Shown: in pieces, positions 1 to 35,490 of the stretch
Layout: the number at the start of each line of letters is the position of its first letter
Position numbering within the stretch: the first letter of the stretch is position 1
DNA from: an uncultured Pelagibacteraceae bacterium
Lineage (GTDB): Bacteria; Pseudomonadota; Alphaproteobacteria; Pelagibacterales; Pelagibacteraceae
DNA: 35,490 nt
Direction: 5' to 3'
NCBI GenBank assembly: GCA_902522955.1
Contig: CABYXR010000008.1
Coordinates: forward strand, 1-35,490
The notes under the pieces: model-generated
The model's database searches: none
What the model saw: the letters and a program-made list of their open reading frames with translations, nothing else
Told to the model about the DNA's origin: nothing
Made by a program: the position numbers and the translations under genes

Positions 1-1
1 T

Positions 2-178
2 AAAAGCAGAAAACCTGAAAATTTAATTATGGGTTTAGGCGTTGATGCTACTCACAGCTTCTTTAAACAAAATAAATATTTGGATCCATTTAAAGAAATA
101 ATTGTTAAAAGTATTAAAAACAACGAGACATTAAAAAAATTCAGTAAAATAATCTCTAATCGAGGTTTATCATTATAA
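2..178 (+). CDS. Unrecognised protein, C-terminal end only
   Basis: An open frame enters from the left edge and stops with TAA at 176-178, giving the last 58 residues of a protein. The tail contains MGLGVDATHSFF early and ends NRGLSL; it is mixed hydrophilic with no membrane segment or metal-binding motif. The stop is 4 bases before the mnmE start, so it is probably co-transcribed with mnmE. I considered Rho, HemE and similar genes that can sit upstream of mnmE in alphaproteobacteria, but the tail resembles none of them. No function is assigned. Confidence is for the frame being coding. Confidence 0.7.
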   Translation, partial: KSRKPENLIMGLGVDATHSFFKQNKYLDPFKEIIVKSIKNNETLKKFSKIISNRGLSL

Positions 179-182
179 TTAA

Positions 183-1511
183 ATGAATATTTATGCTCTT
201 TCATCAGGCAGAGGACCGTCAGGAATAGCCATCGTTAGAATTTCAGGAAAAGACACTTTTAAAGTTTGTAAGAATTTAACTAAACTAAAAGATATTAATC
301 CTAACGAGGTAAATTATTGTCAATTTTATGATCCTAAAACTGATAAAGTAATAGATCCAGAGGCTTTATTGTTGTGGTTTCCCGGGCCTAACAGTTACAC
401 TGGTGATGATCTTGCTGAATTTCAGATCCATGGAAGTAACGCTGTTATCAACGCTTTGTTGAAAGCTTTATCGGAACAGGATAATTGTAGATTAGCCGAA
501 CCTGGTGAATTTACAAAGGTGGCTTTTCAAAATGATAAAATTGATCTTTTAAAAGCTGAAAGTATTGGTGATTTAATTCACGCTGAAACAGAGTTTCAGA
601 AAGATCAAGCAGTCAAATTTGTTCAAGGCAATGTCTCAAATTATTACAATAACTTAAGAGATAAAATAATAAAGTCCCTTGCTATTATAGAAGCTAAAAT
701 TGATTTTGCGGAAGAAGATCTTCCAGAAAAAGTATTAAAAGAAGCACATAAATCAATTAAAGAAATTCATACAGAAATATTAAAAATTATTGAGGATGAT
801 AAAGTTGGAGAAAAAATTAGAAATGGTTTTAGAGTTTCAATAACTGGAGAAGTTAACGCAGGAAAATCATCATTATTAAATTTACTCTCAAAACGAGAAG
901 CAGCAATCGTCTCTGATGAAGCCGGCACAACAAGAGATGTTATAGAAACTTATTTAAATTTAGATGGGTATCCTGTAATTCTAGCTGACACTGCTGGTAT
1001 TAGAGAAGCAAAAAACGAAGTCGAGAAAAAAGGTATTTCTTTAGCTTTAAACAGATCAAAAGAGTCAGATTTAAATATTATAGTAATTGATAATTCATCA
1101 AAAAAAATTAACAAAGAAATACAGAATATGATAAATAAAGATACTATAATTCTTTTAAATAAATGTGACGTTTCAGATAAACAAAATCATAAATTTGATG
1201 TTGATACTGTATTAGGCTCAGTAAAAAACAATAAAAATATAGAAAAATTAATAAATTTGATAAAAACCAAGCTAAGTAAAAAATTTTCATCAAATTATAA
1301 TGCTTTAATCACTAGAGAAAGACATAGAGTTAAGCTTAATGATTGTTTAAAAGAAATTGACAATTTTCTTGAAAAGGATCAAACCAAAGATCTCGAATTA
1401 GCTTCAGAGGATCTTAGAATGGCTACAAGGCATCTTGGTAGCATCGTCGGTAAAGTAGATGTAGAGGAAATACTTGGATCTATATTCAAAGACTTCTGTA
1501 TTGGCAAATAA
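183..1511 (+). CDS. mnmE: tRNA uridine-5-carboxymethylaminomethyl modification GTPase MnmE
   Basis: With MnmG it installs the cmnm5 group on wobble U34 of certain tRNAs. The 442-aa length is normal. The N-terminal folate-binding domain (about 1-120) opens with YALSSGRGPSGIAIVRISG. The inserted G domain shows P-loop GEVNAGKSS at about 222-230, including the Asn that binds K+ in the E. coli protein, then AGTTRD near 246, DTAGIR near 269 and NKCD near 326. The protein ends in FCIGK, the hallmark C-terminal Cys motif. The start is the first ATG after the upstream stop. It is followed 42 bases later by its partner mnmG, the usual alphaproteobacterial arrangement. Confidence 0.97.
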   Translation: MNIYALSSGRGPSGIAIVRISGKDTFKVCKNLTKLKDINPNEVNYCQFYDPKTDKVIDPEALLLWFPGPNSYTGDDLAEFQIHGSNAVINALLKALSEQDNCRLAEPGEFTKVAFQNDKIDLLKAESIGDLIHAETEFQKDQAVKFVQGNVSNYYNNLRDKIIKSLAIIEAKIDFAEEDLPEKVLKEAHKSIKEIHTEILKIIEDDKVGEKIRNGFRVSITGEVNAGKSSLLNLLSKREAAIVSDEAGTTRDVIETYLNLDGYPVILADTAGIREAKNEVEKKGISLALNRSKESDLNIIVIDNSSKKINKEIQNMINKDTIILLNKCDVSDKQNHKFDVDTVLGSVKNNKNIEKLINLIKTKLSKKFSSNYNALITRERHRVKLNDCLKEIDNFLEKDQTKDLELASEDLRMATRHLGSIVGKVDVEEILGSIFKDFCIGK

Positions 1512-1553
1512 AATTCTACTTGTATTCTAAATTTAGAGGTTTACATTCTCCTC

Positions 1554-3422
1554 ATGACAAAACAAAGCTATGATGTAGTAGTTGTAGGCGGTGGCCACGC
1601 TGGCTGTGAAGCTGCTGCTGCATCCGCTAGAATGGGTGTAAATACTGCTCTTTTTACACATAAAATAGAGACTATTGGTGAGATGTCGTGCAATCCTGCT
1701 ATTGGAGGACTTGGAAAAGGGCATCTTGTAAGAGAAATAGATGCTTTAGACGGTTTGATGGGTCTTGTAGCTGATAAATCAGGTATTCAATTTAGATTAT
1801 TAAATAGAAGTAGAGGTCCAGCAGTGCAAGGACCACGTACTCAGTCAGATAGAGCACTTTATAAAGAGCATATGCAAAAGATTTTACTAAATTACAAAAA
1901 TTTAAAGGTATTTGCTGACCCTGTTGTTAAATTTTTGTTTGAGAATAATAATATCATAGGGTTTGTTTGTCAGAGTGGCAAAGAAGTGAGGACTAAAGAA
2001 TTAATTCTGACAACAGGAACTTTTTTGAATGGTTTAATACATATAGGTGAAAATCAAATGCCAGCAGGTAGATATGATGAAAAACCATCGACTGGTTTGA
2101 GTGAACAATTAGCGAAATTTAAAATGCAAATTGGAAGGTTAAAAACTGGAACGCCTCCTAGACTAGATGGTGATACAATAAATTATGATGATTTAGAAAT
2201 GCAGCCTGCAGATGATGATCACTATTACTTTTCTTTTTTAACTAACAGGATTGATAATAAACAGATTGAATGTGGGATGACTTACACAAATAATGAGGTT
2301 CATAAGATCATTAGTGATAACATTTCAAGAAGTGCTATGTACTCAGGCAGCATCAAAGGAGTAGGTCCAAGATATTGTCCATCAATTGAAGATAAGATTG
2401 TTAAATTTAAAGAAAAAGAAAAACATCAAATTTTTCTTGAACCCGAGGGATTAAAGGATAATACTATTTACCCAAATGGTATATCTACTTCTCTTCCAGA
2501 AGAGATACAGTTGAAAATATTGTGTAAAATCAGGGGTTTAGAACAAGTTAAGATGAAAAGGGCTGGTTATGCAATTGAGTACGATTATGTTGATCCTAGA
2601 GAGCTAAAAATGACCTTAGAAACAAAAAAAATTAATTCTCTATTTCTCGCTGGTCAAATAAACGGAACTACTGGTTATGAGGAAGCTGCAGCACAAGGAT
2701 TGATAGCAGGGATTAATGCTGCATTAAAAATTAAAAATCAGGGAGAGTTTATTTTAGATAGATCCACTTCTTATATTGGGGTTATGATTGACGATCTTAT
2801 TACAAAAGGTGTCTCAGAACCATATAGAATGTTCACATCAAGAGCAGAATACAGACTAACGTTAAGAGCTGATAACGCTGATCAAAGATTGACAAATTTA
2901 GGTATTAAGATTGGTTTAGTTAACAATAATCGAAAAATTTTTTTCAAAGATAAAGAACAAAAATTATTTAAATTATTTAATTCGTTGAATGAGAACTTTC
3001 TTACTCCCAATCAAGCTAAAAAGTATTCCATAAAAATTGCTATGGATGGTGTTAAGAGATCTGTTTTTGAAATCATAGGTCAAAGAAATGTAAATATGGC
3101 AAAAATAAGGCATATATTTCCTGACATTCCTTACTATAGCACTGGTATAGACAGTCAGGTTGAAATCGACGCGCACTATTCAGGATACTTATCTCGTCAG
3201 CTAAATGACATTAAATCATTTAAAAAAGATGAGTCAATTCTGATACCTAAAAACATTAATTATAATAAAATGAGTGGGCTTTCAAAGGAAATACAATTTA
3301 AGTTGAAAAAAATTATGCCCAAAACATTAGGTCAGGCATTAAGAATAGATGGGGTAACCCCGGCAGCTGCTATAATTTTGCTTTCACACATAAAAAAATC
3401 GAAAATTAAAGCCTCGGCTTGA
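1554..3422 (+). CDS. mnmG: tRNA uridine-5-carboxymethylaminomethyl modification enzyme MnmG (GidA)
   Basis: FAD-dependent partner of MnmE in wobble-uridine modification. At 622 aa it is full length. The dinucleotide-binding motif [13 protein letters not shown] lies at about 9-21. The family signatures [18 protein letters not shown] (near 46), [12 protein letters not shown] (near 271) and [17 protein letters not shown] (near 374) are all intact. The C-terminal helical domain contains the [11 protein letters not shown] block. The ATG at 1554 is not preceded by a purine-rich ribosome-binding site (the upstream bases are pyrimidine-rich), but the N-terminus matches the family. Its TGA shares one base with the downstream rsmG ATG (TGATG), implying translational coupling. 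Confidence 0.97.
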
Positions 3423-4039
3423 TGGGACAGGTTGAAGCAATAAATATATTAAAATCTAAGCTAGGTTTTGCTAACGATAGTACTAAAAAACTTATTATTT
3501 TGCATGATTATTTACTAGAATGGAACAGTAAATATAATCTAATAGCGGAAAGTACAGAAAAAGAAATATGGTCCAGGCACATAATTGACTCAGCTCAATT
3601 GGTAAAGTTTATTAATGTTGCGGAAACATCATCAATATCAGATTTAGGTTCAGGAGCAGGTTTTCCTGGACTTGTTTTAGCAATATACTTTGAGAGTAAG
3701 CAATTTCACGTGAAACTTGTAGAAAAATCTCCAGTAAAAAGAGCTTTTTTGGAGCGAATAACTAAAAAATTAGGCTTAAAAGTGCAAATTTTGGATAATG
3801 CTTATGTGAGCAATATTTCTGCTGATACAATAGTATGTAGGGCTTTTAAAAAATTAGAAGAAATAATGAAAATTTCACGTGAAATTGTAAAAAAACCTCA
3901 TAATTTATTAATTTTGAAAGGAAAAGATGCACAAGCAGAAATTAATAGCCTATCATTAAGCGAAAATTATAGTTATAAATTAGAAAACAGTATGACTGAC
4001 TCAAAATCAAAAATAATTATATTTCAGATTAAAAAATGA
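3422..4039 (+). CDS. rsmG: 16S rRNA (guanine-527-N7)-methyltransferase RsmG (GidB)
   Basis: SAM-dependent methyltransferase that modifies G527 of 16S rRNA. The SAM-binding motif DLGSGAGFPG is near residue 74, followed by VEKSPVKRAFLERI and CRAFKKLEEI, all typical of GidB. About 205 aa, normal length. A TTG at 3419 lies one codon upstream in frame, but the ATG at 3422 overlaps the mnmG stop by one base and is the better start. The coding sequence contains two perfect TTTCACGTGAAA palindromes (3704-3715 and 3873-3884) that are probable ParB binding sites. Its TGA overlaps the parA ATG by four bases (ATGA). Confidence 0.95.
   Translation: MGQVEAINILKSKLGFANDSTKKLIILHDYLLEWNSKYNLIAESTEKEIWSRHIIDSAQLVKFINVAETSSISDLGSGAGFPGLVLAIYFESKQFHVKLVEKSPVKRAFLERITKKLGLKVQILDNAYVSNISADTIVCRAFKKLEEIMKISREIVKKPHNLLILKGKDAQAEINSLSLSENYSYKLENSMTDSKSKIIIFQIKK
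3702..3717. promoter_or_regulatory. parS-like centromere site 1 (within rsmG)
   Basis: The 12-base palindrome TTTCACGTGAAA at 3704-3715 is the core of the widely conserved bacterial parS sequence TGTTTCACGTGAAACA. The 16-base window matches 13 of 16 positions. It lies inside rsmG, about 320 bases upstream of parA, where parS is often found. ParB would load here to nucleate the partition complex. Binding is inferred from sequence and context. Confidence 0.85.
3871..3886. promoter_or_regulatory. parS-like centromere site 2 (within rsmG)
   Basis: A second exact TTTCACGTGAAA palindrome occupies 3873-3884, 169 bases from the first (centre to centre), still inside rsmG and about 150 bases before parA. 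The outer flanks match the 16-base consensus less well than at site 1. Two exact copies of a 12-mer palindrome in an AT-rich gene next to parAB are unlikely by chance. I noticed no other copy in the window. Confidence 0.8.
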
Positions 4040-4836
4040 AAAATGGATCAACTATTGCAGTAATAAACCAGAAAGGTGGAGTTGGTAAAACAACTACAGT
4101 TATTAATTTGGCTTCAGCACTGTCCATTTTGGGTCAAAATAATTTAATCATTGATTTAGATCCTCAAGGTAATGCAACAACAGGTCTGGGAAAGTCAAAC
4201 AATGATGAAGACCATAATATTTATAATTTGCTGATAGATAAGATCAATTTAAAAGATGCAATAAAAAAAACTGAAATAAAAAATTTAGATATCATTGGGT
4301 CCAATGTAAATCTTTCTGGATTAGAAGTGGAGACAGCTAACGATGCAAATCGTGCTTTCGTTTTACAAAAGATTTTAAAGAGTCAAAATGAACTATTATC
4401 TAAATACAATAATATTTTTATAGATTGTCCACCTTCACTAAGTCTTTTAACTATAATGGCTCTAGTAGCCTCAGACGAATTATTAGTCCCACTTCAAACT
4501 GAATTTTTTGCTTTAGAAGGTATAACACAATTAGTAAAAACTATCGATCGTATTAAGATTAATCTTAATCCTCAACTGAAAGTGAAAGGAATCTTACTAA
4601 CAATGTTTGACAAAAGAAATAAACTTTCGTCAGAAGTCGATAGGGAGGCCAGAAATTATTTTAAAGAAAAAGTTTATAAAACTGTTATTCCGAGAAATGT
4701 GAGATTATCAGAGGCACCTTCACATGGATTACCCTGTGTAGTTTATGACAAAGCCTGTTCAGGAAGCAAATCATATTTTAAGTTAGCTGACGAATTTATA
4801 TCTAATAATAATTCTAAAGTAGTTACAGCTGCATGA
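4036..4836 (+). CDS. parA: Chromosome partitioning ATPase ParA (Soj)
   Basis: Walker-type ATPase that moves ParB-parS complexes along the nucleoid. The deviant Walker A motif KGGVGKTTT is at about 13-21, with the signature Lys before the GG. IDLDPQGNATTGLG follows near 40-55, and the Walker B region FIDCPPSLSLLTIMAL near 131-146. At 266 aa with almost no N-terminal extension it is the chromosomal type. The start overlaps rsmG by ATGA and the end overlaps parB by ATGA, so the three are coupled. Two parS-like sites lie just upstream in rsmG. Confidence 0.97.
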   Translation: MKNGSTIAVINQKGGVGKTTTVINLASALSILGQNNLIIDLDPQGNATTGLGKSNNDEDHNIYNLLIDKINLKDAIKKTEIKNLDIIGSNVNLSGLEVETANDANRAFVLQKILKSQNELLSKYNNIFIDCPPSLSLLTIMALVASDELLVPLQTEFFALEGITQLVKTIDRIKINLNPQLKVKGILLTMFDKRNKLSSEVDREARNYFKEKVYKTVIPRNVRLSEAPSHGLPCVVYDKACSGSKSYFKLADEFISNNNSKVVTAA

Positions 4837-5699
4837 AATTTAATAAAAAAAAGGGACTTGGAAGAGGATTAACGGCATTATTTGGAGATCAAGTTCATGA
4901 AAAAGAAAAAAAAAAGGCTCCAATCGCTGGAAATATTAAAGCACAAATAGGAGATCTAAGTGCAAATAAATACCAGCCTAGAGTTCACTTTGATGAGGAA
5001 AAACTAGAGGAATTAGCTAACTCCATTAAAAAAAATGGGATAATTCAGCCCATAGCGGTTCGGGAAGATAAACAAGATGCTGGTAGATATCAAATTGTTG
5101 CTGGAGAAAGAAGATGGTTAGCAGCTCAAAGAGCAGGATTACATGAAGTACCAATTGTAATATTAGATCTTGATGATAACGAGGCTTTAGAATTAGCTAT
5201 AGTAGAAAATATTCAACGAGATGATTTAAATGTAATAGAAGAAGCAAAAGGTTATCAGAGATTAGCAAACGAATTTGGATATGATCATGAAAAAATTGCT
5301 AAATTTATGTCCAAAAGTCGTAGTCATATAAGTAATACAATGCGATTACTTACTTTGCCTGAGGACGTTATAGGCATGATAGAAGAGGGGAATTTAACTG
5401 CAGGACAAGCAAGACCATTAATAGGATTATCAAATGCTACAAATATTGCAGAAGAAGTTGTATCCAAGAAACTAAGTGCCAGAAGTGTTGAAATTTTAGT
5501 AAGGCAAAAAAAAGGACCACAAAAGTCAGGTCAACACAGGATTGACGCTAACATAATAAGTGAACAACAAAAAATGGTAGATAATTTAGGTTTAAATGTA
5601 ACTATTTATAATAAGAAAAACAATTCGGGTAAGATTACAATATTATATAAGAACTTAGATCAATTCGAGTATTTGGCAAGATTACTTAAGGGGAATTAG
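4833..5699 (+). CDS. parB: Chromosome partitioning protein ParB (Spo0J), CTP-dependent DNA clamp
   Basis: Binds parS and spreads along DNA as a CTP-gated clamp. The N-terminus has KGLGRGLTALFG, typical of chromosomal ParB. The ParB/Srx-like CTPase domain includes NKYQPRVHF, GIIQPIAVRE, VAGERRWLAAQRAG and ENIQRDDLN (about residues 45-140). A helix-turn-helix region follows (FGYDHEKIAKFMSKSRSHIS, about 149-168), then a C-terminal dimerisation domain. 288 aa, full length. The ATG overlaps the parA stop. Its end runs 14 bases into the 3' end of the convergent holA gene. Confidence 0.97.
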   Translation: MKFNKKKGLGRGLTALFGDQVHEKEKKKAPIAGNIKAQIGDLSANKYQPRVHFDEEKLEELANSIKKNGIIQPIAVREDKQDAGRYQIVAGERRWLAAQRAGLHEVPIVILDLDDNEALELAIVENIQRDDLNVIEEAKGYQRLANEFGYDHEKIAKFMSKSRSHISNTMRLLTLPEDVIGMIEEGNLTAGQARPLIGLSNATNIAEEVVSKKLSARSVEILVRQKKGPQKSGQHRIDANIISEQQKMVDNLGLNVTIYNKKNNSGKITILYKNLDQFEYLARLLKGN

Positions 5700-6687
5700 C
5701 AACATTGCATAAATCTACTATTAAATTTTTAATTAAAAGATCTTTACGTATAAAAGCTTTTGATTTTATAAAGATTTCAACTTGATATGTTTTATCTAAG
5801 GCCTTTTTCAGCTTTATTCTATTCCATTTTCTAGATTGTTGAGTTAACATAGGCTTGTCTTTCCAAAAGACTGGTGGTTTTAAAGAAGATATTATTAATT
5901 CCGGATTTGATTCATCTGTAGTTTTACGTTTTTCAATTTCATAAAGTTTATTAATTCTTTGGTTTATTATATTGAGGTAGTACACATTGTTATCTTTTTC
6001 GATAATTGTGTCTGCTAAAAGTCTGTTAATGCCTAATTTATTTCCATTTAAGGCTTCATCCCGTAATTTATTAAAATCTTCGTTTTCGCTTATGTTTAAA
6101 ATTGACTCTATTTTATTAGGGTCAATTTTTCTATTTTTGAAATAACTTTGTATCTTTTCTATTTCGTTGTTTACTTTGTTTCTGTCTAAATTTGTATTTA
6201 GCAGTATCAAATTTATGATTTGAGGAGTAAGCCCTTGGTAATTTTTTAATTTAGTTTCTATTATTTTTCTTATGGAAATCTCGTTATCTGCGTAACATGC
6301 AGATATGCCAACATTATTCGATTTTTCAAAAAAGGATCTCATTTTTGATTTCTTATCTAAAATATTAGAAAAAATGAAAACTTTTTCTTTTTCTATTTTG
6401 TCAATTATTTGTTCAATTGTATTTAATAATTTGTCGTTAGCTTGCTCTATAAAAATTATTTTTTTTTCTTCGAATAATGAATTATTTAAAATTTCATCTG
6501 TAAGGATGTTTTTATTTTTTATAATTTCTTCTTGATGAAGCCTTAGTATTTTTAGTTCTTGAATACTTTTTTTAATTTTTTCTTTAAATTCTTTCTTCAG
6601 ACCCTCGTTTTCTCCATAAAATAGGAACATTTTAGGCTTAAATGCTAAAGTAATACTTTGCTCAATAATATAACTTTTATAAATCAT
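5686..6687 (-). CDS. holA: DNA polymerase III delta subunit
   Basis: Clamp-loader subunit that opens the beta sliding clamp. 333 aa, usual for the family. The N-terminal AAA+-like domain shows KMFLFYGENEGLKKEF (about 19-34), IIFIEQANDKLL and VFIFSNILDKKSKMRSFFE. The C-terminal collar domain ends with ALDKTYQVEIFIKS and a short hydrophobic helix. Delta has no functional Walker motifs, as expected. The start overlaps the lptE stop by 11 bases, and lptE-holA is a conserved alphaproteobacterial pair behind leuS. The 3' end overlaps convergent parB by 14 bases. Confidence 0.9.
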   Translation of the reverse strand: MIYKSYIIEQSITLAFKPKMFLFYGENEGLKKEFKEKIKKSIQELKILRLHQEEIIKNKNILTDEILNNSLFEEKKIIFIEQANDKLLNTIEQIIDKIEKEKVFIFSNILDKKSKMRSFFEKSNNVGISACYADNEISIRKIIETKLKNYQGLTPQIINLILLNTNLDRNKVNNEIEKIQSYFKNRKIDPNKIESILNISENEDFNKLRDEALNGNKLGINRLLADTIIEKDNNVYYLNIINQRINKLYEIEKRKTTDESNPELIISSLKPPVFWKDKPMLTQQSRKWNRIKLKKALDKTYQVEIFIKSKAFIRKDLLIKNLIVDLCNVANSP

Positions 6688-7150
6688 TTATCTTTTCAAC
6701 TATCTCTTCAAAAATCTTTTCTGACAAATTTTCAATCAAATCGTCAACAACTTTTTTTTCATTATTTATTGATGTAGAGTAATTATCACCAGCAGTATAA
6801 TCACTTGCCACAGATTTAATAAATTTAGTTTTAATATCACTATCCAACAAAAAATATTCCACGTTACTTATCAAAGAGATTTGGTATTTTGTAATTTCAT
6901 TTTTGATATTTCTTTCTTTTATAGTTTTAATTTTTTTTGTATTAAGACTAATTATCATTTGGTTTTCACTATTCTCTTTGGAATTAATAAGTATATTGTT
7001 TTTTATTTTGTGATTTATTCTAATCTCCCCAGATGATCGTATCTCCTTAATTGTAAAATTATTATTTTTTGATTTATCTAAAACTTTAAATCCACAATTA
7101 TTAGTAAACAATAATATCGCTACAAAAAAGAAAATTGATTTTATTTTCAT
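6677..7150 (-). CDS. lptE: LPS-assembly lipoprotein LptE-like
   Basis: Predicted outer-membrane lipoprotein that would plug the LptD barrel during lipopolysaccharide export. A lipoprotein signal peptide is visible: a short basic start, a hydrophobic run IFFFVAILLF, and a lipobox ending at Cys19 (TNNCG). The remaining 138 residues are Lys/Ile/Asn-rich with the beta-strand-rich look of LptE. Sequence alone is weakly diagnostic; the assignment rests mainly on the lipobox, size and the leuS-lptE-holA order common in alphaproteobacteria. The ATG overlaps the leuS stop by one base (TAATG). Confidence 0.75.
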   Translation of the reverse strand: MKIKSIFFFVAILLFTNNCGFKVLDKSKNNNFTIKEIRSSGEIRINHKIKNNILINSKENSENQMIISLNTKKIKTIKERNIKNEITKYQISLISNVEYFLLDSDIKTKFIKSVASDYTAGDNYSTSINNEKKVVDDLIENLSEKIFEEIVEKINDL

Positions 7151-9678
7151 TAATTTATTATTATATAATTTATAATTTTATTTTTAATAAATATAGTTTT
7201 AGAAATTTTTTTATCAATTATATATTTTTTGGCTTTTGAACTTTTTAAAACTATTCCATAAATTTCTTTTTCACTCATATCTTTTTTCACAGATATAACA
7301 TCTCTAGTCTTACCATTAACTTGTATAACCAAATTAGTTTTAGCATTTTTAAATATTTTATAGTTAATTGTTGGCCAAGTATTGGTGTTTTTGTAATTAA
7401 AAAGAGAAAGACACTCTAGAGCTAAGTGTGGAGTAAAAGGGATCATTAACTTCATTATTTTTATAAATCCTTCTGAAAAAATTTCGTTTCTAATTTCTAG
7501 TTTTAATGAATCTTGTAAATATTTATAGGCTTCGTAAAATTGAGCTATTGCAACGTTCATTTGAAAATTATCTATAAATTTATCTATTTTATAAATATAA
7601 GTATCAATCTTAATATTAAAATCTTCCTCAATTTTTTTATCTAAGTTAGATTGTTTTCTGTTTAAAATCACACTATTCAAATTCCAAATTTTTTGTAAAA
7701 ATTTATTTGAAGAAGCAACACCGCTGTCGGACCATTGTACATCCTTTTCTGGCGGACTGTCAGATAATATAAACCACCTAACAGCATCTGCTCCATATTG
7801 TTTAATCATTATCTCTGGATCGATAGTATTTTTTTTTGATTTCGACATTGACTCTGAAGGCCCAACTTTAACATTACTTTTATCCTTTTTTTTTATCGCT
7901 TTATTTTCTGATAATTTTTCTACTTCCTCAGGATAAATCCAATCTCCATTTTTATCTTGGTAGGTTTCATGACAAACCATACCTTGTGTAAACAAATTTT
8001 TAAAAGGTTCAGAACATTTTATTTTTTTATTTGATTTATTAATTGCTTTCATAAAAAATCTTGAATACAAAAGATGAAGTATAGCGTGTTCAACGCCCCC
8101 AATGTATTGGTCTACAGGCATCCAATAATTAGCATCTTTTTCTTCAAACGATCCATTTCTAAACTTTGGAGAACAAAAACGAAGAAAATACCATGATGAG
8201 TCAACAAAAGTATCTAGTGTATCAGTTTCTCTGATTGCTGGTTTTCCAGATTTTTTGTGAAAAGTCCTTTTCCAACTAGGATGGTTATCCAAAGGATTTC
8301 CATTAGAATTTAAATCAACATCATTCGGAAGCTTTATGGGTAATTCACTTTTTTCCACAGGAATAACCGATCCATCTTCTAAATAGATCATTGGTATTGG
8401 ACAACCCCAATATCTTTGACGTGAAATACCCCAGTCTTTAAGTCTAAAAAGAGTTTTTTTTTGCCCTATCTTTTTTTTTTCAACTTCCTTAATAATTGTT
8501 TTTTTTGCCTCCGGAATATCTAGATTATCTAAAAAATTTGAGTTAATTATTTTTCCGACACCAGTAAAGGCTTCATTCATTTCTTCGCTATTTTTAGATT
8601 TATCTTTATCCGAAACAACTCTTATAATAGGCAATTTATATTTTTTGGCAAAGTCAAAATCTCTTTGGTCATGGGCAGGACACCCAAAAATTGCACCCTT
8701 CCCATAGTCCATTAAAACAAAGTTTGCTACATAAATAGGTATCTTTTTATTTTTAATAAATGGATGCGAAGCAAATAATTTTGTTTCAAAACCCAATTTT
8801 TCTGCATTAGCTAGTGCTTCCTCTGTTGTTCCGATTTTTGAACATTCATCTTTAAATTTTTTGAAATCATCCAATTTATGTAAATCTCTACAAATTTCAT
8901 GATCAACTGAAACAGCTATAAAACTAGCACCAAAAATAGTGTCAGGTCTGGTTGTAAAAACGCTAACCTTTTTTTTAGTGTTTTCTATATCAAAATTTAT
9001 TTCACATCCAAATGATTTGCCAATCCAATTTTTTTGCATTAATTTGACTTTCTCTGGCCAACCATCCAAATTTTCTAGATCTTTTAAAAGATCATCAGCA
9101 AATTTAGTGATGTTAAAAAACCATTGTGATAATTTTTTTCTTTCTACAACAGTATTTGATCTCCATCCTCTCCCATTAATAACCTGTTCATTAGCTAGAA
9201 CTGTTTTCTCCACTGGATCCCAGTTCACATAAGTTTCTTTTCTAGACACCAAGCCCTGATTATAAAAATCAATAAAAAGTTCTTGTTGGTGTTTGTAATA
9301 ATCCTCATCACAAGTTGATATCTCTAAATTCCAATCTATAGATAAACCTAGCATTTTTAATTGTTTCTTCATGATTTTGATATTTTCTTCTGTCCATTTT
9401 TTTGGGTTAAGATTATTAGTCCTAGCAGCATTTTCAGCGGGCAAGCCAAAAGAGTCCCATCCCATCGGATGTAAGACATTAAATCCTCTCATAAACTTAT
9501 ATCTCGCAATGACATCGCCTATCGTGTAATTTCTAACATGCCCCATATGAATTTTTCCAGATGGGTACGGAAACATTTCAAGACAGTAAAATTTTTTACC
9601 TTTTTTATTTTGTAAATTTGATGTAGCAAATTTTTCTTGCCATTTTTTTTCAATTACTTGAAAATTTACTCTTTCCAT
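7150..9678 (-). CDS. leuS: Leucyl-tRNA synthetase
   Basis: Class I aminoacyl-tRNA synthetase charging tRNA-Leu. 842 aa, full length. The HIGH-type motif [20 protein letters not shown] is at about 38-57. The CP1 editing domain carries TTRPDTIFG and, further on, [12 protein letters not shown] with the Asp that suppresses mis-editing. The catalytic loop reads SMSKSKKN near 610; its first position is Ser instead of the usual Lys of KMSKS, while the catalytic second Lys is kept. [13 protein letters not shown] and HLLYSRF are also standard. It is 6 bases behind the DUF3576 lipoprotein and overlaps lptE. Confidence 0.97.
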
Positions 9679-9684
9679 TTAGAT

Positions 9685-10236
9685 TTATTTCTTTTTTTTG
9701 TCTTCTTTTTCCAACAAAGCAGCTTTTCTTAATATTGTAGTATGTAATTCTTCTTTTATTTTGGTTTTATTTAGTAAATTTACTTTACAATCAAGATTTG
9801 AATTGCAAGTTTTTTTATGAACGATAACTTTTAGATTTTCACCTCTAATATCATTTCCTAAAAATCTAAGTGAAATTTTAATAGATTCTTTATTAGAACT
9901 TGTGTCTGAATACCAATCAGTAATAATCATGCCCCCTGAGTAATCTACTGTAGTTAATGGTAAAAAATCTAGAGTTTCTAAAGAGGCTCTCCACATCGGA
10001 TTTGAAGTGCTAAATTCATAGTTTGTTTTTTTATTTCCACCCAAAGCAGTTCCAATTGAAATTCCTTTTCCTTGTTCAATATTTCTTCTTGCTTTTTCAT
10101 CTGGATCTAATGGTTCAGTACGTAAATCTACTGGTTTTCGAATATTTTTAAGTTTTTCTCCTGCCCCACATGAGTTTAGTAAAAAAAGTAGTGAGAAAGA
10201 AATAGTGATAATTTGGAAGAACTTATTTGTATTCAT
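9685..10236 (-). CDS. DUF3576 family lipoprotein
   Basis: Small envelope lipoprotein of unknown function, conserved in alphaproteobacteria. The signal sequence has a hydrophobic run ITISFSLLFLL followed by lipobox Cys23 (LLNSCG). The mature part contains the family block RKPVDLRTEPLDPDEKARRN and GISIGTALGG, then MWRASLETLDFLPLTTVDYSGG and ITDWYSDT. The C-terminal tail is highly charged (LLEKEDKKKK). 183 aa. It is first in the run leading into leuS, lptE and holA, and a plausible promoter lies about 30-60 bases upstream. Its position before leuS suggests an outer-membrane role, but that is inference. Confidence 0.88.
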   Translation of the reverse strand: MNTNKFFQIITISFSLLFLLNSCGAGEKLKNIRKPVDLRTEPLDPDEKARRNIEQGKGISIGTALGGNKKTNYEFSTSNPMWRASLETLDFLPLTTVDYSGGMIITDWYSDTSSNKESIKISLRFLGNDIRGENLKVIVHKKTCNSNLDCKVNLLNKTKIKEELHTTILRKAALLEKEDKKKK

Positions 10237-10266
10237 GCTTAGTTTTACGAAAATAACTTAATTTTT

Positions 10267-10294
10267 AATATATTAAAAGTTGTGATTTTGTAAA
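10267..10294 (-). promoter_or_regulatory. Candidate sigma70-type promoter for the DUF3576-leuS-lptE-holA run
   Basis: Read on the minus strand, TTTACA (10294-10289) and TATATT (10272-10267) each match the housekeeping -35/-10 consensus at 5 of 6 positions with a 16-base spacer. This would start a transcript near 10260, about 24 bases before the DUF3576 ATG. In such AT-rich DNA chance matches are common. Confidence 0.45.
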
Positions 10295-10447
10295 AAAACC
10301 ATGTTTTTAAGGCTTTTATTAAGTGTTGCATAAATATCACCATAGCCGCAAAAAATACTAGTAAATGTAATAAAAACAGCTTTTTTGCTTAAATTCCATT
10401 ATTTATTCTTCATAAATATAGAAAATATATTTTATTAATAAAATAAT

Positions 10448-10452
10448 AGGAG
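10448..10452 (+). promoter_or_regulatory. Strong Shine-Dalgarno site of the porin gene
   Basis: AGGAG lies 5 bases before the ATG at 10458, within ATAGGAGAACAAATG. It is among the clearest ribosome-binding sites in this window; many neighbouring genes have none. This fits very high expression of the porin. Confidence 0.85.
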
Positions 10453-10457
10453 AACAA

Positions 10458-11498
10458 ATGAACAAACTAAAACTAATCGTAGCTCTTACAGCTGGATTAT
10501 TTGCATTTACATCTGTTAACGCAGGTGAGATGTCAGTAACTGGTAGTATGCACGTTTCGTATCAGTCTGAACAAAATAATGTTACTGGTAACCCGTTAGG
10601 TATGAATACAGACTTAACGTTTAGCGGATCAACAGACACAGACTTCGGAACTGTATCAATGTCATTAGCTACAGATGGAACGTTCGTAGGTGATTCTGGC
10701 GCTGACCACACATACAGTTTAGCGACTGGCCTAGGAACATTCAGTGTTGCTAACAATGGTGACGCTGCAAACGCAGTTGACGATATAACTCCATCAGCAT
10801 TTGAAGAAGCTAACGGTTCAGGTTCTGGATCATACACTACGGACTTCGGTTCAGGTATGGACGGATCAATGAGTCTTGCGTATTCAAATGGAGACATTTT
10901 AGGTACAGGAATATCAGTTAAATATTCTTACTACCCACGTCTTGATGGAACAACTAATAACGAAAAAGGCGCTTCTGGTGGAGCTTTACCTTCAGCAGAC
11001 TCAGCTGAGTCAATCAACGTAGGAATTCCTTTAGCAGGAGTACCAGTACTTGGTGACTCACCACTAGGTGGAGCAAAAATTACTCTAGGTTATGAAAATT
11101 CAGACTCAAGAGTAACAAATGCACAACCAAAAGAAGGTGGTACAATTGCAGTAGTAATGCCTTTAGGTGCGTTAAAAGTAGGTTACCAGAAAAAAGCTTA
11201 CCAAGCTAAAGGTACATCAGTTGCAGAAGCTCAAGATGGATTCTTTAAAGATGACATCATAGGTATCGCTTATGCAGTAAACGATGAGCTTGCTGTTTCT
11301 TACAACGTAATTCAATCTGACAAACATTTACACACAAGTTCAAATGGTGAGATTGAGCAAGAAACTAAAGCTATCAACTTAGCTTACACTGTAGGTGGTT
11401 TAACTCTTGGTTTCCAAGATGCTAAAACTTCAAATAGTGGTTACGTTAAGTCTACTGATAACGACACAAGAACAATTAGTATTAAAACAGCGTTTTAA
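10458..11498 (+). CDS. Outer-membrane porin (gram-negative porin family)
   Basis: Beta-barrel diffusion channel of the outer membrane, probably trimeric. A clear Sec signal peptide (KLKLIVALTAGLFAFTSVNA) should be cut after residue 22. The mature protein begins GEMSVTGSMHVSY, a typical first strand, and proceeds as alternating hydrophobic/polar strands rich in Gly, Ser, Thr and Asp. It ends ISIKTAF; the terminal Phe is the barrel-assembly signal. 346 aa. Composition is strikingly less Lys/Asn/Ile-rich than its neighbours, as expected for an abundant surface protein. It stands alone with its own ribosome-binding site and a strong terminator 18 bases after the stop. The transported substrate cannot be told. 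Confidence 0.9.
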   Translation: MNKLKLIVALTAGLFAFTSVNAGEMSVTGSMHVSYQSEQNNVTGNPLGMNTDLTFSGSTDTDFGTVSMSLATDGTFVGDSGADHTYSLATGLGTFSVANNGDAANAVDDITPSAFEEANGSGSGSYTTDFGSGMDGSMSLAYSNGDILGTGISVKYSYYPRLDGTTNNEKGASGGALPSADSAESINVGIPLAGVPVLGDSPLGGAKITLGYENSDSRVTNAQPKEGGTIAVVMPLGALKVGYQKKAYQAKGTSVAEAQDGFFKDDIIGIAYAVNDELAVSYNVIQSDKHLHTSSNGEIEQETKAINLAYTVGGLTLGFQDAKTSNSGYVKSTDNDTRTISIKTAF

Positions 11499-11514
11499 TA
11501 GTTAATTTACTTAT

Positions 11515-12087
11515 TTAAAAAAGCCGGCTGATTATAGCCGGCTTTTTTTTTAGTTCAGATAAAATAGCGAAGGAATCACAATTAATAATTTTCAACTTAT
11601 TTAAATTTGCTAATCTAATACCACCCAAAGGAACAAGATTGCATTTAAATTTGAGCTTTAAAAGATTGTATCTTACTGTTCCAAAAAATTCAGGTTTACT
11701 TACATATGACGTTTTAAAAAGTCTTGAAAATAAAATCTTTTCACAACCTTGTAAAATTTTTGTGTGTAGTTCCTTAAAGTTGTGAGCAGATCCAATAATC
11801 TTAAACTTTGAATTTTTTAGTTTTTTTATACTTAGATCTTTATTAAATGCTGAAATATAGATGCCATCCGCTTTTAACACAGATGCTAGTGTAAGGTTAT
11901 TTGCAGTAAAAAAATTTACCCTTTTTTCCTTACAAATTCTTCTAAATTGATTGAGTTCTCCTATATTTTCATTTTCTTTTTTACTTCTATAAACAATATT
12001 GATTTTGTTTGTTTTTTTTATATTACTTAAATTGATATCTCTGATATTTTCTATTATAAAAAAATATTCTTTTTTTAGGGCAAACAT
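11515..12087 (-). CDS. Divergent thiamine-phosphate synthase / TenI-like barrel protein
   Basis: 190 aa resembling the ThiE/TenI TIM-barrel family. Visible family-like elements are FFTANNLTLASVLKADGIYIS (strand carrying the LGQ/DG region), IIGSAHNFKEL (corresponding to GxSxHs), KILFSRLFKT, and VPLGGIRLANLNKL near the C-terminal phosphate-binding GGI. Several thiamine-synthase residues are not recognisable, so activity is doubtful; a TenI-like or orphan role is possible. Its ATG (12087-12085) directly abuts the yggS ATG, forming CATATG, so each promoter lies inside the other gene. Its final ten or so codons coincide with the porin terminator hairpin. No ribosome-binding site is visible. Confidence 0.7.
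   Translation of the reverse strand: MFALKKEYFFIIENIRDINLSNIKKTNKINIVYRSKKENENIGELNQFRRICKEKRVNFFTANNLTLASVLKADGIYISAFNKDLSIKKLKNSKFKIIGSAHNFKELHTKILQGCEKILFSRLFKTSYVSKPEFFGTVRYNLLKLKFKCNLVPLGGIRLANLNKLKIINCDSFAILSELKKKPAIISRLF
11517..11548. terminator. Intrinsic terminator after the porin, effectively bidirectional
   Basis: A perfect 13-base-pair inverted repeat (arms 11517-11529 and 11536-11548, GC-rich core AGCCGGCT, loop GATTAT) is flanked by A-runs on the left and T-runs on the right. It is by far the strongest hairpin seen in the window and would stop porin transcription. On the minus strand it would also act as a terminator, but there it lies inside the last codons of the opposing gene (11515-12087). 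Confidence 0.93.
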
Positions 12088-12738
12088 ATGAGCATCATAG
12101 TTGAAAGATTTAATAAAATAAAATCTAATATTAAAAAAGTAGACAAAAACGGTTTTACAAAAATAGTGGCGGTAAGTAAGACCTTTCCTTTAGAGCATAT
12201 TATGCCCCTAATTAATTTTGGACATCACCACTATGGGGAAAACAAAGTACAAGAAGCTGATGCTAAATGGTCTCAAATTAAAATGAGTAATAAGGACCTC
12301 AAATTACACATGATAGGAAAGCTTCAGAGCAACAAGGCCAAAAAAGCTGTTGAGATATTTGATTATATTCATTCTTTAGATAGTCAGAAATTAGCTGATG
12401 CTCTATCAAAATTTCAAAATGCAGCTAATAAATCAATTAATTATTTCATTCAGGTAAATATTGGTAATGAATCACAAAAATCAGGAATTCCTTACAACGA
12501 AGTAGATAGTTTTTATAATTATTGTGTGAAAGAAAAAAAAATGAATGTATTAGGTTTAATGATAATACCTCCTAACGATAATAAAACAAAAGAATATTTT
12601 CAAAGCATAGCTGAATTGAATTCATCTTTAGGTTTAAAAGAATTAAGCATGGGAATGTCTTCTGATTACGAGGTTGCAATAAACTTTAAAGCAACTTATC
12701 TTAGAATAGGTAGCTCTATATTTGGAGATAGAAATTAA
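12088..12738 (+). CDS. yggS: Pyridoxal phosphate homeostasis protein (YggS/PROSC family)
   Basis: PLP-binding protein that buffers free pyridoxal phosphate and affects amino-acid pools. 216 aa. The PLP-binding Lys is Lys31 in VAVSKTFP. Other family blocks are HHYGENKVQEADAKW, LHMIGKLQSNKAKKAVE, IQVNIGNESQKSGI and LSMGMSSDYEVAI, with the C-terminal phosphate-binding LRIGSSIFG. The order of blocks is complete. AGGG at 12077-12080 is a plausible ribosome-binding site lying inside the opposing gene. Its stop overlaps the next convergent gene by 4 bases. Confidence 0.95.
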   Translation: MSIIVERFNKIKSNIKKVDKNGFTKIVAVSKTFPLEHIMPLINFGHHHYGENKVQEADAKWSQIKMSNKDLKLHMIGKLQSNKAKKAVEIFDYIHSLDSQKLADALSKFQNAANKSINYFIQVNIGNESQKSGIPYNEVDSFYNYCVKEKKMNVLGLMIIPPNDNKTKEYFQSIAELNSSLGLKELSMGMSSDYEVAINFKATYLRIGSSIFGDRN

Positions 12739-13226
12739 TATATCTTTATTATAGTTTTCTTGCTGATTTGTTTAACGATTCTTTTTAAATCTTTTTTCTT
12801 TACAGCGACACATCCTTCAGTAAGTTTATAGTTTCTTTTAGCTACGTGTATGAAAACGGCACTTCCTTTATTCTTAATAATAGGATTAAAATTATAATTT
12901 AATACCAAGATAATGTCGTAAATATTATCTCTTCTGTAAAGTTTTTCTGCATTATATTTAAAAGGAAATCTAATTAATTTATTATAATCTTTTGAAATTG
13001 GATCATCACACCAACCCATATTATTTTTAATAGCATATTTTGGAATTTTACAAATTAAAGAAGGAACACGATCTTTTCTATAAAGAATAAATTTGACCTT
13101 ATATTTCCCTTTTGGTGTTATTTTATCACCCTCTTTTAGTTTTTTTCCAATTCCTCTTTTACCAACAACACATTTTACTTTATAATAATCGTTAAAGAGA
13201 TATTTATTATTTATATTTATATGCAT
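12735..13226 (-). CDS. L,D-transpeptidase (YkuD) fold protein without signal peptide
   Basis: The YkuD domain normally makes 3-3 peptidoglycan cross-links or attaches lipoproteins through a catalytic Cys. Here the conserved parts are GKRGIGKKLKEGDKITPKGKY near the N-terminus, and the catalytic pair His127 (VFIHVAK) and Cys139 (TEGCVAV). 163 aa, essentially only the catalytic domain. There is no visible signal peptide or membrane anchor, which is odd for a periplasmic enzyme but occurs in short proteins of this subfamily. The ATG (13226-13224) overlaps the start of the divergent regulator in the six-base palindrome ATGCAT. Confidence 0.88.
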   Translation of the reverse strand: MHININNKYLFNDYYKVKCVVGKRGIGKKLKEGDKITPKGKYKVKFILYRKDRVPSLICKIPKYAIKNNMGWCDDPISKDYNKLIRFPFKYNAEKLYRRDNIYDIILVLNYNFNPIIKNKGSAVFIHVAKRNYKLTEGCVAVKKKDLKRIVKQISKKTIIKIY

Positions 13227-13853
13227 ACAATTAAAGTTTTAGCTTTTGGTTCAGAAAACTTTAACACTTCACTAGAGGAACTTAAAGATTATTTAAATTT
13301 TGAATTAACAATAACTAATGATAATTTAGAAAATATTTTAATTGAAAAATATGATATACTTTTAGTACATGAGAATTATTTAAGTAATTTAACACAATTT
13401 AAAAAAGATTTTTTAAAAAAAGCTAATAAATTAAAAATTTTAGCTACACATTCTTCATCTTATTCCAACGATATTTTCTCTGATAAAATTTTTCTTCCAA
13501 TTTATATAAAAGATTTAAAACAAATAATTGAAAATTTAATTGCTAAAAATAATTATAATAAAAACTCCTCAATAAAAATTAAAAACTATATTTTAGATAA
13601 AAATGAAAAAAGATTAATAAAAAATAAAAATTTTATTTCCTTAACAGAAAAAGAAATTCAACTTTTAGAATTATTTTTAAGCAATCAAAACCCTCTAAGT
13701 AAGAATCAAATTTTAGAAGACGTTTGGAAGTATTCTTCTGATGCAGACACACATACAGTTGAAACTCATATTTATAGATTAAGAAAAAAAGTAAAGTCAA
13801 ATTTTTCTGATGAAAAATTTATTCTAAATGACAAAAAAGGTTATGGATTATGA
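13221..13853 (+). CDS. OmpR/PhoB-type winged-helix regulator with degenerate receiver
   Basis: The C-terminal half (about 120-210) is a winged-helix DNA-binding domain: ISLTEKEIQLLELFLSN, then the recognition region THTVETHIYRLRKKV and the wing FILNDKKGYGL. The N-terminal half resembles a response-regulator receiver in size, but the phosphoacceptor position (DILLVHENY) has His50 instead of Asp. The acidic pair and the conserved Lys of receivers are also missing, so phosphorylation control is unlikely. No sensor kinase is adjacent. The start overlaps that of the divergent L,D-transpeptidase gene. Its stop overlaps the ArfA-like gene (ATGA). Targets are unknown. Confidence 0.85.
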   Translation: MHTIKVLAFGSENFNTSLEELKDYLNFELTITNDNLENILIEKYDILLVHENYLSNLTQFKKDFLKKANKLKILATHSSSYSNDIFSDKIFLPIYIKDLKQIIENLIAKNNYNKNSSIKIKNYILDKNEKRLIKNKNFISLTEKEIQLLELFLSNQNPLSKNQILEDVWKYSSDADTHTVETHIYRLRKKVKSNFSDEKFILNDKKGYGL

Positions 13854-13963
13854 AAAAAAGGAATAAATTTGCCATTGATCTTTTTACAAAAAAGTATCGA
13901 AAAAGAGTTATTAAACCTAAAAAAGGAAAAGGCAGCTTTAAAAGAATAAAAAAAAAGTTTTAA
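13850..13963 (+). CDS. arfA: ArfA-like alternative ribosome-rescue factor (37 aa)
   Basis: A 37-codon gene starting ATG at 13850, overlapping the regulator stop by ATGA, ending TAA at 13961-13963. The product reads KFAIDLFTKKYRKRV then IKPKKGKGSFKRIKKKF. This aligns with the core of E. coli ArfA (NAIEALLHDPLFRQRV, EKNKKGKGSYMRKGK), including the KKGKGS motif and a basic tail that enters the empty mRNA channel. ArfA recruits release factor 2 to ribosomes stalled on mRNAs without a stop codon, as backup to tmRNA. It is shorter at both ends than E. coli ArfA. AAGG 9 bases before the ATG may serve as ribosome-binding site. The 3' end overlaps the convergent kinase gene by 4 bases. Confidence 0.75.
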   Translation: MKKRNKFAIDLFTKKYRKRVIKPKKGKGSFKRIKKKF

Positions 13964-13965
13964 AG
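13936..13965. repeat. Inverted repeat across the ArfA-like stop codon
   Basis: CTTTAAAA (13936-13943) and TTTTAAAG (13958-13965) are exact inverted copies separated by 14 A-rich bases, and the second arm contains the TAA stop. The stem is nearly all A-T and so weak. In E. coli a hairpin near the arfA end is cut by RNase III to give a nonstop mRNA controlled by tmRNA. Whether this repeat plays that part, marks the convergent gene ends, or is chance cannot be told from sequence. Confidence 0.4.
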
Positions 13966-14886
13966 TCTCGCTCCAATAATTTGAATTATTTTAGAAGACA
14001 TTTCGGTGCCGATTTCTAAGCTCTCTTTAATAGATTTTCCATTTATATATCCATGAAGAAAACCTCCAGCGAATAGATCCCCAGCACCAGTTAAGTCTTT
14101 TATTTTAAGATTCTTTTTAGCAGAACATTCAATTACATCTTGGCCTCTGACTGTTAAAGCTCCTTTTTCTCCTCGAGTAATTACAACCAATTTCTTAATC
14201 TCTTTCGCAAAATTAATCACATCATTAAAGTTATTTGCTTTGATTAACGACATAATTTCCTTTTCATTTGCAAACGTTATATCTAATTTATTTTTTACTA
14301 ATTCTAAAAAGTGAGTTTTATGTCTCTCTACACAAAATAGATCAGATAATGACATTGCCACCTTGTTTGAATTATTAATTGCTTTTTCAAATGCTTTCTT
14401 TGGTTCTCCCTCATCCCAAAGATAACCTTCGAGAAATAAAATTTCGCTTTTATTTATGGCATTAATATCTATGTCATGGTCATTAATTTTTCCAGCAGTC
14501 CCTAAAAAAGTAGCCATAGTTCTTTCTGAGTCAGGAGTAACTAAAATAAGACATGTTCCTGTAGGAATAGTCTCTTTTTTCTTTTTATAAAAAAATTTAA
14601 CATTCTCTTTTTTTAACCCCGATTCATATTTAGCACCAAGTTCATCATCGTTTACTTTACCTATAAAACCAACCTCAGTCCCTAACTGTGAAAGACCCAC
14701 TATAGAGTTTGCAACAGATCCGCCAGATACTGTATTTTCAATTTTTAGGCTTGACAATAAACTTTTGAATTCATTCTCATCTACAAGTTTCATAGTACTC
14801 TTAGTCAATTTATTATTTGTTAAAAAAGTATCGTCAACTTTACAAATAACATCTACTATAGCGTTCCCAATACCTATTATTTTCAT
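13960..14886 (-). CDS. PfkB-family kinase, probably adenosine kinase type
   Basis: Ribokinase-fold sugar/nucleoside kinase of 308 aa. The N-terminus is MKIIGIGNAIVDVICKVDD. The substrate-side motif SGGSVANSIVGLSQLG and GFIGKVNDDELG follow. Near the C-terminus, KDLTGAGDLFAGGFLHGY has the anion-hole GAGD with catalytic Asp270. The overall pattern (SGGSVANS, TGTCLILVTPDSERTM) is that of alphaproteobacterial proteins usually labelled adenosine kinase, but substrate cannot be fixed from sequence and another sugar is possible. It is last in the grpE-to-kinase run, 7 bases after nth. Confidence 0.85.
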   Translation of the reverse strand: MKIIGIGNAIVDVICKVDDTFLTNNKLTKSTMKLVDENEFKSLLSSLKIENTVSGGSVANSIVGLSQLGTEVGFIGKVNDDELGAKYESGLKKENVKFFYKKKKETIPTGTCLILVTPDSERTMATFLGTAGKINDHDIDINAINKSEILFLEGYLWDEGEPKKAFEKAINNSNKVAMSLSDLFCVERHKTHFLELVKNKLDITFANEKEIMSLIKANNFNDVINFAKEIKKLVVITRGEKGALTVRGQDVIECSAKKNLKIKDLTGAGDLFAGGFLHGYINGKSIKESLEIGTEMSSKIIQIIGARL

Positions 14887-14893
14887 TTTAAGA

Positions 14894-15547
14894 TTATGCT
14901 TTTTTAGTTTTAATTGGTTTTTTTCTATTTGGATAACAGCTTTTACAAATTTTACAAGTTATTCCATAACAATCTCTAGCTTTGCAATATTCTCTTCCGT
15001 ACCAAATTATTTGTAAATGAAGCCTATTCCAGTATTTTTTTGGAAAGATTTCTTTTAAATCTTTTTCCGTTTGAATTACATTTTTTCCATTTGTCAAACC
15101 CCATCTTTGGGCAAGCCTATGAATGTGAGTGTCTACCGGAAAAGCTGGAAATCCGAATCCTTGAGACATGACAACGCTAGCTGTTTTGTGACCCACCCCA
15201 GGCAATTGTTCTAATTCCTCATAAGTTTTGGGTACCTTACCTTTATATTTTTTAACCAAAGTTTTAGATAGATAAAATATGCTTTTTGCCTTGACTCTAA
15301 ATATTCCTATTTTTTTAATTAATTGTTCAATTTTTTTTCTGCCCAGTTTAACAAAATGTTTAGGTTTATAGTATTTTGGATAAATATTTTTTGTAACGTT
15401 ATTAACGTTTACGTCTGTACATTGAGCTGAAAGCAAAACAGATATAAGTAATGTAAATATATTTTTATATTTTAAAGGTATTGGTACTTTTGGATAAGTT
15501 TTATTTAAAATTTTTAAAATAATCTTAGATTTTTCTTGATTGTTCAC
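14894..15547 (-). CDS. nth: Endonuclease III, base-excision DNA glycosylase/AP lyase
   Basis: Removes oxidised pyrimidines and cuts abasic sites. 217 aa. LLSAQCTDVNVNNVTKNIY marks the N-terminal helical part. The helix-hairpin-helix LPGVGHKTASVV (near 117-128) holds the catalytic Lys, and FPVDTHIHRLAQRWGL (near 137) the catalytic Asp. The C-terminal Fe-S region has Cys188, 193, 198, 201 and 204, a spacing unlike the classical C-x6-C-x2-C-x5-C. The start is GTG (15547-15545), overlapping the dapB stop as GTGA; no better ATG lies nearby. Confidence 0.93.
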   Translation of the reverse strand: MNNQEKSKIILKILNKTYPKVPIPLKYKNIFTLLISVLLSAQCTDVNVNNVTKNIYPKYYKPKHFVKLGRKKIEQLIKKIGIFRVKAKSIFYLSKTLVKKYKGKVPKTYEELEQLPGVGHKTASVVMSQGFGFPAFPVDTHIHRLAQRWGLTNGKNVIQTEKDLKEIFPKKYWNRLHLQIIWYGREYCKARDCYGITCKICKSCYPNRKKPIKTKKA

Positions 15548-16320
15548 TTAAAATTCAAAAGATCCCTCATAGAGTAAAGCCCGGGCTTTTTTTTCTTTAA
15601 CCATTTTGCTGCAGCTAAAGCTCCTTCAGAATATAAAGCTCGGTCAAAAGACTCATGATTTAAAGTTACTATTTCTTTTCCACTTGAAAACTTAACCTCG
15701 TGTTCTCCAATTACGTTACCTTTTCTAATAGAGTTAAAATTTATTTTTTTACTATATGGAAATGATTTCTTGTTTAAATACTTTTTACCTATCATACTAT
15801 AGAAATTTTTATTTCTTCCAGTTGCAGCACCCTCTCCTAGCATTAAGGCAGTGCCAGAAGGATAATCTTTTTTTCCTTTATGGTGAACTTCATAAATTTT
15901 GCTTAAAAATTTTTTTCCTAATGATCTAGATGTGACTTCAGTTAGATACACTAAAAGATTTACACCTAAACTCATATTTCCAGCTTTTAAAATAGGAATT
16001 TTTTTTGAGTAATTTTTAATTATTTTTTCTTCTTTCTTCGTAAAACCAGTTGTTCCAATCACAATCCTTTTTTTCTGTTTAACAGCAATCTTTAAAACTT
16101 CTAAAGTACATTTAGGAATAGTAAAATCAATTATTACATCAGTATTTTTAAACGCATTTTCAGTATTTAGTTGTAATTTAATCCCACTTATTTTTTTGTT
16201 AATTTTTTTACTCTCTGTTAGAGACACTATTGTAAAATTTTTATCAAATCTTGAGGATTTTATGAGCTTTTGACCCATCCTTCCCATACATCCAGTAATA
16301 GACAATTTGATTTTTTTCAT
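15544..16320 (-). CDS. dapB: 4-hydroxy-tetrahydrodipicolinate reductase
   Basis: NAD(P)H-dependent step of the diaminopimelate/lysine pathway, supplying peptidoglycan precursor. 258 aa. The nucleotide-binding motif ITGCMGRMGQKLI is at about 8-20, followed by DVIIDFTIP and IGTTGFTKKE. The catalytic block EVHHKGKKDYPSGTALMLGE and the C-terminal NHESFDRALYSEGALAAAKWL are intact. The ATG shares one base with the stop of the 55-aa membrane protein (TAATG), and the stop overlaps nth. Confidence 0.96.
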   Translation of the reverse strand: MKKIKLSITGCMGRMGQKLIKSSRFDKNFTIVSLTESKKINKKISGIKLQLNTENAFKNTDVIIDFTIPKCTLEVLKIAVKQKKRIVIGTTGFTKKEEKIIKNYSKKIPILKAGNMSLGVNLLVYLTEVTSRSLGKKFLSKIYEVHHKGKKDYPSGTALMLGEGAATGRNKNFYSMIGKKYLNKKSFPYSKKINFNSIRKGNVIGEHEVKFSSGKEIVTLNHESFDRALYSEGALAAAKWLKKKKPGLYSMRDLLNFK

Positions 16321-16487
16321 TATTTAATTAAGTAAATAACTACAATAATAGCTAACACAATTATAGTCCAAATAGAAAGATTTTTCATAAATAGTTTAAC
16401 CTTACTATTTGTCAATAAAAACCCTGGAAGGACTAAAGCTAATACTGCAACTAAGAATATTGCAGACATTATTTGATCAGTTTCCAT
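16320..16487 (-). CDS. Small two-helix membrane protein between dnaJ and dapB (55 aa)
   Basis: A 55-codon frame starting ATG at 16487, 5 bases after the dnaJ stop, and ending TAA at 16322-16320, overlapping the dapB ATG by one base. Residues 7-25 (MSAIFLVAVLALVLPGFLL) and 39-54 (IWTIIVLAIIVVIYLI) are two strong hydrophobic helices joined by a short basic loop (NSKVKLFMKN). The tight spacing on both sides and the membrane pattern indicate a real gene too short for usual ORF cut-offs. I do not recognise the family and assign no function. Confidence 0.8.
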   Translation of the reverse strand: METDQIMSAIFLVAVLALVLPGFLLTNSKVKLFMKNLSIWTIIVLAIIVVIYLIK

Positions 16488-16492
16488 TTAAA

Positions 16493-17614
16493 CTAAGAAC
16501 TTCTCCAAAATTTTTTTGCTTTTTCAAAAAAACTTTTTATTACTGGATCTGGTTTATTACCTTCAATTTCGTTAAATTCTTGAAGAATTTCTTTTTGTCT
16601 TTTTGATAGAGAAGTTGGAACTTGAGTAACAATTCTAATATATAAATCTCCAAATATACTTCGTCTTAATATTGGCATTCCTTTTCCTCTTAATCTGAAT
16701 TGTTTACCATGCTGAGTTCCAGATGGAATTTTTATCTTGGATTTTCCGCCATCAATTGAAGGAACCTCAACCGTTGTTCCTAATGCTGCATCTGAGAAAG
16801 TAATTGGAAGTTCATAATATAAATTCTCTTCAGATCTTTTAAAAATATTATGATTATCAATTGATATGAATAAATATAGGTCTCCAGAGGCTCCTCCTTT
16901 AGAACCCGCTTCACCTTTACCAGATAACCTTATTCTGGTTCCATCATCAACTCCTTTAGGTATTTTCACAGTTACGTTTTCACTTCCTTGTGTTTTTCCA
17001 TTACCATTACAATTTTTGCACGGGTCACCAATGGTTTCCCCGTATCCGCTACACTGTGGGCATGTTTGTTGAATTGTAAAAAAACCCTGATTGGTTCTCA
17101 CCTTTCCCTTGCCAGAACAATAATTACACTTTATTGGTTTGGATCCTTTGGCTGCTCCGCTTCCAGAACATGTTGGGCATTTTTTATAAGTGGTATATTT
17201 AACATTTTTTTCTAAGCCTTTATACGCATCCTCAAGAGAAATACTAACATCGTATCTTAAATCATTTCCTCTATTACTAGTTCTTCTCGATGAACCTCCA
17301 CCCCCAAAATCTCCAAAAAAATCTTCAAAAATATCTGAAAATGACGAAGTATCAAAACCACCAAATCCTTGTCCACCTCCTCCCGAACCCTCGAAAGCTG
17401 CATGACCAAATTGATCATAGTTTGCTTTCCTTTTTTCATCTGAAAGTACATGATAAGCTTCGCTAGCTTCTTTAAATTTTTCTTCAGAAGATTTATCACC
17501 CTTATTTTTATCAGGGTGGAATTTAAGTGCTAGTTTACGGTATGCTTTTTTGATTTCATCTTTAGATGCTGATTTTGTAACACCTAAGACATCATAGTAA
17601 TCTCTTCTTGCCAC
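16493..17614 (-). CDS. dnaJ: Chaperone DnaJ (Hsp40)
   Basis: Co-chaperone that delivers clients to DnaK and stimulates its ATPase. 373 aa, class A. The J domain (1-70) has HPD at 33-35. The Gly/Phe-rich linker follows ([19 protein letters not shown]). Four zinc-binding repeats [24 protein letters not shown] and CKNCNGNG are complete, followed by the client-binding and dimerisation domains. The start is GTG (17614-17612) with a good AAAGGAG ribosome-binding site 7 bases upstream. It is 21 bases after dnaK, the classical order. Confidence 0.97.
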
Positions 17615-17635
17615 AGGACGTCTCCTTTAATTTTC

Positions 17636-19567
17636 TTAGGCGCTTTTTTCTTTATCTTCTTCTTTATCTTTTTCTTTTACGTCTTCAAAATCTGCATCTA
17701 CAACGTTGTCTTTATCCTCAGGTTTCTTTTGATCTTTATTGTCTGTCTTTGTATCTGTTTTTTGCTGACTTTTGTAAACTGCTTCACCTAATTTCATAGA
17801 AACTTGAACTAAGCTTTGAGTCTTTTTCTTAATATCTTCGATATCAGTTCCTTCAAGGGATTTCTTAAGATCTGCAATTCCATTCTCTATAGCTTTTTTA
17901 TCTTCAGGAGAGACTTTATCACCGTGCTCCTTAAGACTTTTCTCTGTAGAAAATACTAAACTATCTGCCTGATTTCTAGCATCGACAGTTTCTCTTTTTT
18001 TCTTATCAGCTTCTTTATTTGCTTCAGCATCTTTAACCATTTTTTGTATTTCCTCTTCTGATAAACCTCCAGATGCCTGTATTTGAATTTTTTGCTCTTT
18101 ACCTGTTCCTTTATCCTTTGCAGAAACATTAACTATTCCATTTGCGTCAATATCAAAAGTAACTTCAATTTGAGGCGTTCCTCTGGGAGCAGGAGCTATA
18201 CCAACTAATTCAAAGTTTCCAAGAATTTTGTTGTCAGCAGCCATTTCTCTTTCACCTTGTAAAACTCTTATAGAGACAGCTGGTTGATTATCTTCTGCTG
18301 TTGAAAAAACTTGGCTTTTTTTAGTTGGAATCGTTGTGTTTTTCTCGATTAATTTTGTTGAAACTCCTCCAAGTGTTTCGATACCTAAAGATAGAGGAGT
18401 TACATCTAGTAAAAGAACATCTTTGACATCACCCTGTAGTACCCCTCCTTGTATTGCAGCACCCATTGCAACTACTTCATCTGGATTAACACTTTTGTTA
18501 GGCTCTTTTCCAAAAAAATTTTTAACAGTTTCAATAATTTTGGGCATTCTCGTCATACCACCGACTAGAACCACCTCGTTAATTTCTGCAGCTGAGAAAC
18601 TGGAGTCCTTTAAAGCTGTTTTACAAGGCTCTAAAGTTCTATCTACTAAAGATTGCACTAAAGCTTCTAATTTTGCTCTAGTAAATTTTAGATTTAAATG
18701 TTTTGGACCAGATTTATCAGCAGTTATAAATGGAAGATTTATTTCTGTCTGAGCCGCAGAAGAAAGTTCAATTTTTGCTTTTTCAGCTGCTTCTTTTAAT
18801 CTTTGTAGCGCAAGTTTGTCTGATTTTAAGTCGATGCCATTGTCCTTTTTAAATTCTGTTGCGAGATATTCTACAATTGCATCATCAAAGTCCTCACCAC
18901 CAAGAAATGTATCGCCATTTGTTGACTTTACTTCAAATACTCCATCGCCAATCTCTAAAATTGAAATATCAAAGGTACCTCCACCTAAATCATATACTGC
19001 AATTTTTTTACCACCTTTTTTATCTAAACCATATGCAAGTGAAGCAGCAGTTGGCTCATTAATAATTCTTAAAACTTCTAGACCTGCAATTTTTCCTGCA
19101 TCTTTTGTTGCTTGTCTTTGAGAGTCATTAAAATAAGCTGGTACAGTAATAACCGCCTTTGTTACTGCTTGACCCAAATATTTTTCAGCAGTTTCTTTCA
19201 TTTTTTGCAATACGAAAGCGGAAATTTGAGATGGGGAATATTTCTTACTTTTACCTTCTACCCAAGCATCTCCATTTTCAGATTTTATAATTTTATAAGG
19301 TACTTTCGAGATATCTTTTTGAACAGATGGGCCGTCAAATTTTCTACCAATTAATCTCTTAACTGCATAAATTGTATCTACTGCATTGGTTACAGCCTGC
19401 CTTTTAGCAGGTTGACCAACTAGTTTTTCGTCATTTTCTAAAAAAGCTACAACGGAAGGAGTAGTTCTTGCTCCTTCTACGTTTTCTAGCACTTTAGCTT
19501 GTGTTCCATCCATTATAGCTACACAAGAATTAGTTGTTCCTAAATCAATTCCTATTACTTTACTCAT
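17636..19567 (-). CDS. dnaK: Chaperone DnaK (Hsp70)
   Basis: ATP-dependent Hsp70 chaperone. 643 aa. The N-terminus [19 protein letters not shown] is the nucleotide-binding signature. [19 protein letters not shown] and [18 protein letters not shown] are the other two Hsp70 signatures, and the linker [17 protein letters not shown] precedes the substrate-binding domain. The C-terminal tail is Asp/Lys/Glu-rich and ends EEDKEKSA instead of the EEVD of eukaryotes. It lies between grpE (61 bases upstream) and dnaJ. AAAAGGAA upstream is the likely ribosome-binding site. I saw no CIRCE element in the upstream spacer. Confidence 0.98.
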
Positions 19568-19628
19568 AAATTTTAATATTCCTTTTAATTACAATCCTTA
19601 TATGGGTGTTTTTTTCTTCTCTACAAGG

Positions 19629-20213
19629 TTATTTATCCTCTTTTTTTTCATTATTTTCGTTATTTTTACTCGCTTTTTTCTTAGCTACGCTTACCAAGGC
19701 AGGCCTTAAAAGCCTATCGCCAAACATATATCCGGCTTGAACCTCTTGTAAGATGATCCCAGCCTCTACATTTACATTTTCTATTTCTGACATAGCTTGA
19801 TGTAAATTTGGGTCAAATTTTTTTTTTTCCGTGTTAATTTTCTTAATCTTATTTTTTTCAAATATCGAGATTAAATCTTTTTCAATAATTGTTATATTTT
19901 CAATAAATTTTTCTAAATCTTTATTATTCTTTAATGTTTCATCATTTTTTATTGCTTCTTTTGCTCTATGCAAGTTGTCTAAGATTGCCAAGCTTTCTTT
20001 AGCAAAATTAAAAGAACCAAATTCAAAAGCGTCTCTAATTTCTTTTTCAAACCTACGTCTTTGATTCTCAATCTCAGCAAGTGATCTTAATAATTTATCT
20101 TCTGACTCTTTAAGCTTATCCTCAATAGATATTTCTTTTTTTAAATCAGAAGTTGCCGATTTAGATTGGTCCTCTTCTGGTTTATCTGCTTCATTTTTAA
20201 CATCTGAACTCAT
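19629..20213 (-). CDS. grpE: Nucleotide exchange factor GrpE
   Basis: Releases ADP from DnaK to reset the chaperone cycle. 194 aa. The acidic, disordered N-terminus (to about 30) leads into a long coiled-coil helix, LKESEDKLLRSLAEIENQRRRFEKE, and then the conserved FAKESLAILDNLHRA. The C-terminal beta wing has FDPNLHQAMSEIE and VQAGYMFGDRLLRPALVSVAKK. A basic/charged tail follows. It is the first gene of the grpE-dnaK-dnaJ run; the repressor gene hrcA, which often precedes grpE in other bacteria, is not here. The divergent rdgB starts 44 bases away. Confidence 0.96.
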   Translation of the reverse strand: MSSDVKNEADKPEEDQSKSATSDLKKEISIEDKLKESEDKLLRSLAEIENQRRRFEKEIRDAFEFGSFNFAKESLAILDNLHRAKEAIKNDETLKNNKDLEKFIENITIIEKDLISIFEKNKIKKINTEKKKFDPNLHQAMSEIENVNVEAGIILQEVQAGYMFGDRLLRPALVSVAKKKASKNNENNEKKEDK

Positions 20214-20224
20214 TGTACTTGGTA

Positions 20225-20230
20225 TATAAT
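20225..20230 (+). promoter_or_regulatory. Candidate -10 box for rdgB in the grpE/rdgB spacer
   Basis: A perfect TATAAT sits in the 44-base divergent spacer, 27 bases before the rdgB ATG. No convincing -35 is found at 16-18 bases upstream. The same AT tract (minus-strand ATTATATA) could also serve grpE. The match is strong but unsupported by a second element. Confidence 0.35.
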
Positions 20231-20257
20231 GTTTAAAATAAAAATTACTAGGTACAG

Positions 20258-20833
20258 ATGAAAAAAATACTAATTGGCACCCACAATGTTGGAAAATTTA
20301 GAGAATTAAGCATTTTAGTGTCAAAAAAAACAAAAAAAATATCACCTAAAATACTGAAAATTAAAAGCCCAGAGGAAACTGGTAAAACTTTCAATGCGAA
20401 TGCAATGTTAAAAGCCAAATATTTTGCCAAGTTCACTGACATTCCTGTCATTTCTGATGACTCAGGCCTATGTATTAAATCTCTTAATAATCGACCAGGC
20501 ATTTATTCTGCTAGGTGGGCAAAAAAATATGGAAGCTTCAATAAGGCAATGAAATTTATCCTAAAAAAAATGTCAAAAAAAAACGATAGGTCAGCAACAT
20601 TTGTTTGCTGCTTAGCCCTTATACTTGACAGAAAAAAAACAATATGTGTGACAGGAAAAGTTAAAGGCTCAATATCCTATAGCATTAAAGGAAAAAAAGG
20701 TTTTGGATATGATCCAATTTTTATACCAAACACAAAGTTAATTACCTTCGGGCAAATGCAAAAGAATAAAAAGATAAAAATGGATCACAGATATATGGCA
20801 TTTAAAAAATTAAAAAAAAAAATTAAAATTTAG
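20258..20833 (+). CDS. rdgB: Non-canonical purine NTP pyrophosphatase (RdgB/HAM1)
   Basis: Hydrolyses dITP, dXTP and ITP to monophosphates, keeping deaminated purines out of DNA and RNA. 191 aa. The N-terminal nucleotide loop GTHNVGKFRELS corresponds to the TxNxxK motif. ISDDSGLCIKSLNNRPGIYSARWA (from about 66) has the catalytic acidic pair at 67-68. GFGYDPIFIP and the C-terminal DHRYMAFKKL (in place of SHR.xAl) complete the pattern. The 3' end overlaps the convergent LpoA-like gene by 11 bases. Confidence 0.94.
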   Translation: MKKILIGTHNVGKFRELSILVSKKTKKISPKILKIKSPEETGKTFNANAMLKAKYFAKFTDIPVISDDSGLCIKSLNNRPGIYSARWAKKYGSFNKAMKFILKKMSKKNDRSATFVCCLALILDRKKTICVTGKVKGSISYSIKGKKGFGYDPIFIPNTKLITFGQMQKNKKIKMDHRYMAFKKLKKKIKI

Positions 20834-21977
20834 TAAATTTTCCGTTTTTAGCTTTATAAATATTTAAACTTTGTATTATCTTTTTATTTCTGAAAGCGAA
20901 TGTGCCTATTTTACCTTTAATATTATTTTTGAAAGAAAAATCATTGACTGAATTTATTTTACCGTTTTTTTTCCATGAGTAATAAATTAAACCCAAAGCA
21001 TCGTAAGTTAATATAGTAATTTCGTTTGGATAATTTTTGAAAACTTTAAAATATTTATCTTTATATTTTTTAAATTCTTTATAGTTTACAGAAGGATAAT
21101 ACAATTCTTTTACTGTATTTTCATAAAAAATACTTTCATCAAACCATTGGTTTACAGTAGTAAACAAAACTTTTTTTTGGTCAACATCCGTGAACACTAA
21201 AGAAGTCAAAACACTTTTTAAACTGTTTCCGAAGTCGATAATTATAACAGAGTCAAAATTTACATCGCCCAGTGTATATTTTTGTTCCAATCTTTCCAAT
21301 TGGCGCTTTGATTGCTCATCGTCCTTATCTTCAAACATCTTTTTTCTCAAGTTGAGATTTCTTTTTCTTTGAGAGTAGTTTGTTAATACTTCTATTTCTC
21401 CAGTTAAAATTCTAGGATCTGGATTATATTTAAATTTTCTAAAGTTTTTAAATTCTAATTTTTCGAGCTTATTTTCAATTAAATCTGTATATTGATTTTT
21501 TGGAATAAGAATAACAGTTTTATTTTTTTTTTGTTTTTTTATAAAATTCAATAACGCTATCATTTGAGATTCTAAACTAATTCCTATACTAATTATGTTA
21601 TTCTGAAATTCTGGATCTATATTAGAAGGTGATATAAATACTAAATCATTGAATTTTTTTACTTCATTAAAATCAGAATGATTAATTGGTCCGATTATAA
21701 TTTTTGCTCCTTGAGATCTAATTTCTCTAACTGCATTATTTAATTTTTTAGGCTCTTCAAACCCTGAGTCTCTTGGTATTAAAAAAACATTTTCATCGTC
21801 TATTTCTTTCAGAGCCATCTGAAGAGAATATAAAAGAGAATTTCCAAGATTTTTGTACTCACCACTTAAAGGAGCTAACAAGCCAATTTTAAGTACACTA
21901 TTATCTTCATTACTAAATAGATTAGAATTAAAAAAAATTAATATATAAGTTAATATTATAATGATTCTTTTTTTCAT
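20823..21977 (-). CDS. Penicillin-binding protein activator LpoA-like, periplasmic-binding fold
   Basis: 384 aa with an N-terminal signal segment (IIIILTYILIFFNSNLF, no lipobox Cys) and a type I periplasmic-binding fold: LKIGLLAPLSGEYKNLGNSLLYSLQMAL, FLIPRDSGFEEPKKLNNAVREI and GAKIIIGPINHSDF. This matches the C-terminal domain of LpoA (YraM), which activates PBP1A; alphaproteobacterial homologues are often labelled penicillin-binding protein activator or amino-acid-binding protein. Position next to divergent rsmI with a BON lipoprotein beyond mirrors yraM-yraL-yraP of enterobacteria and favours the LpoA-like reading over a nutrient-binding protein. Its ATG is only 3 bases from that of rsmI. 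Confidence 0.8.
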   Translation of the reverse strand: MKKRIIIILTYILIFFNSNLFSNEDNSVLKIGLLAPLSGEYKNLGNSLLYSLQMALKEIDDENVFLIPRDSGFEEPKKLNNAVREIRSQGAKIIIGPINHSDFNEVKKFNDLVFISPSNIDPEFQNNIISIGISLESQMIALLNFIKKQKKNKTVILIPKNQYTDLIENKLEKLEFKNFRKFKYNPDPRILTGEIEVLTNYSQRKRNLNLRKKMFEDKDDEQSKRQLERLEQKYTLGDVNFDSVIIIDFGNSLKSVLTSLVFTDVDQKKVLFTTVNQWFDESIFYENTVKELYYPSVNYKEFKKYKDKYFKVFKNYPNEITILTYDALGLIYYSWKKNGKINSVNDFSFKNNIKGKIGTFAFRNKKIIQSLNIYKAKNGKFTKF

Positions 21978-21980
21978 TTT

Positions 21981-22823
21981 ATGAACTTATCTAATAACAG
22001 CTTATATATTGTTTCAACTCCAATAGGAAACTTAGATGATATAACTGTTAGAGCGATAGAGGTATTAAAAACTTCAGATATAATTCTTTGTGAAGACACT
22101 AGACACTCTTTAAAGTTGCTTAATCATTTTAATATAAAAAAACCGTTAATTTCTTATCATAAGTTTAATGAAAAGAAAGAACTTGAAAAAATAATAAGAT
22201 ATATAAATGAAGGCAAAATTTTGTCTTTAATATCTGATGCTGGAACCCCTATGATATCAGACCCAGGGAGAATTTTAGTTAAAACTTGTATCGAAAGAAA
22301 AATAAATGTTGTGCCAATACCTGGAGTTTCATCAATTACAGCGTCTATGAGTGTTTCCGGTTTTGGCGATCAGTTTATTTTTTATGGATTTTTGCCAAAA
22401 ACTGAAAAAAGTTTAGAAAAAATACTCACTTCTTTATCTAATATAACTTATTCTCAAATATTTTTTATTCCTGCAATTAAAATCAATTATTATTTAAAGG
22501 CACTGAAAAAATTTTACAAAGGAAGAGAAATACTAATTGCAAGAGAAATCACAAAGATTCATGAAACATTTTATAGAGGAAATATTGATACATTAAAAAT
22601 GTTTAAAACTCAAATTAAAGGAGAGTTAACAGTTGTATTATCAGAAAAAGACATTAAGAATAAAATACTAGATGAATCAGATATAAGAAAAAAAGCTAAA
22701 ATTTATTTAAAAAAATACTCTTTAAAAGATGTTGTTGAATTATTATTTAAATCAGAAAAAATTCATAAAAAAAAGATTTACCAGATATGTTTGGATATAA
22801 AAAAAAATGAAAAAAATTACTAG
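21981..22823 (+). CDS. rsmI: 16S rRNA (cytidine-1402-2'-O)-methyltransferase RsmI
   Basis: Methylates the ribose of C1402 in the ribosomal decoding centre. 280 aa. The tetrapyrrole-methylase fold shows YIVSTPIGNLDDITVRAI at the start, ILCEDTRHSLKLLNHF, the SAM-loop LISDAGTPMISDPG (near 81) and VVPIPGVSSITASMSVSG. FYGFLPK and the REITKIHETFYRG block follow. The shared spacer with the LpoA-like gene is only three bases and there is no visible ribosome-binding site. Its last 17 bases overlap the BON lipoprotein gene. Confidence 0.95.
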   Translation: MNLSNNSLYIVSTPIGNLDDITVRAIEVLKTSDIILCEDTRHSLKLLNHFNIKKPLISYHKFNEKKELEKIIRYINEGKILSLISDAGTPMISDPGRILVKTCIERKINVVPIPGVSSITASMSVSGFGDQFIFYGFLPKTEKSLEKILTSLSNITYSQIFFIPAIKINYYLKALKKFYKGREILIAREITKIHETFYRGNIDTLKMFKTQIKGELTVVLSEKDIKNKILDESDIRKKAKIYLKKYSLKDVVELLFKSEKIHKKKIYQICLDIKKNEKNY

Positions 22824-23385
22824 TATATTTTTAATATTTTTTCTGGTCTCATGTACCACTGCAGGAAGATTCGGAGCTGGTGTAGATATTACCTTTGATC
22901 CGAGAACTATAGGAATGCAAATAGACGATACTATTATGCAAAAAAATTTAAACGCCAGGTTAGCACTTACAGAAAAAAAATATTTCCTTACAATTCAGTC
23001 AGAGGTAATAGACGGGAGGATTTTTTTATCTGGGAAAGTTGATCAACCTGAGGAAAAAATAAGGATTACAAAAATGGCATGGGAAACAAAAGGAGTTCGT
23101 TCGGTCAAAAACGCAATAACTATAAAAGGTCAAAGTGATTTCAAAAACACTGCAAAAGATATTCTTATTACTAGCCAGTTAAGAACAGCATTAATAATGA
23201 ATAAAAAAACTAAAGCAAGAAATTATACTTTAGAGACTATCGATCAAAACATTTATATTTTTGGAATTGCAATGGATGAAGAAGAACAAAAAGAAGTAAT
23301 CAAAGAAGCAAACCAAATTTATGATGTCAAAAAAATTATTCCATCAATATACTTAGCCTCAGAATTAAGTAGAAATAAACTTTAA
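22807..23385 (+). CDS. BON-domain outer-membrane lipoprotein (DolP/YraP-like)
   Basis: 192 aa. A lipoprotein signal sequence (SIFLIFFLVSC) gives a lipobox Cys at residue 16. Two BON-like modules follow: about 45-108 (LNARLALTEKKYFLTIQSEV, IFLSGKVDQPEEKIRITKMA, GVRSVKNAITI) and about 115-185 (LITSQLRTALIMNKKTKARN, IYIFGIAMDEEEQKEVIKEA). This two-BON lipoprotein layout is that of DolP, which supports outer-membrane integrity in E. coli. It overlaps rsmI by 17 bases and should be co-translated with it. The 3' end overlaps the convergent malic enzyme gene by four bases. Confidence 0.88.
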   Translation: MKKITSIFLIFFLVSCTTAGRFGAGVDITFDPRTIGMQIDDTIMQKNLNARLALTEKKYFLTIQSEVIDGRIFLSGKVDQPEEKIRITKMAWETKGVRSVKNAITIKGQSDFKNTAKDILITSQLRTALIMNKKTKARNYTLETIDQNIYIFGIAMDEEEQKEVIKEANQIYDVKKIIPSIYLASELSRNKL

Positions 23386-25658
23386 TATTCAATTACGTGT
23401 GCTGAATATGCTGCTATTGATGCAAGGTTTAAAATATCAGAGGTACTTGATCTAAGGGGGGCCACTTCAATTGGAAGTCCCAAGCCAATTAAAAGAGGAC
23501 CAATTAATTTTGCTCCACCAAAAACTTTCATCATCTTTGTTGATATCGCTGCGCTATGCAAAGCAGGCATGATAAGAATATTAGCATTACCAACAATTTT
23601 AGAAAAAGGATAAGTCTCCTTATAAATTGGATTTAACGCTACATCTGGCTGCATTTCTCCATCAAAGTCAAAATCAACTTTTTCTTTTTTAAGTAATTCA
23701 ATAGCAGCTCTTACATGTTTTGTATTTTTTGAAACTGGGTTTCCGAACGTCGAATGAGATAGGAAAGCAACTTTTGGATCAAATCCGAATAGTCTTCCTA
23801 CTCTTACACAAGATTTTGCAACATTTACTAATCTTTGTGATGAAGGAAAATCTTGTACATTAGTATCAGCTACTAAAACAGTTTTCCCTTTTGAATTTAT
23901 CATAGTCATACCAAAAATTTCTTCTCCAGGTCTGGGAGCAACAACCTTTTTCAATTTTTCAATTGATGCCGCATAATGTCTTATGTTACCGGTCACCATT
24001 GCATCAGCATCCTTACATGCGATCATGGAGGAACCCCAAGCAATACGGTCATTTCTTACTAATCGATCCACATCTCTTTCCAATTGCCCTTCTCTTTGCA
24101 GTTTTTTGTATAAATGTTTAACATATTTTTCTCTTTTTTCTTTATTAGTAGAATTTATTATTTCGATTTTATGATTTTCACCTAAACCAATTTTTTTTAA
24201 CTGTTCTTTAATTCTTTTTTCTGCTCCGATTAAAATAGGAATACCAAGTTTATTTTTTCCAAACTCAATAGCAGCTTTTAACATATTTTCATCTTCTCCT
24301 TCGGCAAAAATTACTCTTTTTGGATTTTTTCTAACTTTGGCATTTATACCTTGCATCAAGGACATAGATGGATCTAGGCGATTAGTTAATTGTTCTTTGT
24401 ACAAATAAATGTCATTAATTTTTTTTCTTGCAACACCACTTTTCATTGCGGCCTCAGCAACGGCAGCAGGAATTACACTGATTAATCTTGGATCAAAAGT
24501 CGATGGAATAATATAGTCCTTACCATATTTAGGTCTATCACCTCCGTATGCTGCAACAACTTCATCTGGTACGCCCTCTCTTGCTAACAAAGCAATAGCT
24601 TTCGCAGCTGCTACCTTCATTTCTTCATTGATTTCTTTTGCCCTAACATCAAGCGCCCCTCTAAAAATATAAGGGAAACCTATTAAATTATTTACTTGAT
24701 TAGGATAATCTGATCTGCCAGTGGCTACAATAGCATCAGACCTTGCTTCATTGATAATTTCTGGCTTGATTTCTGGATCAGGGTTTGCGCAAGCAAAAAT
24801 AATAGGATTTTTTGCCATAGATTTTACCATTTCGCTTGAGACAACGTCTTTCGCAGACAAACCTAAAAACACATCAGCACCCTTCATGGCTTCTTTTAAA
24901 GTTCTCAATTTAGTATTAGAAGCAAATGATGACTTGAATTGATCAACATTTTTTCGACCTTTGTAAATAACTCCTTTACTATCGCACATAATAATATTTT
25001 CATTTTTTACCCCAGAGCTTTTAAATAAATTTGTGCAGGCTTGTGCAGAAGCTCCTGCCCCATTGATTACTACTTTGATCTCATCTATCTTTTTATTACA
25101 AACATCCAAGGCGTTAATCAGGGCAGCCAAAGTAATTATTGCTGTTCCATGTTGATCGTCATGAAAAATAGGTATATCTAAATATTCTTTAAGTTTTTGT
25201 TCTATAATGAAACAATCTGGTGCAGCTATATCTTCAAGATTTATTCCTCCGAATGTATCACCGATATTTTTTATAGTTTCAACTATTGAGTCAACGTTGT
25301 TACTATTTATTTCTATATCTATAGAGTCTATGTCAGCAAATCTTTTAAACAATACTGATTTACCTTCCATTACAGGTTTAGACGCCAATGATCCTAGATT
25401 ACCTAATCCCAAAATTGCTGATCCGTTACTTATCACAGCTACTAAATTCCCTTTACTTGTGTAATCGTAAGCTAAGTTTGGGTTTTTAGCTATTTCTTTA
25501 ACAGGCGCGGCCACTCCAGGAGAGTAAGCTAAAGACAAGTCTCTTTTGGTTGTTAAAGGTTTGGACGAATTTATCTCAATTTTGCCTGACTTCCCTTTTA
25601 TATGAAAATCAAGAGCTTCTTTATCAGAATAATGATCAATTTTGGATTTTTTTGTCAT
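23382..25658 (-). CDS. maeB: NADP-type malic enzyme with C-terminal phosphotransacetylase-like domain
   Basis: Oxidative decarboxylation of malate to pyruvate, linking the TCA cycle to pyruvate and NADPH. 758 aa, two domains as in MaeB. Malic enzyme part (about 1-420): SLAYSPGVAAPVKEIAKNP, FKRFADIDSIDIEI, IFHDDQHGTAIITLAAL and nucleotide-binding VVINGAGASAQACTNLF. The C-terminal part (about 430-758) is phosphate-acetyltransferase-like: RVIFAEGEDENMLKAAIEFG, KVAFLSHSTFGNP and GLPIEVAPLRSSTSDILN. In the family this domain is usually regulatory, not catalytic. It stands alone, convergent with the BON gene and divergent from murJ. Confidence 0.95.
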   Translation of the reverse strand: MTKKSKIDHYSDKEALDFHIKGKSGKIEINSSKPLTTKRDLSLAYSPGVAAPVKEIAKNPNLAYDYTSKGNLVAVISNGSAILGLGNLGSLASKPVMEGKSVLFKRFADIDSIDIEINSNNVDSIVETIKNIGDTFGGINLEDIAAPDCFIIEQKLKEYLDIPIFHDDQHGTAIITLAALINALDVCNKKIDEIKVVINGAGASAQACTNLFKSSGVKNENIIMCDSKGVIYKGRKNVDQFKSSFASNTKLRTLKEAMKGADVFLGLSAKDVVSSEMVKSMAKNPIIFACANPDPEIKPEIINEARSDAIVATGRSDYPNQVNNLIGFPYIFRGALDVRAKEINEEMKVAAAKAIALLAREGVPDEVVAAYGGDRPKYGKDYIIPSTFDPRLISVIPAAVAEAAMKSGVARKKINDIYLYKEQLTNRLDPSMSLMQGINAKVRKNPKRVIFAEGEDENMLKAAIEFGKNKLGIPILIGAEKRIKEQLKKIGLGENHKIEIINSTNKEKREKYVKHLYKKLQREGQLERDVDRLVRNDRIAWGSSMIACKDADAMVTGNIRHYAASIEKLKKVVAPRPGEEIFGMTMINSKGKTVLVADTNVQDFPSSQRLVNVAKSCVRVGRLFGFDPKVAFLSHSTFGNPVSKNTKHVRAAIELLKKEKVDFDFDGEMQPDVALNPIYKETYPFSKIVGNANILIMPALHSAAISTKMMKVFGGAKLIGPLLIGLGLPIEVAPLRSSTSDILNLASIAAYSAHVIEY

Positions 25659-25732
25659 TTAAAAATGTATATGTAATATAATTATAATATTTCATTTATT
25701 ATTTATTATTTGTGGCTTAATTTAGAATTAGT
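25659..25732. promoter_or_regulatory. Divergent maeB/murJ promoter region
   Basis: A 74-base, almost pure A/T spacer between divergent genes must hold promoters for both. TATAAT at 25683-25688 on the plus strand and its minus-strand counterpart (25686-25681) are candidate -10 boxes; no good -35 is positioned for either. Nothing else is recognisable. Confidence 0.35.
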
Positions 25733-27256
25733 ATGAACTTGTTGTCGTCAACATATGTTTTCAGTTTTTTTACCCTATTAAGTAGAATTTTAGGTTATCT
25801 CAGAGATATGTTAATTGCAATATTTTTAGGAGCATCAATTTTTGCAGACGCCTTCTTTGTGGCATTTAGACTTCCAAACACTTTTAGGCGACTTTTTGCA
25901 GAGGGGACTTTCAATGCGGCCTTCATTCCCAGCTATGCATCAGCTAAGTCAGATGACAAAAATAAGGGAAAGAAATTTGCTGATGATGTTTTTAATATCT
26001 TAGTCTTAATTTTACTCTTAATTATTCTTATTGTTGAAATATTTACACCTTACGTGGTTTATATTATTGCACCAGGCTTTGAGGAAAACACACAGAAGTT
26101 TAATCTGGCGGTAGAGTTTACAAGAATAACATTTCCTTTTTTATTATTTGTAAGTTTATCATCTTTTTTTTCTGGAATTCTAAATTCTAATAATAAATTT
26201 GCAGCAGCAGCAGCTGCGCCAATTATATTAAATATCGTTTTAATATTAAGTTTAATTACATCATACGTACTAAAATTAGATTTTGCGAGGCAACTATCTA
26301 ATGGAGTAACCTTAGCTGGTGTAATTCAACTTTTATTTCTTATCTTTTTTACAAAAAAATATTACAAACCCTCAATTGAATTTAAAATAAAATTAAATAA
26401 TAAAGTAAAATTTTTCTTCAAAAAATTATTACCTAGTATTTTATCCTCAGGTGTTACTCAAGTTAATATCTTAGTAGGCACTATAATAGCATCATTCGAG
26501 TCCGGCGCTGTATCTTATCTTTATTATGCAGATCGAATTTATCAAATTAATTTAGCATTAGCAGGTATCGCAGTAGGTACGGTATCATTACCAGTCTTGT
26601 CTAAGGCCTTTAAAAAAAATAATATTTCTACGATTTCAAAAATACAAAGCAAATCTTTCGAGCTATCTCTTTTGTTATCTTTACCTGCAAGCATCGGTTT
26701 AGTAATTGCATCTGACGAAATAGTAAGCGCTTTATTTGGATATGGATCCTTTACTTATGAAAGTGCTCAATTAACAGCTTTAGCTCTTAAATTTTTTGGA
26801 TTTGGAGTTCCGGCATTTGCACTAATAAAGATTTTATCTAATTTCTTTTTTGCTAGAAACGATACGAAGACTCCTTTTTACATTTCCTCGTTTATGGTTT
26901 TCTTAAATATATTTTTAAGTTTAAGTTTATTCAATAAATATGGTTTCATAATAATACCTATTGCAACTTCAATTTCAACTTGGACTGGTGTTTTAATTTA
27001 TATGATTATTCTGAATAAAAAAAAATCATTATTGTTGCAAAATTATTTAATTAGGAATGTTATCAAAATAATTTTAATTACAATTTTAATGACTTTTATA
27101 CTTTTATTTGCCTTAGGCTTTTATTCAAATTATCTAGATTATACATATAAGTACAAATTAATATATTTATTGTTAATAGTTGGTTTTGTTGCAGGGTTTT
27201 ATTTGATATCGTGTTATTTAGTGGGATTATTAAAAACAAAAAATTTTAAAACATAA
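25733..27256 (+). CDS. murJ: Lipid II flippase MurJ
   Basis: Integral inner-membrane protein that flips lipid II for peptidoglycan synthesis. 507 aa. The opening FFTLLSRILGYLRDMLIAIFLGAS and the AFRLPNTFRRLFAEGTFNAAFIP block (about 43-66) are hallmark MurJ/MviN sequence, including essential Arg residues in the cavity. About 14 hydrophobic segments follow; SYLYYADRIYQINLALAGIAVGTVSLPVLS (near 260-290) is the other signature. The final two helices are Leu/Ile-rich. It heads the plus-strand run murJ-trpS-nfu-bax-like; the gap to trpS is 4 bases. Confidence 0.96.
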   Translation: MNLLSSTYVFSFFTLLSRILGYLRDMLIAIFLGASIFADAFFVAFRLPNTFRRLFAEGTFNAAFIPSYASAKSDDKNKGKKFADDVFNILVLILLLIILIVEIFTPYVVYIIAPGFEENTQKFNLAVEFTRITFPFLLFVSLSSFFSGILNSNNKFAAAAAAPIILNIVLILSLITSYVLKLDFARQLSNGVTLAGVIQLLFLIFFTKKYYKPSIEFKIKLNNKVKFFFKKLLPSILSSGVTQVNILVGTIIASFESGAVSYLYYADRIYQINLALAGIAVGTVSLPVLSKAFKKNNISTISKIQSKSFELSLLLSLPASIGLVIASDEIVSALFGYGSFTYESAQLTALALKFFGFGVPAFALIKILSNFFFARNDTKTPFYISSFMVFLNIFLSLSLFNKYGFIIIPIATSISTWTGVLIYMIILNKKKSLLLQNYLIRNVIKIILITILMTFILLFALGFYSNYLDYTYKYKLIYLLLIVGFVAGFYLISCYLVGLLKTKNFKT

Positions 27257-27260
27257 TAAA

Positions 27261-28265
27261 ATGATTAACAAAAAGTTAGTTTTCTCTGGTGTTCAGCCTT
27301 CAGGTAATCTCCACTTAGGAAATTATTTAGGCGCTCTAAAAAATTTTGTTCTATTGCAAAAAGAGCAAAATTGTATTTATTGCGTTGTAGATTTACACGC
27401 CATTACTATTTTTCAGGATCCAAAAATATTAATGAAAAATACTTTAGAAACAGTTGCAGGTTTTATAGCAACGGGTCTTGATCCAAATAAAAGTATAATT
27501 TTTAATCAATCATCTGTATCTGCTCATTCAGAACTTGCTTGGATATTTAATTGTGTTTCTAGAATTGGATGGTTGAATAGAATGACACAATTTAAAGATA
27601 AGGCTGGTTCAGATAAAGAGAAAGCTAGCGTTGGTCTCTATATTTATCCTAATTTAATGGCTTCAGACATACTTTTATATAAGGCAACCCATGTTCCTGT
27701 AGGAGCAGATCAAAAACAACATTTAGAATTAACACGAGATATTGCTCAAAAATTTAATAAAGATTTCAACTGTAAAGATTTTTTCCCCATACCAGAGCCT
27801 CTTATTCTTAAAAATATATCTAGGGTAATGAGTTTGAGAGATGGTACAAAAAAAATGAGTAAATCAGAGGAGTCTGATTATTCAAGAATTAATCTTAAAG
27901 ACAGTTCAGATGAAATTACCAAAAAAATAAAAAAAGCAAAATCTGACTCCGAGCCAATTCCGGATAGCTTAAAATCTTTAGAAAAAAAACCAGAAGCATT
28001 GAACCTTTTAAATATATATTCAGAAATTTTGAAATCAAATTTAGAAAAAACTCTTAAAGAGATGGCCGGAAAAGAATATTCTTTTGTTAAGAATAAATTG
28101 ACAGAACTACTTGTAGGCGAGATATGCCCTATTGGTAAGGAAATAAAAAAATTAATGAATGATGAGACATATTTACGACAAGTATTGAATAAAGGTGCTG
28201 GAAAAGCTAGGATTATAGCTGAGGAAAACTTAAAAAATGTTCGTGAAAAAGTAGGTTTGTTATAA
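27261..28265 (+). CDS. trpS: Tryptophanyl-tRNA synthetase
   Basis: Class I synthetase charging tRNA-Trp. 334 aa. GVQPSGNLHLGNYLGAL holds the HIGH-type HLGN at 18-21. VVDLHAIT, FNCVSRIGWLNRMTQFKDK and VGADQKQHLELTRDIAQKFN are tryptophan-pocket and dimer blocks. KKMSKSEESDYSRINL near 197-212 contains a canonical KMSKS loop. It follows murJ by 4 bases, a pairing seen in other alphaproteobacteria, and precedes the Fe-S carrier gene by 12 bases. Confidence 0.97.
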   Translation: MINKKLVFSGVQPSGNLHLGNYLGALKNFVLLQKEQNCIYCVVDLHAITIFQDPKILMKNTLETVAGFIATGLDPNKSIIFNQSSVSAHSELAWIFNCVSRIGWLNRMTQFKDKAGSDKEKASVGLYIYPNLMASDILLYKATHVPVGADQKQHLELTRDIAQKFNKDFNCKDFFPIPEPLILKNISRVMSLRDGTKKMSKSEESDYSRINLKDSSDEITKKIKKAKSDSEPIPDSLKSLEKKPEALNLLNIYSEILKSNLEKTLKEMAGKEYSFVKNKLTELLVGEICPIGKEIKKLMNDETYLRQVLNKGAGKARIIAEENLKNVREKVGLL

Positions 28266-28277
28266 TATAAATTTTTT

Positions 28278-28829
28278 ATGATACAAGTAGAAAACACACC
28301 AAACCCTGAGTCTTTAAAGTTCTTGTCTGAAAAAATCATATCAGCTGCAGGGACTGAAGAATTTCAAAAAAGCGATATAAATAGAGTATCAAATATTTTC
28401 GTTAAAGAATTGCTAGGTTTTAAAGGTGTTGAGTTAGTTTTATTATCAAAAAATTTTTTATCTGTAAAAAAAGATAAGACAGTAACGTGGAATGAACTAA
28501 AGCCAATGGTTATCTCTCACATGAACCACTATTTTGAAAATAATAAAAAACCAATTTTAGATAATAAAGTTGAAACAAAAAAAAGTAATGTCACAAGTGA
28601 TAACGAAACTATAGAAAAAATAATAGAAGTTTTAGATACCAAAATTAGACCAGCAGTTGAAAAAGATGGAGGGGATATAAAGTTCAAATCTTTCGAAGAG
28701 GGTGTAGTCAAAGTTGAGCTTCAAGGAAGTTGCTCAGGTTGTCCGAGTTCACTGATCACTCTCAAGCAAGGAGTACAAAATTTATTAAAACATTATGTTA
28801 AAGAGGTCAACTCGGTCGAAGCTATTTAA
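28278..28829 (+). CDS. Nfu-type iron-sulfur cluster carrier
   Basis: Scaffold/carrier for 4Fe-4S clusters. 183 aa. The N-terminal Nfu domain (1-85) opens with IQVENTPNPESLKFL, and the C-terminal NifU-like domain (about 110-183) has KIRPAVEKDGGDIKF and the cluster-binding CSGCPSS (Cys152, Cys155). An unordered linker joins them. This is the mitochondrial NFU1-like layout. Possible clients in this window are MiaB and endonuclease III, but that is inference. It lies between trpS and the Bax-like gene (2-base gap). Confidence 0.94.
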   Translation: MIQVENTPNPESLKFLSEKIISAAGTEEFQKSDINRVSNIFVKELLGFKGVELVLLSKNFLSVKKDKTVTWNELKPMVISHMNHYFENNKKPILDNKVETKKSNVTSDNETIEKIIEVLDTKIRPAVEKDGGDIKFKSFEEGVVKVELQGSCSGCPSSLITLKQGVQNLLKHYVKEVNSVEAI

Positions 28830-28831
28830 AG

Positions 28832-30310
28832 ATGAAAAAAAATTTAAGTTATAAAGATAAATTAATTGAGCTAGCTCAGATTTACGATGTTAAAGAAATT
28901 AAAGATTATTTAAAAAGAAGAAAAGAATTAACCACTGGTCAACTAGAATTAATTTTAAGAAAAAATAAAATAGTAATTCCAAAAGATTTTAAAACAACTT
29001 TTATTAAAGAAAATTTTTATAAGCCATTATCAAAAGTTTCAAGACAAATTGATGACTTAAAAGAGGATAGTTCAAAAAAAGTTGCGAAATTTTCAAGAAA
29101 AGTTACCTATTTTAAAGAAGACAGTTCAAGATCAGTTTCTAATTTTTTTTATAATATATGGAGATTGTTTGGCAGAGCAGGCATTGGAGTTTTAGAAATA
29201 TTGCCAAAAATTGGAAAAACTTTTTATAGTTTTTTCACAGGGTTTTTTACAGATATTTTTAATTCAATTTATGAGCAGCAGTTTAATAAAAAAAAAGTAG
29301 GTCAGTCTTTAGCAGCTATTTTTGTTATTTTAGCTGTTTCTACTATAATATTTTCTGGAGTTTCAATATTCAAAAAACAGGAAACACAGGTTGTTAAAAA
29401 AGAGATTAAAAAACCTGAAGTTATAATTAAAAAAGAAGAAAAAAAACCAAGCTTAAAAAATAAAAAAGAAGTCAAAAAACCAAAAACTGAAACTAAAAAA
29501 TTGGACAAAGTTCCAGAATTAATTTTACCAGATTTAAATTTAAAAACGGCAACTGTTTTAAATTTGTTCGAAGACGTTGATTACAATTTGAATAAAGTAA
29601 GATATGAAAAGGTAGTTAAACCTATTTACTTTACTCAATTTCCAAAAGATCTTGATGAAATACAAAGCGTGAAATTAAAAAAAGAAACTTTTATTAAGAT
29701 TGTTCTACCACTTGTTGTTGCCGAGAATGAGAGAATATTAGAGGATAGGTATAAATTAAATAAGATTACTTCAACGAAAATGACTACTGACCAAGAAAAA
29801 CAGTGGTTAAGACAAAAGTTTTTGGAATATAAAGTTAAAAAAGGAAGCGTTGAAGAGTTGAAAAATAGAATGGATATAATCCCAGTATCTATCGCTTTAG
29901 CACAAGCTGCCAAAGAGAGTGGTTGGGGTACTTCACGGTTTGCATTAGAAGGGAACGCTATTTTTGGTCAATGGACTTGGAACGGCAAAGGTATTGAGCC
30001 ATTATTTAAAGATAAGTCAAAAAGTCATAAAATTTTAAGATTTCCTATCCTAAGAGCTTCTGTTAAAGCATATAAAAATAATTTAAACACTCACAAAAGT
30101 TATTCAAAATTTAGAGAAAAAAGAAAATTGTTAAGGAATAAAAATAAAAAAGTTAACGGTCTGGAATTAACAAAAACACTAGGAAGTTACGCTGAAACTG
30201 GAAGTGAATATACAAAAATTTTATCTCAAATTATTATTCAAAATAGATTGATGGATTTTGAACCTGTAAGATTAGCAAATTCTGTAAAAAGAAAAGAGCT
30301 TAATTTATAA
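28832..30310 (+). CDS. Membrane-anchored Bax-like glucosaminidase domain protein
   Basis: 492 aa, mosaic. The C-terminal region (about 320-480) is a Bax/glucosaminidase domain: IIPVSIALAQAAKESGWGTS with likely catalytic Glu362, then GNAIFGQWTWNGKG, FPILRASVKAYKNNLNTHKSY and GSYAETGSEYTKILSQII. Such domains cut peptidoglycan glycan strands. A single membrane helix (SLAAIFVILAVSTIIFSGVSI, about 160-180) and a Lys/Glu/Pro-rich linker (about 190-228) precede it. The first 150 residues are cytoplasmic: a helical ELAQIYDVKEIKDYLKRRKEL segment, then two similar stretches DDLKEDSSKKVAKFSRK and TYFKEDSSRSVSNFFYN. I do not recognise the N-terminal part. Confidence 0.85.
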   Translation: MKKNLSYKDKLIELAQIYDVKEIKDYLKRRKELTTGQLELILRKNKIVIPKDFKTTFIKENFYKPLSKVSRQIDDLKEDSSKKVAKFSRKVTYFKEDSSRSVSNFFYNIWRLFGRAGIGVLEILPKIGKTFYSFFTGFFTDIFNSIYEQQFNKKKVGQSLAAIFVILAVSTIIFSGVSIFKKQETQVVKKEIKKPEVIIKKEEKKPSLKNKKEVKKPKTETKKLDKVPELILPDLNLKTATVLNLFEDVDYNLNKVRYEKVVKPIYFTQFPKDLDEIQSVKLKKETFIKIVLPLVVAENERILEDRYKLNKITSTKMTTDQEKQWLRQKFLEYKVKKGSVEELKNRMDIIPVSIALAQAAKESGWGTSRFALEGNAIFGQWTWNGKGIEPLFKDKSKSHKILRFPILRASVKAYKNNLNTHKSYSKFREKRKLLRNKNKKVNGLELTKTLGSYAETGSEYTKILSQIIIQNRLMDFEPVRLANSVKRKELNL

Positions 30311-30311
30311 G

Positions 30312-31244
30312 TTACTTTTCAGCTATCACAAATTGAATTCCTAACCATCTCCAGTAACCGTCATTTTTTTTTAAAGAACAGTTTATTCTGCCTCTTTCTC
30401 CTAAAAATTTTTCATCAATATAAATTTCAAGAATATTATTTTTTACAAATTTAATATTAGAATTTCTCCATTTATTACCTTCATTAGAATAACAATTTAA
30501 CAACTTGAGATTTTTAATGTTCTCATAAAATTCAATTTTTACTTTTGGCGGATTATTTTCATTTGATAAAAATTTTTCCTCTGGATAGATCTTTTTATAT
30601 TTAAGAGGAAGGGTTTTCGTAATTGTAGCAAATCTTTTAAGCTCACCATATTTTTCATTTATTGGAAATCTCGGAAGCTCAAAAAGATCTTTAGTAATAT
30701 CTATAACACCTGAGTGTTGACCGAGAGCATATTTAAAACCTAAATTTTTTATAATTTTTTTGAACTCCAAACTATACTCTCCAAACGGATAAGAAAAAAA
30801 ATCAGAGTTTTTTCCTAAGTTTTTTTTAAAGATATTGATTGAATTGACTATATCTTCTTTAATTTTATCAAAATTTTCATCTACCAAGTATTCGTGTGTG
30901 TGGCTGTGGTTCCCTATTTCAACAAAATTCTCTTTACTAATTTCTCTAATTTCGTCCCAATTCATATAGCCAGGAGCACCTACTTCTCGAGTGCTTATAA
31001 ATAAAATAAATGGTATTTTTTTCTCTTTTAAAATAGGCCACGCATGTTTATAGAAAGATGTGTAGCCATCATCTATAGTAAGTAAAATTTTTCTCTTCAT
31101 TTTTTTTTGAGACAAGTCTAGTTCAAAATTTGCAGGACTAACAAACTCAATATTTTGACTCTCAATAATTTCTAAGTGTTTTTTAAAATCATTGATTCTT
31201 ATATTTGTTGATGGATATTTATTTTCGTTAAATCTGTGATACAT
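30312..31244 (-). CDS. Polysaccharide deacetylase (NodB fold), start uncertain
   Basis: Carbohydrate esterase family 4-like. The NodB metal/catalytic motifs are ILLTIDDGYTSF (Asp58-Asp59) and GNHSHTHEYL (HSHTH at 113-117), with SYPFGEYS further on. From ATG 31244 it is 310 aa, but that ATG falls inside the domain-opening motif (MYHRF). The frame stays open 33 codons further upstream to 31343 and encodes a hydrophobic YIYIIFLF stretch followed by YSSAEKIG, which looks like a signal peptide and cleavage site. No ATG, GTG or TTG occurs in that extension, so the true start is unresolved. The C-terminal 80 residues form an extra domain I do not recognise. Confidence 0.85.
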   Translation of the reverse strand: MYHRFNENKYPSTNIRINDFKKHLEIIESQNIEFVSPANFELDLSQKKMKRKILLTIDDGYTSFYKHAWPILKEKKIPFILFISTREVGAPGYMNWDEIREISKENFVEIGNHSHTHEYLVDENFDKIKEDIVNSINIFKKNLGKNSDFFSYPFGEYSLEFKKIIKNLGFKYALGQHSGVIDITKDLFELPRFPINEKYGELKRFATITKTLPLKYKKIYPEEKFLSNENNPPKVKIEFYENIKNLKLLNCYSNEGNKWRNSNIKFVKNNILEIYIDEKFLGERGRINCSLKKNDGYWRWLGIQFVIAEK

Positions 31245-31322
31245 GATTGAAATAACACCAAAATCTTCTATACCAATCTTTTCAGCTGAAGAATAAAGTT
31301 TGTTTTGAGTAAATAAAAAAAT

Positions 31323-31336
31323 TATATATATATATA
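31323..31336. repeat. (TA)7 microsatellite between deacetylase and tsaB
   Basis: Seven uninterrupted TA units lie in the divergent spacer, 4 bases before the tsaB ATG and inside the possible signal-peptide extension of the deacetylase. Slippage by one unit would shift the frame of that extension. The tract may equally be part of the tsaB promoter. Confidence 0.7.
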
Positions 31337-31339
31337 AAA

Positions 31340-31723
31340 ATGATTAAAGATTTTTTAATAATTAATTGCACAGGTAACAGTGATAAAATTGGTTTAAGGA
31401 TCAATAATAATTTTTTTGTTCATAATTTTCAAACTAAAAATCATAATAATGAAGTCTTAGTATCTACAATATTGAATTTAATCACTAAGCACAAAGTAAA
31501 TATGAATAAAAATTTTTCAGTTCTTGTGAATAATGGCCCAGGCAGCTTTTCTTCGATAAGAGTCGCTCTATCAATAGCGAAAGGGATGAAAATTTCAAAT
31601 AATGTTAAATTGTATGGCTATAAAGATAAGGATTTATCCCTATTTAACCTTGAAAATATTGAAATTTTAATTAAAAAAAAATTAATACAAAAAAATTTGA
31701 TTAAAGCATTATATTTAAGTTAA
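31340..31723 (+). CDS. tsaB: Short TsaB-like protein (t6A37 tRNA modification)
   Basis: TsaB is the dimerising scaffold for TsaD in threonylcarbamoyl-adenosine synthesis at tRNA position 37. The diagnostic block VNNGPGSFSSIRVALSIAKG lies at about 63-82, preceded by FLIINCTG and DKIGLRINNN. The protein is only 127 aa against roughly 200-230 in well-known TsaB proteins, so most of the second ASKHA subdomain is missing. The ribosomal acetyltransferase gene rimI that often follows is absent; the Fur-family gene starts 9 bases later. It may be a minimal TsaB that keeps the dimer interface, or a remnant. Confidence 0.8.
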   Translation: MIKDFLIINCTGNSDKIGLRINNNFFVHNFQTKNHNNEVLVSTILNLITKHKVNMNKNFSVLVNNGPGSFSSIRVALSIAKGMKISNNVKLYGYKDKDLSLFNLENIEILIKKKLIQKNLIKALYLS

Positions 31724-31732
31724 ATTTAACTT

Positions 31733-32152
31733 ATGAGTAATATTGAAAATAAATGTAAAGAAAAAGGTGTAAGACTTACTGAACAAAGAAGGACTATTGC
31801 AAAAATACTTTCTGAGTCAAAAGAAGAGTACGGTTCCAAAGATCATCCTGACGTTGATGAACTTCATAAACGTGTGACACAAATTGATGATAAAATAAGT
31901 ATTGCAACAGTTTATAGAACAGTAAAACTTTTTGAAGAAGCTGGAATTTTAATAAAGCATGACTTTAAAACTGGTAAAGCCAGATATGAAATAAACGATA
32001 ATCATAATCATTTGATTGATATTAATAGTGGTGAAATAGTAGAATTTGTAGATAAAGATATTGAAATGTTACAAGAAAAAATCGCCAACAAACTTGGCTA
32101 TAAACTAGTTGATCATAAACTAGAGTTATACGGTTCAAAAATAAAAAAATAA
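31733..32152 (+). CDS. fur: Fur-family metal-responsive repressor
   Basis: Transcription factor controlling iron or manganese genes. 139 aa. The winged-helix domain is GVRLTEQRRTIAKILSES then HPDVDELHKRV and ISIATVYRTVKLFEEAGIL (about 12-73). The metal-binding hinge reads NDNHNHLIDINSGEIVEF (about 88-105), with His91 and His93 of the usual HxHH pattern. The CxxCG zinc site found after it in many Fur proteins is replaced by IDINSG, as in Mur/Irr-like and some alphaproteobacterial Fur proteins, so the sensed metal is uncertain. The miaB start follows its stop by one base. Confidence 0.92.
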   Translation: MSNIENKCKEKGVRLTEQRRTIAKILSESKEEYGSKDHPDVDELHKRVTQIDDKISIATVYRTVKLFEEAGILIKHDFKTGKARYEINDNHNHLIDINSGEIVEFVDKDIEMLQEKIANKLGYKLVDHKLELYGSKIKK

Positions 32153-32153
32153 A

Positions 32154-33476
32154 TTGCAAAAAAAAATATTTATTAAAACTTTCGGCTGTCAAATGAATGA
32201 GTATGATAGCGATCGAATTATTGAAAATTTAAAAAGAATTGATTACACCCAAACTGCTGTTCCAGCTGAAGCTGATTGTTACATTTTAAATACTTGTCAT
32301 ATAAGAGAAAAGGCTACAGATAAAGTCTATCATGATATTGGCAGAGTAAAAAAAATTTTTAGATATAAAAAAAAACCTATAGTAGTTGTTGCAGGGTGCG
32401 TTGCTCAAGCAGAGGGTGAAATTTTAATGAAAAAAGAAAAATATATAGACTGTGTAATCGGTCCTCAATCTTATCATTATCTCAATAACATTTTACTTCA
32501 AGTAGAAAAAAAAAATGAGAAGATAAATTTCACTGAATTTGAAGCTGAAAATAAATTTGATAATTTAGAGAAGATTGAAAACTCACCTGGTAAGGTTTCT
32601 TCCTACCTAACTATACAAGAAGGTTGTGATAAATTTTGTAAATTTTGCGTTGTTCCGTACACAAGAGGACCTGAATTTTCAAGAAAAGTTGAACAAATAA
32701 TTTCTGAAGCAAAACAATTAGTCAGAAACGGAACAAAAGAAATAATTTTATTGGGTCAGAATGTAAATGCATACAATTATTCAAATAAAAATTTGTCGGA
32801 TTTAATACTTAAATTAGAGGAAATAAATGGATTAGAAAGATTGAGGTTTACCACTTCTCATCCAAAGGATATGAATGAAAACTTGATAAAGTTATTTAAA
32901 GTTTCTAAAAAATTAATGCCCCATTTACATCTACCAGTTCAAAGTGGATCAAATGTAGTATTAAAAAACATGAATAGAAAACACACTATAGAGGAGTATC
33001 TAAAGATCATTTATCAGCTCAAAGAAATTAATCCAAAAATTGAGTTTTCTAGTGATTTTATTATTGCCTACCCAGGCGAAACAGAAGAAGATTTTAATTT
33101 AACATTAAAACTTTTAAACGAAGTAAAATATATAAATACTTATTCTTATATTTTTAGCCCTCGTTACGGAACACCAGCAGCAAAATTAAATCTGATAGAT
33201 GAAAAAATTGCAAAGAGAAGATTAACTGAATTCCAAAACATTGCAGAAAAAATAAAAAAAGAATATAAAAGAAAATCATTAAATAAGACTCTAAAAGTTT
33301 TGTTTGAAAATAAAATAAATAATAGACAATTTTTCGGAAGAGATGAGTTTCAAAATTCTATTGTCGTGAATTGCAAAGATGATATTGTAGGTAAAGTCAT
33401 GAATGTTAAGATAAAAGATTTTAATCTTAATACTATGATAGGTGATTTAGTAGATAGTAAAAATCTAGCAGCATGA
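32154..33476 (+). CDS. miaB: tRNA-2-methylthio-N6-dimethylallyladenosine synthase MiaB
   Basis: Radical-SAM methylthiotransferase acting on i6A37 in tRNA. 440 aa. The N-terminal cluster Cys residues are in TFGCQMNEYDSDR, LNTCHIREKA and VAGCVAQAEG. The radical-SAM site is EGCDKFCKFCVVPYTRG (CxxxCxxC, near 152-168), followed by LLGQNVNAY and LPVQSGSNVVLKNMNRKHT. A C-terminal TRAM domain closes it. The start is TTG at 32154; the only nearby ATG would lose the first cluster Cys, so TTG is forced. It overlaps the next gene by ATGA. Confidence 0.96.
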   Translation: MQKKIFIKTFGCQMNEYDSDRIIENLKRIDYTQTAVPAEADCYILNTCHIREKATDKVYHDIGRVKKIFRYKKKPIVVVAGCVAQAEGEILMKKEKYIDCVIGPQSYHYLNNILLQVEKKNEKINFTEFEAENKFDNLEKIENSPGKVSSYLTIQEGCDKFCKFCVVPYTRGPEFSRKVEQIISEAKQLVRNGTKEIILLGQNVNAYNYSNKNLSDLILKLEEINGLERLRFTTSHPKDMNENLIKLFKVSKKLMPHLHLPVQSGSNVVLKNMNRKHTIEEYLKIIYQLKEINPKIEFSSDFIIAYPGETEEDFNLTLKLLNEVKYINTYSYIFSPRYGTPAAKLNLIDEKIAKRRLTEFQNIAEKIKKEYKRKSLNKTLKVLFENKINNRQFFGRDEFQNSIVVNCKDDIVGKVMNVKIKDFNLNTMIGDLVDSKNLAA

Positions 33477-34300
33477 TATTTGATTGCTTCACCTACAACA
33501 ATGAGGATTTGATTCTTGAATTAAGACTTAATACATTGAACAAATTTGTTGACAAATTTGTAGTTATTGAAGCGACCACCGATCATGCTGGAAATAATAA
33601 AAAATTAAACTTTAACATAAATAAATTCAAGTCATTTGAAAAAAAAATTAGATATATAATTGTCGATGATATGCCAAAAAATACAAAATCATTTTACTAC
33701 AATAAAAGAATTTGGCATAAAAATATTGTAAGAGATGAATATCAAAGAAATCAAATTGTTAGAGGATTGTTTGATGCAAAAGACGATGATTTAATTCTTA
33801 TATCGGATATAGATGAAATTCCTAATTTAAATAACATAGATAGAGTAAATTTTAAAAAATACGCAGTATTTAATCAAAAATTTTTTAAATTCAAATTAAA
33901 TCTACTAAGCCCAGGACAAACACCATATCAAGGATCGAGAGTTATAAGAAAAAAATACTTAAAAGGTAAAATAACTCCTCAATGGCTAAGGTATCAGTAT
34001 ACAAAGAGAATTAAATTTTGGCAAATTCATAGACACTTTACTAACCCAACAATAATCTCTGAGGGCGGTTGGCATTTTTCTTTTATTGTAAGCCCTGAAA
34101 AAATTAAAAATAAAATGAAATCGTACGCTCACGGTGAATTAAATATAGACAAATTTAAAGACACATCTTACATTCAGGATAGAATAAATAATTTTAAGGA
34201 TATTTTTTCAGACGGTTCTCTTAAAAAAGTTGAAATTGATGAAACTTTTCCAGAGTATATATTAAAGAATAAAACAAAATTTAAAGAATTTATTATTTGA
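33473..34300 (+). CDS. Glycosyltransferase family 17 protein
   Basis: 275 aa resembling GT17, the family of eukaryotic MGAT3 (beta-1,4-N-acetylglucosaminyltransferase), also found in marine bacteria and large viruses. Family-like blocks are MIFDCFTYNNEDLILELRLN at the start, VDKFVVIEATTDHAG, the metal/sugar-nucleotide SDIDEIPNL (DID at 112-114), and GGWHFSFIVSPEKIKNKMKS toward the end. There is no membrane segment. It is inserted between miaB and phoH, which are usually adjacent, and is coupled to miaB by ATGA. The acceptor glycan is unknown; a surface polysaccharide is a guess. Confidence 0.85.
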   Translation: MIFDCFTYNNEDLILELRLNTLNKFVDKFVVIEATTDHAGNNKKLNFNINKFKSFEKKIRYIIVDDMPKNTKSFYYNKRIWHKNIVRDEYQRNQIVRGLFDAKDDDLILISDIDEIPNLNNIDRVNFKKYAVFNQKFFKFKLNLLSPGQTPYQGSRVIRKKYLKGKITPQWLRYQYTKRIKFWQIHRHFTNPTIISEGGWHFSFIVSPEKIKNKMKSYAHGELNIDKFKDTSYIQDRINNFKDIFSDGSLKKVEIDETFPEYILKNKTKFKEFII

Positions 34301-34303
34301 TAG

Positions 34304-35311
34304 ATGAGTAATTTAGATAAATTAGAAAAGAACTTTATTTTTAGAAAAATAGACAACGAAACTATTAATATACAAATATCAAATAATAATTTATTAATGG
34401 CAATTGTGGGAAGTTTCAATGAGCATTTATTGAATTTAGAAAAATTAACTAAAACTACAATTTTTTTTAGAGGAAATTCTCTTACAATTAAAGGGCAAAA
34501 GGAAAATACCTCTTTGGTACTAAATTCAATAAAATTTTTAATTGATAAGTTTATATTGACAAATGTCATAGAAAAAAATGATATTGTAATTTCTGTGAAA
34601 AAAAATATGGATACAAACAAAAACTCTAATGTTCAATCACTTGGACAACTTATTAAAACTCCTAGAAAATCTGTTATAGCGAGATCTGAAAAGCAATCAG
34701 AATATATTCAATCATTACAAACAAATGATATTGTAATGGCTCTAGGCCCAGCTGGAACAGGAAAAAGTTTTTTGGCTGTTTCAGTTGCAATAACCTTACT
34801 TATGGAAAAAAAAGTAGAGAGAGTAATCTTATCTCGTCCCGCAGTAGAAGCTGGAGAAAAACTTGGTTTCTTACCAGGTGATATGAAGGAAAAAGTTGAT
34901 CCATATTTAAGACCTTTATATGACGCTTTATATGATTTATTTGGATTTGAAAAAATACAAAAAAAAATTGATTCTGGAGAAATAGAAATAGCTCCACTGG
35001 CTTTCATGAGAGGAAGAACTTTAAAAAATTGTTTTGCAATTTTAGACGAAGCCCAAAACGCAACAGATACTCAAATTAAAATGTTTTTAACTAGAATTGG
35101 AGAAAATTCAAAATTGGTAGTTAATGGAGATCCATCACAGATAGATTTAATAAATAAATCTCAATCAGGTCTTATTAGATCAAAAGAAATATTAAAACAT
35201 ATTAAAGAAATTAAAATTATAAATTTCGACCATGCAGATGTTGTAAGACATCCATTAGTATCTAAAATTATTCGGGCTTATCAGAAAAAAAGCACTGATG
35301 ATAAAAATTAA
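34304..35311 (+). CDS. phoH: PhoH-like P-loop ATPase
   Basis: 335 aa, YbeZ/PhoH-like. The N-terminal ~110 residues form a KH-like RNA-binding region (NNNLLMAIVGSFNEHLLNLE, FFRGNSLTIKGQ). The ATPase core has Walker A ALGPAGTGKSFLAV (near 147-160), LSRPAVEAGEKLGFLPGD, DPYLRPLYDALYDLFG, and Walker B CFAILDEAQNAT (near 244-255). VVNGDPSQIDL and FDHADVVRHPLVSKII follow. In other proteobacteria YbeZ works with YbeY in rRNA maturation and stress, and here ybeY follows with a 14-base overlap. Confidence 0.96.
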   Translation: MSNLDKLEKNFIFRKIDNETINIQISNNNLLMAIVGSFNEHLLNLEKLTKTTIFFRGNSLTIKGQKENTSLVLNSIKFLIDKFILTNVIEKNDIVISVKKNMDTNKNSNVQSLGQLIKTPRKSVIARSEKQSEYIQSLQTNDIVMALGPAGTGKSFLAVSVAITLLMEKKVERVILSRPAVEAGEKLGFLPGDMKEKVDPYLRPLYDALYDLFGFEKIQKKIDSGEIEIAPLAFMRGRTLKNCFAILDEAQNATDTQIKMFLTRIGENSKLVVNGDPSQIDLINKSQSGLIRSKEILKHIKEIKIINFDHADVVRHPLVSKIIRAYQKKSTDDKN

Positions 35312-35490
35312 TGTAATTTCTAGCAATATTCATTGGCAAAAGACTTTAAAAAATCCTCAAGGTTATTTTGATTCTAAATTAAGTTTAATCAATAAAAAAG
35401 ATAAATTATTTAAGAAAAAAAAGTTAATTTGCTCTTTATTACTCTCAGATACGGAAGAAATTAAAAAATTAAATAAGAAATTTAGAAAAA
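35298..35490 (+). CDS. ybeY: Endoribonuclease YbeY, 5' part only
   Basis: A frame starting ATG at 35298, overlapping the phoH end by 14 bases, is open to the window edge (64 codons). It reads MIKINVISSNIHWQK, then KKKLICSLLLSDTEEIKKLN and KKFRK. The pattern of Leu-rich strand, Ser/Thr-Asp, xEIxxLNxxFR is that of the YbeY N-terminal half. The catalytic zinc motif HxxxHxxxxxH would lie beyond the window. YbeY acts in 16S rRNA 3'-end maturation and ribosome quality control. Position directly after phoH is the standard order. Confidence 0.88.
   Translation, partial: MIKINVISSNIHWQKTLKNPQGYFDSKLSLINKKDKLFKKKKLICSLLLSDTEEIKKLNKKFRK

Follow-up and report, generated by a model that had tools for sequence, protein, structure and literature searches.

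A (TA)7 tract where a putative deacetylase signal peptide is split over two frames in a Pelagibacteraceae genome

A NodB/CE4 deacetylase and its two reading frames

The window, a stretch of 35,490 nucleotides, belongs to an assembly with 37 contigs, a total of 919,904 bases and a completeness of 80.8%. Going by the titles of its relatives, we judged the genome to be that of a SAR11 bacterium, Pelagibacteraceae. On the minus strand lies the body of a polysaccharide deacetylase (30312 to 31244, 310 amino acids), counted from the called ATG at 31244, which opens the motif MYHRF, to the stop. The body belongs to the NodB/CE4 family, with a match to PF01522 of 97.2 bits compared to the curated Pfam cut-off of 23.1. 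Residues D91, D92, H146 and H150 are invariant in an alignment of 33 sequences, and we take them to be the Asp-Asp motif (D91/D92) and the His-x3-His metal motif (H146/H150) of NodB/CE4. The predicted model of the open frame, also made with 33 sequences, has a mean pLDDT of 89.7, and Foldseek assigns it a NodB/CE4 fold, with PgaB and IcaB first (PDB 3vus and 4wcj, E-values 6.8e-17 and 1.5e-16) and PplD also matched, at a probability of 1.00. PgaB and IcaB are exported poly-beta-1,6-GlcNAc deacetylases that have the fold and the motif residues in common with the window gene. In contrast, the window gene scores far under the NCBIfam equivalog cut-offs of both (86.6 compared to 321.9 bits for PgaB and 62.1 compared to 248.35 bits for IcaB), and it has a beta-rich C-terminal stretch that extends past the PF01522 match.

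The initial annotation had placed the called ATG inside the NodB domain, and the model agrees, since the MYHRF Met is residue 34 of the open frame and sits in strand E30-35, and 4wcj, which is the best PDB match by sequence, begins at open-frame residue 26, eight residues earlier. A start at this Met would thus cut into a predicted strand. The body contains no stops, and its dN/dS between the window and G074, which at 84% over the region is the closest genome, is 0.085 at a dS of 1.3, which is near saturation, so that dN/dS cannot date the frame break described below. For the neighbours in the same pair of genomes, dN/dS is 0.092 (bax), 0.144 (tsaB), 0.148 (miaB) and 0.029 (fur). By this comparison the deacetylase body looks intact and constrained, and the frame break looks either recent or absent in life. 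Nearby, the frame at 32154-33476, which from its sequence we take to be miaB-like, opens with TTG, which may be a miscalled start or a genuine one.

From stop to stop, the frame of the body runs from 30312 to 31343 (minus) and has 343 codons, 33 of which precede the MYHRF ATG; these 33 codons (31245 to 31343, minus) contain no ATG, GTG or TTG, as the initial annotation had stated. The hydrophobic segment and the SSA cleavage-like site that it had described are both there, and so is the (TA)7 tract, at 31323-31336. Aligned with relatives, this open extension holds the distal half of a putative signal peptide, the SSA, a linker and the first part of the first beta-strand, and it lines up with the end of the relatives' signal peptide and with their GIISI strand. 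ATT and ATA codons occur in the extension, and no Lys or Arg precedes its hydrophobic stretch.

A conserved GTG start codon is found on the minus strand at 31371-31369, 26 bases beyond the end of the extension considered initially, and a Lys-Lys n-region follows it. In the window this GTG is out of frame with the body. The frame read from it (31282 to 31371, minus) has 29 codons before a TGA and holds the n-region and the first part of the h-region. The two frames part at the TA tract, within the stretch coding for the h-region, and the body frame takes over inside T5-(TA)7-T7, all of which is open in both frames; since T-runs flank the tract, the frames alone do not fix the site of the shift. 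Thus the predicted parts of the signal peptide (start, charged n-region, h-region and cleavage-like site) are spread over two frames in the window, whereas they lie together in one frame in relatives.

From the GTG, MYHRF is reached after 127 nt in the window compared to 123 nt in the genomes G017, G074 and G121. In G017, a (TA)5 run lies in the same surroundings and the frame is continuous, and two added TA units compared to G017 would be the simplest account of the difference in length. Tract length sets the frame, as at a contingency locus, with (TA)7 out of frame in the window and (TA)5 in frame in G017, which is of another species. G074 has no such run at the site, and so we infer the history of the tract.

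The conserved start codon and the divergent tsaB-like gene

The deacetylase was found at E <= 1e-60 in 132 of 169 genomes of the genus. Leaving aside the window genome gives 131, and removing G099, in which the gene is at a contig edge, gives the 130 that we judged for an upstream start (G141 and G117 included). An in-frame ATG or GTG was found 28-56 codons upstream of MYHRF in 129 of these 130 genomes, and none was found in the window. The one other genome, G095, is open upstream, with only TTG codons at 28-56; its GTG lies farther off, at about 71 codons. The frame break was seen in none of the 130. A scan of contigs gave a similar picture: among the best 80 of 315 loci, 78 carry an ATG or GTG in frame within the same 28-56 codons, and two run into a contig edge; the two sets overlap, with public SAR11 genomes in both. 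At 343 amino acids, the open frame of the window is the shortest among the matches listed, G099 excepted. In a scan of viral contigs, 18 stretches fitted a pattern, and none of them was a relative of the deacetylase.

These results argue against the case that would have undone the initial reading, namely homologues that start at the same MYHRF Met with nothing conserved upstream. In the alignment, the relatives appear to carry an N-terminal export signal. The in-frame starts in 129 of 130 genomes suggest that an ordinary gene for a secreted deacetylase is present in the window as an out-of-frame allele, and not a gene with an ATT or ATA start. The latter had been proposed initially, and such codons do exist in the extension; however, the extension has no Lys or Arg ahead of its hydrophobic stretch, the conserved GTG and the charged n-region lie in the other frame, and the judged relatives have ordinary start codons. 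We rejected the rare start, which we regard as the least credible of the explanations considered here.

Divergent from the deacetylase lies a tsaB-like gene of 127 amino acids (31340 to 31723, plus), whose ATG is 3 bases past the TA tract. Its score to TIGR03725 (47.8 bits) is under the equivalog cut-off of 69.3, while its score to PF00814 (29.5 bits) is over the cut-off of 24.8. The protein is short compared to the 212 positions of the TsaB model; a length of 127 amino acids was also found in 24 of the 90 genomes anchored as described next, and many of the others may be truncated where the retrieved sequence stopped.

We aligned 90 of 128 genomes on the ATG of tsaB; the other 38 lacked this anchor. 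The column of the deacetylase start holds an in-frame ATG (41) or GTG (44) in 85 of these 90; the remaining five have another codon in the column, with an ATG or GTG slightly shifted. GTG makes up only 8.8% of the valine codons in these genes. The 5′ coding ends of the two genes thus overlap antisense, by 32 bases in the window (31340 to 31371), with column and frame shared by 85 of the 90 anchored genomes of the genus. The tsaB codon opposite the deacetylase start is TGC in 80 of the 90, TGT in one and TTC in five, and is out of register in four, compared to 202 TGT and 54 TGC among the 256 cysteine codons of the deacetylase bodies. Read from these codon counts, the preference for TGC in tsaB is the constraint on the start codon viewed from the opposite strand. 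Divergent overlaps are strongly under-represented among 58 prokaryotes surveyed, according to the available text of PMC2174442, which suggests that the conserved overlap of the deacetylase and tsaB is unusual.

A perfect TATAAT was found at -30 to -7 of tsaB in 29 of 90 genomes compared to 6.8% in shuffles; since codons were not preserved in the shuffles, this excess is no more than suggestive. In the window, the best -10-like site before tsaB (31310-31339) matches TATAAT at five of six positions. From these sites, tsaB may be leaderless, with a putative -10 box within the codons of the deacetylase signal peptide.

TA runs, mismatch repair genes and other frame breaks

In 378,783 bases of the window genome, we counted 193, 19, 2, 1 and 1 TA runs of 3, 4, 5, 6 and 7 units, respectively, and the tract in the deacetylase is the sole run of at least seven units. 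Across the genus, (TA)7 is present in two of 169 genomes. As a control, an equally long alternating run in the other phase was found in five of 169, which shows that such runs are rare but not unique. The (TA)7 of the second genome, G090 (L254 1501-1514), lies inside an unbroken open frame of 435 codons. At the deacetylase site itself, the run has two units or fewer in 123 of 128 genomes, three units in three genomes, four in one and five in one (G017).

We found no mutS1 in any of the 169 genomes of the genus with a search that, as a control, was positive in 11 of 14 well-known genomes, and mutL was over the cut-off in none of the 169 (four weak matches). Both mutS and mutL are also missing from the deep-ocean SAR11 subclades Ic and IIa.A, according to the accessible part of PMC12374537. 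A genus without mutS and mutL makes slippage plausible. Frameshifts by slippage are known in bacteria without mismatch repair, and the genus likewise lacks both genes; the window differs in being a single observation in one genome, with a cause that we infer.

To survey frame breaks, we compared 205 orthologue pairs (200,103 coding bases) with stretches of G121, G005 and G067. Besides the deacetylase, one clear two-frame split was found, at nine A near 15206 of L243, and the relative of this gene in G067 is intact. N-termini opened late in six of 199 judged pairs, which are the deacetylase, the L243 gene and one each in L231, L235, L236 and L249; by eye, the last four are different start choices. 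C-termini were flagged in five of 205 pairs (two in L232 and one each in L238, L240 and L235). By eye, reading began before the likely start in the two of L232 and the one of L238, the flag in L240 is an apparent false antisense frame and that in L235 is a diverged gene end.

Possible origins of the frame break

The reading that we favour, with moderate confidence and from sequence comparison, is that slippage gave rise to a frame-broken allele of this PgaB/IcaB-like SAR11 deacetylase, otherwise an ordinary secreted enzyme, and that its true start is the GTG at 31371-31369. A frameshift at the TA repeat was among the initial proposals, and the comparison with relatives backs it (127 compared to 123 nt, and an in-frame (TA)5 in G017). 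The deacetylase would ordinarily carry a Sec-type signal peptide and start at the conserved GTG within the first part of the divergent tsaB. In the window, the stretch from the GTG to MYHRF is 4 nt longer than in relatives, which puts the start and the n-region out of frame. The TA run in the h-region is two units longer than that of G017, the sole relative with such a run there, and replication slippage in a lineage without MutS and MutL may have extended it. From the allele of the sequenced cell, the exported enzyme would be absent, or made only through rare frame errors. A real slippage event is probably behind the frame break, and an assembly error is its main rival; we deduce from one genome of the species that the extra bases would exist in the cell's own DNA, would stem from slippage and would abolish secretion.

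In the rival account, an error of this kind having also been suggested initially, the extra bases are an amplification, sequencing or assembly error at the TA repeat and the gene is intact in the living cell. The apparent constraint on an intact body and the absence of the break from the 130 other judged genomes fit such an artefact, and so does the L243 break, which shows that indel errors are possible in the window genome. A single-cell workflow averaged 3.0 indels per 100 kb in another lineage, in the available text of PMC8443664, although it may not be the workflow used for this genome, and two breaks in 200 kb are not above that rate, which may not apply here. The part of PMC5519541 at hand, which concerns the same kind of workflow, gave no indel rate. 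The L243 break and the quoted rate keep an artefact a strong rival. In contrast, only one other clear two-frame split turned up in the whole survey, and the window tract differs from that of the in-frame G017 by exactly two TA units, a change expected of slippage. On balance, we consider an artefact plausible but less likely than a real slippage event.

It is doubtful that the tract is a reversible on/off switch, as was also proposed initially, in which fast changes in TA copy number would let part of the population secrete the deacetylase. In such a switch, tract length might further adjust the transcription of tsaB, because the ATG of that gene follows so closely. The longest TA run in the bases sampled does lie among the codons for an exported protein, in a genus in which mismatch repair genes were not found, and the body appears constrained though its frame is broken. 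A documented switch, with (TA)9-11 between the divergent genes hifA and hifB of Haemophilus influenzae (PMC2651432, as far as its available text goes), also has its tract between two divergent genes; however, the hif tract belongs to a promoter region, where a change of spacing is the proposed effect, whereas the window tract is in signal-peptide coding sequence and changes the frame. Against a switch, the repeat is not conserved, as nearly all relatives have no TA run above two units there, seven units are short, and the rarity of (TA)7 in the genus gives no sign that such repeats are in general use. It is more doubtful still that TA copy number toggles both surface export of the deacetylase and spacing of the tsaB promoter, so that one slippage would reset two divergent overlapping genes. 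Programmed ribosomal frameshifting or transcriptional slippage at T5-(TA)7-T7 could rescue the protein, given that these T-runs and TA units lie where both frames are open. This is very improbable, since the 130 other judged genomes do not need it, their frame being continuous.

The MYHRF Met is not the true start, which corrects the gene call, and the case shows how gene calling can overlook a conserved start codon that lies antisense within tsaB. Literature searches on SAR11 or Pelagibacter phase variation, simple sequence repeats and microsatellite frameshift listed no title on a repeat-based on/off switch in SAR11. Should tract length differ among cells of the population, this abundant marine group, which lacks mismatch repair, would have a surface switch of the on/off kind.
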